A DNA stretch of 64,000 bases from an uncultured Lachnospiraceae bacterium. Lineage in GTDB: Bacteria > Bacillota > Clostridia > Lachnospirales > Lachnospiraceae. Below the pieces are notes generated by a model, which did not search any database, had not been told where the DNA came from, and saw only the letters and a program-made list of their open reading frames with translations. The translations under genes and the position numbers were made by a program. Positions 1-64,000 of the stretch are shown in pieces (positions within the stretch are counted from its first letter, which is position 1; the number at the start of each line of letters is the position of its first letter). The DNA lies in the NCBI GenBank assembly GCA_947166015.1, contig CAMVCQ010000002.1, positions 1 through 64,000 on the forward strand, written 5' to 3'.

Positions 1-36
1 CCTCGTACAAAAGCAGTCAACCTAAAATTGATTAGT
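1..36 (-). repeat. Truncated copy (window edge) of palindromic element family P
   Basis: Reverse complement reads aatcaattttaggttgactgcttttgtacgagg, nearly identical to the left arm of the element at 42022. Confidence 0.75.
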
Positions 37-83
37 ACACATCTAATTAATAATTCTATAGAAATAACTAAAGGGGGAAAAAC

Positions 84-845
84 GTGATGAAGCTGATATC
101 CTGGAATGTTAATGGACTCCGCGCGTGCGTCGGAAAAAATTTCATGGAAGCCTTCGAAAGTCTCGACGCGGACATTTTTTGTATACAGGAAAGCAAGCTC
201 CAGGAGGGTCAGATAGATCTCGAGACTCCCGGATACCATCAGTATTGGAACTATGCCGAAAAAAAAGGATACTCAGGCACGGCAGTGTTTACAAAAAATG
301 AGCCGATAAATGTCACCTACGGTATCGGCGTGGAAGAGCACGACCACGAGGGAAGGGTTATCACCTGCGAATTCGAAACATTTTTCTTTGTGTGCGTATA
401 TACTCCGAACTCACAAAATGAATTGAAAAGACTTGATTATCGTATGCAGTGGGAGGATGCATTCAGAGAGTATCTGGTTGGACTTAAATCAAAAAAGACG
501 GTTATTGTTACGGGTGATATGAATGTCGCGCACAAGGAAATAGATCTGAAAAACCCCTCATCAAACCACCATAATGCGGGATTTACCGACGAAGAGAGAG
601 GAAAGTTTGATGAGCTTTTGGATGCGGGGTTTGTCGATAGTTTCAGAAAACTGTATCCTGATATGACTGACATATATAGCTGGTGGTCATATCGATTCAA
701 CGCAAGAAGCAGAAATGCCGGATGGCGCATTGATTATTTTTTGGTGTCGGAGGACGCCGCTGACAGGATCAAAGAGGCACAGATCCATACGGATATACTT
801 GGATCGGATCATTGCCCGGTGGAGCTTGAGATGACTGAGATTTAA
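84..845 (+). CDS. xth: Exodeoxyribonuclease III
   Basis: MKLISWNVNGLRAC...IQESKLQ...GDMNVAH...GWRIDYFLVS...GSDHCPV motifs of the ExoIII/APE1 family. Confidence 0.95.
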   Translation: MMKLISWNVNGLRACVGKNFMEAFESLDADIFCIQESKLQEGQIDLETPGYHQYWNYAEKKGYSGTAVFTKNEPINVTYGIGVEEHDHEGRVITCEFETFFFVCVYTPNSQNELKRLDYRMQWEDAFREYLVGLKSKKTVIVTGDMNVAHKEIDLKNPSSNHHNAGFTDEERGKFDELLDAGFVDSFRKLYPDMTDIYSWWSYRFNARSRNAGWRIDYFLVSEDAADRIKEAQIHTDILGSDHCPVELEMTEI

Positions 846-1052
846 AAATAAAATATGAAAATAAGGTTGGGAGCGGCGCGTCCGCTCCTTCTGCATAATG
901 ATGGCTTTGAAAGCTATTTTAGGAAGTGTCAGTTCTTGACTTTTTTGTGATTACATGGTAGTATGGAATATGTGTTTTCAGGCAATTTGTGCCGAAGCGT
1001 CACAAAAGTGCACGATTAGATATGCGTGCGTTTCGGATTGGAGGATAGGAGA

Positions 1053-1400
1053 ATGGAAAATCAGGAAATCGGAGAAATTCAGATCGCTAATGAGGTTGTT
1101 GCATCGATAGCAGGGATTTCAGCAACGGAGGTTGAGGGAGTCGAAGCTATGAACGGATCGTTTTCAAACGAGCTCGCAGGAAAATTCGGTGTAAAAAACA
1201 ATGCAAAGGGAGTTAAGGTCGAAGTTGTTGATGACGAAGCGTATGTTTCGCTTGCAATCACTATAAAATATGGATACAGTATACCGGAAACATGTGCAAA
1301 AATCCAGGACAGAGTGGCTTCGGCAATCAATTCAATGACGGGACTTAATTGTGCCCAGGTAGATGTAAACATAACAGGGGTTTCTCTTCCAAAGGATTGA
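1053..1400 (+). CDS. Asp23/Gls24 family envelope stress response protein
   Basis: IANEVVASIAGISATEVEGVEAM...DEAYVSLAITIKYGYSIPE; start moved to the ATG at 1053. Confidence 0.9.
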   Translation: MENQEIGEIQIANEVVASIAGISATEVEGVEAMNGSFSNELAGKFGVKNNAKGVKVEVVDDEAYVSLAITIKYGYSIPETCAKIQDRVASAINSMTGLNCAQVDVNITGVSLPKD

Positions 1401-1415
1401 TTATGATATCAAACG

Positions 1416-1446
1416 ATGCCTGTGTCAACAAACACAGGCATTTTTG
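1416..1446 (+). terminator. Rho-independent terminator
   Basis: atgcctgtgt-caaca-aacacaggcat followed by ttttt. Confidence 0.85.
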
Positions 1447-1545
1447 CTTTTATGGAAATACGATTTTGCAATTCCTTGTGATCATAATGATAGCATTATT
1501 TAAACTGATGTAAAAGCTTTCAAAATAAACTAAGGATGGTGAAAA

Positions 1546-1956
1546 ATGGCTACAAGACATGAGATTAGAACCTGTGAATTTTTGTTGTTGTATCAGATGG
1601 ATTTTTATAATGATGAATACGACGAGCAGCAGGACATTTTTTTGGATGAACTTGTAAAAGAGGATCCATTGGAGGACGATGAAAAAGAAAAAATAGCTGC
1701 AACGATGGAAAAAATCATACCACTTTTGCCGATGATCGATGAAAAAATATCCGAAGCGTCAAAAGGCTGGAAACTGAATCGCATCGCAAAAGCGGAGCTT
1801 GCCATCCTTCGATTGGCTGTGTATGAGGCACTGTACGATGATGATATCCCGGTGCCGGTTGCCATAAATGAGGCGGTGGAATTAGCAAAGGACTATGGTC
1901 AGGATGAAGGCTACTCGTTTGTAAACGGAGTTCTGAGCACGATATGCAAGGATTGA
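1546..1956 (+). CDS. nusB: Transcription antitermination factor NusB
   Basis: NusB fold sequence: LRLAVYEALYDDDIPVPVAINEAVELAKDYGQDEGYSFVNGVL. Confidence 0.92.
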   Translation: MATRHEIRTCEFLLLYQMDFYNDEYDEQQDIFLDELVKEDPLEDDEKEKIAATMEKIIPLLPMIDEKISEASKGWKLNRIAKAELAILRLAVYEALYDDDIPVPVAINEAVELAKDYGQDEGYSFVNGVLSTICKD

Positions 1957-1995
1957 TCCGGTATGATTTGCGGATCTCGAAAGGATATTTTTGAA

Positions 1996-2757
1996 ATGGA
2001 GTACGGATTAATAGGGGGAAAACTGGGACACAGCTATTCGAAAGAAATTCACGAAAAGCTCGCTGATTATACATACGAGCTCTGTCCTCTTACGGAAGAG
2101 GAGTTTCATCCGTTTATGAAAAAAGCTGATTTCAAGGCTATAAATGTAACCATCCCGTACAAAAAAATGGTAATACCGTATTTGAAAGAATTAGACGATG
2201 GAGCGCAAAAAATAGGCGCGGTAAATACGATAGTAAACAGAGACGGTGAGTTGTTCGGATACAATACTGATTACCCCGGATTTATATATATGCTTAAGCA
2301 AAACTCTATAGATGTTGCGGGGAAAAAAGTGATCGATCTAGGAAACGGTGGTGCAGCTCAGGCGGTCAAGGCGGCACTGAAAACTCTCGGTGCAGATGAG
2401 CTTGTCATAGTTAAGCGCATCTCGGACGGTGAAGCTGTAACCTACGAGGAAGCATACAGATCGCATACCGATGCAGAGGTGATAGTAAATACAAGTCCGG
2501 TCGGAATGTACCCTGATGTCGACTCATCACCGATCGACCTCGCGCCGTTTAAAAAATGCACCGCAGTTGTTGATGTTATATACAATCCGATCACAACAAA
2601 GCTTGTGGCACAGGCGCGTGAGCTTGGAATGAAAGGAATCACCGGACTTGAAATGCTTATCGCGCAGGCTAAGTACGCAGTGGAGATTTTTCTTGACAAG
2701 GAGCTGGATGAATCGCTCATTGACCGGATATATCAGGAAATGCTACAGCAGTTTTGA
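1996..2757 (+). CDS. aroE: Shikimate dehydrogenase
   Basis: YGLIGGKLGHSYSKEIHE, NVTIPYKK, GAVNTIV, YNTDYPGF, NTSPVGMYP; internal ATG at 1996 preferred. Confidence 0.93.
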   Translation: MEYGLIGGKLGHSYSKEIHEKLADYTYELCPLTEEEFHPFMKKADFKAINVTIPYKKMVIPYLKELDDGAQKIGAVNTIVNRDGELFGYNTDYPGFIYMLKQNSIDVAGKKVIDLGNGGAAQAVKAALKTLGADELVIVKRISDGEAVTYEEAYRSHTDAEVIVNTSPVGMYPDVDSSPIDLAPFKKCTAVVDVIYNPITTKLVAQARELGMKGITGLEMLIAQAKYAVEIFLDKELDESLIDRIYQEMLQQF

Positions 2758-2878
2758 TGATAGTGTATAATTAAATGTGATTTTTCACACTAACTTTATA
2801 TGATAAAAATATTTCAAAACAAGAGTAAATGTAATCATCAAAAATCGAATTAACAATTAGCATAAACAGGTATAAAGC

Positions 2879-4096
2879 ATGAATCGAAAAACATATACTG
2901 TAACAGAATTAAATACATATATAAAAGAACTGATCCAGCGAGACGGAGAACTCGCGGTCGTTTTTGTCCAGGGTGAAGTGACAAACCTCAAGGACTACAA
3001 ATCGACCTCAGGACATATGTATTTTTCTATCAAGGATGACCGTTCACAGCTTCCCTGCGTGATGTTTCGCGGAGACCGCGCAAAAGGGCTTGATTTTGAG
3101 TTGCAAAACGGTATGGAGATCATCATCGGCGGAACGATGGATATGTATGAGCGCGATGGAAAAATACAGCTCTATGCAAAAAAGATAAAATCAGTCGGTG
3201 ACGGTGCCATAGCCGAAAGATATGAAAAACTAAAAGCTGAATTAGAGGAAAAAGGATACTTTGATGAAAGCATAAAAAAACCAATACCAAGATATGTAAA
3301 AACAGTCGGAATAGTAACTGCAAAAACAGGAGCCGTGATACACGATATACAGACTACGGCTGCGAGAAGAAATCCCTATGTACAGTTAGTGTTGTATCCT
3401 TCGGCGGTGCAGGGAGAGGGAGCTGCAGAAGAGATTGCAAAAGGTATAAAACGACTTGACAAAGAGGGCGTAGATGTAATAATAATAGGCCGTGGAGGCG
3501 GCTCGATGGAAGACCTTTGGGCGTTTAATGAAAAGGTTGTAGCAGATGCGATATATGAATGCAATACGCCTATAGTATCAGCGGTTGGGCATGAGACAGA
3601 CTTTTCAATATCTGATTTTGTTGCGGACTTAAGAGCTGCAACACCGACAGCAGCCGCGGAGCTTACAGTATATGATGTAAGAGAAGTGTTTGACAGGCTT
3701 GACAGCTATGAGGTATCACTGCAAAGAGCGATGGAAACAATCATCCGTGATGAAAGAATGAGAGTTGCCAGAGCCGCAGAACGACTGAGCGCACATAGCC
3801 CGGTACATAAGCTCGAGGTGTCAAAAGAAAAGCTTGAAAAGCTGACTCATCAGTTGAAAACTTCGGCTCTAAGGATATTTGAAAACAAGAAAAATGATTT
3901 TATAAATATCGCAACAAGGCTTGATGCGGTAAGCCCGATTAAAAGACTAAAATCAGGCTACGCATTTGTTTCCGATAGCGAGGGCAGCGCCGTCACCGGG
4001 GCGGCTGCAGTAAACGAGGGGGATTCCTTGACGCTGACTATGTCAGATGGCCGATTGGTTACCAACGTTACAGAAGTAATGATTGATAAATCCTGA
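2879..4096 (+). CDS. xseA: Exodeoxyribonuclease VII large subunit
   Basis: TVTELNTYIK...VQGEVTNLK...GHMYFSIKD...IIIGRGGGSMEDLWAFNE...SAVGHETDFS. Confidence 0.95.
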   Translation: MNRKTYTVTELNTYIKELIQRDGELAVVFVQGEVTNLKDYKSTSGHMYFSIKDDRSQLPCVMFRGDRAKGLDFELQNGMEIIIGGTMDMYERDGKIQLYAKKIKSVGDGAIAERYEKLKAELEEKGYFDESIKKPIPRYVKTVGIVTAKTGAVIHDIQTTAARRNPYVQLVLYPSAVQGEGAAEEIAKGIKRLDKEGVDVIIIGRGGGSMEDLWAFNEKVVADAIYECNTPIVSAVGHETDFSISDFVADLRAATPTAAAELTVYDVREVFDRLDSYEVSLQRAMETIIRDERMRVARAAERLSAHSPVHKLEVSKEKLEKLTHQLKTSALRIFENKKNDFINIATRLDAVSPIKRLKSGYAFVSDSEGSAVTGAAAVNEGDSLTLTMSDGRLVTNVTEVMIDKS

Positions 4097-4231
4097 ACAT
4101 TATAAGTTTAGTAGTTATCAGAAAAAAACTAAAACCATTAGCAAAAACCAATAAATTAAATCTTTAGCAAAACAGATTTATTATTAATCAAATTGTTACA
4201 CATGGACTGCGACACAGGAGGAGCAAAACGA

Positions 4232-4429
4232 ATGGCTGAAAAAAAGCAACCGGAACTCGACGAGATAATGAAAGAACTCGAGAAAAAAGTAGACCGACTT
4301 GAAAACGAACCACTCTCACTCGAAGAAAGCTACAAAGTGTTTTCCGAAGGGATGGAGTTAGTCAAACAAGGAAACTCTACCATTGACAGAGTAGAAAAAG
4401 AATTGAAAGTCTTGATGGACGGGGAGTGA
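4232..4429 (+). CDS. xseB: Exodeoxyribonuclease VII small subunit
   Basis: Small acidic coiled-coil ORF directly after xseA: LEKKVDRLENEPLSLEESYKVFSEGMELVK. Confidence 0.88.
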   Translation: MAEKKQPELDEIMKELEKKVDRLENEPLSLEESYKVFSEGMELVKQGNSTIDRVEKELKVLMDGE

Positions 4430-4433
4430 AATC

Positions 4434-5363
4434 ATGTTAGAAAAAAAGATCAAAGAAGTCGATGAAATAATCAAAGGATTATTAGGTGCGGAATCAGGAT
4501 ATGCAAAAACGATCATAGAGGCTGCAAACTACAGTATAAATGCCGGTGGCAAAAGGCTGAGACCTCTGCTTATGAGAGAGTTTTTCATGCTCTACGGAGG
4601 AGGAGACGAGTCAGTCCTCAGACACTTTATGGCGGCTATAGAAATGATCCATACATACAGCCTTGTGCACGATGATCTGCCTGCTATAGATAATGATGAC
4701 CTGCGCAGAGGCAAAGAGACCACACACAAAAAGTATGGCGAAGCAATGGGAATACTTGCAGGCGATGCATTATTAAATATGGCATATGAGCAGATCGCTT
4801 ATGCTATGAAAAGCATATATGCCTGTGAAACAAAGAGCGGAGTATCGAGAAAAGAGCAGATGCAAAGAACTGTAAAAGCATTTGATTTTCTATCCGCCAG
4901 AGCGGGAGTCGGTGGAATGATCGGCGGTCAGGTGGTTGATGTAGAATACAACGGAGACTTCGTGGACGACGAGATGCTTTTGTATGTATACAGAAACAAA
5001 ACAGGAGCGTTGATCGCAGCTGCAATGATGGTTGGAGCGGTACTTGGCGGAGCAGATGAATTTGATATACACACGATCGAAAGGATCGGTTGTGAAATAG
5101 GTGTTGCATTCCAGATCAGAGACGATATCCTCGATGTGATAGGAACAGAAGAAAAGCTCGGCAAGCCGATCCACAGCGATGAAGAGCTCGGCAAATCAAC
5201 CTATGTTGCTCATCACGGGATCGAAGAGAGTGAAAAAGCCGTGAAAGCATACACGGATGATGCTCTGAAGCTGTTTAATCTTTTGAAAAATCCTTCGGGA
5301 ACGGAAACCACCAAAAGATTTATCATGGACGTATTTTTAAGACTTGTTGAGAGGGAATCATAA
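4434..5363 (+). CDS. ispA: Polyprenyl (farnesyl/geranyl) diphosphate synthase
   Basis: GGKRLRPLL, VHDDLPAIDNDDLRRG (DDxxxxD) and FQIRDDILD motifs. Confidence 0.92.
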   Translation: MLEKKIKEVDEIIKGLLGAESGYAKTIIEAANYSINAGGKRLRPLLMREFFMLYGGGDESVLRHFMAAIEMIHTYSLVHDDLPAIDNDDLRRGKETTHKKYGEAMGILAGDALLNMAYEQIAYAMKSIYACETKSGVSRKEQMQRTVKAFDFLSARAGVGGMIGGQVVDVEYNGDFVDDEMLLYVYRNKTGALIAAAMMVGAVLGGADEFDIHTIERIGCEIGVAFQIRDDILDVIGTEEKLGKPIHSDEELGKSTYVAHHGIEESEKAVKAYTDDALKLFNLLKNPSGTETTKRFIMDVFLRLVERES

Positions 5364-7250
5364 TTGGAACGAATACTTGACAGGATCAATTATCCAAATG
5401 ACATAAAAAACATCGATCCGAGTGAGTACAAAGCTCTTGCCAAAGAGATCAGGCGTAAGCTTGTAAGGACGGTCAGTGAGACCGGCGGCCACCTGGCTTC
5501 AAACCTCGGTGTGGTCGAGCTTACGATGGCGCTTCATCTGTGTCTGACATTTCCTGAGGATAAGCTTGTATGGGATGTGGGGCATCAGTCGTATGTGCAC
5601 AAAATCCTGACCGGACGCGCAGATGCACTGTGGACGCTCAGACAGATGGGCGGAGTGAGCGGATTTCCTTCGGTTGCAGAGGATGCTTCGGATTCGTTCG
5701 ATACGGGGCACAGCTCGACTTCAATCTCTGCTGCGCTGGGATTTGCAAAAGCAAGGGATCTGAAAGGAACAGATGAAAAAGTATTTGCGGTGATAGGTGA
5801 CGGAGCGCTTTCGGGTGGAATGGCGTACGAGGCTATGAATAATGCCGCGGCGCTGGGAACCTCGCTTGTGATCGTGCTTAACGACAACAAAATGTCTATC
5901 GCACAAAATGTCGGAGGAATGTCAAACTATCTCGCAAAAATAAGGACAAATACAAAATACAGAGATCTGAAGCTGTCCGTAGAGGACGCGCTTGACAAAA
6001 TCCCTGTGATAGGTGATCCGATAGCAGGACAGATGCGAAAAGCCAAGGATTCATTGAAAAGGCTTTTTTTGACAGGTATGCTTTTTGAAGATATGGGACT
6101 TACCTATATCGGTCCCATAAACGGTCACAATATAGCTGAGATGAGGGAAGCGTTTGAGACGGCTGCATCCTTGAAAAATGAAGCGGTTTTGGTCCATGTC
6201 ATAACGCAAAAAGGCAAGGGCTACAGGCCGGCTATGGAAAACCCGGAGCTCTTTCATGGGATAGCAAAGTTTGACATAAAAACCGGGATTCCTGAGGGGA
6301 GCGAAGCGGTTCATACCGATACATATACAGATGTTTTCGGAAAGTGGCTTGTGCGTGCAGGAGAAGATCATCCTGAGATCGTTTCCATATGTGCAGCTAT
6401 GCCGGAGGGAACCGGCGTTGTTGATTTCATGGAAAAATACCCCGACAGAGCCTATGATGTCGGTATAGCGGAGGAGCACGCAGTTACTTTTGCCGCCGGG
6501 CTTGCCGCGAGCGGATTTAGACCTATAGTATCGATATACTCGACATTTTTGCAAAGAGCATACGATCAGATGATCCATGATGTGAGTCTAAACAGCCTTC
6601 CCGTTATATTTGCCGTTGACAGAAGCGGGATCACCGGCCGGGACGGTCGCACGCATCAGGGGCTGTATGACATAGCTTATCTTTCATCGATCCCGGGAAT
6701 GACAGTGATGGCACCGAAGGATGGCGCGGAGTTATCGGAGATGCTTGACTTTGCTTTATCAGAGATGGACTCACCTGTTGCGATCCGCTATCCGAGAGGA
6801 GAGGCGTGCGCTTTTGAGACCGACTCAGTTGAGGTAGAGTACGGCAAAGCCGAGGTCATAAAAGAAGGAAAAGAAGTGCTGATACTTGCGGTCGGAGAGA
6901 TGGTCAAACCGGCTGTTGAGGTAGCTCTGAAACTTGATGAAAAAAAGATCCGTGCAACTGTTGTAAATATGCGATTTATAAAGCCTTTTGACGAGAGTCT
7001 TGTAAAAGAATTAACACTTAAGCACAGAGTGGTCGTGACGATAGAGGACGGCACTACAAGGGGAGGCTTTGGAGAGCAGGTAGGGGCATTTTTGACAGCG
7101 GAAAAAATAAGCGTAAAGTCTTTTGTAAATATCGCCCTCCCCGACGCATTCATAGAGCACGGCAGCAGGGATGAGCTATTCGAAAAGTATGGGCTCGACA
7201 CATCAAGTATTTTTGATAGAGTGTTAGATGCTTATCTAAAATCAAAATAG
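5364..7250 (+). CDS. dxs: 1-deoxy-D-xylulose-5-phosphate synthase
   Basis: TTG start; GHLASNLGVVELT, WDVGHQSYVHKILTGR, GDGALSGGMAYEAMN, DVGIAEEHAVTFAAGLA. Confidence 0.95.
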   Translation: MERILDRINYPNDIKNIDPSEYKALAKEIRRKLVRTVSETGGHLASNLGVVELTMALHLCLTFPEDKLVWDVGHQSYVHKILTGRADALWTLRQMGGVSGFPSVAEDASDSFDTGHSSTSISAALGFAKARDLKGTDEKVFAVIGDGALSGGMAYEAMNNAAALGTSLVIVLNDNKMSIAQNVGGMSNYLAKIRTNTKYRDLKLSVEDALDKIPVIGDPIAGQMRKAKDSLKRLFLTGMLFEDMGLTYIGPINGHNIAEMREAFETAASLKNEAVLVHVITQKGKGYRPAMENPELFHGIAKFDIKTGIPEGSEAVHTDTYTDVFGKWLVRAGEDHPEIVSICAAMPEGTGVVDFMEKYPDRAYDVGIAEEHAVTFAAGLAASGFRPIVSIYSTFLQRAYDQMIHDVSLNSLPVIFAVDRSGITGRDGRTHQGLYDIAYLSSIPGMTVMAPKDGAELSEMLDFALSEMDSPVAIRYPRGEACAFETDSVEVEYGKAEVIKEGKEVLILAVGEMVKPAVEVALKLDEKKIRATVVNMRFIKPFDESLVKELTLKHRVVVTIEDGTTRGGFGEQVGAFLTAEKISVKSFVNIALPDAFIEHGSRDELFEKYGLDTSSIFDRVLDAYLKSK

Positions 7251-7278
7251 ATTATGCTATAATAGCAATCTCAGATAA

Positions 7279-7461
7279 GTTTGACTTCTAAATCAATTTA
7301 AGCAAGGACTTGAGCGTCGTCGGTATGAGACCTTGGTATTCTCAACGCGTGCACCAAGTTTTACGAAGTAAAACTTGCAGGTCATCGTTTGCGATGACCA
7401 TTGCTACTGGCTACGCGATAAGCGGAAGCGGTCCTTGCGTGATTGATGTTAGAAGTCAAAC
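7279..7461 (+). repeat. Multi-hairpin palindromic element, family P (divergent arms)
   Basis: Arms gtttgacttctaa.tcaat..gcaagga / tccttgc..gattga.gttagaagtcaaac; core cgtcggtatgaga..ttggtattctcaa shared with the 52240 element; inner hairpins caagttttac-gaa-gtaaaacttg and ggtcatcg-ttt-gcgatgacc. Confidence 0.75.
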
Positions 7462-7486
7462 GATACTTATATGTAGAGGAACAATT

Positions 7487-8305
7487 ATGAAAGAAAGACT
7501 TGATATACTACTCGTCAACCTCGGTCTGGTCGAGTCGCGAACCCAGGCAAAGGCTCACATCATGGCCGGTGAGGTTTTTGTCGACGACCAACGCGAAGAC
7601 AAAGCGGGCGCGATGATAAAAGAAGAGGCGAGGATCGAGCTTCGGGCAAAAAAAATGCCCTATGTAAGCCGTGGGGGATTTAAGCTCGAAAAAGCTATGG
7701 AGGTGTTTCCCATAAGCCTTGACGGGCGTATCTGCATGGATGTAGGGTCGTCCACGGGCGGGTTTACCGATTGCATGCTCCAAAACGGAGCGGCAAAAGT
7801 CTACGCAGTCGATGTCGGAACAAATCAGCTCGCGTGGAAGCTTAGAAATGATGAGCGGGTTGTCGTGATGGAAAAAACCAATATCAGGTATCTGACACCC
7901 GATCAGATTGATGACAGGATAGAATTCACATCAATAGATGTCGCATTTATATCACTTGAAAAAGTGCTGCAACCGGTAAGGCTTTTGATGAAGGATGATG
8001 CGCAGATGGTGTGTCTGATCAAGCCGCAGTTTGAGGCCGGCAGGGAGCAGGTCGGAAAAAAAGGCGTAGTAAGGGATGCAAGCGTTCACAAAGAAGTGAT
8101 AAAAAATGTCCTCGGATACGCTGAAGAAGCCGGATTTGATGCGATTGGACTTGATTACTCACCCATAAAAGGACCGGAGGGAAACATTGAATACCTGCTG
8201 CACCTAAAGTGCAGAGGAGTTGAAAAGACGGATGGATCAAGCATTATTATAACAGATGAAACAATAAACAAAACCGTGGATGAAGCTCACAACGGTGCCA
8301 AATAA
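7487..8305 (+). CDS. tlyA: TlyA family rRNA (cytidine-2'-O)-methyltransferase / hemolysin-like
   Basis: S4 domain RLDILLVNLGLVESRTQAKAHIMAGEVFVD plus VSRGGFKLEKA, DVGSSTGGFTDCML. ATG at 7487; the ORF-track extension to 7310 lies inside a repeat. Confidence 0.92.
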   Translation: MKERLDILLVNLGLVESRTQAKAHIMAGEVFVDDQREDKAGAMIKEEARIELRAKKMPYVSRGGFKLEKAMEVFPISLDGRICMDVGSSTGGFTDCMLQNGAAKVYAVDVGTNQLAWKLRNDERVVVMEKTNIRYLTPDQIDDRIEFTSIDVAFISLEKVLQPVRLLMKDDAQMVCLIKPQFEAGREQVGKKGVVRDASVHKEVIKNVLGYAEEAGFDAIGLDYSPIKGPEGNIEYLLHLKCRGVEKTDGSSIIITDETINKTVDEAHNGAK

Positions 8306-8536
8306 AAATGGTTACTTGAAATAATCATATCGGTAAAAAATGAACCGGAAATTGAAACTTTCGTTAATTATTAAAAAAAATAGAATTTAGTGAGTAAAAC
8401 CGGATCAATTGGAGAAATGTGGTTGAATCAATAAAAGATTTGTGATATAATGGTTCATTGAGTTGTTGAAATATTTGATGATTCGGTGATTCCTTTGCTT
8501 TTGACAAAGCTGGTATATTTTCGGGAGGATTTGCAA

Positions 8537-9202
8537 TTGAATCTGTATTTGCTCGCAAACATTATCGTCTGTGCGCTGGCATTCATAGGTTTTGTCTACG
8601 GCGCTACAAAGTTTTTTGGTGCAAAAAAAGCACTCTACGGACAGATGATCACATTTGCGATTTTGTGTGTTGTTGTCGGTAGAATTTTCAATGTATCGCG
8701 TCTACTGACCGGAGGGGATATAATAGGTCGTTTCCAGCTTGGAACCCTCGCCGCCATAGGAAGCTTCATATTTTTCTTTTCATCAAATTTCGGAGCACTT
8801 GATTCGATCGTTGATGACGGCTCAGATGGATTTAAAAAATATCGTAGGATAGCTGTTATAGCTCCTTTGATTGTTTTGGCGGCATACTTCCAGTTGTTCT
8901 ATGTGGGAGAGACAGCATTGGTATGGAAGATACAGGGTGCTGTTTTGGCGTTATTTGCGTCTTGGAGTTCGTATTATCATTTGAAACACCTCGTCATACC
9001 TGATGTTGATTTCGGTGTGGTCAAAAGCCTGAGACCGTACAACTTCCTTGCACTGTGCTATGTGGTGTCAAGTATGACAGAGTTTTTTGCTCTCAGTCGT
9101 AACAATGAAGTCCTGACACTTGTCAGTTGTTCGTGCTCGGCGGTAGTTGCTTTGATGATGATACCGTTGATCTCGTACGGACTGAAAAAATCAAGTATGT
9201 AA
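8537..9202 (+). CDS. Hypothetical multi-TM membrane protein
   Basis: ORF with several hydrophobic segments; gggagg upstream of TTG starts at 8531/8537. Confidence 0.6.
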   Translation: MNLYLLANIIVCALAFIGFVYGATKFFGAKKALYGQMITFAILCVVVGRIFNVSRLLTGGDIIGRFQLGTLAAIGSFIFFFSSNFGALDSIVDDGSDGFKKYRRIAVIAPLIVLAAYFQLFYVGETALVWKIQGAVLALFASWSSYYHLKHLVIPDVDFGVVKSLRPYNFLALCYVVSSMTEFFALSRNNEVLTLVSCSCSAVVALMMIPLISYGLKKSSM

Positions 9203-9213
9203 GGAGGACGAAA

Positions 9214-9882
9214 ATGGATGATAGCAATCTGAGATTTATTCTGTTTATTTGTATTTTTGTTCCTCTTTTGATAAGTGTTCCGCTGGTGCAAAAACAGTCA
9301 AGAGATATAGTTATATATATACTTGCAGGCTTGGCGGTCGCACTGTTTATCTCTGAAATAAACGTAATAATGCTTGAGGCTTTCGACAATGATGTGCTGT
9401 ATGTAACAACGACGATAACTCCGACCACGGAGGAGATCGCAAAAGCAATACCGGTGCTTATGTTTGTGTACTGTTTCCCGGAAAAGAGAGACAGATATGT
9501 GTCGATAGCATTTGCGTGTGGTATAGGATTTGCATTGTTTGAAAACGCATATATCCTTGTTTCAAATGTCAGAAGTGTAAGCATTCCGTGGGCACTTGCA
9601 AGAGGTTTCTCGGCAGCCCTGATGCACGGTATCTGTACGGCGGCAGTCGGATATGGAATGACCTATGTTCGTCTCAGAAGAAAGCTTGCCATACCGGGAA
9701 CTACAGCATTGCTTATTTTGGCAATTATTTATCATGGAGTATTTAATATATATGTTCAGGCACAGGACTTGAAGTATGTCGGATTTATACTGCCGGGACT
9801 TACATACCTGCCTATCATCATTTATCTGGTGCTCAAAGGCAGAAAACAGTCAAAATTGCTAAAGGTGAAAAGCGATGGATAA
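9214..9882 (+). CDS. PrsW-like intramembrane metalloprotease family protein
   Basis: TEEIAKAIPVLM, GIGFALFENAYIL, LMHGICTAAVGYG, YHGVFN motifs; aaggagg SD before ATG 9214. Confidence 0.75.
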   Translation: MDDSNLRFILFICIFVPLLISVPLVQKQSRDIVIYILAGLAVALFISEINVIMLEAFDNDVLYVTTTITPTTEEIAKAIPVLMFVYCFPEKRDRYVSIAFACGIGFALFENAYILVSNVRSVSIPWALARGFSAALMHGICTAAVGYGMTYVRLRRKLAIPGTTALLILAIIYHGVFNIYVQAQDLKYVGFILPGLTYLPIIIYLVLKGRKQSKLLKVKSDG

Positions 9883-10696
9883 TGTGGTCATTTTTGTTGA
9901 CAGAGAAAAAGAACCCGGGCTTGAAACTGCGGAGGAGATCAAAAGGATCCTTGAAAAACAGGTCAAAAATATCCGCATAGTCACGGAGTTCTCCGAGATA
10001 CCGTCAGAGCCTGCTGATATAGCTATGGTGCTCGGTGGTGATGGGACCGTGATCCAGGTTGCCAAGCAGGTGGCCGGGAAAAATATCCCGATACTCGGTA
10101 TCAATTTCGGGACGCTTGGGTTTTTGACCGAAGTCGAGCGACCAAAGCTTCATGTTGCTTTGGGAGAGTTGCTTGCGGGCAACTATGAGATTGAAAAAAG
10201 AATCGCACTTTCCTGCGAGATCCACCAGAACGGACGAAACAGAGTAGTAGGTCCTGTTATAAATGAGTTTGTTGTATGTAAACGCGATTTTGGTCATATG
10301 ATCTCTACGAGCATATACGTGGATGATATATATGTGGATACTTACGTTGCCGACGGTGTGCTTATCTCAACACCAACAGGCTCTACAGCATACAATCTTT
10401 CAGCACAGGGGCCGATGCTTGCACCTGATATGGATGCACTCATCATAACTCCTGTTTGTCCGCATTCGCTTAGCAAAAAGCCTATCATCGTTTCGTCAAA
10501 ATGTATCATCAGGATGCAAATAGACAAAACTAAAGCTGATTTTTCCGATGAAGCTGCTATACGCGGTGACGGAATGCTTTTGGGAGAGGCTGCTACGGGT
10601 GATGAATTTGTCATCAGAAAAGCAGATGAGACATTTGAAATGATCCACATGGGGGGCATCAGCTTTTATGAAAAAATGCGCGTGAAGCTGGGATGA
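9875..10696 (+). CDS. nadK: NAD(+) kinase
   Basis: VLGGDGTVIQVAK, LGINFGTLGFLTEVE, STPTGSTAYNLSAQGP. Confidence 0.95.
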   Translation: MDNVVIFVDREKEPGLETAEEIKRILEKQVKNIRIVTEFSEIPSEPADIAMVLGGDGTVIQVAKQVAGKNIPILGINFGTLGFLTEVERPKLHVALGELLAGNYEIEKRIALSCEIHQNGRNRVVGPVINEFVVCKRDFGHMISTSIYVDDIYVDTYVADGVLISTPTGSTAYNLSAQGPMLAPDMDALIITPVCPHSLSKKPIIVSSKCIIRMQIDKTKADFSDEAAIRGDGMLLGEAATGDEFVIRKADETFEMIHMGGISFYEKMRVKLG

Positions 10697-10791
10697 GGAT
10701 GCACGAGAGGTTCATTTTTAAGAAAAAAAATAAACCGAGCATAAGTTGATTTTTGCAAGGTATAGAGTAAAAGTATTGGAGGTAAAACAAG

Positions 10792-11529
10792 ATGTCAGGA
10801 CATAGTAAATTTTCCAACATCAAACACAAAAAGGAGAAAAACGACGCAAAGCGTGGAAAGATCTTTACCGTTATCGGTCGTGAGATCGCAGTGGCAGTAA
10901 AAGAGGGCGGCGCGGACCCTGCGGCAAACTCTAAGCTTAGGGACGTGATCGCAAAAGCAAAAGCGAACAACATGCCAAACGATACCATAGAAAGAGGTAT
11001 CAAAAAAGCAGCAGGAGATGTGGATGCGGTAAACTATGTAAGCTGCGTATACGAAGGCTATGGACCGGGAGGAACGGCCATCATAGTAGAGACACTGACG
11101 GATAACAAAAACCGTACTGCGGCAAATGTCAGAAATGCATTTACAAAAGGTAGCGGAAACGTCGGAACCACAGGCTGCGTATCCTATATGTTTGACAAAA
11201 AAGGTCAGATACTTGTAGACAAGGAAGAGTATGAGACAGATGCAGATGAGTTTATGATGCTCGCACTTGACTCGGGAGCGGAGGATTTTTCAGAGGAGGA
11301 TGACTCATATGAGATCGTCACGGCGCCGGAGGATTTTTCTGCTGTACGAGAAGAGCTTGAGAAAGCCGGAGTTCCGATGGCACAGGCAGAGATCACAATG
11401 ATTCCTCAAAACTATGTGAGCCTGACATCAGAAGAGGACAAGAAAAACTTCGAAAAAATCCTCGACCTTCTCGATGACGAAGACGATGTTCAAAACGTAT
11501 ATCACAACGCGGAGGATTTCGATGAGTAA
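10792..11529 (+). CDS. YebC/PmpR family transcriptional regulatory protein
   Basis: [32 protein letters not shown]... typical of the family. Confidence 0.95.
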
Positions 11530-12226
11530 TATCAAGGGGGCTATTTTTGACCTCGACGGGACGCTGCTTGATTCAATGGATGTGTGGTCGCAGGTGGATA
11601 TCGAGTTTCTCGGAAAAAGGGAGATAGAGGTGCCTGACGATTATTCAAAGATCATTGCCCCGATGACGTTTCGAGAGGTTGCCGAATACACGATAGAGAG
11701 ATTTGATCTTGACGAGACTCCGGAAGATATCATGGAAGAGTGGAACCTGATGGCTGAGCAAAAATACGCCAACGACGTTATGCTTAAGCCCGGTGCACTC
11801 GAGGTGCTGAATCTTCTGAAAAATAATAATGTCAAGTTGGGCATAGCAACGACCAATATCTCGAGAGTGTTTAAGGCGTGTCTTGAGAGATTAAATATAT
11901 ACGATATGTTTGAAGTGATCACTGAAACAGACAATGTGGGAGTCGCAAAGGATAAACCGGACATATATCTGATGACGGCAGAAAAGCTCGGCGTGGCGCC
12001 GGGGGAATGTGCCGTGTTTGAGGATATTGTGATGGCTCTAAACAGCGCCAAAGCCGGAGGGTTTATGACATTCGGTGTTTGGGACGAGTTCGGCTGGGCA
12101 AAGGTCGATCGGGATGCGTTTTTGTCTGCCAGTGATTTTCCGCTGTTCTCGTGGGAGGATACGATGCAGATATTTGTTGAAAAGTTTGGCTTGGATGCGA
12201 GCTGCTTTTGCAACGATAGTAAATAA
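11522..12226 (+). CDS. HAD family hydrolase (beta-phosphoglucomutase-like)
   Basis: [17 protein letters not shown]...[19 protein letters not shown] at 11522 overlaps the yebC stop region. Confidence 0.88.
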
Positions 12227-12243
12227 TATGTCAAGTAGGAGTT

Positions 12244-12471
12244 TAATCGATTTTGTGTTAACTGCTTTTGTACGAGGTCAAGAACTACGGCTTCACATCT
12301 TGCACATCCGTGTGCAAGATTTCGTGTTCGCCGTATTTCACGCAAACATCCGTGTTTGGACTCGCGAGGAACATCGTTGCGCAGCCGAGGTGTTTTCGAG
12401 GCGTGCAACGCGATGTTTCCGCAAGACGCGAGTGGATCCCCGAGTAAAAGCTAGTTAACCAAAATCGAATA
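12244..12471 (+). repeat. Multi-hairpin palindromic element, family P, long version
   Basis: Arms taatcgattttgtgttaactgcttttgtacgagg / ccccgagtaaaagctagttaaccaaaatcgaat; same as 16605-16752 except an extra 80 bp at 12278-12357. Confidence 0.88.
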
Positions 12472-12533
12472 GGGTATTATTAATAATAATTGCTAAAAAA
12501 AATAAAACAATAAACGTAGCAAGGAGAAGCAAC

Positions 12534-14168
12534 ATGCCAATAACAAATTTTCTTGAACGAAACGCAAGCCTATACCCCGAGGACGTCTGCCTTGTGGAGA
12601 TCAACCCTGAGATACAGGAGAAAAAACGAGTCACTTGGCGCGACTATGAACTCATTGAAGCCAATCCCACGACGCACTATCGCAGGGAGATAACCTGGAG
12701 AGTGTTTGACGAAAAAGCAAATAGATTTGCACAGCTTTTGATGTCAAGAGGGATCCGAAAAGGAGACAAGGTAGCGATACTCTTGATGAACTGTCTCGAG
12801 TGGCTTCCCATATACTTTGGAATATTGAAAACCGGAGCCCTTGCGGTTCCGCTTAATTTCAGATACGCCCCTGATGAGATAGAGTACTGCCTCGATCTCG
12901 CAGAGGTAAATGTTTTGGTATTCGGTCCTGAGTTTATCGGACGAATCGAGGAGATAGCTGATTCCATCAGCACAAACAGACTGCTGTTTTATGTAGGAGG
13001 AGACTGTCCTTCGTTTGCGGAGGATTATGATAAATTGGCCGCGAACTGCGCGTCTTTGGCACCGGGGATCCCAATCTCCGATGATGACGATGCGGCTATT
13101 TATTTTTCATCGGGAACAACAGGATTTCCCAAAGCTATACTTCATAAGCACAGAGCACTTGTCCACTCGTGTGAGGTAGAACAAAAGCATCACGGACAGA
13201 CCAAAGACGATGTATTTTTGTGCATCCCGCCACTGTACCACACAGGTGCAAAAATGCACTGGTTCGGTAGCTTGATAAGCGCCGGAAAAGCAGTTCTTTT
13301 AAAAGGCGTAAGTCCGCAGACAATACTTGAGACCGTATCAAATGAAAAATGCACCATTGTATGGCTTTTGGTGCCGTGGGCACAGGATATACTTGTAGAG
13401 CTTGATGCAAAAAGGCTCAAGATAAAAGACTATAATCTCGATCAATGGAGACTTATGCATATCGGTGCACAGCCCGTGCCGCAGAGTCTCATCAAAAGAT
13501 GGAAGGAGTACTTCCCTTCACATCAATACGATACCAATTATGGCTTGTCAGAGTCGATAGGACCGGGATGCGTTCACCTTGGAGTTGAAAACATCCACAA
13601 GGTCGGAGCTATCGGTGTACCGGGCTACGGCTGGGAGACAAAGATCATCGACGAGACCGGAAAAGAGGTTGAACAAGGCGAGGTCGGAGAGCTTGCAGTC
13701 AAAGGACCGGGAGTCATGGTTTGCTACTACAATGACGAGGACGCGACAAATGAGGTTCTCCACGACGGATGGCTTTATACGGGGGATATGGCGGAGATGG
13801 ACGAGGATGGATTTATATACCTTGTCGACCGAAAAAAAGATGTCATCATAAGCGGTGGAGAAAACATATATCCTGTCCAGATAGAGAATTTCATCAGTAA
13901 GTATGAGCCGGTCAAAGATGTCGCCGTTATCGGACTTCAGGATGACAGGCTCGGAGAGATCGCGGCAGCTATCATACAGCTTGTGCCGGACTCGACCTGC
14001 AACGAAGATGATATCAATAATTTCTGTAAGCAGCTTCCGAGATACAAGCGTCCAAGAAAGATATTTTTTGCGGATGTACCAAGAAATGCAACAGGAAAAA
14101 TAGAGAAACCAAAGCTTAGAAAAATGTACCAGAGTGAGCATTTGGTAGACGCTCAAAATAAACGATAG
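12534..14168 (+). CDS. AMP-binding acyl-CoA synthetase/ligase
   Basis: YFSSGTTGFPKAILHKH, NYGLSESIG, GWLYTGDMAEMDEDGFIYLVDRKKDVIISGGENIYP, RNATGKIEKPKLR. Confidence 0.93.
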   Translation: MPITNFLERNASLYPEDVCLVEINPEIQEKKRVTWRDYELIEANPTTHYRREITWRVFDEKANRFAQLLMSRGIRKGDKVAILLMNCLEWLPIYFGILKTGALAVPLNFRYAPDEIEYCLDLAEVNVLVFGPEFIGRIEEIADSISTNRLLFYVGGDCPSFAEDYDKLAANCASLAPGIPISDDDDAAIYFSSGTTGFPKAILHKHRALVHSCEVEQKHHGQTKDDVFLCIPPLYHTGAKMHWFGSLISAGKAVLLKGVSPQTILETVSNEKCTIVWLLVPWAQDILVELDAKRLKIKDYNLDQWRLMHIGAQPVPQSLIKRWKEYFPSHQYDTNYGLSESIGPGCVHLGVENIHKVGAIGVPGYGWETKIIDETGKEVEQGEVGELAVKGPGVMVCYYNDEDATNEVLHDGWLYTGDMAEMDEDGFIYLVDRKKDVIISGGENIYPVQIENFISKYEPVKDVAVIGLQDDRLGEIAAAIIQLVPDSTCNEDDINNFCKQLPRYKRPRKIFFADVPRNATGKIEKPKLRKMYQSEHLVDAQNKR

Positions 14169-14179
14169 GAAGTGTAAAA

Positions 14180-15142
14180 ATGTTTGGTTATGTCACTGCA
14201 AACAGACCTGAATTAAAGATCAGGGAATTCGCCGAATACAAAGGGTATTATTGCGGACTGTGCCATATGCTTCGGAAAAAATACGGAGCAGATGCAGGGT
14301 TTACATTGACATACGACATGACATTTTTGATCATGCTTCTAAGCTCGCTGTATGAGCCGAAACTTGAGAGAAAAAAAAGAAGATGCCCGATCCATCCGAT
14401 CAGGAAACAATATATGATCCGCAATGAAATAACAGAGTATGCGGCTGATATGAATCTGCTTCTTGCGAGGGACAATCTGAGAGATGATTGGGAGGATGAA
14501 AAAAGCATAAAAGCATTTTTCGGCAAATGGCTTTTTGACAGAAGGGCTGACTTTGTCGAAAGCAAATACCCCAGACAGGCAGAGGCTATATCGGATGCGT
14601 TAAAAGAGCTTGGAAGGATAGAACGCGATCATATGTATCGCTGGTCTGAGATGTGCGGTGCTGACTACGATACTACGAAATTCATCAAAAAAGAAGAGCT
14701 GTTGTCAAGGCTTCTTGTAAGCAAAAGAAAAACAAGGATAAGCTTTGACAAAATATATGATGATATGGAGGCGGAAGACCTTGATCTGGTGACAAGACCT
14801 TTCGCAAAAATGATGAGTGAAATAGTTGCGATGAAGGATGATGCATTCGCTCCGATACTCAAAAAATTCGGTTATTATTTGGGTAAATATATATACATAA
14901 AAGATGCGCTCTGTGATCTTGAAAACGACATTAAAAATGCCTCGTTCAATCCATTTTTGATGACAAAAATGACAAAAGAATACAGAGCCTGGATAGACAG
15001 TCTCCAGCAGGCAAACTTGGGAGCCTGCATAGCGGAATTTGAAAAGCTTCCGCTCGAGAGAGATCTGCCGATACTCAGAAATATAATCTACGAAGGAATA
15101 AAAATGTCCGGTAAAAAATGTAAGACAGGAGAAAAGAAATGA
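14180..15142 (+). CDS. DUF5685-like family protein
   Basis: [36 protein letters not shown]...; CxxC near the N-terminus; directly upstream of a J-domain gene. Confidence 0.7.
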
Positions 15143-15816
15143 ACGATCCATATTCAGTCCTTGGAGTGAGCCCGCAAGCGTCAGACAGAGACATAAAAAA
15201 AGCATACAGACAGATGAGCAAAAAGTATCATCCTGATTCATACTCTGATCCCGCTCAAAAAGAATGGGCCGAAGGAAAATTTCAGGAGGTACAGGCTGCG
15301 TACAACCAGATTGTAGAGGAGAGATCAGGTCGTGGCGGATACAGAAGTCAGAGCTATGGCTACGGGGGAACAGGCGGAAGCCAGGCGGATCAGCATCTGA
15401 TGGCTGCTGCAAACTATATCAGGGCAGGAAAGTACAACGAAGCGATAAATGTATTGAATGGTATTTCCGAACGTGATGCAAGGTGGTATTATTTCAGTTC
15501 GGTGTCAAATCTCGGACTCGGAAACACGGCGGTTGCGCTTGATTATGCTCAAAGAGCGGTCAATATGGACCCGACGAACGCCGAGTACAGTGCATACTAC
15601 GAGAGACTCAGAAGCGGAAACGCATCGGCTTCGGGATTTGGAGGAAGTCCTTTCGGGGGCGGATACGGTGGCTACGGAGGCTACGGTGGCTACGGTAACT
15701 ACGGAAGAGGCGGTTATGGAACCGGAGGCTGCGGCACCGGGAATATCTGCTGCGATCTGTGGTGCCTGGATTCGTGCTGTGAGTGCATGGGCGGAGATCT
15801 GTGTAGTTGTTGTTAG
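15139..15816 (+). CDS. J-domain protein with Gly/Tyr-rich linker and Cys-rich C-terminus
   Basis: [31 protein letters not shown] (HPD motif); [35 protein letters not shown] tail. Confidence 0.88.
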
Positions 15817-15833
15817 TGTTCGTCATGGAGGCA

Positions 15834-15961
15834 ATGTGAAAAATCACGCCGATGCGCTGATTTTTCACATGGATATTTGCGACGAGCACAAATATCCTTT
15901 GATCCGACATGCGTGCTTGAGGCACGCATGCGGTGACTCGCATAAATGCTCGTCATGGAGG
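15834..15961 (+). other. Candidate structured leader element L, copy 1 (four hairpins + Shine-Dalgarno)
   Basis: H1 15834-15870, H2 15871-15897, H3 15908-15930, H4 15934-15955, then TGGAGG just before the TTG start at 15967. Homologous to 46220-46584 (minus) with compensatory changes. Confidence 0.8.
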
Positions 15962-15966
15962 AAGGT

Positions 15967-16518
15967 TTGAACGAAAAAGATATCAGAAAAAGAACAAAAA
16001 TGGTTGCCTATGTGGCCGTGATGACCGCATTAGGCACTGTTTTTCTATTGTTGGGAACATTCATCGGGATCAACACCGTGTTTTTCACGGCGCTTGCATC
16101 CTATCTGGTTGGGATCATAGCTGTTGAATACGGTCTTGGTGCGTCGATCATGCATTATTTCGGATGTGCTGTACTTGATGCATTATTGAATCCAAACAAA
16201 TTTCATGTTTTTTTATTCCTTGGGATGGGAGCATTTATCCTGATAGCCGAAAACACATATAGATTTTTTGAGAAAAAAATCCCTGAAAGAGTGACGCTTA
16301 CGGTGGTACATTATTTGTTTCGGGCGGGCATTTTTGCGGCTGTATATATACCGCTTATCCTCCTGCTTCCGGAGCTGTTTTTGAGCGAATCGATCTATGG
16401 AAGCAGTTATTTTTATCTCGTAGCGACTATCGCCGGGATTGTCGGATTTTTCGTGTTTGACAAGGCTTATGTGATCCTTAAGAGCATTTATTTGCGGACT
16501 TTTAAAAACAGATTATGA
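15967..16518 (+). CDS. Hypothetical multi-TM membrane protein (possible ECF S-component-like)
   Basis: Hydrophobic ORF MNEKDIRKRTKMVAYVAVMTALGTVFLLLGTF...; TTG start 5 nt after GGAGG supplied by element L. Confidence 0.6.
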   Translation: MNEKDIRKRTKMVAYVAVMTALGTVFLLLGTFIGINTVFFTALASYLVGIIAVEYGLGASIMHYFGCAVLDALLNPNKFHVFLFLGMGAFILIAENTYRFFEKKIPERVTLTVVHYLFRAGIFAAVYIPLILLLPELFLSESIYGSSYFYLVATIAGIVGFFVFDKAYVILKSIYLRTFKNRL

Positions 16519-16604
16519 GTAGCGGTCTAAAGCTGAATTCAATATCACTTAATTATTATCCGGCGGTAGATGAGTCACTATAAAAAATGATATTCAGTAG
16601 TATA

Positions 16605-16752
16605 TTAATCGATTTTGTGTTAACTGCTTTTGTACGAGGGGACTCGCGAGGAACATCGTTGCGCAGCCGAGGTGTTTTCGAGGCGTGCAACGCGATGTTT
16701 CCGCAAGACGCGAGTGGATCCCCGAGTAAAAGCTAGTTAACCAAAATCGAAT
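16605..16752 (+). repeat. Multi-hairpin palindromic element, family P, short version
   Basis: Same arms and core as 12244-12471 with the 80-bp module absent. Confidence 0.88.
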
Positions 16753-16785
16753 ACATCACTACTTAACAATATAATCTGATAAGCG

Positions 16786-16832
16786 ATAAGCCGAAGAGAC
16801 ATGCAAGGATGCTCTTTCGGCTTATTTTTGCT
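16786..16832 (+). terminator. Putative Rho-independent terminator
   Basis: ataagccgaagagacatgcaaggatgctctttcggcttatttttg hairpin followed by T-run. Confidence 0.7.
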
Positions 16833-16926
16833 GACCTTTTTCTATGTTTTTATTGAAATTCCCCGAAAAATGTGCTATTCTTAATATGTTAGAGAGTTTT
16901 TTGAATAGCAATCAGGGGGTAAATAT

Positions 16927-18570
16927 ATGTATTATGCCAGTTTCGGTATTCTTTCATTTATACTGATTCTGATTATCAATAAAGATTATTTCATAAAACA
17001 GGAGGTTGAGGAACCTGCTTTATCGAGAAGCCGATATCGCCAGTTTATTTTTAGTGTGCTTATATTTATTCTGGCGGATGTGCTGTGGGGTTATTTTTTC
17101 GCAAAACACATCTTATATTTGGTTTACGGTGATACCGCGGTGTTTTTCCTCACTATGGTAACGAGTGTTCTTTTGTGGACGCGTTTTGTGGCTGTATATC
17201 TGGGGCAGGAAAGGCTGTTCAGCAAAATACTTATCGGTGCAGGATGGACAATAAGTGTTTCTGTTTTAATTGCTGTTATTGTAAATGCTTTCGTACCTAT
17301 AATATTCTATTTTGATTCCGATGCTAATTATTTTCCTAAGTACGGCAGAAATGTATTGCTCGCCATTCAGGTTTGTTTGTTTTTTGCAACAGCAGTATAT
17401 ACATTTATTGTTGCGAGAAAAACTCAAGGTGAAAAGAGGAGTCACTATAAGGCTGCAGGTTATTCGGGACTTATAATGACAGTTTTCATAGTCCTTCAGG
17501 AAGCATATCCGCTTCTTCCTCTCTATTCGATAGGTCTGCTTATCGGAACATGTATGGTACATGTTTTTATCGTTGAGGCGAAAAAAATAGAGTATGCGGT
17601 TGAACTTTCCAAAATCAAAAAAAGAGCCGAGCGTGATCATAAAGTTGCAGTAAATGCCACGAAAAAGCGAATAACGTTCGGACATATCGCAGAGAGTTTG
17701 GCTTCAAACTACGATTTGGTCTACTATGTTGATGTCAAAGACGGATCTTATGCGGGATACACAATAGATGATGCTTACGGACATCTTGAAATCAGCAGGT
17801 CGGGGGATGATTTTTTTGTTGATGCGGTCAAGAGAGTTTCGGAAATCATTTATGAGGATGACAGGGAAAATGTGATAACAATTCTTAACAAAGATTATCT
17901 GATGAAATTGCTTGAGAATCAGAAAAAGGTTGATGCCAGATACAGAATGATTGTAGACGGTGAACCGCAGTACACAAGAATATCAGTCAGATTATCAAGG
18001 AGCAAGGAACACTTCACTGTTGCTATCGAGAATGTTGACGCCGAGATGAGAAGGCAAAAAGAGCAGCAAAAGCAATTGAATGCTGAGAAGAGGCTTGCAA
18101 GACATGATGAATTGACAGGGATTAAAAATAAAACTGCTTATTCTGAGTTGGAAGAAACAATCCAAAGCAGTATAGATCGCAAGGAAAGGACATTACCTTT
18201 CGCAGTGGTTGTGTGCGATGTCAATGACCTGAAAAAGGTAAACGATACGGAAGGACATCAGGCGGGAGATGAGCTTATCAAGGCAGCTGCGAAGATGATT
18301 TGCAATATATTTACGCACAGTCCCGTATACCGTATAGGTGGAGATGAGTTTGTCGTGTTCCTGCAGGGAGATGACTACAACTCAAGAGAAGAGCTCGTGG
18401 GAAGAATGCGAGTAAATGTAATGCAGAATAATATCAAAAAATCAGGACCGGTTATTGCGATAGGAATATCAGAATACGATCCGAAAAATGACAGAAGGGT
18501 TACAGATGTCTTTGAGCACGCGGATAATCTTATGTATGAAAACAAAAAAGAATTAAAAGCTATGCAATAA
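16927..18570 (+). CDS. Membrane-bound diguanylate cyclase (GGDEF)
   Basis: Multi-TM N-terminus; RHDELTGIKNKTAY ... VYRIGGDEFVVFLQ. Confidence 0.92.
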   Translation: MYYASFGILSFILILIINKDYFIKQEVEEPALSRSRYRQFIFSVLIFILADVLWGYFFAKHILYLVYGDTAVFFLTMVTSVLLWTRFVAVYLGQERLFSKILIGAGWTISVSVLIAVIVNAFVPIIFYFDSDANYFPKYGRNVLLAIQVCLFFATAVYTFIVARKTQGEKRSHYKAAGYSGLIMTVFIVLQEAYPLLPLYSIGLLIGTCMVHVFIVEAKKIEYAVELSKIKKRAERDHKVAVNATKKRITFGHIAESLASNYDLVYYVDVKDGSYAGYTIDDAYGHLEISRSGDDFFVDAVKRVSEIIYEDDRENVITILNKDYLMKLLENQKKVDARYRMIVDGEPQYTRISVRLSRSKEHFTVAIENVDAEMRRQKEQQKQLNAEKRLARHDELTGIKNKTAYSELEETIQSSIDRKERTLPFAVVVCDVNDLKKVNDTEGHQAGDELIKAAAKMICNIFTHSPVYRIGGDEFVVFLQGDDYNSREELVGRMRVNVMQNNIKKSGPVIAIGISEYDPKNDRRVTDVFEHADNLMYENKKELKAMQ

Positions 18571-18599
18571 TTAAAGACAGCAGGAGGAGCAGATAAAGC

Positions 18600-20408
18600 A
18601 TGTTTACAATGATTCTAAAAATGTCCGCAGTGACACTTTCATATGTTGCGCTTTCGGGTATTATCTGGTGGTTGACCAGAAATCGAAAATTGAAAGTAAC
18701 AGACAAAATTTTTATAGGTTTGGTTTACGGTTTGTGTTCTGTTGCATCAACACACTACGGTGTTGACTATGGCGATATGATGTTAAATGTCAGGGATATA
18801 GGACCTCTTGCCGCCGGTTTATTCTTTGATCCTGTTTCCGGTTTGATAGCAGGTTTGATAGGTGGTATTGAGAGGTTTATAGTCGGAGAATTTTTCGGCA
18901 TTGGTGCATACACACGTATCGCATGTTCAGTATCTACGTGTCTTGCAGGTGTGCTTTCTATGGTACTTGCGCTCAAGGTTTTCAAAGGAAAAAAACCATC
19001 GCCGTTCTATGCATTTTTCATGGGTGCGGTTATGGAAGTCTTCCATATGTATGTTGTGTTTGGCACGCACAGATCGGATATGCATATGGCGTTCAAAGTT
19101 GTGAAAACCTGCTCTATCCCAATGATCATTTTTACGGGGCTCGGTCTTGCGTTGTCTTCGGTTCTTCTTCAGGTGTGCTCGGGTGAGTGGAAAAATCCGT
19201 TCCGCAGAAAAAAGGAAGAGGATATGCCTGTTTCGGCAAGGTTTCAAAAATGGCTTTTTGCTGTGATATCGGGCGTTATCGTCATCAGCTTTTTGTTTAC
19301 GTATGTGCTACAGACTCAGGCCGCGAATCAGAGAGCGGTGGGTGTGGCAGACCCTACTGAAATCTTTGAAGCCAGAGATCAACAGGCGTACGAGAGTGGC
19401 TTCTCGTATATATTGATTTTTACGGTTATGTATGTTTTGATCTCATTTTTGGTTCACAAGATTGTGGTTAAAAATATAGAAATGATCAATACATCTTTGG
19501 AAAAAATCACTGACGGTAATCTTGATGAAGTGGTAGGTGTGCGCAATTCTTCTGAGTTTGCAACGCTTTCTGATGATATTAACCAGACGGTGGAAGCGCT
19601 CAAAGGTTATATAGATGCCGCGGAAAAACGTATCGAGCAGGAGCTGGAGTTTGCCCGAACGATACAGGAATCCGCGCTCCCGACAAACTTTGTTTTTCCG
19701 AACAGAAATGAATTTGAGTTGTTTGCGACTATGGATCCCGCGAAAGAAGTCGGCGGAGATTTTTATGATTTCTTCTTTGTTGATACTGACAAGGTAGCGC
19801 TGGTGATAGCGGATGTTTCGGGAAAGGGAATTCCTGCAGCGCTCTTTATGATGAGGAGCAAAACTGCAATCAGAACCTACGCTCAGACAGAGGGCTCGCC
19901 GGCAGAAGTTTTGTTCAAGGCGAACAATGCGCTCTGTGAAGGTAATGATGCGGAGATGTTTGTTACAGCCTGGATAGGTATAATTGACTTGAAAACCGGC
20001 GTGATGAAATGCGCGAATGCAGGACACGAATTTCCTGTTATCAGAAGGGTAGACGGGGATTACGAATACATAAAAGATAAACATACGCCGCCTCTTGCAA
20101 CTATGGAGGGAATCAAACCGAAAGAGTATGAGCTTGAGATTGGCGTCGGAGATGAAATTTTTGTTTACACCGACGGTATCCCTGAGGCCATAAATGAAAA
20201 AGAAGAGCAGTATGATGCAGACCGACTTTTGGTTGCTTTGAACAAGACAAAAGATAAATCTCTTACGCAGATTTTGGCGTCAGTACGTGAGGATGTCAGG
20301 ATTTTTGTAGGCGAGGCTGATCAGTTCGATGACATCACAATGCTTGCTTTCAGATACAAAGGCATTGACACCAACAAAAGGGATTTGTCATTGACTTATG
20401 GGGTGTAA
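18600..20408 (+). CDS. LytS-type 5TM + HAMP-like + SpoIIE/PP2C phosphatase
   Basis: 5TM-LYT-like DIGPLAAGLFFDPVSGLIAGLIGGIERF; SpoIIE domain PAKEVGGDFYDFFFVDTDKVALVIADVSGKGIPAALFM. Confidence 0.9.
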   Translation: MFTMILKMSAVTLSYVALSGIIWWLTRNRKLKVTDKIFIGLVYGLCSVASTHYGVDYGDMMLNVRDIGPLAAGLFFDPVSGLIAGLIGGIERFIVGEFFGIGAYTRIACSVSTCLAGVLSMVLALKVFKGKKPSPFYAFFMGAVMEVFHMYVVFGTHRSDMHMAFKVVKTCSIPMIIFTGLGLALSSVLLQVCSGEWKNPFRRKKEEDMPVSARFQKWLFAVISGVIVISFLFTYVLQTQAANQRAVGVADPTEIFEARDQQAYESGFSYILIFTVMYVLISFLVHKIVVKNIEMINTSLEKITDGNLDEVVGVRNSSEFATLSDDINQTVEALKGYIDAAEKRIEQELEFARTIQESALPTNFVFPNRNEFELFATMDPAKEVGGDFYDFFFVDTDKVALVIADVSGKGIPAALFMMRSKTAIRTYAQTEGSPAEVLFKANNALCEGNDAEMFVTAWIGIIDLKTGVMKCANAGHEFPVIRRVDGDYEYIKDKHTPPLATMEGIKPKEYELEIGVGDEIFVYTDGIPEAINEKEEQYDADRLLVALNKTKDKSLTQILASVREDVRIFVGEADQFDDITMLAFRYKGIDTNKRDLSLTYGV

Positions 20409-20454
20409 AATGCTAAAATAGTTGAGTTGATGAAAAATTAGTCCGGAGGGTGTC

Positions 20455-21480
20455 ATGGCTTCAGAAAAAGAAGAGTTTGTGACAAAGCAGTATGTGCCTA
20501 CAGGTGAGCCGCTCGTGAAAAACGGTCATGTGACGATATACCGTGTCCGTTGTATGAAAGAGCCGGGAAGACCTGAGGCTTTGCTTAAGTTGTATCACAA
20601 CAAAAATGTCTACAAGCTCTACAACAGGATGATGAACCTTGATTATACGGAATGGCCACATATTCACAATGTCAAGTATTTCGACGGAAACACCCTTGTG
20701 GTGGAGGATTATCTGAAGGGATATACGATCCAGGAGATAATGGATGGCAAAAGAAAAGCCAAAGCGAAGTACTCCGAAGCGGAGGCATCAAAAATAATGG
20801 ATCGCGTGTGCGAAGCCGTCAAAGCCATCAATGATATCCAGCCGGAATTAGTCCATGGAAACCTCAAAAAAAGCAATATATTTATAACAAATGGCGGTCA
20901 TGTGAAGTTCCTTGATTTTGAGCCGGCAGATCCGAAGCGACCACGTTTCAATTTACTCGAGTTTTTGGGGAAATTGTTCCATGAGCTTCTCACCGGCAAA
21001 GAGCCGAAAGGAAAGATAAGCTATCAGGGAAACTACAAAAAAGTCATAGAAAAATGCCTCGAAAAAAACCCTGATAAACAGTATTCAAATATCAGAGAAT
21101 TAAAAGAGGATATCGAGGAAGTAAAAGTCGAGATCGATGAGACTGCCGAGGCTGAAACCGAAGAGGATGACGAAGACTCAGAGGTGAGGACGGTCGGCAT
21201 ACCCTATGTGCTCACACTTCCTTTTCAGGGAACGATACTCGGTATAGAATGGCTGCTGTTTTCATTTTTTATTCAAAAAAATATGATGCAGAGCGCAGGC
21301 CTGTTTGGGGGTATTTTTGTAGTCCATCTGCTTGTATTTATATGGCGAAGAGCTGTTTTTTTGCGAAAAGAAAATGTGCATTTGGATGGATTTAAGCTTC
21401 TGTTTCCGATAGCATTATTTATATTGATATTGGTTGTGATTTACTTGGGAGTTGGAGCGTTGATAGTTCCGATCACTTAA
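20455..21480 (+). CDS. Protein kinase-fold protein (probable pseudokinase) with C-terminal TM segments
   Basis: Kinase-like VEDYLKGYTIQEIM...ELVHGNLKKSNIFIT...VKFLDFEPADP; HRD Asp replaced (HGN), DFG reads DFE. Confidence 0.75.
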   Translation: MASEKEEFVTKQYVPTGEPLVKNGHVTIYRVRCMKEPGRPEALLKLYHNKNVYKLYNRMMNLDYTEWPHIHNVKYFDGNTLVVEDYLKGYTIQEIMDGKRKAKAKYSEAEASKIMDRVCEAVKAINDIQPELVHGNLKKSNIFITNGGHVKFLDFEPADPKRPRFNLLEFLGKLFHELLTGKEPKGKISYQGNYKKVIEKCLEKNPDKQYSNIRELKEDIEEVKVEIDETAEAETEEDDEDSEVRTVGIPYVLTLPFQGTILGIEWLLFSFFIQKNMMQSAGLFGGIFVVHLLVFIWRRAVFLRKENVHLDGFKLLFPIALFILILVVIYLGVGALIVPIT

Positions 21481-21596
21481 GAATGATGATATTTAGGAGC
21501 GATGCAATTGCTCGTTTATCATCCGTCAAGGTGAGAATTTTTTTGACATCGACAATATAGTTTTACATATAGTAACCAAACCAGGAGGAAGAATCA

Positions 21597-22616
21597 TTGA
21601 AAGAAAAACTTGATCAGATCCTTGAGAGAGCGCTCGGTGAGATAAATTCAAGTGACAAGCTTGAAAAACTCAACGATATCAAAACAGCTTTTCTCGGGAA
21701 AAAAGGAGAGCTCACAGCAGTTCTCAAAGGAATGAAAGATGTTGCGCCGGAGGACAGACCAAAGGTCGGTCAGATGGTAAATGAAACACGCGAAAAGATA
21801 GAAAGCGTGCTTGAGAAAAAGAAAAATGAATTTGAAAAACTTCGTATGGAAGCAAAGATGAAAAATGAAGTCATCGATGTTACACTTCCGGGCAGAAAGC
21901 TTGAGAGAGGACATCGCCATCCGAATACTATCGCCCTCGAAGAGGTTGAAAAGATATTTATCGGAATGGGATACGAGGTTGTAGACGGCCCTGAGATCGA
22001 GTATGATTATTATAACTTTGAAGCGCTCAATATCCCCGAGGGGCATCCGGCAAAGGATGAGCAGGATACTTTCTACATCAATGACAAGATACTTCTTCGT
22101 ACACAGACTTCATCAGTTCAGGTTCATGTGATGGAGGAAGGTAAACTCCCGATCAGAATGATATCTCCGGGACGAGTATTTAGAAGTGATGATGTGGATG
22201 CGACTCATTCACCTTCGTTTCACCAGATAGAGGGAATGGTCATCGACAAAGGAATCACTTTTGCAGACCTAAAAGGTACACTTGATCTGTTTGCAAAAAA
22301 GCTTTTTGGCGAGGATACAAAGACTAAATTCAGACCGCATCATTTCCCGTTTACGGAGCCGTCTGCAGAGATGGATGTAAGCTGTTTTAAGTGCGGCGGA
22401 AAAGGTTGTAGATTTTGCAAAGGAGAGGGTTGGATAGAGATCCTCGGCTGTGGAATGGTACATCCTCATGTGCTTGAGATGAGTGGACTTGACCCCAATG
22501 AATACACAGGCTTTGCATTTGGAGTCGGACTTGAGAGAATAGCACTCCTCAAATACGAGATCGATGATATGAGACTTCTCTATGAAAACGATATGCGTTT
22601 CCTCGAGCAGTTTTAA
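21597..22616 (+). CDS. pheS: Phenylalanyl-tRNA synthetase alpha subunit
   Basis: [37 protein letters not shown]...[31 protein letters not shown]. Confidence 0.95.
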
Positions 22617-22656
22617 TCAGCGGTTATAATTTCAAAATAAAAAAGGAGATTTACAG

Positions 22657-25107
22657 ATGAATACACCGTTATCTTGGATAAAGGCATATGTTCCCGAGCT
22701 TGAGTGCACGGAAAAAGAATATATGGATGCCATGACTATGTCGGGAACAAAGGTTGAATTTTTTGAAAAATTTGACGCCGATCTTGACAAAATAATAGTC
22801 GGCAAGATTCAAAAAATAGAAAAGCATCCCGACGCTGACAAGCTTGTTGTATGTCAGGTTGAGATAGATGAGGCAGGTCAGACTGTTCAGATAGTAACAG
22901 GCGCACCTAATGTAAAAGAAGGACAAAAGGTTCCTGTTGTTCTCGACGGAGGACGAGTTGCAGGAGGACATGACGGGACAAAAACTCCCGGAGGGATCAA
23001 GATCAAAAAAGGTAAACTCAGAGGTGTTGAGAGCTTCGGTATGATGTGCTCGATCGAAGAGCTCGGATCATCAAAAGAATTCTATCCTGATGCTGCTGAA
23101 GACGGCATATATATCCTGAGTGATAATGACAATTACAAGGATGCTCCGGTGGGCTCTGATGCTATCGAGCTTTTGGGATTACGTGATGCCAACTTTGAAT
23201 ACGAGGTTACCTCAAACAGAGTAGACTGCTTCGGCGTGATCGGTATAGCGCGTGAGGCTGCAGCGACATTCAGAAAGCCGTTTGTACCTCCTGTAGTTGC
23301 AGACTCCGATGAGGGAACTGCCGGAGGAGAGACTGCTGCTGACCTGATCGAGGTATCTATAGAAGCACCTGAGTTGTGCTCCAGATATATCGCAAGGGTA
23401 GTGAAAAATATCCGCCTTGCTCCGTCACCCGAATGGATGCAGAGAAGGCTTGCGGCAAGCGGTATCAGACCGATCAACAACATAGTTGATATCACAAACT
23501 ATGTGATGGAAGAGTACGGCCAGCCGATGCACGCGTTTGATTATGATACGCTTGCAGGGCACAAGATCGTTGTTAAGCGTGCAAATGACGGAGAAAAATT
23601 TGTGACACTTGACGGACAGGAAAGAGAGCTTGATGCTGATACTCTGATGATCTGTGACGGTGAAAAGCCTGTAGCGATAGGCGGAATCATGGGTGGAGAA
23701 AACTCGATGATCACCGATGATGTAAAAACAATGCTTTTTGAAGCAGCTTGCTTTAACGGAACAAATATCAGAAAGTCGGGCAAAAAGCTCGGTATGCGTA
23801 CTGATGCCCAGGCCAAGTTCGAAAAAGGACTTGATCCAAACACAGCTATAGAGGCTATCAACCGTGCGTGCGAGCTTATCAAAGAGCTTGATGCCGGCGA
23901 TGTTGTATCCGGCGTTGTTGATGTTTACCCGGTGAAAAGAGAGCCTATAGATGTTGCATACGATCCTGACAAGATCAATTCATTTTTGGGAATAGATATC
24001 AGTGAAGACGAGATGTGCAAGTATTGGGAAATGGTCGACCTTGTACCGGATAAGTCCAAAAAGACAGTACATATCCCGACCTGGAGACAGGATGTACTTT
24101 GCCTGTCAGACCTTGCTGAGGAGGTTGCGAGATTCTACGGATATGACAAAATCCCTACAACTCTTCCAAAAGCAGAGATGACTCTCGGTGGTATATCAAG
24201 ATCAAAAATGATAAGTGAGAGCGCTAGGGACATTGTTGAAAAATACGGTTTTTCCGAGTCAATGACATATTCGTTTGAAAGTCCGGATGTGTTTGATAAG
24301 CTTATGGTACCGGAAAATGATGATTCCAGAAAGGCTATCGAGATCTCGAATCCGCTTGGTTTTGATTTTTCAATAATGCGTACACTCCCGTTAAACGGAA
24401 TACTTACAAGCCTTGCAACCAACTACAAAAGAAAGAACAAAAACATCAGATTGTATGAGTTTGCAAAGGTTTATATACCTGAGGCTTTGCCGCTTGAAAA
24501 GCTTCCGGATGAGAGAGTGATGCTGACGCTCGGAATGTACGGAGACGGTGATTTCTTTGATATAAAAGGCTGTGTTGAGGAACTTGCAACCATAGGTATA
24601 AACGAGAGGTTCAGCTTCAAGCCGGCAGCCGATGAGCTTACATTTATGCACCCGGGAAGACATGCAAAAATCTATATCGGAGACAAAAATGTGGGATACC
24701 TCGGTCAGATCCATCCGCAGGTTGCTGCGAATTATGGTATCAAAACAGAGGCTTATATTGCTGCCATAGATATGAAGACTATCGAAGAGGTTGCAAACAA
24801 AGATATCAAATTCCGCCCGATAGCAAGCTTCCCGGCTGTTACAAGGGATATCTCGCTTGTGATGAAAAAAGAAGTGCCTGCTGCAGACGTGGAAGAGATA
24901 ATCAGGAAAAATGCAGGAAAGCTTCTTGAGGCGTACTCACTCTTTGATGTATACGAGGGAGAAAACGTTGCAGAGAATGAAAAATCACTGGCATACAGCA
25001 TCAGATTTCGTGCAGCGGACAGGACTCTTGAGGAGTCCGATGTGACAACTGTTATGGACAAAATTCTTGGAAAGCTCGAGGAGAAGGGAATCGTTCTTAG
25101 AAAATGA
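22657..25107 (+). CDS. pheT: Phenylalanyl-tRNA synthetase beta subunit
   Basis: MNTPLSWIKAYVPEL...HPDADKLVVCQVEI...EVTSNRVDCFGVIGIAREAAA... Confidence 0.95.
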   Translation: MNTPLSWIKAYVPELECTEKEYMDAMTMSGTKVEFFEKFDADLDKIIVGKIQKIEKHPDADKLVVCQVEIDEAGQTVQIVTGAPNVKEGQKVPVVLDGGRVAGGHDGTKTPGGIKIKKGKLRGVESFGMMCSIEELGSSKEFYPDAAEDGIYILSDNDNYKDAPVGSDAIELLGLRDANFEYEVTSNRVDCFGVIGIAREAAATFRKPFVPPVVADSDEGTAGGETAADLIEVSIEAPELCSRYIARVVKNIRLAPSPEWMQRRLAASGIRPINNIVDITNYVMEEYGQPMHAFDYDTLAGHKIVVKRANDGEKFVTLDGQERELDADTLMICDGEKPVAIGGIMGGENSMITDDVKTMLFEAACFNGTNIRKSGKKLGMRTDAQAKFEKGLDPNTAIEAINRACELIKELDAGDVVSGVVDVYPVKREPIDVAYDPDKINSFLGIDISEDEMCKYWEMVDLVPDKSKKTVHIPTWRQDVLCLSDLAEEVARFYGYDKIPTTLPKAEMTLGGISRSKMISESARDIVEKYGFSESMTYSFESPDVFDKLMVPENDDSRKAIEISNPLGFDFSIMRTLPLNGILTSLATNYKRKNKNIRLYEFAKVYIPEALPLEKLPDERVMLTLGMYGDGDFFDIKGCVEELATIGINERFSFKPAADELTFMHPGRHAKIYIGDKNVGYLGQIHPQVAANYGIKTEAYIAAIDMKTIEEVANKDIKFRPIASFPAVTRDISLVMKKEVPAADVEEIIRKNAGKLLEAYSLFDVYEGENVAENEKSLAYSIRFRAADRTLEESDVTTVMDKILGKLEEKGIVLRK

Positions 25108-25433
25108 GAAGGCGCAAAAATAAACAAAGGATACAGTTTTCAAGTCGTTCACATCCTGCCGAGGGAATAGCATCCCTCGTTGCAGGAGCTGTGAGCCTTG
25201 TTTTTCTTTTGTTTTTGTGTGTATGTTCCTGGTTTGAAAAAGGAGCCGCAGGGCTCTGGATAGGGTTTTTTGGAATAATTGTTTTTGCGATATCTGTTTT
25301 TGGATTTGTGCTTGCTGCTAAGTGCTACAGAAAAGAAGATATATACATGATAACACCGGTGACAGGAGCAATATCAAACGGTGTGATACTTGTTGTGATG
25401 ATGCTTTTGTATGTTATCGGAACGGTTATATAG
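25104..25433 (+). CDS. Small DUF6142-like membrane protein
   Basis: 109-aa ORF with hydrophobic segments, 4-nt overlap with pheT. Confidence 0.6.
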   Translation: MRRRKNKQRIQFSSRSHPAEGIASLVAGAVSLVFLLFLCVCSWFEKGAAGLWIGFFGIIVFAISVFGFVLAAKCYRKEDIYMITPVTGAISNGVILVVMMLLYVIGTVI

Positions 25434-25444
25434 CGGGGGATGCG

Positions 25445-26230
25445 ATGCTTAGCGGAGTATATACAGGTGTAAAAAAAGATGGAACTCTTTATTTCAGAAG
25501 CTCCGTTACCTACAGATCAAAGCATATAAGTCTCGGGAGCTTTGAAACAGAAAAGGAAGCGCACAGGGCTTACAAAGAAGCAAAAAAAATATTGTCCAAC
25601 AAAAAGATAGAAATTGGTGATTGCAAAAACAAAGTTCTTGATTTCAAAAAATATGTCATATTGATCAACTTCAGAGACAATGGCATGTATATGAAAACCC
25701 CGATATATCTGAAAGAAAAATATTTTTATTATTATTTTGCTCCGGATGATTATCTGATATTTGACAGTGATGATATTTTTTATTTTTCAGATCACAGCAT
25801 AATGCGCAGAGGCGGACATCTTTTTGTGGCTGATTTCGGAATGCAGGTGAATATCCTATCAAGGTACGGGATCAAAAACTTTGCCGTTAAGCAAAGAGAT
25901 TATAGATTTATAAATGGTGATGAGACTGATTATCGAAGGGCAAACCTTGAGATCATCAACCGCTACCATGGTGTGATCAGAAAAGAAAACAAAACCGCAT
26001 CCGGCTATGTGTACGAAGCGAGGATACATATAAACGGTGATTTCATAGTCGGAAGATATGATACCGAGGTAAAGGCCGCGATAGCTTATAATAAAGCAGC
26101 TGCGATCCTAAAAGAAAAGGGTATCAAAAAAGAGTTTCCGGAAAACTATATAGAAGAATATGATTCGGAAAAATACAAAGCCATATATGAAAAAATAAAA
26201 ATATCAAAAAAAATAATTAATTATAAATAA
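25445..26230 (+). CDS. AP2-HNH-AP2-like protein (degenerate homing endonuclease-like)
   Basis: N-term YTGVKKDGTLYFRSSVTYRSKHISLGSFETEKEAHRAYKEA and C-term YHGVIRKENKTASGYVYEARIHINGDFIVGRYDTEVKAAIAYNKAA resemble AP2 repeats; middle DYRFINGDETDYRRANLEIIN resembles an HNH C-terminal segment. Confidence 0.65.
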   Translation: MLSGVYTGVKKDGTLYFRSSVTYRSKHISLGSFETEKEAHRAYKEAKKILSNKKIEIGDCKNKVLDFKKYVILINFRDNGMYMKTPIYLKEKYFYYYFAPDDYLIFDSDDIFYFSDHSIMRRGGHLFVADFGMQVNILSRYGIKNFAVKQRDYRFINGDETDYRRANLEIINRYHGVIRKENKTASGYVYEARIHINGDFIVGRYDTEVKAAIAYNKAAAILKEKGIKKEFPENYIEEYDSEKYKAIYEKIKISKKIINYK

Positions 26231-26250
26231 CAATAAGGGGATAGAGGTAT

Positions 26251-27006
26251 ATGAGATTCAGACCCTGTATAGATATACATGGAGGAAAAGTCAAACAGAT
26301 AGTCGGCGGCAGCTTAAACGATGATGGTGTAAAGGAAAACTTTGTTTCCGATATGAGTGCAGTCGACTTTGCGACGATGTACGCGCGGGATGGATTGACC
26401 GGCGGACATATCATACTACTTGACAAAGCCGGTACGCCTGAGTATGAAGCTGATTTTGAGCTCGCAAGACAGGCGCTAAACAGATTTCCCGGAATGTGGC
26501 AGATAGGCGGCGGTATCAATCCTGAAAACGCAGAAGAGTTCCTTGATGCTGGGGCGTCGCATGTGATAGTTACATCGTATGTGTTTGACGACGGACAGAT
26601 CCACTTCGACAGGATAGAAGAGCTAAAATATGTAACAGGGAAAAACAGACTTGTGCTCGACCTTTCCGTCAGAAAAAAAGACGGCGAGTACTATGTTGTT
26701 ACAAATAGGTGGCAAAACTTTACAAAGCATGTGCTCACCGCTGAATTTGTAAATGACTTGTCGTATTATTGCGACGAGTTTTTGATACACGCAGTAGATG
26801 TAGAGGGTAAGCAGGCCGGACCGGATGAGGAGCTACTGGCGGTGCTCTCTGACGCAAGGGCTATCATCACCTATGCAGGTGGTATCGGCTCATACGAGGA
26901 CATCGATGTTATCAAGACCGTCGCAGGCGGTCGCATCGACTTCACAATTGGCAGCGCACTTGACATTTTTGGTGGCCCGCTCAAATATAAGCAGATTGTA
27001 ATGTGA
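26251..27006 (+). CDS. hisA: Phosphoribosylformimino-5-aminoimidazole carboxamide ribotide isomerase (eukaryote-like HisA/HIS6 type)
   Basis: MRFRPCIDIHGGKVKQIVGGSLNDDG...LQIGGGINPENA-like...VDVEGKQAGPDEELL...ITYAGGIGSYEDI. Confidence 0.85.
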   Translation: MRFRPCIDIHGGKVKQIVGGSLNDDGVKENFVSDMSAVDFATMYARDGLTGGHIILLDKAGTPEYEADFELARQALNRFPGMWQIGGGINPENAEEFLDAGASHVIVTSYVFDDGQIHFDRIEELKYVTGKNRLVLDLSVRKKDGEYYVVTNRWQNFTKHVLTAEFVNDLSYYCDEFLIHAVDVEGKQAGPDEELLAVLSDARAIITYAGGIGSYEDIDVIKTVAGGRIDFTIGSALDIFGGPLKYKQIVM

Positions 27007-27020
27007 AAGGAGAAACATAA

Positions 27021-28508
27021 ATGGAAATCAGATACCACAGCACCAGATCAAATACCGAGACCATAACCGCGTCTCAAGCGATCCTAAAAGGCCTCGCAGA
27101 TGACGGAGGACTGTTTGTCCCCACCGAGATACCGAGATTTGATTTCGACATAGCGGATCTCCCGTCAATGACATACCAGGAGACCGCTTACGAAGTAATG
27201 AAGCTGTTTTTGACCGACTTTACCGAGGACGAACTCAAATACTGCATCAACAGCGCATACGACAAAAAATTTGACACCGAGTTGATCGCGCCGCTCGTAG
27301 AAAAAGACGGAGCGCATTATCTGGAGCTTTTCCATGGCAAAACAATAGCATTTAAGGATATGGCATTGTCTATACTTCCTTATCTGATGACAACGTCAGC
27401 AAAGAAAAACGGTGTAAAAAACGAGATAGTCATCCTGACCGCGACATCAGGAGACACCGGAAAAGCTGCACTTGCCGGCTTCGCAGATGTCGAAGGAACA
27501 AGCATAATAGTGTTCTATCCAAAGGACGGTGTCAGCCCGATACAGAAAAAACAGATGGTAACAGAGCCCGGAAAAAATACATTTGTAGTCGGCATAAACG
27601 GTAACTTTGATGATGCTCAAACCGGCGTAAAAAACATTTTTGCTGACAAAGAGCTTGCAAAAAAACTCGATGAAAACGGATATCAGTTCTCATCTGCAAA
27701 TTCCATAAATATAGGAAGACTTGTGCCACAGGCGGTTTACTATGTATATGCTTACGGACAGCTTGTGAAAAATGGAACGATAAAATCAGGAGACAAGATA
27801 AATGTAGTTGTGCCTACAGGAAACTTCGGAAACATTTTGGCGGCATACTATGCAAAAAACATGGGACTTCCTATAGAGAAGCTTGTGTGCGCATCAAATG
27901 AAAACAAAGTCCTTTTTGATTTCTTTGACAACGGTACATACGACCGCAAAAGAGAGTTTATACTTACTTCATCGCCGTCGATGGACATCCTTATATCAAG
28001 TAATCTTGAGAGGCTTATATATAGGATAACAGGCGATGATACCGCAAAGACAGCTGAGTTTATGAAAAACCTCTCAGAAAAAGGAGAGTATACAATCACA
28101 GCTGATATGAAAGAAAAGCTGGTTGATTTTGCAGGCGGATACGCTACAGAGGAGCAGACTGCCGGAGAAATAGCAAAGGTGTACGCTGATACCGGATATG
28201 TGCTCGATCCTCATACCGCTGTTGCTTCATATGTTAGAAGGAGTGTTCTCTCTGACGATCCACTTCCTGCTGTGGTTGCTTCCACAGCCAGCCCCTATAA
28301 GTTTACAAGAAGTGTTATGCAGGCTATAGACGGTGCAAAATATGAGAGTATGGAAGACTTTGAGCTTGTGGACGAGCTGTGCAAGCTTTCAAAGGTAGAA
28401 ATCCCGTATGCGGTAGAAAGCATCAGGACAGCACCAATCCTGCACAAGACGATCTGTGAAAAAGATGAAATGAGAGATGTCGTTATAAACAGATTGATCA
28501 AGAGCTGA
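27021..28508 (+). CDS. thrC: Threonine synthase
   Basis: ALADDGGLFVP-like, ELFHGKTIAFKDMALSILPYLM, TATSGDTGKAALAGFAD, VPTGNFGNILAAYYAKNMGLP. Confidence 0.95.
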   Translation: MEIRYHSTRSNTETITASQAILKGLADDGGLFVPTEIPRFDFDIADLPSMTYQETAYEVMKLFLTDFTEDELKYCINSAYDKKFDTELIAPLVEKDGAHYLELFHGKTIAFKDMALSILPYLMTTSAKKNGVKNEIVILTATSGDTGKAALAGFADVEGTSIIVFYPKDGVSPIQKKQMVTEPGKNTFVVGINGNFDDAQTGVKNIFADKELAKKLDENGYQFSSANSINIGRLVPQAVYYVYAYGQLVKNGTIKSGDKINVVVPTGNFGNILAAYYAKNMGLPIEKLVCASNENKVLFDFFDNGTYDRKREFILTSSPSMDILISSNLERLIYRITGDDTAKTAEFMKNLSEKGEYTITADMKEKLVDFAGGYATEEQTAGEIAKVYADTGYVLDPHTAVASYVRRSVLSDDPLPAVVASTASPYKFTRSVMQAIDGAKYESMEDFELVDELCKLSKVEIPYAVESIRTAPILHKTICEKDEMRDVVINRLIKS

Positions 28509-28633
28509 TATATAGAAGAAAAATGTGAAAATCGGCATATTTTTCCGAAACTTTACGAAAATAATGTAATATTTACATTAAGAATATTAATAATTTGCAA
28601 ATTTTTTAACACCCCGTAAATAGCGTAAAATAG

Positions 28634-28666
28634 GTCACTCGACAGAAATGCCGGGTGACTTTTTTT
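28634..28666 (+). terminator. Putative Rho-independent terminator
   Basis: gtcactcg-acagaaatgc-cgggtgac followed by ttttttt. Confidence 0.75.
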
Positions 28667-28705
28667 GTATTTTTTTAAAAAAGTACTTGATTTTTTCTTG
28701 AAATA

Positions 28706-28740
28706 TGTTACAATATGTTACACAAATGTTACAGATGTTA
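28706..28740 (+). promoter_or_regulatory. Phased TGTTA(CA) direct repeats
   Basis: TGTTA at 28706, 28716, 28727 and 28736 (about 10-bp spacing), the first three continuing as TGTTACA, upstream of the hydrolase gene. Confidence 0.45.
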
Positions 28741-28785
28741 AGAAAGCGACGAAAAAACGTTCGTCGTGAAAAACGAAAGGGAAGT

Positions 28786-29490
28786 ATGATGAGTTTCAAA
28801 AGAATTTCAGCAATAGCTTTGGCGCTTACGGTATTAGCTGCTTCATTAAATGTTAACGTTGCAGCAGCCAAGGATACAAAAAGCACAGATGCTGTTGTGG
28901 CATCATTTACTATGAGTGGTGTGGTTTCACCGGTAACTAATGACAAATCAGCTGTTTTGGTCAAAGAAGATTCGGGTGTTGAGAGCATATCGGCTACAGA
29001 TCAGATCAAGCTTGACCAGAAGGATTCAGACGAGAAGGCAAAAAAAGAGGCTGAGGAAGCAAAAGAGAAACAGCTCAAGGCTGAGAAGAAAGCAAAAAAA
29101 GAGTACGAAAAAAACTTAAAGCTTTTGGCTACAATCATTTATTGTGAAGCAGGAAATCAGTGCTATGCAGGAAGACTTGCAGTAGGCGCGGTTGTGATGA
29201 ACAGAGTTAAATCACCGGGATTTCCAAACACTGTAAAAGCTGTTATCTGGCAGCCTTACCAGTTCGGACCGGTTCGCCAGGGAAAAATGAAAAGAGAGAT
29301 GAAAAACTACGACAAGGGACTTTACAAGTATCCTGAAAGAAGCGGATCTCTCAAAGCAGCAAAGGATATTCTTGACGGAAAATATCTCGTTGAGTACAAA
29401 GGAAAAACCGTTGATCTCAAAAAATACACAAACTTCAATGGACATCTGAGCAATGCCAAGATCAGGATCAGCGGACATGATTTCGCCTGA
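28786..29490 (+). CDS. Secreted SleB-family cell wall hydrolase
   Basis: Signal peptide-like MMSFKRISAIALALTVLAASLNVNVAAA; LLATIIYCEAGNQCYAGRLAVGAVVMNRVKSPGFPNTVKAVIWQPYQFGPV. Confidence 0.88.
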   Translation: MMSFKRISAIALALTVLAASLNVNVAAAKDTKSTDAVVASFTMSGVVSPVTNDKSAVLVKEDSGVESISATDQIKLDQKDSDEKAKKEAEEAKEKQLKAEKKAKKEYEKNLKLLATIIYCEAGNQCYAGRLAVGAVVMNRVKSPGFPNTVKAVIWQPYQFGPVRQGKMKREMKNYDKGLYKYPERSGSLKAAKDILDGKYLVEYKGKTVDLKKYTNFNGHLSNAKIRISGHDFA

Positions 29491-29513
29491 AAGATAAAAA
29501 ATTAACACAATAC

Positions 29514-29548
29514 AAAGCTCTGCTTATCTGTTAAGCGGAGCTTTTTTT
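29514..29548 (+). terminator. Rho-independent terminator
   Basis: aaagctctgcttatctgttaagcggagctttttttg. Confidence 0.85.
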
Positions 29549-29621
29549 GTCAGAACTACTTGAAAAATAGCACCTTATATGTTATCATTCTAAATGCTGT
29601 TGCTTTCGTTTTGGTTTCGAA

Positions 29622-29735
29622 GAAAGCTTGAATGTTTCCGAATCGAAAAAAAGGCAATATCAAACTGCTATCGAACCGTGAAAGCTTAGATGTTTCCGAA
29701 TGGAAAAACAGCAATATCAAACTGCTATCATATAA
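29622..29735 (+). repeat. Two-copy tandem repeat, about 58-bp period
   Basis: gaaagcttgaatgtttccgaatcgaaaaaaaggcaatatcaaactgctatc repeated from 29680 with a few mismatches. Confidence 0.85.
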
Positions 29736-29754
29736 TTTTTGAAAGGGAAGAATT

Positions 29755-31425
29755 ATGTCAGAAGAAAAAGAAGAGGTTGTATCCCGCAATTTTATAGAAA
29801 ACGAGATCGACAAGGATCTAAAAGAAGGAGTGTATGACCACGTTGTCACCAGGTTCCCTCCTGAGCCAAACGGATACCTTCATATAGGTCATGCGAAGTC
29901 TATCGTACTCAATGAGGGACTTGCAAAGGAGTACGGGGGCGTTTTTAATCTGAGATTTGATGATACAAATCCGAGCAAGGAGGATACATCGTTTGTCGAG
30001 TCCATCAAGGCGGACGTTGAGTGGCTTTGCGATGACAAGCCGCCTGTTTACTTTGCGTCGGATTACTTTGATGATATGTATGAATGCGCGCTCAAGCTTA
30101 TCAAAAAAGGCAAGGCTTTTGTCTGCGACCTCACGGCTGATGAGATCAGGGAGTACAGAGGAACGCTCAAAGAGCCCGGAAAAGAGAGCCCTTACAGAAA
30201 CAGAAGTGTAGAGGAAAACCTCGAGCTTTTTGAAAAAATGAAAAACGGCGAGTTCGCAGACGGTGAAAAAGTCCTTCGTGCAAAGATCGATATGTCCTCG
30301 CCAAACATCAACATGAGAGATCCTATCATCTACAGGGTTGCTCACATGCATCATCACAACACGCAGGATAAATGGTGCATATATCCTATGTATGATTTTG
30401 CGCACCCGATCGAGGACGCTATCGAGGGAGTGACTCATTCGATCTGTACCCTTGAGTTTGAGGATCACAGACCGTTGTACGACTGGGTTGTAAAAGAATG
30501 CGAATTTGAGAATCCGCCCAGGCAGATCGAGTTTGCAAAAATGTACTTAACGAATGTCATTACCGGAAAAAGATATATCAAAAAACTTGTTGAGGACGGC
30601 ATAGTTGACGGTTGGGATGATCCGAGACTTGTGACTATCACGGCACTCAGAAGAAGGGGATATACAGCTTCTTCCATCAGGAAGTTTATGGAACTTTCCG
30701 GAGTGTCAAAAGCAAACAGCTCGTCTGATTTTGCTATGCTTGAGTACTGCATCAGAGAAGACTTAAAAATGTCCAGAAACCGTATGATGGCTATACTCGA
30801 TCCGATCAAGGTTGTGATCGACAACTATCCCGAGGGAGAGATAGAGTATCTCGATGTGCCGAACAATCAGGAGAACCCTGAGCTTGGTACCAGAAAGGTT
30901 CCTTTTGGAAGGGAATTGTATATCGAGAGAGGAGACTTCATGATAGAGCCTCCGAAAAAGTACTTCAGACTGTTTCCTGACAATGAGGTCAGACTTATGA
31001 GTGCTTATTTTGTTAAATGTGTCGGATATGAGACGGATGACAACGGCGAGGTCACAGTTGTCCATGTCACTTATGATCCGGAGACAAAAAGCGGCTCGGG
31101 ATTTGAGGGACGCAAGGTCAAAGGTACGATCCACTGGGTTGAGGCCACACAGGCAAAAACTGCAGAGGTTCGCCTCTATGAAAACATAGTTGACGAGGAG
31201 AAGGGTGTTTACAATGAGGACGGCTCTGTAAATGTAAATCCCGACTCACTCAAGGTGCTTGATAAATGTTTCATAGAACCTGAACTTGCAAAAGCCGCAC
31301 CGGGGGATAAATTCCAGTTTATGAGAACGGGATTTTTCTGTGTGGATACAAAAGATACAACTGATGATCATATAGTATTTAACAGGATCGTATCGCTTAA
31401 AAGTTCATATAAACCCGGAAAATAA
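29755..31425 (+). CDS. glnS: Glutaminyl-tRNA synthetase
   Basis: [65 protein letters not shown]. Confidence 0.95.
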
Positions 31426-31618
31426 ATTCTGTCAGGACATTTTTTTGTATTTTTGACAAAACACTTGCAAATATACATAAAAGCGTGTAAAATATCATAG
31501 TCAGATATTATTTGATGAATTTAGTGCTGATTTGGATATAAAAAATGTTTCGGTAGCTGAGTGTGATGATCACATTGACACTCAGTCGCGTATGCTCAGG
31601 AATGGAGGAAAACAGATA

Positions 31619-32452
31619 ATGGCAAATCTTTTTGCGGGCCTTGAGAATCTCGGCCTTGGTGGATTGAACAGCGAGGATGTTTTCAAAGAAGACAAAAAAC
31701 AGGAAGCTGCAGAAGAGGAGAAAACACCTGAAGCAAAGGAAGAGGATTTTGTTTTTGATAAAACATACACTTGTCCGGTTTGTGACCACGAGTTCAAAAG
31801 TAAGGTGATTCGTACGGGAAAGGTTCGTCTGATCGGCGCGGACTCAGACTTGAGGCCTATATATCAGGATGTGGATTCGCTCAAGTACGACGCTGTTATG
31901 TGTCCGAGATGCGGATACGCGGCGCTTAGCAGATACTTTGATTTCGTGATGAATTCTCAGAGCAAGGCTATCAAAGAAAACATATCTGCGAACTTTAAGT
32001 TCAAAGAGACAGATGATCCTATTTTTTCGTATGATGATGCCATCACAAGACACAAGATGGCTCTGGCCTGCACGGTAGTCAAAAAAGGAAAGAGCAGTGA
32101 GAAGGCTTATACCTGCCTTAAGCTTGGATGGCTTTTCAGAGGAAAAAGAGAGCAGCTTATGAAAGAAAACGATGCTGCAAAAGAAGAGATCGCGCAGCTT
32201 TTTGAGGCAGAGAAAGAGTGCCTTACAAATGCTTTTGAGGGATTCAAGGATGCTTTCGGAAAAGAGGATTTCCCTATGTGCGGTATGGATCAGCATACTG
32301 TGCTGTATCTGCTTGGAGAGCTTGCGTTTAGAATCGGAAACATAGATGAAGCTAAAAAATATGTATCCAATGTTTTGGTTGCGAGAGATGCCAACAACAG
32401 GATTAAAAACAAGGCCCTCGAGCTCAAGGAGAGGATTCAGGGCAACGCGTAA
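31619..32452 (+). CDS. DUF2225 family protein
   Basis: TYTCPVCDHEFKSKVIRTGKVRLIGADSDLRPIYQDVDSLKYDAVMCPRCGYAAL; two CxxC Zn motifs. Confidence 0.88.
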   Translation: MANLFAGLENLGLGGLNSEDVFKEDKKQEAAEEEKTPEAKEEDFVFDKTYTCPVCDHEFKSKVIRTGKVRLIGADSDLRPIYQDVDSLKYDAVMCPRCGYAALSRYFDFVMNSQSKAIKENISANFKFKETDDPIFSYDDAITRHKMALACTVVKKGKSSEKAYTCLKLGWLFRGKREQLMKENDAAKEEIAQLFEAEKECLTNAFEGFKDAFGKEDFPMCGMDQHTVLYLLGELAFRIGNIDEAKKYVSNVLVARDANNRIKNKALELKERIQGNA

Positions 32453-32467
32453 GGAAGGTTGATTTTT

Positions 32468-34417
32468 TTGAACAGCTTCAAAAAGAAAAGACTGGCTATA
32501 TTTCTTTGTATTATAATGGCGTCGGTTACTATCTTTGATGGTTTGTATGATAGTACCGGGGCCTTAGCTGTCGTTATGGGTGATGACAGTGTCAGAACAG
32601 AGAGCGGCGGAATGATCGATATCGATGTGCCGGACAGAGCATTGAGAGAGATATCCGTATCCGGCGTGATCACTGATGCAAATGGCGGCGCGGTCTCAGG
32701 TCAGTCCGTGGTTTTGGAAAAACAGCTTTTGTATCATACATCAGCCGGTAACAGTGAAAAATGGTTCAAATACGATTCCGAAATGACTGACGGCGACGGA
32801 AAGTATGTGATACCGGCCGAAAAAAACACCGTGTACAGGATCAGTGTCGGAAAAGATATCCCCGTTCACTCTGATTCGACTTGGGCTAGGGATGATAGTG
32901 TAAATATAGACCTGAGCGTGACGCTTCACAGCCTGCAGGGCAAGGTGTTGACCGAGTCCGGCAAAAGCGCTGAGGGGATATATGTGACGTTAAAAAGGCT
33001 CGGAGGCAAAAATGCCTTCGCAGAAACTGACCTTGCAAACAGACAGCTGCCGGCTGCGGATACGCAGCAATCAGCAACGGAGGAGACTCAGCCACCTGCA
33101 TCTGACGGTACGCCTGACAGCATGGATGCAGATCAGCCGGCTCAGACGATTCAGCCGACTCAGGTAAACAGTACCGTACAGACTACTACATCAACTGATC
33201 CAAACACCGAAGAACCAACTGTAGCTGAGCCTGTCGAGGATCCTGTGGCAGAGTCTGCATACAGCGATCAGATGATCTGTGCGAAATCCGACAAAAGCGG
33301 ATTGTTTACATTCTCAGAGATTTGTGAGGGCGCATATCAGATAAAGGTCGGAAGAACAGGTGAGATCACTTCAAATGTGGTTGTGACAGGGGATTCTTTT
33401 GTGAACCTTCAGATACCGGATGAAAACGTAAAAATAGAAAAATACAGAAACCGGATACTCAGTTCAGAGGATAGAGCACAAGACTACGGAACAGAGCTCG
33501 ATTTGCCGGGATACCTTTTGCCGACGCCTTCTCCGAAGCCAAAACACGATACGGTGCTCAAGCCTGACTACAAAGGAAAGAGACTATTTGACGGCGAGAC
33601 TGTATATACGAATTACAATTATACTCTTGAGGATTATGCGAGCAGACAGTATCACAATGTTCCGAGGATACCGGAAAAAAGATACCTTGAGCTTCTGAAC
33701 CCAAATATGGATACAACAAAAGGCATGAAGTACCTGAGGGTAGATGAATACAGACCTGTAAATGAAAAAGAGTTTATCAAGCTGTTCCAGTCGATGATAG
33801 AGTCGTTCTGTAGGGCTGCAGGTAAACCGTATTCGGCAAGTGTGCTCTACGGACATGGTGCCGATATGCTGAATGCGGCCAAGAAAAACAAGATCGATCC
33901 TATATTCCTGACGGTGCAGACGTTCCTTGAGTCTGCCTATGGTACAAGTCATCTCGCAAGTGGCAATGTTATCACCAGAATAGCGCTTGAGGGATATCCG
34001 CGTACATACAATGGGAAATTCCTGACAAAGCCGCTCAAAACGTCTGTAAAGGTGTATAACCTCTATGGTATCAAAGCCTATGATGCAGACCCGTATGTGG
34101 GTGGTACATCATTTGCTTACTATAGCGGATGGACAACGCCTGAAAAAGCTATTTTCGGTGCTGCGGCATACCTGAAGGAAAGCTATATACATTCGATGTA
34201 TCATCAGAATACAGCATTTAAGATCAGGTTTAATCCGACAACGCTGTGGCATCAGTATGCGACAGGGCCTGATTATGCTGAGAATCTCGGAAAGTATATG
34301 ATTGGTATGGCGGGAGTTTACAGCTCGAGAGCTCATTTTACCTATGATCTGCCGCGCTATCTGCCGAGCGACACAAAAAAAGACGAGCCGACGCTGATCG
34401 ACCCGTTCAAACAGTAG
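32468..34417 (+). CDS. Secreted N-acetylglucosaminidase (LytG/LytD-type) with carboxypeptidase-regulatory-like repeats
   Basis: GVITDANGGAVSGQSVVLEK and LQGKVLTESGKSAEGIYVTLKR; catalytic region KNKIDPIFLTVQTFLESAYGTSHLASGN...YNLYGIKAYDADP. Confidence 0.85.
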   Translation: MNSFKKKRLAIFLCIIMASVTIFDGLYDSTGALAVVMGDDSVRTESGGMIDIDVPDRALREISVSGVITDANGGAVSGQSVVLEKQLLYHTSAGNSEKWFKYDSEMTDGDGKYVIPAEKNTVYRISVGKDIPVHSDSTWARDDSVNIDLSVTLHSLQGKVLTESGKSAEGIYVTLKRLGGKNAFAETDLANRQLPAADTQQSATEETQPPASDGTPDSMDADQPAQTIQPTQVNSTVQTTTSTDPNTEEPTVAEPVEDPVAESAYSDQMICAKSDKSGLFTFSEICEGAYQIKVGRTGEITSNVVVTGDSFVNLQIPDENVKIEKYRNRILSSEDRAQDYGTELDLPGYLLPTPSPKPKHDTVLKPDYKGKRLFDGETVYTNYNYTLEDYASRQYHNVPRIPEKRYLELLNPNMDTTKGMKYLRVDEYRPVNEKEFIKLFQSMIESFCRAAGKPYSASVLYGHGADMLNAAKKNKIDPIFLTVQTFLESAYGTSHLASGNVITRIALEGYPRTYNGKFLTKPLKTSVKVYNLYGIKAYDADPYVGGTSFAYYSGWTTPEKAIFGAAAYLKESYIHSMYHQNTAFKIRFNPTTLWHQYATGPDYAENLGKYMIGMAGVYSSRAHFTYDLPRYLPSDTKKDEPTLIDPFKQ

Positions 34418-34427
34418 ACTATATAAA

Positions 34428-34487
34428 AATAAGAGCGTAAATATCAGGTCGGTTTGCCGTAGAAGATATTTACGCTCTTATTTTTTT
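34428..34487. terminator. Bidirectional terminator between convergent genes
   Basis: aagagcgtaaatatc...gatatttacgctctt followed by atttttttaa; ataaaaat upstream gives the reverse U-tract. Confidence 0.75.
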
Positions 34488-35274
34488 AATCGTCTTTTTT
34501 GTGTTTTTTCTTGTATGCCGGACTCTCAAAATAGTTATCTATCGATCGTACCAAAAGCTTTGGTGACATGGATTTGAGCAGATAACTCTCAACATTTAGC
34601 TTGGCTGCTTTCATCACGTGTTCCTTGTCGCTTTTTGATGTAAGGAACATGATAGGGATATCCTTGATGGTGGGCTCACTTCTGAGCATTTCCAAAACCT
34701 GCATTCCGTCTACGATAGGCATTTCCACATCGAGCAGGATCAGATCCACAGTATCTTTTACGAGAAATGTGATAGCACTCATTCCGGAATTGCACATATA
34801 TACATCGTATTTTTGCAGAAGGTTTTTCTGAAGAGTGTGGAGAGAAGCGGGAGTGTCATCCACGATAAGGATTCTTTTTTTTGACTCGCCGCCTTCCTCG
34901 TCAGCGATCATTCTGTTCATATTGGACACAAGCTGCTGGACATTGATCGGTCTCGGATATGTTTTTGAAATAATGTCCTGTGGGACAAACTGATATATAT
35001 CCTGAAGCTCGCTGTCATGCCCTATGATGAAAAATTTCGGATTGTTCATAAGGATGTGTTCTTTTATGAAATTATATTGATCTCTGTATTCTTTTCCGAC
35101 ATTTGATTCGTCGAGATAGAGTATCCAAAACGAATGAACAACACCGGCGCGGACTATATCGGCTTCGGTCATCACACATCTGTTGGTGACAAAGCCTTCG
35201 TTTTCAAGTCCGTTTGCGATAGCGTTGTACATAAAGCTTTTGTTATTTCCAATCAGTAATACATCCTTGTCCAT
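34486..35274 (-). CDS. Response regulator: degenerate receiver-like N-terminus + canonical receiver, no DNA-binding output
   Basis: KRILIVDDTPASLHTLQ...DLILLDVEMPIVDGMQVLEML...IMFLTSKSD; N-terminal half LLIGNNKSFMYNAIANGLENEG lacks the acidic pair. Confidence 0.85.
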   Translation of the reverse strand: MDKDVLLIGNNKSFMYNAIANGLENEGFVTNRCVMTEADIVRAGVVHSFWILYLDESNVGKEYRDQYNFIKEHILMNNPKFFIIGHDSELQDIYQFVPQDIISKTYPRPINVQQLVSNMNRMIADEEGGESKKRILIVDDTPASLHTLQKNLLQKYDVYMCNSGMSAITFLVKDTVDLILLDVEMPIVDGMQVLEMLRSEPTIKDIPIMFLTSKSDKEHVMKAAKLNVESYLLKSMSPKLLVRSIDNYFESPAYKKKHKKDD

Positions 35275-35290
35275 ATAAACACCTCTTTAA

Positions 35291-38149
35291 TCAGTTGTTT
35301 TCAAACCATTCGAGGACGGCATCTCTGTCGACATCTCGAATCATCTTATACAGTATATCATATTTTGTATGCTGTTGTGAAGTCAATTTGTAATTTTTTA
35401 ACATTTTTAGTAATTCCTCTGCATTTCCAAAGTCAAACGAATCGACTAATTCGCGAACAGAGGACAGTGCCTCGGCAAACATCGTATCGTCGATGGGATC
35501 GCCCGCGTCATCAGTTGTTTCGTCATCTGCAGAAGCAGGAGAGGTGAAATCGATAAACGGCTTCAGCTTGTCAAGGTAAGACACATAATCAGCCAGAAGA
35601 GCCTCGGTTTTTGCATCGATCTCTGCGACATCCAGTGCGTCGCCGCATTTTTCGAGGTGGAACGCATCTGCTGAGAGTTTATCGGCACCGATAAGTCTGG
35701 CCGTACTCTTGAGTCCGTGAACTTGTATCGTATAGTTTCTGTAATCCTTGTTCTCCCAATATGAGCGGATTTCTGCCGGTTTAGTCTCGATAGACTGGAT
35801 AAAGTCGCCGATAGCCTCAGCCAAAGTCTCATCATCCAGACAGTTTTCTATACCGTGCTCGTAGTCCAGACCATCAAGTGAGAGGAGAAGCTTGTGCATG
35901 CGTTCTTCGTCGCTTATTTCGCCGGTGGCTTCTTCTGATGCAGTCTCAGTTTCTTCGTAAGCAGAAGCAGTAGAGTCGGTTTCGTCGAAATCATCTTCTG
36001 AGGTATCCAACTCAACAAGCTCAGGCGGAAGATGATTGATGAGTATGTCTTCCAGCTCCTCGCTGTCAATCGGCTTCGAAAGGTAATCATTGAATCCGGC
36101 ATTGATATACAGCTCTCTGGCACCCGTGATAGCGTTTGCCGTAAGAGCGATATAAGGAATGTCGTGATTAGGAGAGTTCGGAAGCTCTTTTATAGCGATC
36201 AGAGTTTCGATACCGTCCATTTTTGGCATTCTGTGATCCAAAAATACCATGTTGTAGGTGTTTTTCCTGATGAGCTCAAGTGCGGTCTTTCCGCTTAGCG
36301 CGGTATCTATCTGAATCTGGGTTTTTTTGAGAAGACCTTTAAATACTGTAAGGTTTACCTTCATATCGTCAACGATCAGGATTTTTGCCGCAGGAGCGCG
36401 CAGCTTCTCTCGGTATCTGGATTCGTTTTCGATTGATTTTTCATACATGGCGTTGTAGTCGCCTATCGGTGTCCAGTCGATCACGCCCTGGTGAAGCTCA
36501 AATGAAAAATCAGAGCCTTTTCCATAGATACTGTGAACTTCAAGCTTGGAGCCCATCATAGACAAAAGTCGCTTGACTATGTTCATTCCGAGACCGGTTC
36601 CCTCGATGTTTCTGTTTTTCTTTTCATCGAATCGGGCAAAGCGTTCAAACAGTCTTGAAACATCTTCCTCCTTCATACCGATTCCCGTATCGATAACCTG
36701 GAATGAAAGCAGTATGCTTCCTCTGTTTACCGTAGTATATCCGATGTTTAGTGTGATCGACCCCGTTTCGGTGTACTTGACGGCATTTGTGAGAAGGTTT
36801 AGCACACACTGCTTGACGCGGATCTCATCACCGAAAAGTATATGTGGGATTTCTTCATCGACATTTATTACTAAGCTTAAGTTTTTGTCCTGGGCTCTTG
36901 ACCTGATCATATTGGTGAGGTCGCTTATCAGAGAGGAAAGTTCATACTCGACAGGGATGATCTTTAGCTTGTCCGCATCGAGTCTTGAGCTGTCCAAGAG
37001 GTCATTTACGAGACTCAGTAGCGTTCTGCTCGAATCCTTGATCTCACGGGCATAACGCTCAATCTGGGTGTTGTTTGCTTCGCGTATAATGATCTCATTC
37101 ATACCCATGATCGCATTTATCGGGGTTCGTATCTCATGAGAGACAGTCGACAAAAATGAGCTCTGCGCGTCGTTTGACGCTTTTGCGACCAAAAGCTCAT
37201 TGAAAAGTTTTATACTGCTTGAAAGGTCGCGACGAAGATGACGCGTGCTTACGGCGAGGTAAAGGATAAGCAACAATACCAGTGCAAGCATCAAAGCGAT
37301 AAGAGAGGACTGCTCTAAGTCACTTGTGTTTTCCTCGAGGCTTCTGACTGTCGTAGTCATTTCAAGCATATGGTCGAAAAGATGCTTGTTGTTGTCTCTG
37401 AGGGTGGCAAACATTTTGTCAAGGCTTGCCATTTCCGAGATCAGCAGCCTGCACTTGGTTACATAGGCTACTGCTTTTTCAAACATTGGGATCTGTTTGA
37501 TGCTTTGTTCAAATACACGAAATTCAGAGTAAATGCGCCAACCGTATACCGGCGAAGTACTGTTGTTGATTACCTCGGAGGAGTAATCAGATAAGTCCTT
37601 GGATATCTGATAAAACCCTTTGACCCTTTCGCTTAGAAGCTTTTTGTCTTTTTCGGAAGTAGCAGGTGAGGACATCAGTTCTTTGTAGACCAGAGTGATG
37701 TTGTCCATGTATTCTTTGAAAAGACCTTTTGACTTGTCGTAACCACGCTTTTCGGAAATCTCTATCATTTGCTTGTAGTTTGATTCAATATGAGTGAGGA
37801 TTCCTGATATCACGTTTATATCATTTTTTGTTTCGGCGGAGTAGACGAGATCAGAAGCAGCTTTGGTGCTTTCCCTCATTTTTTTGAAAGAGTTCAAAAC
37901 CTGAGTGGAACAGGAGGGATCATTGAAGGATTCTTCAATGTTGATGTTGATCTCGTACTGCGCTGTAGAGATATAGTTCAGTTCTGTTAGGACCTTGTTG
38001 TTGACTCCTGATCGGAATAGTGTCAAAAATCCAGAATACCCAACAAACAGAAGAGCTATGATGGCAGCAAAACCAAGCATGCGTATTCGTTTTTGCATGC
38101 TTGTAAGGAAGCTTTCATTATCTTTCGGGTTGATGTACTTTTCAGCCAA
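35291..38149 (-). CDS. Hybrid sensor histidine kinase (HisKA, HATPase, REC, HPt)
   Basis: FLSTVSHEIRTPINAIMGMNEI, NLLTNAVKYTETGSI, GTGLGMNIVKRLL, DHRMPKMDGIETL, HPt-like VHGLKSTARLIGADKLS. Confidence 0.93.
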   Translation of the reverse strand: MAEKYINPKDNESFLTSMQKRIRMLGFAAIIALLFVGYSGFLTLFRSGVNNKVLTELNYISTAQYEININIEESFNDPSCSTQVLNSFKKMRESTKAASDLVYSAETKNDINVISGILTHIESNYKQMIEISEKRGYDKSKGLFKEYMDNITLVYKELMSSPATSEKDKKLLSERVKGFYQISKDLSDYSSEVINNSTSPVYGWRIYSEFRVFEQSIKQIPMFEKAVAYVTKCRLLISEMASLDKMFATLRDNNKHLFDHMLEMTTTVRSLEENTSDLEQSSLIALMLALVLLLILYLAVSTRHLRRDLSSSIKLFNELLVAKASNDAQSSFLSTVSHEIRTPINAIMGMNEIIIREANNTQIERYAREIKDSSRTLLSLVNDLLDSSRLDADKLKIIPVEYELSSLISDLTNMIRSRAQDKNLSLVINVDEEIPHILFGDEIRVKQCVLNLLTNAVKYTETGSITLNIGYTTVNRGSILLSFQVIDTGIGMKEEDVSRLFERFARFDEKKNRNIEGTGLGMNIVKRLLSMMGSKLEVHSIYGKGSDFSFELHQGVIDWTPIGDYNAMYEKSIENESRYREKLRAPAAKILIVDDMKVNLTVFKGLLKKTQIQIDTALSGKTALELIRKNTYNMVFLDHRMPKMDGIETLIAIKELPNSPNHDIPYIALTANAITGARELYINAGFNDYLSKPIDSEELEDILINHLPPELVELDTSEDDFDETDSTASAYEETETASEEATGEISDEERMHKLLLSLDGLDYEHGIENCLDDETLAEAIGDFIQSIETKPAEIRSYWENKDYRNYTIQVHGLKSTARLIGADKLSADAFHLEKCGDALDVAEIDAKTEALLADYVSYLDKLKPFIDFTSPASADDETTDDAGDPIDDTMFAEALSSVRELVDSFDFGNAEELLKMLKNYKLTSQQHTKYDILYKMIRDVDRDAVLEWFENN

Positions 38150-38165
38150 AATGCAGCCCTCCCGG

Positions 38166-39158
38166 TCAGTTTAAGTTGAGATTATCTATGTCTTCGTAGT
38201 CAATCAGGTTTTGCTCGATATCTTCGAGCATTTTCATTCTTTTTTTGATACTTACGGTAAATATTACTACACAAACAACACTTATAATGATAAATACGAT
38301 AGATATCAAAAGATATACGGTCTGTATAACGGCGTCTTCGCCTTTTAGCTCTGACAGCGGGATCGTAGTTATGACCTTCCATTTGTTTAAGCAGGTATTT
38401 GAAGCTATCACTCGTCCTTTGAGTATCATAGACAGATGATCTGAACTTGAAACTGCCTGTGAAATATCTGAATCAAGGGAATTGCCGATCTCGTCATTTT
38501 TGTCATTGGAATACAGTATGCCGTCATAGGCTGAGACAAGCCTGATCGTCATAGAGGCGTTTTCTTCGGAGTCATAGAACAGAGTGTTTAGGCTTTCACG
38601 AAGTATGGATACCATGAAAACAGTATTGGCATTGACTCTTTGTGCATAGTAGATATGCGTGTAGTCGTTGTCGTATCCTGTTGAAAAGTTCGAAGAATCA
38701 AGAGCTTCATCAGCCTGTCCGGAAAAATACTTGTAAAGAGCATTGCCAAACAGGTTTTGAGTCGTTGTATCAAGGATTCCGAGATATGTGCTGTCGTCAA
38801 AAACGATCACGCAGTCAGCGAAGTTTCCGACTGTATAGTATTTGGACAGGTCACTTCCCAGAGAGGCTTCAATGCGGATGCGCTCCTGAGATGGCATGCT
38901 TGAGCCATTGCGTTCATACGATGTGAACTCCTCGTCTGCAGTGATCCTCTCGCCGAGGTTTTTCATTATCTCCAGGCGGTCGTCGATGTTGTGTACTATT
39001 TCCCGGTTCAGCGAGGATAGAAGAGTTTTTGTGCTGCTTGATATGACGCTGTCGGTTGACAGGATGTTTCCCAGGAAAACAAGTACCACCTGACAGATGA
39101 TCAGTACAGTCCCGCATATGATCCCTGTTCTGACTATTCTTTTATATAGCTTAGACAT
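38166..39158 (-). CDS. dCache-like membrane protein without a recognisable output domain
   Basis: Two TM segments flanking about 230 aa of extracellular sequence; short cytoplasmic tail KKRMKMLEDIEQNLIDYEDIDNLNLN. Confidence 0.65.
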   Translation of the reverse strand: MSKLYKRIVRTGIICGTVLIICQVVLVFLGNILSTDSVISSSTKTLLSSLNREIVHNIDDRLEIMKNLGERITADEEFTSYERNGSSMPSQERIRIEASLGSDLSKYYTVGNFADCVIVFDDSTYLGILDTTTQNLFGNALYKYFSGQADEALDSSNFSTGYDNDYTHIYYAQRVNANTVFMVSILRESLNTLFYDSEENASMTIRLVSAYDGILYSNDKNDEIGNSLDSDISQAVSSSDHLSMILKGRVIASNTCLNKWKVITTIPLSELKGEDAVIQTVYLLISIVFIIISVVCVVIFTVSIKKRMKMLEDIEQNLIDYEDIDNLNLN

Positions 39159-39405
39159 AGATTTCCTCCACAATTTATGATATAAAATAAGAATATGTTT
39201 GGTTGCCAAAATATCCTAATTAAAACAAAGACTACTATATAATACCATTTTTCATGAAAAAAGAAAAGTGAAAATATCATGAGAGAAAAAATGAGAAATA
39301 TGGAGAAAAAAAGAGTATTCAAGAGAAAATATCAGATATTCATTGATTTTGCATAAGCTTATATGTTGCATTTTTTTCAAATAATGACTATGATATGGGA
39401 TAGAT

Positions 39406-39432
39406 TTAGCACTCGACCTTTTTGAGTGCTAA
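39406..39432 (+). promoter_or_regulatory. CIRCE operator (HrcA binding site)
   Basis: TTAGCACTC-gaccttttt-GAGTGCTAA, exact CIRCE consensus with 9-nt spacer, upstream of groES. Confidence 0.97.
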
Positions 39433-39472
39433 CAAATTACAAAGATCAACAAACAGAAAGGAAGGATCACAT

Positions 39473-39757
39473 ATGAAGTTAGTACCTTTGGCAGATCGTG
39501 TTGTTTTGAAGCAACTCGATGCGGAAGAGACCACAAAATCAGGGATCGTGCTGCCCGGAACAGCACAGGAGAAGCCACAGCAGGCTGAGGTTGTTGCTGT
39601 AGGACCAGGCGGTATGGTTGATGGCAAAGAGGTAGCGATGTCAGTTAAAAAGGGAGATCAGGTTATCTACTCCCGATATGCAGGCACTGATGTTAAACTT
39701 GACGGTGAGGAGTATGTAATCGTTCGTCAAAACGATATACTTGCAGTAGTAAAATAA
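39473..39757 (+). CDS. groES: Co-chaperonin GroES
   Basis: MKLVPLADRVVLKQLDAEETTKSGIVLPGTAQEKPQQAEVVAVGPG. Confidence 0.97.
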   Translation: MKLVPLADRVVLKQLDAEETTKSGIVLPGTAQEKPQQAEVVAVGPGGMVDGKEVAMSVKKGDQVIYSRYAGTDVKLDGEEYVIVRQNDILAVVK

Positions 39758-39787
39758 TATTTTTGATATTTTTGTTACAATATTTAA

Positions 39788-41424
<1,637 letters not shown>

Positions 41425-41425
<1 letters not shown>

Positions 41426-41922
41426 TGGAACAATCTTACGCAGAAGCAACTGCACAAAGGAAAAAAACCACAGGGGGCGTAGTCCTCAAGGTAGTCTGGA
41501 TAATAGCTATCGTGGCATTACTTGCCTGCATGATCATCACCACGTGGCTCGCCATACTCGGAGTGGCCGCAGGAGTGGCACTGTTCTGGTACTGGCCGAG
41601 ATTTGATGTGATGTGGGAATATGTTTACTGCGACGGTCAGCTTGATTTTGACCAGATATTCGGAGGAGAAAAAAGGAAAACCGCGCTCCGCATAGAGATA
41701 GAAAACGCCGATGTGGTTGCTCCGAGCGATTCTGACAGACTGGCTGGCTACAAACAGCTTCCGGTCAAGGATTATTCCTCGCTTGAGGACGATGCAAAAA
41801 AATACGTCGTAGTCATCAAGCTCCCGGACAAGGATGCAAAGGTTATGATAATTTTTGAACCATCAGAAAAAATGGTCGAAATGATGCACGCCAAATGTCC
41901 GAATACGGTTTACATCAACTAG
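41425..41922 (+). CDS. DUF6106-like membrane protein
   Basis: 1-nt overlap with groEL; two hydrophobic segments followed by a cytoplasmic domain. Confidence 0.6.
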
Positions 41923-41938
41923 AATATGAATTTCAAAC

Positions 41939-41998
41939 GGAGTCGAGCGACTGACCACCCAACTTTTTTGGGGGCTGCTCGGCTCCTTAATTTTTTAT
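41939..41998 (+). terminator. Putative terminator hairpin
   Basis: ggagtcgagcga...tgctcggctcc followed by ttaatttttt. Confidence 0.6.
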
Positions 41999-42021
41999 TA
42001 TATATTTATCCAAGTAACTGA

Positions 42022-42163
42022 TATCGATTTTAGGTTGACTGCTTTTGTACGAGGGGGTTCGGTCGCCGCCGGTAAGAGAGCTTAGCTTGCTAAGCTCCTT
42101 ACCGCTGCGTGCGAGCATGAGTGCAAACGACCCCGAGTAAAAGCAGACAACTAAAATCGATTA
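42022..42163 (+). repeat. Multi-hairpin palindromic element, family P
   Basis: Arms tatcgattttaggttgactgcttttgtacgaggggg / ccccgagtaaaagcagacaactaaaatcgatt; inner ccggtaagagagcttagc-ttgc..taagctccttaccg; conserved gcgag.atgagtgcaaacg. Confidence 0.88.
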
Positions 42164-42174
42164 AGATACTATAT

Positions 42175-42278
42175 AATAAAAGATTCAGCAGTCGGGAGCA
42201 TTTCGACTTAAATAAAAGATTCAGCAGTCGGGAGCATTTCGACTTAAATAAAAAATTCAGCAGTTGGGAGCATTTCGC
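42175..42278 (+). repeat. Tandem 36-bp repeats (3 units, last diverged)
   Basis: aataaaagattcagcagtcgggagcatttcgactta at 42175 and 42211 identical; third from 42247 reads aataaaaaattcagcagttgggagcatttcgccc. Confidence 0.95.
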
Positions 42279-42315
42279 CCTTGACATTTTTACCATTTTT
42301 TGATAGCATATTTAA

Positions 42316-44578
<2,263 letters not shown>

Positions 44579-44664
44579 AAATGACCACTTGGATTTGATT
44601 TCGTTTTATATAGAACAATAATAATTGAAGTACATATTTAGATGAATTAAATGGGGGACAAAAA

Positions 44665-45138
44665 GTGAAGGATTATCTGACTTGGGATGAATATTTTATG
44701 GGGATAGCGCTGCTTTCTGCCAAAAGGAGCAAGGATCCGCACACATCTGTGGGGGCCTGCATAGTGGGAGAGGACAACAAGATCCTTTCAATGGGGTATA
44801 ACGGTATGCCCAGGGGGTGCTCGGATGATGAGTATCCGTGGGAGCGAGAAGGCGATGAGCTTGACACAAAGTATATCTATGTGTGTCACGCAGAACTAAA
44901 CGCGATCCTAAACTATGCCGGTACTGACCTCAAGGGGGCAAAAATCTATACCACGCTTTTCCCTTGCAATGAATGCACAAAAGCCCTGATCCAGGTTGGT
45001 ATCAAAGAGGTTATATATAAGGATGATCTGTATCCCGGCTCTGCATCTGTGATCGCTGCGAAAAAAATGATGAAATCGGCAGGGATATCCTACAGGGCCT
45101 ATGAGCAAAAGGAAAAAACGATCAATCTTACGCTTTGA
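44665..45138 (+). CDS. Deoxycytidylate deaminase
   Basis: WDEYFMGIALLSAKRSKDPHTSVGACIV, CHAELNAILN, TLFPCNECTKALIQ. Confidence 0.9.
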   Translation: MKDYLTWDEYFMGIALLSAKRSKDPHTSVGACIVGEDNKILSMGYNGMPRGCSDDEYPWEREGDELDTKYIYVCHAELNAILNYAGTDLKGAKIYTTLFPCNECTKALIQVGIKEVIYKDDLYPGSASVIAAKKMMKSAGISYRAYEQKEKTINLTL

Positions 45139-45159
45139 TAAGTTTACACGTGATATTTT

Positions 45160-45876
45160 TCAGGTCGCCCGAGGGCGGCCTTTTTTTCTGCGAGGTCTTT
45201 CGCCGAATTCCTGTCTGAGACCGGATATGTATTTCCTGCCTATTTCTAAAACTGCTCCGTTGTCAAGCTCAACCGTAGCTGATGTTAAGTCGACACAGCG
45301 GATATGAATTCTGTTAACCACGTATGCACGGTGAACCCGTAAAAAATGTTCGCCATAGTTTCCCATAAAGTCGTCCAAAATCAGGTATGGAACATCAAGG
45401 ATATACGACGCCGTGTTGACGGTGACATACTTACCATTCGCTTCAAGATAGTAGATATCTTGCATTTTGAAGAGATATTTGTCATTATTGACCGGGAAAA
45501 CGATGTCGGTGCAGTCATTTTTCCCTGCCATCCTTCTGGTGCATAGGTAAACTATCTGGATGATGTCATCATTTGTGAGAGGTTTCACGAAGTAATCATA
45601 GCAATGGATCTCGTGGAACGCTTTTTTTTCCAAGTGTCTGTCTTTCGCAAAAAACAGTATCGGAACAGAGCAGTGACGGGGGATCTGCCTGACGTATTCC
45701 GCAAGGCTATAGCCCTCTTTTTCACGGCCATCAAGGTCGATAATTATCATGGAATAATTATCGGATGTGAGGAAGGTTTTGAACTCTCTTTTTGTAGAAA
45801 CAAAGCGGATAAACTTACCGTTTCTCTCACCAAGTGGCATAGGAAAATGAGCTCCGTAGATCAACACTTCAGACAT
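45160..45876 (-). CDS. LytTR family regulator with atypical receiver-like N-terminus
   Basis: LytTR: YLEANGKYVTVNT...LDDFMGNYGEHFLRVHRAYVVNRIHI; receiver-like MIIIDLDG...VKPLTNDDI without the usual N-terminal acidic pair. Confidence 0.85.
   Translation of the reverse strand: MSEVLIYGAHFPMPLGERNGKFIRFVSTKREFKTFLTSDNYSMIIIDLDGREKEGYSLAEYVRQIPRHCSVPILFFAKDRHLEKKAFHEIHCYDYFVKPLTNDDIIQIVYLCTRRMAGKNDCTDIVFPVNNDKYLFKMQDIYYLEANGKYVTVNTASYILDVPYLILDDFMGNYGEHFLRVHRAYVVNRIHIRCVDLTSATVELDNGAVLEIGRKYISGLRQEFGERPRRKKGRPRAT
45162..45187 (+). terminator. Terminator hairpin inside the 3' end of the convergent LytTR gene
   Basis: aggtcgcccgagggcggcctttttttc. Confidence 0.7.
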
Positions 45877-46213
45877 TGTTTCCTCCATTCCTGTCGGACG
45901 ATTTTTCTGAGTTTTCATAACAATAAATCAATAGATCCTGCATTACATGGTTTCCGTCAGAGGGCTTTTTGTGCGAATCATACATGACATTTTTTCTGCT
46001 GACGCCAATGAGCAGATAAAGCGGATCTGCGCCCATGTATCTGTATAGATTGATAACTTTTTTTACATCTATCGTGTATGCGCCTGACTCGAGCTTGCGG
46101 TAGTGATCCACGCTGACATCCAATATATTTGCAAGCTCTGTCTTTGACAGTCCGGCTCGAAGCCTCAGTTTTTGGAGCCTTTGTCCGATCTCTTCGTTTT
46201 CCTGTTTTCTCAT
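45869..46213 (-). CDS. XRE-family HTH regulator
   Basis: IGQRLQKLRLRAGLSKTELANILDVSVDHYRKLESGAYTID; ATG at 46213 preceded by GGAGG from element L. Confidence 0.88.
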   Translation of the reverse strand: MRKQENEEIGQRLQKLRLRAGLSKTELANILDVSVDHYRKLESGAYTIDVKKVINLYRYMGADPLYLLIGVSRKNVMYDSHKKPSDGNHVMQDLLIYCYENSEKSSDRNGGNNV

Positions 46214-46219
46214 AATATT

Positions 46220-46584
46220 CCTCCATGACGAGCACTTGTGCGAGTCACCGCATACGTGCCTCCAGCACGTATGTCGGATCAAAGGCTATTTGTGACGCTC
46301 CGGCACAAATAGCCGTGTGAAAAATCGTTACTATTCACGGGTAACCAAACCATTCGGAATGTCCGTTCTTCTCGCTTTGACCTTGCAAGCAAGCTTGCAG
46401 ATTCAAAGCTTCGTAGAACTCTATCGTGTCTTTCAGACACACATTCCTCATGTGCTTTGGTTACCGTACACGGTTTGTATGTAATGTATATGCACACTTT
46501 AGAGCAAGCTCTAAGTGTACATATACATTACATACACCCGTGAATAGTAACGAAAAATCAGCATATCAATGCGATTTTTCACAC
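46220..46584 (-). other. Candidate structured leader element L, copy 2, interrupted by a 225-bp insertion
   Basis: Minus strand: gtgtgaaaaatc..//..gatttttcacac-ggctatttg..caaatagcc-tttgatccga-catacgtgc..gcacgtatg-cggtgactcgcacaagtgctcgtcatggagg; collinear with 15834-15961 after removing the insertion. Confidence 0.82.
46327..46551. mobile_element. MITE-like non-autonomous element nested in leader element L
   Basis: Perfect 16-bp TIR gttactattcacgggt / acccgtgaatagtaac; flanked by 8-bp direct repeat gaaaaatc (46319-46326, 46552-46559); no transposase ORF. Confidence 0.88.
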
Positions 46585-46779
46585 TAATCTCCATCTGCAA
46601 ACGGTTTATTTTTGCTGAGTCTGATTATACTTCATGGGGTGGGATAAAGCAACGGAAATAAATGTTAGATATAGGAAATATACTTCTGTTGAAGAATGAA
46701 GGCTTTCGAGTTAAAATATACTCAGCCGCAATATGTGGTGAGGCTCAAAAAACAAAATACAAAATAGGGAGGTAGAGGA

Positions 46780-47271
46780 ATGCCTGAATACGGTTCTGGT
46801 ATGACATTACAAATCACGGATTTCGATGAATACTCGATTGCCTACGGAAAAACAGTTCGGTGTTTGAGACAGATCAGAGGTTTATCGATCGAAGAGTTGG
46901 CGGAAAAGGCAAAAATGACCGGAAAAACCATCGGAGCTATCGAGAATTGCAAAACCTGTAACCCCAGGCTTGATTCACAGGTGATGATCGGCAACGCTCT
47001 TCAGGTGGATCAAGTTGAATTCTCGCACGCAGTTGACTATACATATCGTTGCAGAAATGAGCACTCGGTGGGAGCATCAAAGCGTCTCGAGGCTTATATG
47101 GAAAAGCTTTCTAACCTTGAAAAAGAGAAAGAACCTCCCAATTTAGCCAAGCTGAAGGGAATCATAAATCTATCACTGAATGTGCTTACTTCTGCTATTT
47201 CGGAGGATGTATCGATCGTTGAGATAGGAAAAATAAGTACAGCGATACAAAATTTGGGGGGTTATTTTTGA
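46780..47271 (+). CDS. XRE-family HTH regulator
   Basis: YGKTVRCLRQIRGLSIEELAEKAKMTGKTIGAIENCKTCNPRLDSQVMIGNALQV. Confidence 0.85.
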   Translation: MPEYGSGMTLQITDFDEYSIAYGKTVRCLRQIRGLSIEELAEKAKMTGKTIGAIENCKTCNPRLDSQVMIGNALQVDQVEFSHAVDYTYRCRNEHSVGASKRLEAYMEKLSNLEKEKEPPNLAKLKGIINLSLNVLTSAISEDVSIVEIGKISTAIQNLGGYF

Positions 47272-47379
47272 AAAATAACTTGACACACCGCTTGTTGTGA
47301 GATATACTGTCAAAGTATCTGTTTTTAAGGAGTTGAACAAATCAGATTCCTAAGTAACTAAGAGATGGAGGTGTAGAAA

Positions 47380-47643
47380 TTGGCTAATATTAAGTCAGCG
47401 AAAAAGCGTATTCTTGTATCACGCAAGCGTGCAGACCGCAACAAATCAGTTCGTTCACGCGTAAAGACAGCTGTGAAAAAGGTAGATGCAGCTATCGAAG
47501 CAGGTGACAAGACAGCAGCTACAGAAGCACTTCGCGCAGCAGTTTCAGAGCTTGACAAAGCTACCAAAAAAGGTATATATCACAAGAATACCACTGCCCG
47601 CAAGGTTTCAAGATTGACAAAAGCTGTAAACGCACTTAGCTAA
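47380..47643 (+). CDS. rpsT: 30S ribosomal protein S20
   Basis: MANIKSAKKRILVSRKRADRNKSVRSRVKTAVKKVDAAIEAGD...HKNTTARKVSRLTKAVNAL. Confidence 0.97.
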   Translation: MANIKSAKKRILVSRKRADRNKSVRSRVKTAVKKVDAAIEAGDKTAATEALRAAVSELDKATKKGIYHKNTTARKVSRLTKAVNALS

Positions 47644-47707
47644 AACCCACTGAAGTCGTTCAATAATAACTGAGACCGGGTCGTTCCCGGCAAATGTGCA
47701 ATTGATC

Positions 47708-47742
47708 ATTACCCCGGACCTGTTTGGCCCGGGGTAATTTAA
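47708..47742 (+). terminator. Putative terminator hairpin
   Basis: attaccccgg-acctgtttggc-ccggggtaat followed by ttaaat. Confidence 0.65.
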
Positions 47743-47852
47743 ATAAAAACCTATAACTAAAACTAAAACCAATAATAATGTCCGACTTTTTTTGGTGACA
47801 GCAAGGTAAAATCAGTCGGGACATTATTTTGAAAACACCTGGATTTATGTAA

Positions 47853-50303
47853 ATGGGGGATTTCATGGGAAAAATTGATGAGCTTTTAAACAAAAAAGGA
47901 GAGGTCATATACCTCGACGGAGCGACCGGAACCGAGCTTGCTGCAGCAGGTATGCCGGGCGGAGTGTGCCCTGAGGCTTGGGTTATGGAGCACGAGGAGG
48001 TGTTTGTAGACCTTCAGAAAAAGTATATAAGCGCCGGATCAGACATCCTGTATACGATGACTTTTTCGTGCAATGAGATAAAGCTAAGCGATCACGGAAT
48101 GGCAGACAGACAGGAGGAGATGATCCACAGCCTTGTGGCTTTGAGTAAGCGTGCCATAAAAGAGTCAAATGTGGACAGAAAAGTCCTAGTGTTTGGTGAC
48201 ATCTCGATGACCGGCAAGCAGCTAAAGCCCGTCGGAGACCTCGACACGGACGAGCTGATAAATGTGTACTCACGGACCGTAAAATACATGCTCGATGCGG
48301 GAGTGGACGGCTTTGCGATAGAGACGATGGTAAGCCTCGCTGAGGCCAGAGCTGCGCTTATCGCGGTCAAGGAGGCGTGCGACCTTCCTGTGATCGTGAC
48401 GCTTACATACGAGGATGACGGCAGAACACTGTTTGGAACCTCGCCCGAGACCGCTATGGCGGTTTTGCAGGCGATGGGGGCGGATGCAGTTGGATTTAAT
48501 TGCTCGTCGGGTCCTGCGGAGATGACAGAGCTTATCAAGTCAGCGCTAAAAATTGCCCAAGTTCCCGTGGTAGTCAAGCCAAATGCCGGAATTCCGCGCC
48601 TGGTAAACGGAAAAACTATATACGATCTTGATGAAAAAGGCTTCGGAGAGGCGATGAAAGAGATCCGAAGACTTGGAGTTTCGATACTCGGAGGGTGCTG
48701 CGGTACAACGCCTGAGCACATCAAAGAGCTTGTAAACAGCACAAAAGATATGCCCGCTGACAAAAGCCCCGAAAAAGAGGCTCCCTGCACGATACTCACG
48801 ACTGAGCGAAATGTACTAAGAATTGAGAAAAACGGCAGGTTTATGATCATCGGAGAGAGGATAAATCCTACCGGGAAAAATGACCTGAAAGAAGCACTGA
48901 AGACCAAAAATATCGAGTTTGTGACAGATATGGCAGTCTCACAGGTGAGCCTTGGTGCAAAGCTTCTCGATGTAAATCTCGGAATGAACGGAATAGATGA
49001 AAAAGAGATTATGTGTGAGGTGACGGACAAGCTGACGCTTGCAGTGGATGTACCGTTATCCATAGACTCGTCGGATGTCGATGTCATAGAGGCGGCGCTC
49101 AGGAGATATCCGGGCCGCGCGCTCATAAACTCCGTATCACTTGAGCCGGGGAAAGCTGAGGCACTGCTCCCGGTTGCCAAAAAATACGGCGCGTGCGTGA
49201 TACTTCTGCCGCTTAGCGAGTCAGGACTTCCAAAAGATATAGAAGAAAAGCACAAAAATGTCGACAAGTTGATAAGCCTTGCAAAGGAGGCGGGGTTATC
49301 AGAGGAGGACCTCGTGGTCGACGGACTTGTAGCAACTGTCGGAGCCAACAAAAAAGCTGCACTCGAGGTGATGGAGACTATCAAATACTGCAAGGAGCAG
49401 AAAAATGTCCTGACAGTCTGCGGGCTGTCAAACATATCGTTTGGATTACCGGAGAGATCATTTGTCAACACGGCATTTTTGACAATGGCTATATGTACCG
49501 GACTAAACCTTGCGATATCAAATCCGTCCCAGACGCTTCTCGTAAATGCGGCGCTTGCTTCGGATCTGCTTTTGAACAAACCGGGAGCAGATGAGAGCTA
49601 CATAAACGGCGTGAAGCCTGTGCAAAGCGAAGCTGTGCAGGTACAGGCACCGTCTGATTTTATGGCTGATATGGGAGACATATCAGAGCTTACGGAGGCT
49701 GTGATAAAAGGTCGTAGCTCAAGGATAGAAAAACTTGTAAATGACATGCTTGATGACGGAGCCGAGCCGGGAAGCATCATAGATGAGCAGCTGATCCCGG
49801 CTATAAATAAAGTCGGAGAGTTGTTTGAGAAAAAGATATATTTCCTTCCGCAGCTCATATCATCAGCGGAGAGTATGTCTGTTGCGATGGATATACTCGA
49901 GCCGCTTATCGCAAATGATAAATCAAGAGAGCAGCTGGAGACCGTGGTTATGGCGACTGTGAAGGGAGATGTTCACGACATTGGCAAAAATCTCGTAGTA
50001 ATGATGCTCAAAAACTACGGCTACGAAGTGATCGATCTCGGCAAGGATGTGGAGACAGAGATCATCATCCAAACTGCCAAGGAGAAAAATGCCGCGATAA
50101 TTGGTCTGTCAGCGCTTATGACTACAACGATGACAGAGATGGCTGAGGTTGTGAAGCAGAAGAATGCTGCGGGGCTTCAGGCGAAGGTCATCATCGGGGG
50201 CGCGTGCGTGACGGATGATTATGCGAAAGAGATTGGCGCCGATGGGTATTCGGAGGATGCCGCCGAAGCGGTAAAGGTTGTTAATGCTCTCCTTGGACAT
50301 TGA
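47853..50303 (+). CDS. metH: Cobalamin-dependent methionine synthase (Hcy, pterin and B12 domains; no reactivation domain)
   Basis: GATGTELAAAGMP, LGGCCGTTPEHIK, MIIGERINPTGK, DVHDIGKNLVVMMLKNYGYEVIDLGKDV. Confidence 0.9.
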   Translation: MGDFMGKIDELLNKKGEVIYLDGATGTELAAAGMPGGVCPEAWVMEHEEVFVDLQKKYISAGSDILYTMTFSCNEIKLSDHGMADRQEEMIHSLVALSKRAIKESNVDRKVLVFGDISMTGKQLKPVGDLDTDELINVYSRTVKYMLDAGVDGFAIETMVSLAEARAALIAVKEACDLPVIVTLTYEDDGRTLFGTSPETAMAVLQAMGADAVGFNCSSGPAEMTELIKSALKIAQVPVVVKPNAGIPRLVNGKTIYDLDEKGFGEAMKEIRRLGVSILGGCCGTTPEHIKELVNSTKDMPADKSPEKEAPCTILTTERNVLRIEKNGRFMIIGERINPTGKNDLKEALKTKNIEFVTDMAVSQVSLGAKLLDVNLGMNGIDEKEIMCEVTDKLTLAVDVPLSIDSSDVDVIEAALRRYPGRALINSVSLEPGKAEALLPVAKKYGACVILLPLSESGLPKDIEEKHKNVDKLISLAKEAGLSEEDLVVDGLVATVGANKKAALEVMETIKYCKEQKNVLTVCGLSNISFGLPERSFVNTAFLTMAICTGLNLAISNPSQTLLVNAALASDLLLNKPGADESYINGVKPVQSEAVQVQAPSDFMADMGDISELTEAVIKGRSSRIEKLVNDMLDDGAEPGSIIDEQLIPAINKVGELFEKKIYFLPQLISSAESMSVAMDILEPLIANDKSREQLETVVMATVKGDVHDIGKNLVVMMLKNYGYEVIDLGKDVETEIIIQTAKEKNAAIIGLSALMTTTMTEMAEVVKQKNAAGLQAKVIIGGACVTDDYAKEIGADGYSEDAAEAVKVVNALLGH

Positions 50304-50443
50304 GTAGACAATAGTAGAACGATGAAAAACCGATGTAATATATTAAATCGATAAAAAAATTGACATGGGGACATTTTTGTAAGAAAATATATATAGAGCT
50401 TGCGGGGAGCGTATCCGAATAAGCAAGCCAACAGGAGGAAGAT

Positions 50444-51508
50444 GTGGCAAATCAGAATACCAACAACACAAGAAATGCGGCGAGGAGAAAAAAGAAAAGA
50501 ACTGGCCGCATAATCAGAAGGATATTTTTGGTGCTGGGAATAATGATCTCGGCAACCTTCGGAATAATTGCAGCAACCTTGGTTCATAGAGGTGAAAGAG
50601 CACTCGGAATGATAAACTACAATGAAAAAGAAAAGCTTTCCGATGTCGACCTCTCCAAGTACAAGCTGGCATCTGACAAACAGGTGATCAATATCCTGCT
50701 CGTGGGAGCTGACAAAAATGAAGATGAGCAGTCGGTCAAGGGAGCTGAGAGGCGTTCGGACTCGATGATGATCGCGACGATCGATGTCAAGCACAACAAG
50801 CTTAAGCTAACTTCTCTTATGAGAGATATGTATGTGCAGGTTCCGGGACGTGGAAACCAGAAGCTCAATGCGGCGTACTCATATGGAGGGATTCAGCTTC
50901 TTTATGAAACGCTTGCGCAGAACTTCGGAGTAAAAATGGACGGATACGCCGAGGTAAACTTTGATTCGTTTGTAAATGTCGTAGATCAGATCGGAGGAGT
51001 GGAGGTCAACCTTACCGAATCCGAGCAAAAGGCTATGAGTACAGCGACATGGGTCAAGAGAAAAAAATATCGTAAATGCAAGGTCGGCAAACAAACCTTC
51101 AATGGAATACAGGCGCTTGGTTACTGCAGAATGAGACATGGACAAAAGATAGGCTACGGCAGGTACCTGGGTGCTTATACGAAGAGCGGAAAAGGCGATG
51201 ACTTCGGACGAGTAGAAAGACAGAGACTGACTATACAGGCTATCACGAAAAAGATCAAGTCGATGTCTGCAAATGATGTGCTTGCACTTGCTGAGAATAT
51301 CCTGCCAAGTGTAACAACCGACATCCCTAAGGATGACATCATGACATATTTGGTGACTGTAGTCACTATGGGAACGTCAAAAATCAATCAGTTTTCTTTG
51401 CCTGCGGACAACAATTACACCAACCAAACCGTAGGCGGACAGCAGGTGCTTGTGTCGGATATCGCAAGCAATAAAGCAGCACTGAAGAAATTTTTGTACA
51501 ATTCCTGA
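50444..51508 (+). CDS. LytR-CpsA-Psr family protein
   Basis: INILLVGADKNE...RRSDSMMIATIDVKHNKLKLTSLMRDMYVQVPGRGNQKLNAAYSYGG...GYCRMRHG. Confidence 0.92.
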   Translation: MANQNTNNTRNAARRKKKRTGRIIRRIFLVLGIMISATFGIIAATLVHRGERALGMINYNEKEKLSDVDLSKYKLASDKQVINILLVGADKNEDEQSVKGAERRSDSMMIATIDVKHNKLKLTSLMRDMYVQVPGRGNQKLNAAYSYGGIQLLYETLAQNFGVKMDGYAEVNFDSFVNVVDQIGGVEVNLTESEQKAMSTATWVKRKKYRKCKVGKQTFNGIQALGYCRMRHGQKIGYGRYLGAYTKSGKGDDFGRVERQRLTIQAITKKIKSMSANDVLALAENILPSVTTDIPKDDIMTYLVTVVTMGTSKINQFSLPADNNYTNQTVGGQQVLVSDIASNKAALKKFLYNS

Positions 51509-51722
51509 TAAATTCGCAAGGGAAAGAGGATTTGGATATAGACCTCATAAGGACCGTGTGCTTTGGTATTTATTTCCGGGCATACGGTCTTTCGGTTTAT
51601 AAGCGAAAAGCGAAAGTGAAAAGTACGGTCGGTCTTGACATTTTTGTCACAGAATGATAGAATTGGTTTTGTTTGTGAATTTGAGGGGTTGGTTTTGAAA
51701 AAAGGACGAGGGAGTAGTGATA

Positions 51723-52205
51723 ATGAGCAAAGTGGTTTTGTCGATACTTGTAAACAATACATCAGGTGTTTTGAGCCGCGTGGCAGGGCTGTTTGCAAGG
51801 CGTGGGTACAATATAGACAGTGTGACGGTCGGAGAGACCGAAGACAGCAGATTTTCGAGGATGACGGTTGCTGTGACGGGTGACGATATCGTCATAGATC
51901 AGATAAAAAAACAGGTAAACAAACTCGAGGATGTCAAGTCGGTCAAAGAGCTTGCCGGCGGATCATCTGTTTACAGAGAGCTGATACTTGTAAAAATAGC
52001 CACTACGAAGGGGGATCTCCCTGTGATAAGTGCTTTGGCAGATACATTCAGAGCAAAAATAGACGATATGTCCGACGGATCAATGATCCTCGAGATGACA
52101 GGTAACCAGGCGAAGGTGGACGTTTTGATAAACCGCCTGAAGGGTTACGAAATAGATATAATAGAATTAGTCAGAACCGGTATATCCGGATTGGCTAGGG
52201 GTTGA
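51723..52205 (+). CDS. ilvN: Acetolactate synthase small subunit
   Basis: VLSILVNNTSGVLSRVAGLFARRGYNIDSVTVGETEDSRFSRMTV. Confidence 0.94.
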   Translation: MSKVVLSILVNNTSGVLSRVAGLFARRGYNIDSVTVGETEDSRFSRMTVAVTGDDIVIDQIKKQVNKLEDVKSVKELAGGSSVYRELILVKIATTKGDLPVISALADTFRAKIDDMSDGSMILEMTGNQAKVDVLINRLKGYEIDIIELVRTGISGLARG

Positions 52206-52239
52206 TCAAGTATAAGGATATATTATTTAGTTTTGTAGT

Positions 52240-52377
52240 AGATTCTGGAGTTTACTGCTTTCAAACGAGGATAGTTCGCAGCCGTCGGTATGAGAGTTTG
52301 GTATTTTCAAACTCCATACCGCTACGGCGAGAATAAGTGCAAACGCTGTCCGAGTGAAAGCAGTAAACCCGGAATCT
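52240..52377 (+). repeat. Multi-hairpin palindromic element, family P (variant arms) between ilvN and ilvC
   Basis: Arms agattctggagtttactgctttcaaacgagga / tccgagtgaaagcagtaaacccggaatct; inner ccgtcggtatgagagtttgg..ttcaaactccataccgctacgg; gcgagaataagtgcaaacg. Confidence 0.87.
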
Positions 52378-52423
52378 CAGGAACAATAAGTTAACCAATT
52401 CCGGTTATCCGGAAAGGCTATAA

Positions 52424-53482
<1,059 letters not shown>

Positions 53483-53483
53483 T

Positions 53484-54281
53484 ATGATCAAGCTTGTAAT
53501 TTCTGATATTGACGGCACCCTCGTTCCCGACGGAAGTGGCGAGGGTGCTTTAAATGAAGAATATTTCCGTCAGATTGAACGCCTTTGTGATAAAGGCGTT
53601 CGTTTTGTTGCCTGCAGCGGGAGACAGTTTATGAGTATGTACAAGCTTATGAGACCTGTTGCTGACAAAATCTACTTCGCCTGTGAGGGCGGGGGCTACA
53701 TCTGCGACGGTGACAGAAATGTCCTGTACAAGCAGGTTTTGGATCCTGAAACCGTCATTGAGATCATACACGATGCGAAAAAAATCCCTCAGCTCGACAT
53801 TATGGTTGCCGGACTTAAGCAGTCATACTGCAGGAGCAGAGACAGCGAGCTGTACAGATGGCTTGTAAATGGATACGGGTTCGATATAGAGGCCGTAGGA
53901 GACCTTGAAGCAGGCGTTGATGACGATGTCACCAAGGTATCGCTCTACCACAAGGATGCTGCTGAGGAACTGACAAAAGATTCGTTTAGGCCGAAATGGG
54001 AAAAAAGAGTAAAAACGATCCTTGCCGGAAAACAGTGGCTCGACTGCGTATCGATGCAATCAGGCAAAGGAAACGCCGTAGCATTTTTGCAGGATTATCT
54101 AAATGTCACAAAAGACGAGACGGTCATTTTTGGTGACAACGAAAATGATATCGAGATGTTTGCTTACGCCGGGACCTCGTACGCCGTGAAAAATGCCCGC
54201 GAAGAGGTGAAGCTTGCCGCCAATGAGGTGTGCGGTGAGATGCTTGATGACGGAGTGCTCAAGGTGCTGAAGACCATATAG
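53484..54281 (+). CDS. Cof-type HAD-IIB phosphatase
   Basis: IKLVISDIDGTLVPDG...VIFGDNENDIEMFAYAGTSYAVKNAREEVK. Confidence 0.9.
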   Translation: MIKLVISDIDGTLVPDGSGEGALNEEYFRQIERLCDKGVRFVACSGRQFMSMYKLMRPVADKIYFACEGGGYICDGDRNVLYKQVLDPETVIEIIHDAKKIPQLDIMVAGLKQSYCRSRDSELYRWLVNGYGFDIEAVGDLEAGVDDDVTKVSLYHKDAAEELTKDSFRPKWEKRVKTILAGKQWLDCVSMQSGKGNAVAFLQDYLNVTKDETVIFGDNENDIEMFAYAGTSYAVKNAREEVKLAANEVCGEMLDDGVLKVLKTI

Positions 54282-54467
54282 CTGCCGTCACATCGCAAAA
54301 GCCCGTGAACTCGGCGTTTGTCGGAGCATTTTTCTATAACCGCGCAGAAAAACAAAAACAAACTATGGACTTGAAAAAAACAGTGCAATCTGTTATAATA
54401 TAAATTCGTATTTTAGTGATTGAGCCGACCGAGTCGGAGGTTTCAAAAGAGGAGAGAGGAAAGACTC

Positions 54468-54965
54468 ATGAAAACACAGTTCATACACGCCTTTTACGGC
54501 ACCGGAAAGGGGAAAACATCGGCAGCCGTGGGACAGGCACTAAGAGGTGTGGAAGAGGGCGAAACGGTTACGATAATACAGTTTCTCAAAGGAAAAAACG
54601 CCGATGAGTTCAGACTTATCGAAAAACTTGAGCCCGATGTGAAGATTTTTAGATTTGACAAGTCGGAATCGTACTACAGAGATCTGACGATCGAGGAAAA
54701 GGAAGAAGAAAAGATCAATATCCTAAATGGCTTTAATTATGCCAGAAAGGTGATAGAGACCGGAGAGAGCGCGGTGATCGTGCTTGATGAGCTTCTGGGG
54801 CTTTTGGACCTGGGGATACTCGATCTGGATCAGATCAAGGAGTTACTCACGATGGAGGGCGACTACAAAAGGCTCTACATCACCGGAAATGTCCTTCCGG
54901 AGGAGCTTTTCCCGTATGTCAATGTGGTAAGCGAGATACAGCTCAAAAAAGACGATCTGCAGTGA
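54468..54965 (+). CDS. Cob(I)alamin adenosyltransferase (CobA/CobO/BtuR-type)
   Basis: HAFYGTGKGKTSAAVGQALRGVEEGETVTIIQFLKG...VIVLDELLGLLDLGIL. Confidence 0.85.
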   Translation: MKTQFIHAFYGTGKGKTSAAVGQALRGVEEGETVTIIQFLKGKNADEFRLIEKLEPDVKIFRFDKSESYYRDLTIEEKEEEKINILNGFNYARKVIETGESAVIVLDELLGLLDLGILDLDQIKELLTMEGDYKRLYITGNVLPEELFPYVNVVSEIQLKKDDLQ

Positions 54966-55059
54966 TCAGTTGCTATGTATAAAACCGGTTTTTGAGCGTG
55001 TGGTTCTAAAAAAGAATGATAAACCGGAAAAAATATAAAATCAGTATTTGGAGGTAGCC

Positions 55060-55950
55060 ATGTCAATTTTTGAAGGAGCAGGTGTTGCACTTGTAACACC
55101 GATGAATCAGGACGGAAGCGTCAATTACGAAAAGCTTGAAGAGATCCTTGAGATGCAGATCGAGGGCGGAACCGATGCCATCATAAGCTGTGGCACTACG
55201 GGCGAGGCCTCGACGCTCTCAGAAGAGGAGCATATAAATTGTATCAAATTCACCTGTGAAAAGGTGGCCGGAAGGATTCCGGTGATCGCGGGAACGGGCT
55301 CAAACTCGACTGCGACAGCTATCGAGCTCACAAAGGATGCGGAAAAATGCGGGGCTGACGCACTTTTGGTAGTCACACCGTACTACAACAAAGCTACGCA
55401 GCAGGGACTGAAAGGTCATTTTTCTGCGATAGCGGCTCAGACCAAGCTTCCTATCATCCTTTACAATATCCCGGGCAGAACCGGAGTAAAAATTGAGGCA
55501 GAGACGATAGTTGACCTTTGGAAAAATGTTGACAACATCGTTGGAGTAAAGGATGCTATCGGCGACCTTTCCGAGACTGCCAAGGTTCTCAGTCTGTCGG
55601 ACGGAGGCGTTGATGTGTACTCAGGTAACGATGATATTGTTGTTCCTTTGATGTCACTGGGCGGCAAAGGCGTTATTTCGGTGCTCTCGAACATTATTCC
55701 GAAAGAGACGCACGAGATGGTTGCTGCCTGCCTTGAGGGAGATTACAAAAAAGCAGCGTCTATGCAGCTCAAATACTACGATCTGATCAAAGCGCTGTTT
55801 ATGGAAGTAAATCCTATACCTGTCAAAAAAGCTATGAATCTGATGGGGCTCGATGTCGGAAGTCTCAGGCTTCCGCTTACCGAGATGGAGGACGCCCACG
55901 CAAAAGTTCTTGCTTCTGAGATGGAAAAAGCAGGTATCAAGCTCGCGTAA
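55060..55950 (+). CDS. dapA: 4-hydroxy-tetrahydrodipicolinate synthase
   Basis: GAGVALVTPMNQDGSVNYEKL, CGTTGEASTLSEEEH, TPYYNKATQQGLKGHF, LYNIPGRTG, VGVKDAIGD. Confidence 0.96.
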   Translation: MSIFEGAGVALVTPMNQDGSVNYEKLEEILEMQIEGGTDAIISCGTTGEASTLSEEEHINCIKFTCEKVAGRIPVIAGTGSNSTATAIELTKDAEKCGADALLVVTPYYNKATQQGLKGHFSAIAAQTKLPIILYNIPGRTGVKIEAETIVDLWKNVDNIVGVKDAIGDLSETAKVLSLSDGGVDVYSGNDDIVVPLMSLGGKGVISVLSNIIPKETHEMVAACLEGDYKKAASMQLKYYDLIKALFMEVNPIPVKKAMNLMGLDVGSLRLPLTEMEDAHAKVLASEMEKAGIKLA

Positions 55951-55979
55951 TAATGTAAAATATGGGAATGGTGATAAAA

Positions 55980-56732
55980 ATGACAAAAATAATTCTATGT
56001 GGATGCAGCGGCGCTATGGGAAGAACTATCACAAGGCTCGTCGCTGAGGATGATTCAGCAAAAATAGTTGCCGGAGTAGATATAGTTCCAAACAAGGACG
56101 CGGGATATCCTATTTTTGCAAATATCGAGGATTGCAACATTGAAGCGGATGCGCTTATAGATTTTTCGCGTCCTGAGCTCCTTGCCGATATTTTGAATTA
56201 TTGTGAGGAAAGACAGCTTCCGGCTGTTTTGTGTACTACGGGATACACTGATGAGCAGCTTGCTGACATCGATGAGAGCTCCAAAAAAACGGCCATCATG
56301 AAGTCAGCAAACTATTCCATAGGAATAAATGTCATAACCAAGCTTTTGAAAGAGGCGACCAAGATCCTTTCAAAAGAGGGGTATGATATCGAGATAGTTG
56401 AAAAGCATCACAATCAAAAAGTGGATGCGCCTTCGGGAACCGCTCTTGCGCTTGCAGAGAGTATAAACGAAGCAGCTGGCGGTGCGTATGAGTTCATCTA
56501 TGACAGATCACAGAGGAGGGAAAAAAGAGCCAAAAAAGAGCTCGGTATCTCTGCTGTCAGAGGCGGTACTATCGTGGGAGATCACGACGTGATATTTGCC
56601 GGTGAGGATGAGGTTATCACGTTTTCTCACAGAGCCTACAGCAAGGCTGTTTTCGGCAAGGGAGCGATCGCTTGTGCCAAATTCCTTGAGGGAAAAGGGC
56701 CGGGCAAATACGATATGTCTGATGTGGTCTGA
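55980..56732 (+). CDS. dapB: 4-hydroxy-tetrahydrodipicolinate reductase
   Basis: ILCGCSGAMGRTITRLV, VLCTTGYTDEQL, EKHHNQKVDAPSGTALALAE, GTIVGDHDVIFAGEDEVI. Confidence 0.96.
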   Translation: MTKIILCGCSGAMGRTITRLVAEDDSAKIVAGVDIVPNKDAGYPIFANIEDCNIEADALIDFSRPELLADILNYCEERQLPAVLCTTGYTDEQLADIDESSKKTAIMKSANYSIGINVITKLLKEATKILSKEGYDIEIVEKHHNQKVDAPSGTALALAESINEAAGGAYEFIYDRSQRREKRAKKELGISAVRGGTIVGDHDVIFAGEDEVITFSHRAYSKAVFGKGAIACAKFLEGKGPGKYDMSDVV

Positions 56733-56810
56733 TCGGAAACGATCGGGACATTTTTATGGGGATCGCTTGAAGTGAGTCCCTGAGATCGGACGGTTTACGG
56801 GGGATACATA

Positions 56811-58229
56811 ATGAAACCTATCACAATAGATGAGATTGTAAAAGCCACGAACGGCAGACTGCTTTTCGGCGACCCGGATGCAAAAGTGACGGGAGTTGTG
56901 CATGATTCAAGACAGGCAAAAGAGGGTGACCTTTTTGTACCGATCATAGGCGCGAAGGTCGATGCTCATTGCTACATCCCGGATGTTTTGGCGGCGGGAG
57001 CTACCTGTGTTCTTTCGTCAGAGGAAAACATCGAGGAGGGCAAAGGCGCCTGCGTTTTGGTCGAGGACACCATCAAAGCGCTTCAGATGCTTGCAGGATG
57101 GTACAGAGATCAGTTCGATATCCCTGTTGTCGGCGTGACGGGAAGCGTCGGAAAAACATCCACAAAAGAGATGATAGGAACTGTCCTGTCAAAAAAATAC
57201 AACACACTTATAACGTATAAAAATCTAAATTCCCAGATAGGGCTTCCTTTGATGGTTTTTCACATTGAAGAGGATACAGAGGTTGCGGTGCTCGAGATGG
57301 GAGTGAGCCTTTTTGACGAGATGGATGCGCTTGTGGAGGTCGCAAAGCCGTCTTCGGCAGTCATTACCAATATCGGACTGGCTCACATAGGAAACTTCAA
57401 AACAAGAGAAAATATCTGCGCTCAAAAAGGACGGATCATAAAAGAGTTTGGTGACGACGGGAGAATTTTTGCCTGTGCGAACGGAGATCTGTACGATCTT
57501 ATCAGGACCAATCTTCCTTATGATTGCTGCAAAGGTGAGTGCAGAGTTTCATTTTATGGGATAAAAGATGACATCAAAACCGATATGTCCCAGATTTCCA
57601 GCTATGCATCGGATATCAGTGTCGAAAACGGTCGGGAAAAATTCACGTATCATCATGGAGATGAGCAGATAGATGTAAGCCTGGCCGTGATGGGAGATCA
57701 CAATGTCACAAATGCTGTAGTTGCCATAGCTGTCGGAAGGATACTTGGCGTGTCGCTGGAGGATGCGGCAAAAGCCGTGGGTGAGTACGAGCCGCTTTCG
57801 ATGCGAGGTGAGATACATCATACAAAAGGTATGCATATCATAGACGATACCTACAATGCGAGTCCTGACTCGATCAGGAGCAATCTGAGAGCGCTTTTTT
57901 CACATGAGGGAAATGGCCGAAGGATTGCGGTTTTGGGTGATGTTCTCGAGCTTGGAGAAATGTCTGCAGAGCTTCACAAGAGCATCGGAGCGTATATAGT
58001 AAACGAAGCAAAAGCCGGAAGAAGACTCGACACTGTGTACTGCGTAGGAAAAGAATCAAAAGAGATCATCAGATTTCTGCAGGAAAACAGTGATATCGAG
58101 TGTTATGGATATGATGACAATTTCAGCCTTATCAAGGCACTGAAAAATGACCTTAAGGAAGAAGACTGGGTGATCATGAAGGCATCCAGAGGGATGCACC
58201 TTGATGATGTCGTAAAAGCGGTTATCTGA
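56811..58229 (+). CDS. murF: UDP-N-acetylmuramoyl-tripeptide--D-alanyl-D-alanine ligase
   Basis: VVGVTGSVGKTSTKEMIGTVLSKKY, EMGVSLFDEMD, IIDDTYNASPDSIRSNL, VIMKASRGMHLDDVV. Confidence 0.95.
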   Translation: MKPITIDEIVKATNGRLLFGDPDAKVTGVVHDSRQAKEGDLFVPIIGAKVDAHCYIPDVLAAGATCVLSSEENIEEGKGACVLVEDTIKALQMLAGWYRDQFDIPVVGVTGSVGKTSTKEMIGTVLSKKYNTLITYKNLNSQIGLPLMVFHIEEDTEVAVLEMGVSLFDEMDALVEVAKPSSAVITNIGLAHIGNFKTRENICAQKGRIIKEFGDDGRIFACANGDLYDLIRTNLPYDCCKGECRVSFYGIKDDIKTDMSQISSYASDISVENGREKFTYHHGDEQIDVSLAVMGDHNVTNAVVAIAVGRILGVSLEDAAKAVGEYEPLSMRGEIHHTKGMHIIDDTYNASPDSIRSNLRALFSHEGNGRRIAVLGDVLELGEMSAELHKSIGAYIVNEAKAGRRLDTVYCVGKESKEIIRFLQENSDIECYGYDDNFSLIKALKNDLKEEDWVIMKASRGMHLDDVVKAVI

Positions 58230-58251
58230 CGACGGAAAAGAGGTATGGACT

Positions 58252-60501
58252 TTGACTGAGAACAATCTTGGAAAAATAGCTACGATAATCGTGGATATTT
58301 CGGCGGGTTCTCTTGACAAAGGGTTTGATTATCTGATACCTGATGAACTGTCGGGGCAGATCATTCCCGGAAGCGCGGTGAAAATCCCTTTTGGCAGAGG
58401 TAATCGTGAAATAACAGGATATGTGATAAGTATCAAAAACTCGAGTGATTTCGATGCATCCAAGCTCAAATCAATCTCGGGTATCGCAGACAGGGAAGTG
58501 CCTGCACAGGGAAGACTATTGGGGATTGCGGGATTTATACACCATCGCTACGGCGGAAGTATGAATCAGGCGATACAGACTGTTTTACCGATACGTCAAA
58601 GGATTAAGTCGGTGGAAAATCACTGGCTTAATTTTATTATGAGCAAAGCTGAGGTGCAGGAGTACCTTGCGCTTTGTGAAAAAAAGCACTATGTGGCCAA
58701 GGCGAGACTGATACGGGGGATGTTGGATGAGGGAAAACCTGTATCATTTACGGAAGCCGCAAAAAAGTACAAGACCACCAAAAATGTGGTCGATTCGCTG
58801 GTCAAGGACGGAGTCATAGCGGTTTCAGATGAACTCGTCTACAGAAGACCTGACGAGGTGAAAAAAGCTTCAAAGGATGCCGTTGCTGAGTTAAACGCTG
58901 AACAGCAAACTGCGGTCGGCAGGGTTTGTGATGATGTCGATGCGGGCATTTTTAATAAATATCTGCTCTACGGCGTGACGGGGTCCGGGAAAACCGAGGT
59001 TTACATACATATACTGAAGCACGTGGTGTCGCAGGGGATGCAGGCGATAGTGCTTATCCCGGAAATAGCGTTGGCACATCAGACGGCAAACAGGCTTGCG
59101 GCTGCGTTCGGAGACAGGGTCTCGGTGGTTCACTCGAGACTTTCCGCGGGTGAGAGGTATGATCAGTACCAAAGGGCTTTGAATGGCGATATAGATGTGT
59201 TGATCGGCGCCAGATCGGCTATTTTTGCCCCTTTTGAGAGACTGGGGTTGATAATCATAGATGAGGAGCACGAAAACAGCTACAAAAGCGAGCAGACGCC
59301 GTGCTACGATGCCAAAGAGGTCGCGCTTGAGCGCGCCAGAGTTGAGAATGCCGCCATTGTTTTTGGCAGTGCCACGCCATCGGTCTCGACTTATCTTGAG
59401 GCGAAGGAGGGCAGATATGAGCTTTTGGAGCTCAAAAACAGGGCGACGGGGATCATGATGCCCAAGGTCCATGTGGTGGATCTCAGGCAGGAATTAAAAG
59501 AAAAAAACCACTCCGTTTTCTCGAGACTGTTGAAACAAAAGCTTGAAGACAGGCTGCAAAAAGGCGAACAATCGATGCTTTTTATCAACAGAAGAGGATA
59601 TGCAGGATTTGTTTCTTGCAGAAGCTGCGGATATGTGATAAAATGCAATCATTGTGATGTCTCGATGAAGGCGCATCTGAGGTATGGAAAAGCTGACAGG
59701 CTGGTTTGCCATTATTGCGGATGCGAGTCAGAGATGCCGAAAAAATGTCCGGAGTGCGGATCGCCGTATATAGCAGCATTTGGGCTTGGGACCGAAAAGG
59801 TTTACGAGCTTGTCAAAAAAGAATTTCCAAATGCCAGGGTCCTTCGGATGGATGCCGACACGACCAAAAACAAAAATGGTCACGAAAAAGTGCTTTCGCC
59901 GTTTCGAGAGGGCGAGGCCGATATACTGGTTGGCACGCAGATGATAGTGAAAGGGCACGATATTTCGGGGGTTACGCTTGTCGGAGCGATCGCTGCGGAT
60001 CTGAGCATGCACGAGGGAGACTTCACCTCGGCCGAAAAAACCTATCAGCTTTTGACTCAGGCAGGAGGGCGCGCGGGCAGGATAAGCTCTCAGGGAGAGT
60101 TTGTGATACAGACATACAGGCCTGATGAGTATTGCATAGAAGCGGTGCGCACAGGAGAACCGGAACATTTTTATGAAAAAGAGTTGATTTTCAGAAAAAT
60201 GCTCGACTATCCGCCTTACAGAAAAATGCTCGAGCTGTCGGTGGTGTCAAAAATCGAAAACGAAGTGGAAAAAGGCGCAGAAAAAATAGTCGAAAGCATT
60301 GGGAAATCAGTAGCTGAAAGCACATCGGTGGTCGGGCCGTCCGACGCAGGCATATCCAAGATAAAAGATTATTACAGGCGGTTTATATATGTAAAAAGCG
60401 AGAGCGATGAAGAGATAACAAGCTTGATTCATCAGATATCAGAAATGATGATTAACGAAAAAACGCTTGCTGACTGTCGAGCAAATTATAAAAGAATTTA
60501 A
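58252..60501 (+). CDS. priA: Primosomal replication protein N' (helicase PriA)
   Basis: LLYGVTGSGKTEVYIHIL, IIDEEHENSYKSEQTPCYDAKEVA, CRSCGYVIKCNHCDVSM Zn motifs, GTQMIVKGHDISGVTLVG. Confidence 0.96.
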   Translation: MTENNLGKIATIIVDISAGSLDKGFDYLIPDELSGQIIPGSAVKIPFGRGNREITGYVISIKNSSDFDASKLKSISGIADREVPAQGRLLGIAGFIHHRYGGSMNQAIQTVLPIRQRIKSVENHWLNFIMSKAEVQEYLALCEKKHYVAKARLIRGMLDEGKPVSFTEAAKKYKTTKNVVDSLVKDGVIAVSDELVYRRPDEVKKASKDAVAELNAEQQTAVGRVCDDVDAGIFNKYLLYGVTGSGKTEVYIHILKHVVSQGMQAIVLIPEIALAHQTANRLAAAFGDRVSVVHSRLSAGERYDQYQRALNGDIDVLIGARSAIFAPFERLGLIIIDEEHENSYKSEQTPCYDAKEVALERARVENAAIVFGSATPSVSTYLEAKEGRYELLELKNRATGIMMPKVHVVDLRQELKEKNHSVFSRLLKQKLEDRLQKGEQSMLFINRRGYAGFVSCRSCGYVIKCNHCDVSMKAHLRYGKADRLVCHYCGCESEMPKKCPECGSPYIAAFGLGTEKVYELVKKEFPNARVLRMDADTTKNKNGHEKVLSPFREGEADILVGTQMIVKGHDISGVTLVGAIAADLSMHEGDFTSAEKTYQLLTQAGGRAGRISSQGEFVIQTYRPDEYCIEAVRTGEPEHFYEKELIFRKMLDYPPYRKMLELSVVSKIENEVEKGAEKIVESIGKSVAESTSVVGPSDAGISKIKDYYRRFIYVKSESDEEITSLIHQISEMMINEKTLADCRANYKRI

Positions 60502-60524
60502 TTTTTGCGAAGGAGAATGCGATA

Positions 60525-61034
60525 ATGGCTATTCGAAACATCAGAGAATACGGGGATCCGATCCTTGAGAAAAAATGTAAAGAAGTTACTGAGGTGACTG
60601 ATAAGATCAGGATACTTATTGAAGATATGTTTGATACGATGTATGACGCTGACGGAGTAGGACTTGCAGCGCCACAGGTAGGGATTTTGAAAAAGATCGC
60701 CGTGGTTGATATCACTGAGGAGCATACTCAGCCTATAGTAATGATCAATCCCGAGGTGATTGAGCAGGACGGTGAGCAGCGCGGACTTGAAGGGTGCCTG
60801 AGCGTTCCGGACAAAGTAGGGATCGTCACCAGACCTTCGCATGTGAAGGTAAAGGCTTTGGACGCTGATATGAACGAGGTCATATACGAGGGCGAGGGGC
60901 TTTTGGCAAGGGCTCTTGTGCATGAGATAGACCATTTGAGTGGTCAGGTGTATGTTTCAAAGGCGGAAAACGGAAAGCTGTATAATTCCGATGAAGTCAA
61001 AGAGGTTATGGAAAGAGAAGGACTCAAAGATTGA
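60525..61034 (+). CDS. def: Peptide deformylase
   Basis: DGVGLAAPQVGILKKI, EGCLSVPDKVGIVTR, ARALVHEIDHLSGQVYV. Confidence 0.96.
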   Translation: MAIRNIREYGDPILEKKCKEVTEVTDKIRILIEDMFDTMYDADGVGLAAPQVGILKKIAVVDITEEHTQPIVMINPEVIEQDGEQRGLEGCLSVPDKVGIVTRPSHVKVKALDADMNEVIYEGEGLLARALVHEIDHLSGQVYVSKAENGKLYNSDEVKEVMEREGLKD

Positions 61035-61969
61035 ACGTTATTTTTATGGGAACTCCCGATTTTTCGATACCGGTCCTTGAGGGCCTCGTGAAATCGGAAA
61101 AGCATACGGTGAAAGCGGTCGTAACTCAGCCTGACAAGGCCAGGGGACGAAGCGGAAAGCTTAAGTTCACTCCTGTCAAGGAATATGCGATCGAAAACGG
61201 TATCGATGTATATACACCGGAAAGAGTCAAGGATGAAGCTTTTGTAAAGACGCTTAAAAGCATCGACTGCGATGTGATCGTAGTGATAGCATTCGGTCAG
61301 ATACTGTCTCAGGAGATCCTTGATATCCCGAAATACGGCTGTGTAAATGTCCACGCTTCACTTCTTCCGAGGTGGAGAGGTGCGGCGCCTATGCAGTGGG
61401 CTATCCTTTCCGGAGACAAAAAAACAGGTATCACTACAATGCAGATGGATGCTGGGCTCGACACCGGCGATATGCTTATGCAGGAGGAAATCGAGATCGC
61501 AGATGATGAAACGGATGAGACTCTGCACGACAAAATGGCTCCGCTTGGGAGCGAGTTGCTGCTCAAAACGCTTGACGGACTGGAAAGCGGAACTATCGTT
61601 GCGCAAAAGCAAAACAATGAGGAAAGCACTTACGCAAAGCTTTTGAAAAAAGAGATGGGAGAGATAGACCTGTCCTGGGAAGCAACAAAGATCGAGAGAT
61701 ATATAAGGGGATTGAGTGCTTGGCCCGGTGCGTTTACGCACTTTGGAAGAAAAACGCTGAAGCTTTTTGCTGCTGAAGTAGTGGAAGGACAAACCGAGTA
61801 CGAGCCGGGAACGGTATGCGAGGTTACAAAAAAATACTTTTGCATACAGACCGGAGAAGGTATACTGAAGGTAAAAGAGGTACAGCTCGAGGGCAAAAAA
61901 AGAATGGATGCAGCGAGCTTTTTGAACGGTAATCACTTAAGCGTCGGCGAGAGGATGAATTCGCAGTGA
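61031..61969 (+). CDS. fmt: Methionyl-tRNA formyltransferase
   Basis: NVIFMGTPDFSIPVLEGL, VNVHASLLPRWRGAAPMQWAILSGDKKTGITTMQMDAGLDTGDML. Confidence 0.96.
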   Translation: MNVIFMGTPDFSIPVLEGLVKSEKHTVKAVVTQPDKARGRSGKLKFTPVKEYAIENGIDVYTPERVKDEAFVKTLKSIDCDVIVVIAFGQILSQEILDIPKYGCVNVHASLLPRWRGAAPMQWAILSGDKKTGITTMQMDAGLDTGDMLMQEEIEIADDETDETLHDKMAPLGSELLLKTLDGLESGTIVAQKQNNEESTYAKLLKKEMGEIDLSWEATKIERYIRGLSAWPGAFTHFGRKTLKLFAAEVVEGQTEYEPGTVCEVTKKYFCIQTGEGILKVKEVQLEGKKRMDAASFLNGNHLSVGERMNSQ

Positions 61970-63297
61970 GAGAGCGCGTATATGATATAGTCTACTCGGT
62001 GCTCGAGGACGGAAAAAAGTCTGATGAGCGGTTTCACGATGAGATCGAGGGGGTAGACAGCGAGCGGATAGCGGCTATCAAAAGGCTGAGTTACGGCACC
62101 ATAGAGTACGCCGTGATGCTCGGTGCGATCATAGAACAATACACCCAAAAGCCAATACAAAAGCTTGACTCCGATGTGAGGATATGCCTTCTGATGGCTT
62201 TCTATGAGATATTGTTTGCGGATTCGATACCGGGATACGCCACTGCAAATGAAATAGTAGAGCTTGCCGCAAAGAAGTGTATCAAGAACAGAGAAAAAAA
62301 GAAATCTTATATAAATGCGAATATCAGAACATTTTTGCGCGATATCGAAAACGGCGTGGATGTTTTTGAAAAGTTAAATCAAAATGAAAGACTTAGCATG
62401 CCGATAGATCTCTGGAATATGCTGAATTCCGCCTATGGAAAGAAAACTGCAGCCAAGGTCGCCGGGGCATTTTTGGAGAAAAAAGGCGAAGTTACACTGC
62501 ATATAGACAGCTCTCGCATAAGCGTGAGCGATTATATAACAAAGCTTGAAAGCTGCACGAATGGCTTAAGCATAGAAAAAGGCAGATACTTTGATGAAGC
62601 TGTCATCATTCGTGGAGCGACTGATATCAAAAGCCTGCCGGGGTATGATGCAGGAGAGTTCTACATCCAGGATGAGAGTTCGATGCTCCCGGTCGCAGTA
62701 TCAGGCATACGCTCCGGAAATACGGTTGTGGATGTCTGTGGAGCGCCCGGTGGCAAAAGCGTTCACGCACTTATGCGGCTTGCGGGGACGGGATTTGTGA
62801 GCGTCAGGGATGTAAGCGATGACAAGCTTGCAAGGATAAAAGAAAACCTGTCGAGATATCCGTATGAGAACTATGAATGCAAGGTTTTTGACGGAAGAAA
62901 AGTCGATGAAAAATGGACCGAAAAAGCGGATGTAGTTCTTTTGGATGTACCTTGCTCAGGCGTTGGGATCCTCAGAAGAAAGCCGGAGCTCAAGTTCAGA
63001 TGCATGGAGAATGCAAAAGAACTGATACCTATACAGCGGGAGATTGCGGCCGCATCCGTAAAAATGCTGAAGCCCGGCGGAGTGATGATCTACAGCACCT
63101 GTACGATCAATCCCGACGAGAATGACAAAAACGTAGACTACCTGATCGAGAGTTTCGGTCTGATACCTGAGAGTCTGGACGAGTACTTACCTGCAGGACT
63201 TACCAATTCACAGACGAAAACAGGCAGACTGCTTGTGCTTCCGGGGCTTATGGAGATGGATGGATTTTTTGTTGCGAGGCTGCGAAAGCCCGGGTGA
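61966..63297 (+). CDS. rsmB: 16S rRNA (cytosine-967-C5)-methyltransferase RsmB
   Basis: NusB-like N-terminus; VVDVCGAPGGKSVHAL, VVLLDVPCSGVGILRRKPELKF, IYSTCTINPDEND. Confidence 0.93.
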   Translation: MRERVYDIVYSVLEDGKKSDERFHDEIEGVDSERIAAIKRLSYGTIEYAVMLGAIIEQYTQKPIQKLDSDVRICLLMAFYEILFADSIPGYATANEIVELAAKKCIKNREKKKSYINANIRTFLRDIENGVDVFEKLNQNERLSMPIDLWNMLNSAYGKKTAAKVAGAFLEKKGEVTLHIDSSRISVSDYITKLESCTNGLSIEKGRYFDEAVIIRGATDIKSLPGYDAGEFYIQDESSMLPVAVSGIRSGNTVVDVCGAPGGKSVHALMRLAGTGFVSVRDVSDDKLARIKENLSRYPYENYECKVFDGRKVDEKWTEKADVVLLDVPCSGVGILRRKPELKFRCMENAKELIPIQREIAAASVKMLKPGGVMIYSTCTINPDENDKNVDYLIESFGLIPESLDEYLPAGLTNSQTKTGRLLVLPGLMEMDGFFVARLRKPG

Positions 63298-63399
63298 GTG
63301 GTTGTTTTGAATTATAGAAACGCTGATTTGATAGACGTTTATCTGATAAGCAGGCGATTTTTGACATAGCATCACGGTTCCGAAAAATTGGAGGATAGA

Positions 63400-64000
63400 G
63401 TGAAAAGAGATCTGAGGAGTTTGAGTGAAGACGACTGTTTTGCCATAGTAAAAGCTATGAATGAAAAGCCGTTTCGTGGCAAACAGCTCTTTGAATGGAT
63501 ACACAGAAAACGTGTTTGTGATATAGACCGTATGACAAATCTGCCTCTCGAAATGAGAGAAAAATTAAAAGAAGAATACATTTTAGATCCGCTTAGACAT
63601 CAGTACAAGCAGGTGTCTGATGACAGAAATGCCGAAAAGTACCTTTTTTCATTACAGGATGGCGAGTGCATAGAATGTGTCTGGATGAGGTACAAGGCCG
63701 GAGACAGTCTCTGTGTTTCGTCTCAGGTGGGGTGCCGGATGGGATGTTCATTTTGCGCATCGACTATAGACGGCCTCACCAGAAACCTCACGCCGGGGGA
63801 GATCATTTCTCAGGTTTATGATGTGGAGGCAGAGCACTACGGAGAGAGCGGAGGGCATATATCTCATATCATAGTTATGGGGATGGGAGAGCCTTTTGAC
63901 AACTATGACAACCTGCTCTCGTTCATACGGATAATCACATCCGAAAAAGGCAGAAACCTAAGCGCCAGAGGGATATCGGTCTCAACCTGCGGACTCGAGT
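63400..64000 (+). CDS. rlmN: 23S rRNA/tRNA (adenine-C2)-methyltransferase RlmN (truncated at window end)
   Basis: Read directly: GTG start, ...KPFRGKQLFEWIH...LCVSSQVGCRMGCSFCASTIDGLTRNLTPGEI...; CxxxCxxC radical-SAM motif; not in the ORF track because it has no stop in the window. Confidence 0.94.
   Translation, partial: MKRDLRSLSEDDCFAIVKAMNEKPFRGKQLFEWIHRKRVCDIDRMTNLPLEMREKLKEEYILDPLRHQYKQVSDDRNAEKYLFSLQDGECIECVWMRYKAGDSLCVSSQVGCRMGCSFCASTIDGLTRNLTPGEIISQVYDVEAEHYGESGGHISHIIVMGMGEPFDNYDNLLSFIRIITSEKGRNLSARGISVSTCGLE

Follow-up and report, generated by a model that had tools for sequence, protein, structure and literature searches.

We report here a leader element, two copies of which lie in the window (the whole stretch of 64,000 nucleotides that was analysed), and which is probably a non-autonomous mobile element that inserts between the Shine-Dalgarno sequence (SD) and the start codon of a gene, replaces the SD with its own and is transcribed into a structured RNA. 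The copies are dispersed, lie in one orientation and at one position directly before start codons, replace the native SD, are missing from empty orthologous sites in relatives and share a conserved RNA-like fold.

A preliminary description of this DNA had proposed a 5'-leader element that is mobile or duplicated and brings its own SD, and the proposal is strongly supported. The four hairpins, the linkers and the shared ends were all confirmed in position, including the common 3' end TGCTCGTCATGGAGG, and each stem shows one compensatory change between the two copies (H1, A-T to G-C; H2, A-T to C-G; H3, G-C to A-T; H4, T-A to C-G). The GGAGG motifs assigned as the SD of the next gene were likewise recovered, at 15957-15961 before the TTG at 15967 and at 46220-46224 (minus strand) before the ATG at 46213. 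The features of the window are as follows.

15834-15961, plus strand: element copy 1, type A, from the 5' tip of H1 to the SD (blastn and covariance-model matches)
15834-15870, plus strand: hairpin H1, ATGTGAAAAATC...GATTTTTCACAT (two-sided changes in 12 of 15 H1 pairs among 77 copies)
15871-15897, plus strand: hairpin H2, GGATATTTG...CAAATATCC (covariation in 9 of 9 pairs)
15881-15887, plus strand: pseudoknot 5' strand GACGAGC, inside the H2 loop (partner GCTCGTC at 15948-15954)
15908-15930, plus strand: hairpin H3, CATGCGTGC...GCACGCATG (every H3 pair covaries)
15934-15955, plus strand: hairpin H4, TGAC..CAT-aa-ATG..GTCA (own arms score above swapped arms, 3.81 vs 3.38 +/- 0.07)
15948-15954, plus strand: strand X, GCTCGTC, which is both the H4 3' arm and the pseudoknot 3' strand, in mutually exclusive pairings
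15957-15961, plus strand: element-borne SD GGAGG (in the family, TGGAG 5-6 nt before the start)
15967-16518, plus strand: downstream gene, a membrane protein with TTG start at 15967 and no Pfam match
15814-15833, plus strand: scar left by an older element, TAGTGT fused to TCGTCATGGAGG (15814-15831), then CA; its initial bases are shared with the stop codon of the ORF upstream, 15139-15816
46220-46584, minus strand: element copy 2, interrupted; a chimera of a type B 5' half and a type A 3' half
46220-46224, minus strand: SD GGAGG of copy 2, before an XRE-type regulator with ATG at 46213
46327-46551, minus strand: nested 225-bp MITE in H1 of copy 2, with ends GTTACTATTCACGGG and the 8-bp GATTTTTC at its flanks

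Copy 1 looks intact. In copy 2, a type B loop of H2 (CCGGAGCG) is combined with a type A 3' half (GCTCGTC), and the pseudoknot is therefore mismatched. What had been described as an insertion in this copy is a palindromic MITE with inverted ends and an 8-bp target duplication, of which seven full-length copies and many fragments were found in the same genome, two weak matches in the relative G009, and none in five further relatives. Since it is recombinant, has a mismatched pseudoknot and carries the MITE in H1, copy 2 is probably in decay, with an SD that continues to be used.

About 60 copies of the element family are dispersed in its own 2.1-Mb genome (G000), where a blastn search with copy 1 gave 46 matches at 40-odd places and a covariance model built from 20 copies gave 68. 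The 3' halves are of at least two main kinds, type A (ending ...CATGCGTGC/GCACGCATGCGGTGACTCGCACAAGTGCTCGTCATGGAGG) and type B (ending ...GGCAGACGAGAAC/GTTCTCGTCGCCACTCCGTCGCTACGCTCCGGAATGGAG), and there are rarer subtypes (L022, L037, L292 and L303). Identity among type B copies from unrelated loci reaches 97-100%, which marks recent spread in bursts. Within the genus, matches were obtained in the genomes of at least 30 of the 37 species sampled and the number of exact H1 cores per genome varied widely, from 0 to 37; the reversed H1 core, used as a control on the same genomes, gave none. The distribution outside the genus is patchy, with matches under strict settings in 5 of 196 genomes of the order Lachnospirales, from two families, and the exact H1 pattern occurs in at least 118 stretches of GTDB genomes, almost all of which carry the label Lachnospiraceae or related Clostridia. 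Many dispersed, modular copies that vary between strains and species, as in BOX-like small interspersed repeats, are thus what was found.

Shorter subtypes of ~95 nt still end in an SD before an ATG. A minimal subtype of ~95 nt, with only H1, H2 and a short tail, GAGCAAGAATGGGGGATTAATATG, lies directly before the ATG at L194, L179:7333, L208 and L221. At L292 (G000:C91:355-640), a divergent subfamily, the H1 of which is GGTGAAAATAAA/TTTATTTTCACC, is present in tandem before a single gene, in at least two and apparently three copies, possibly through a different mode of amplification.

The position of the element was analysed in 60 strong hits selected by the H1 pattern alone, and therefore blind to downstream sequence. 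An SD-led sense ORF of at least 50 codons started at the 3' end in 50 of the 60, against 10.8% of random positions, and no antisense ORF was found at the 5' end of the same hits; several of the remaining ten also end at an ATG, either of a short ORF or past a small insertion. The start codon is ATG in 117 of 120 copies, with the element SD ending 5-6 nt upstream. The downstream genes are unrelated and include hrcA, acetolactate synthase, argininosuccinate lyase, a flagellar rod protein, glycogen branching enzyme, hydF, UDP-GlcNAc epimerase and DUF1385, together with serS, efp, ruvA and thioredoxin, which were identified by eye only. A few copies (L011:989, L034, L040, L202 and L168) lie before ATGs of very short ORFs of ~7-22 codons, and such ORFs follow three copies in G000, which hints that the target is a sequence and not a gene function.

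Comparison with orthologous loci revealed how these positions arose. In G000, hrcA is preceded by CIRCE, a native GGGAGG, TTGCCTA, the element and then GTATG; in six relatives, CIRCE is followed by SD and ATG without the element. The relatives use GGCGG as the SD of argH, and this ancestral motif was found 5' of the G000 copy, and flgG and DUF1385 show the same pattern, several relatives having SD and ATG without the element. An SD of ancestral type thus remains to the left of the G000 copies, now ~130 nt upstream of the start. As the orthologous sites are empty and the ancestral SD is still present upstream, GTGTG...GGAGATTA inserts between SD and start, after TA. The ends of the insertions can be placed only to within a few bases, because the relatives are ~75-90% identical at the compared loci.

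The flanks of the copies agree with this site. An SD-like stretch ending 2-5 nt before the element was found in the 5' flank of 111 of 120 copies and is followed at the left edge by T (82%) and A (93%); the right edge is TTA. These edges would fit either duplication of a TA or insertion behind one. TATG is probably part of the target, because T stands at -1 at only 33% of element-free start sites of the same genome, compared with 69% behind the element. Terminal inverted repeats are absent, as the 5' end GTGTGAAAAAT and the 3' end TGGAGATTA are not mutual inverted repeats, and no exact target duplication was found. Tandem copies join GGAGATTA directly to GTGTG, a junction that defines the unit. 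Copies have also landed behind the SD of older, partly deleted copies (copy 1, L015, L023, L024 and L027), and a 5' scar of the same kind as that before copy 1 was found at trkA in G002 and G011. Tandem copies, deletion scars and near-identical recent copies likewise show mobility.

Folding of copy 1 and four related copies gave z scores of -5.4 to -7.9 relative to dinucleotide shuffles, with none of 200 shuffles reaching the native value. Two copies alone are insufficient to prove covariation, and the proof comes from 77 divergent copies, in the alignment of which covariation is significant: 94.4% of cells were paired, as against 76.0% when shuffled and 35-47% with slid partners, and two-sided changes occurred in 41 of 44 pairs (0 of 500 shuffles). 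The near-invariant H1 core is swapped in rare subtypes for other complementary sequence (GGTTGAATAAA/TTTATTCAACC, GATTGAAAAAT/ATTTTTCAATC and GGTGAAAATAAA/TTTATTTTCACC). No match to a known family was obtained when the window was searched against Rfam 15 at the gathering threshold, and four other loci gave only two chance-level matches (E 0.7-1) to unrelated families.

The four hairpins of the preliminary description stand, but a pseudoknot that competes with H4 had been overlooked. It joins the loop of H2 to the strand that immediately precedes the SD; the two strands are GACGAGC/GCTCGTC for type A and CCGGAGCG/CGCTCCGG for type B, while other subtypes have TTCTGAGCGA/TCGCTCAGAA, CGAAGCGC/GCGCTTCG and CCGCAGRCG/CGTCTGCGG. 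In an alignment that was not fitted to the pseudoknot, 79.5% of its cells were paired compared with 67.6% when shuffled, the covariation was 0.368 compared with 0.170 (0 of 500 shuffles), and the signal fell when the strands were slid; the H2 loop scored 8.17 with its own 3' end and 5.72 +/- 0.17 with swapped ones. For H4, the maximum of 20000 permutations of the arms was 3.69, below the score of its own arms. H4 and the pseudoknot are mutually exclusive, because both use strand X, so that a conserved fold with alternative pairings near the expression platform, as looked for in a riboswitch, is present. The hairpin adjoining the SD is upheld. Pairing between its 5' arm and the SD itself, in contrast, shows no covariation: such anti-SD pairing is seen in type B (CUCCGU/AUGGAG), but own pairs scored no better than swapped ones (3.63 vs 3.68), and it is for this reason not claimed.

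These observations lead us to the following model. The element is probably a non-autonomous, mobile unit of ~95-190 nt, the transcribed form of which is a compact structured RNA. It inserts in one orientation only, directly after the target TA, giving SD-nn-TA / GTGTG...TGGAGATTA / native nT-ATG, and would be mobilised in trans. The native SD is stranded ~130 nt upstream and the SD at the 3' end of the element takes over, leaving the gene translatable, which would explain why copies are tolerated before important genes such as hrcA, serS, efp, ilvB and argH. In the mRNA, the partner of strand X would be the 5' arm of H4 in one state and the H2 loop in the other, and how accessible the new SD is would be set by the balance of the two states or by initiation from the native SD at an NTG in H1. 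Translational control by the element is plausible. Set against the model are the failure to find an autonomous partner, terminal inverted repeats or an exact target duplication, the coarse resolution of the insertion boundaries, the very short ORFs behind three G000 copies and the lack of covariation between the H4 arm and the SD. The fuller reading, of a selfish element that colonises initiation sites and, through a bistable H4/pseudoknot switch with its own SD, places dozens of unrelated and even essential genes of a single bacterium under shared translational control, is a possibility that we put forward tentatively.

Several other explanations were weighed. Two exclusive and conserved pairings of the SD-adjacent strand, a pseudoknot kept across subtypes and a constant position are also what a true cis-regulatory RNA (a riboswitch, thermosensor or protein-responsive leader) would show if it had been copied before many genes, its dispersal being regulatory and not selfish. 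However, the downstream genes are unrelated and differ between species at orthologous loci, the copy number is very variable within the genus and near-identical copies imply recent bursts, and we consider this origin unlikely. A purely DNA-level palindrome, already raised as an alternative in the preliminary description, would have hairpins that serve a single-strand transposase, as in IS200/IS605 or REP elements, and an RNA fold that is incidental. The element is hairpin-rich, lacks terminal inverted repeats, has a strand-specific target and carries SD-like sequence at both edges, which resembles the left and right cleavage sites of IS200/IS605; yet the SD-adjacent pseudoknot strand covaries and tolerates G-U pairs, covariation extends across all hairpins and not the ends alone, and the Y1 transposase family (PF01797) is absent from G000, which has the highest number of copies, its presence across the genus showing no link to copy number. 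The probability of this explanation appears low, and DNA-level hairpins may nevertheless contribute to mobility.

In nearly all copies, an NTG (GTG, ATG or TTG) followed by AAA AAT was observed at the 5' tip of H1. Ribosomes might start there, because the native SD ends 2-5 nt before the element, a normal spacing to the NTG. According to a translated-leader explanation, they would read from this codon (GT-GTG-AAA-AAT) and arrive at the start downstream or be coupled to it; the H1 position is nearly always G, A or T, and in 21 of 61 divergent copies the reading frame runs without a stop as far as the downstream start or beyond it, with 2 and 0 for the other frames, a weak comparison because fixed stops in H1 close those frames. 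As 40 of the 61 copies have an internal stop, the position of which is not conserved, a translated leader is improbable; a conserved leader peptide was rejected, the frame from the GTG in H1 being often open but not conserved. Insertion of an RNA copy by a reverse transcriptase, of the group II intron type or another, would explain the sense orientation inside transcripts, since the element lies in a single orientation and always in the transcribed leader, and its 5' end GTGTG resembles the group II intron 5' consensus, GUGYG. On the other hand, reverse transcriptase (PF00078) is absent from G000, no group II match was found in Rfam and the element is too short for an intron, making such retro-copying very improbable.

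The searches for a mobiliser of the SD-replacing element gave no match to PF01797 (IS200/IS605) in G000, a 130-contig draft that may lack multi-copy transposons, and none to PF00078 in the same draft; with both families absent there, neither was retained as mobiliser. PF01797 presence across the genus does not track element copy number. No autonomous version with a gene between the ends was seen, the H1-only hits being contig ends or the ~95-nt subtypes. A phage or plasmid origin was also rejected, with no hit in plasmids and none in viral_contigs using two patterns. Three unannotated human-fecal 'Bacteriophage sp.' contigs of 5-9 kb carry a copy, e.g. L320 (MT838414.1:1705-1852), and may be bacterial fragments.

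Small dispersed repeats of bacteria are usually seen as passengers between genes. In these gut Lachnospirales, by contrast, the few bases from SD to start are the target, which suggests precise targeting of the translation start site by a mobile element. The element permits a direct test of how such a unit can spread through essential genes without killing, and of whether it rewires many genes' translation simultaneously. It also offers a large natural set of pseudoknot variants beside a ribosome-binding site (77 aligned here, with many more available), and gene finding as well as promoter and leader annotation in Lachnospiraceae are affected.

Open-licence papers on small repeats and on structured RNAs of the gut contained no match to the element, and no description of SD-start confinement, SD replacement or a conserved pseudoknot/hairpin alternative was found in the open-licence literature. 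As a kind, the leader element belongs with small repeats scattered in bacterial genomes, for instance BOX, RUP and SPRITE of Streptococcus pneumoniae, which are short, modular, multi-copy and intergenic, have strongly folded transcripts, insert into one another and are mobilised in trans (PMC3049150). The leader element shares these features, probably including mobilisation in trans. RUP and BOX differ from it in their terminal inverted repeats and in that they may also disrupt genes, and they come with target duplications. The nested 225-bp MITE, of the classic TIR type, is dispersed and non-coding in the same genome as the leader element but has inverted ends, which the latter lacks, and an 8-bp target duplication, whereas no exact duplication was found for the latter. 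RUP and BOX are not known to be restricted to the interval between SD and start, to take the place of the SD or to contain such a pseudoknot.

Repeats of the REP/PATE kind, mobilised by RAYT or IS200/IS605 Y1 transposases, are also palindromic, strand-specific and without terminal inverted repeats; the leader element differs in its four hairpins and pseudoknot, its fixed sense position at starts and a genome without Y1 transposase. With translational pseudoknot riboswitches such as preQ1 and SAM-V it shares an SD-adjacent pseudoknot strand and alternative pairings, and it differs from them in being mobile and multi-copy, with no Rfam match and no common gene function. The TAACTGA repeats of marine Beggiatoaceae, for which a translational role has been proposed, likewise occur in many forward-oriented copies right before start codons, but are heptanucleotide direct repeats without SD or hairpins (PMC4679880).
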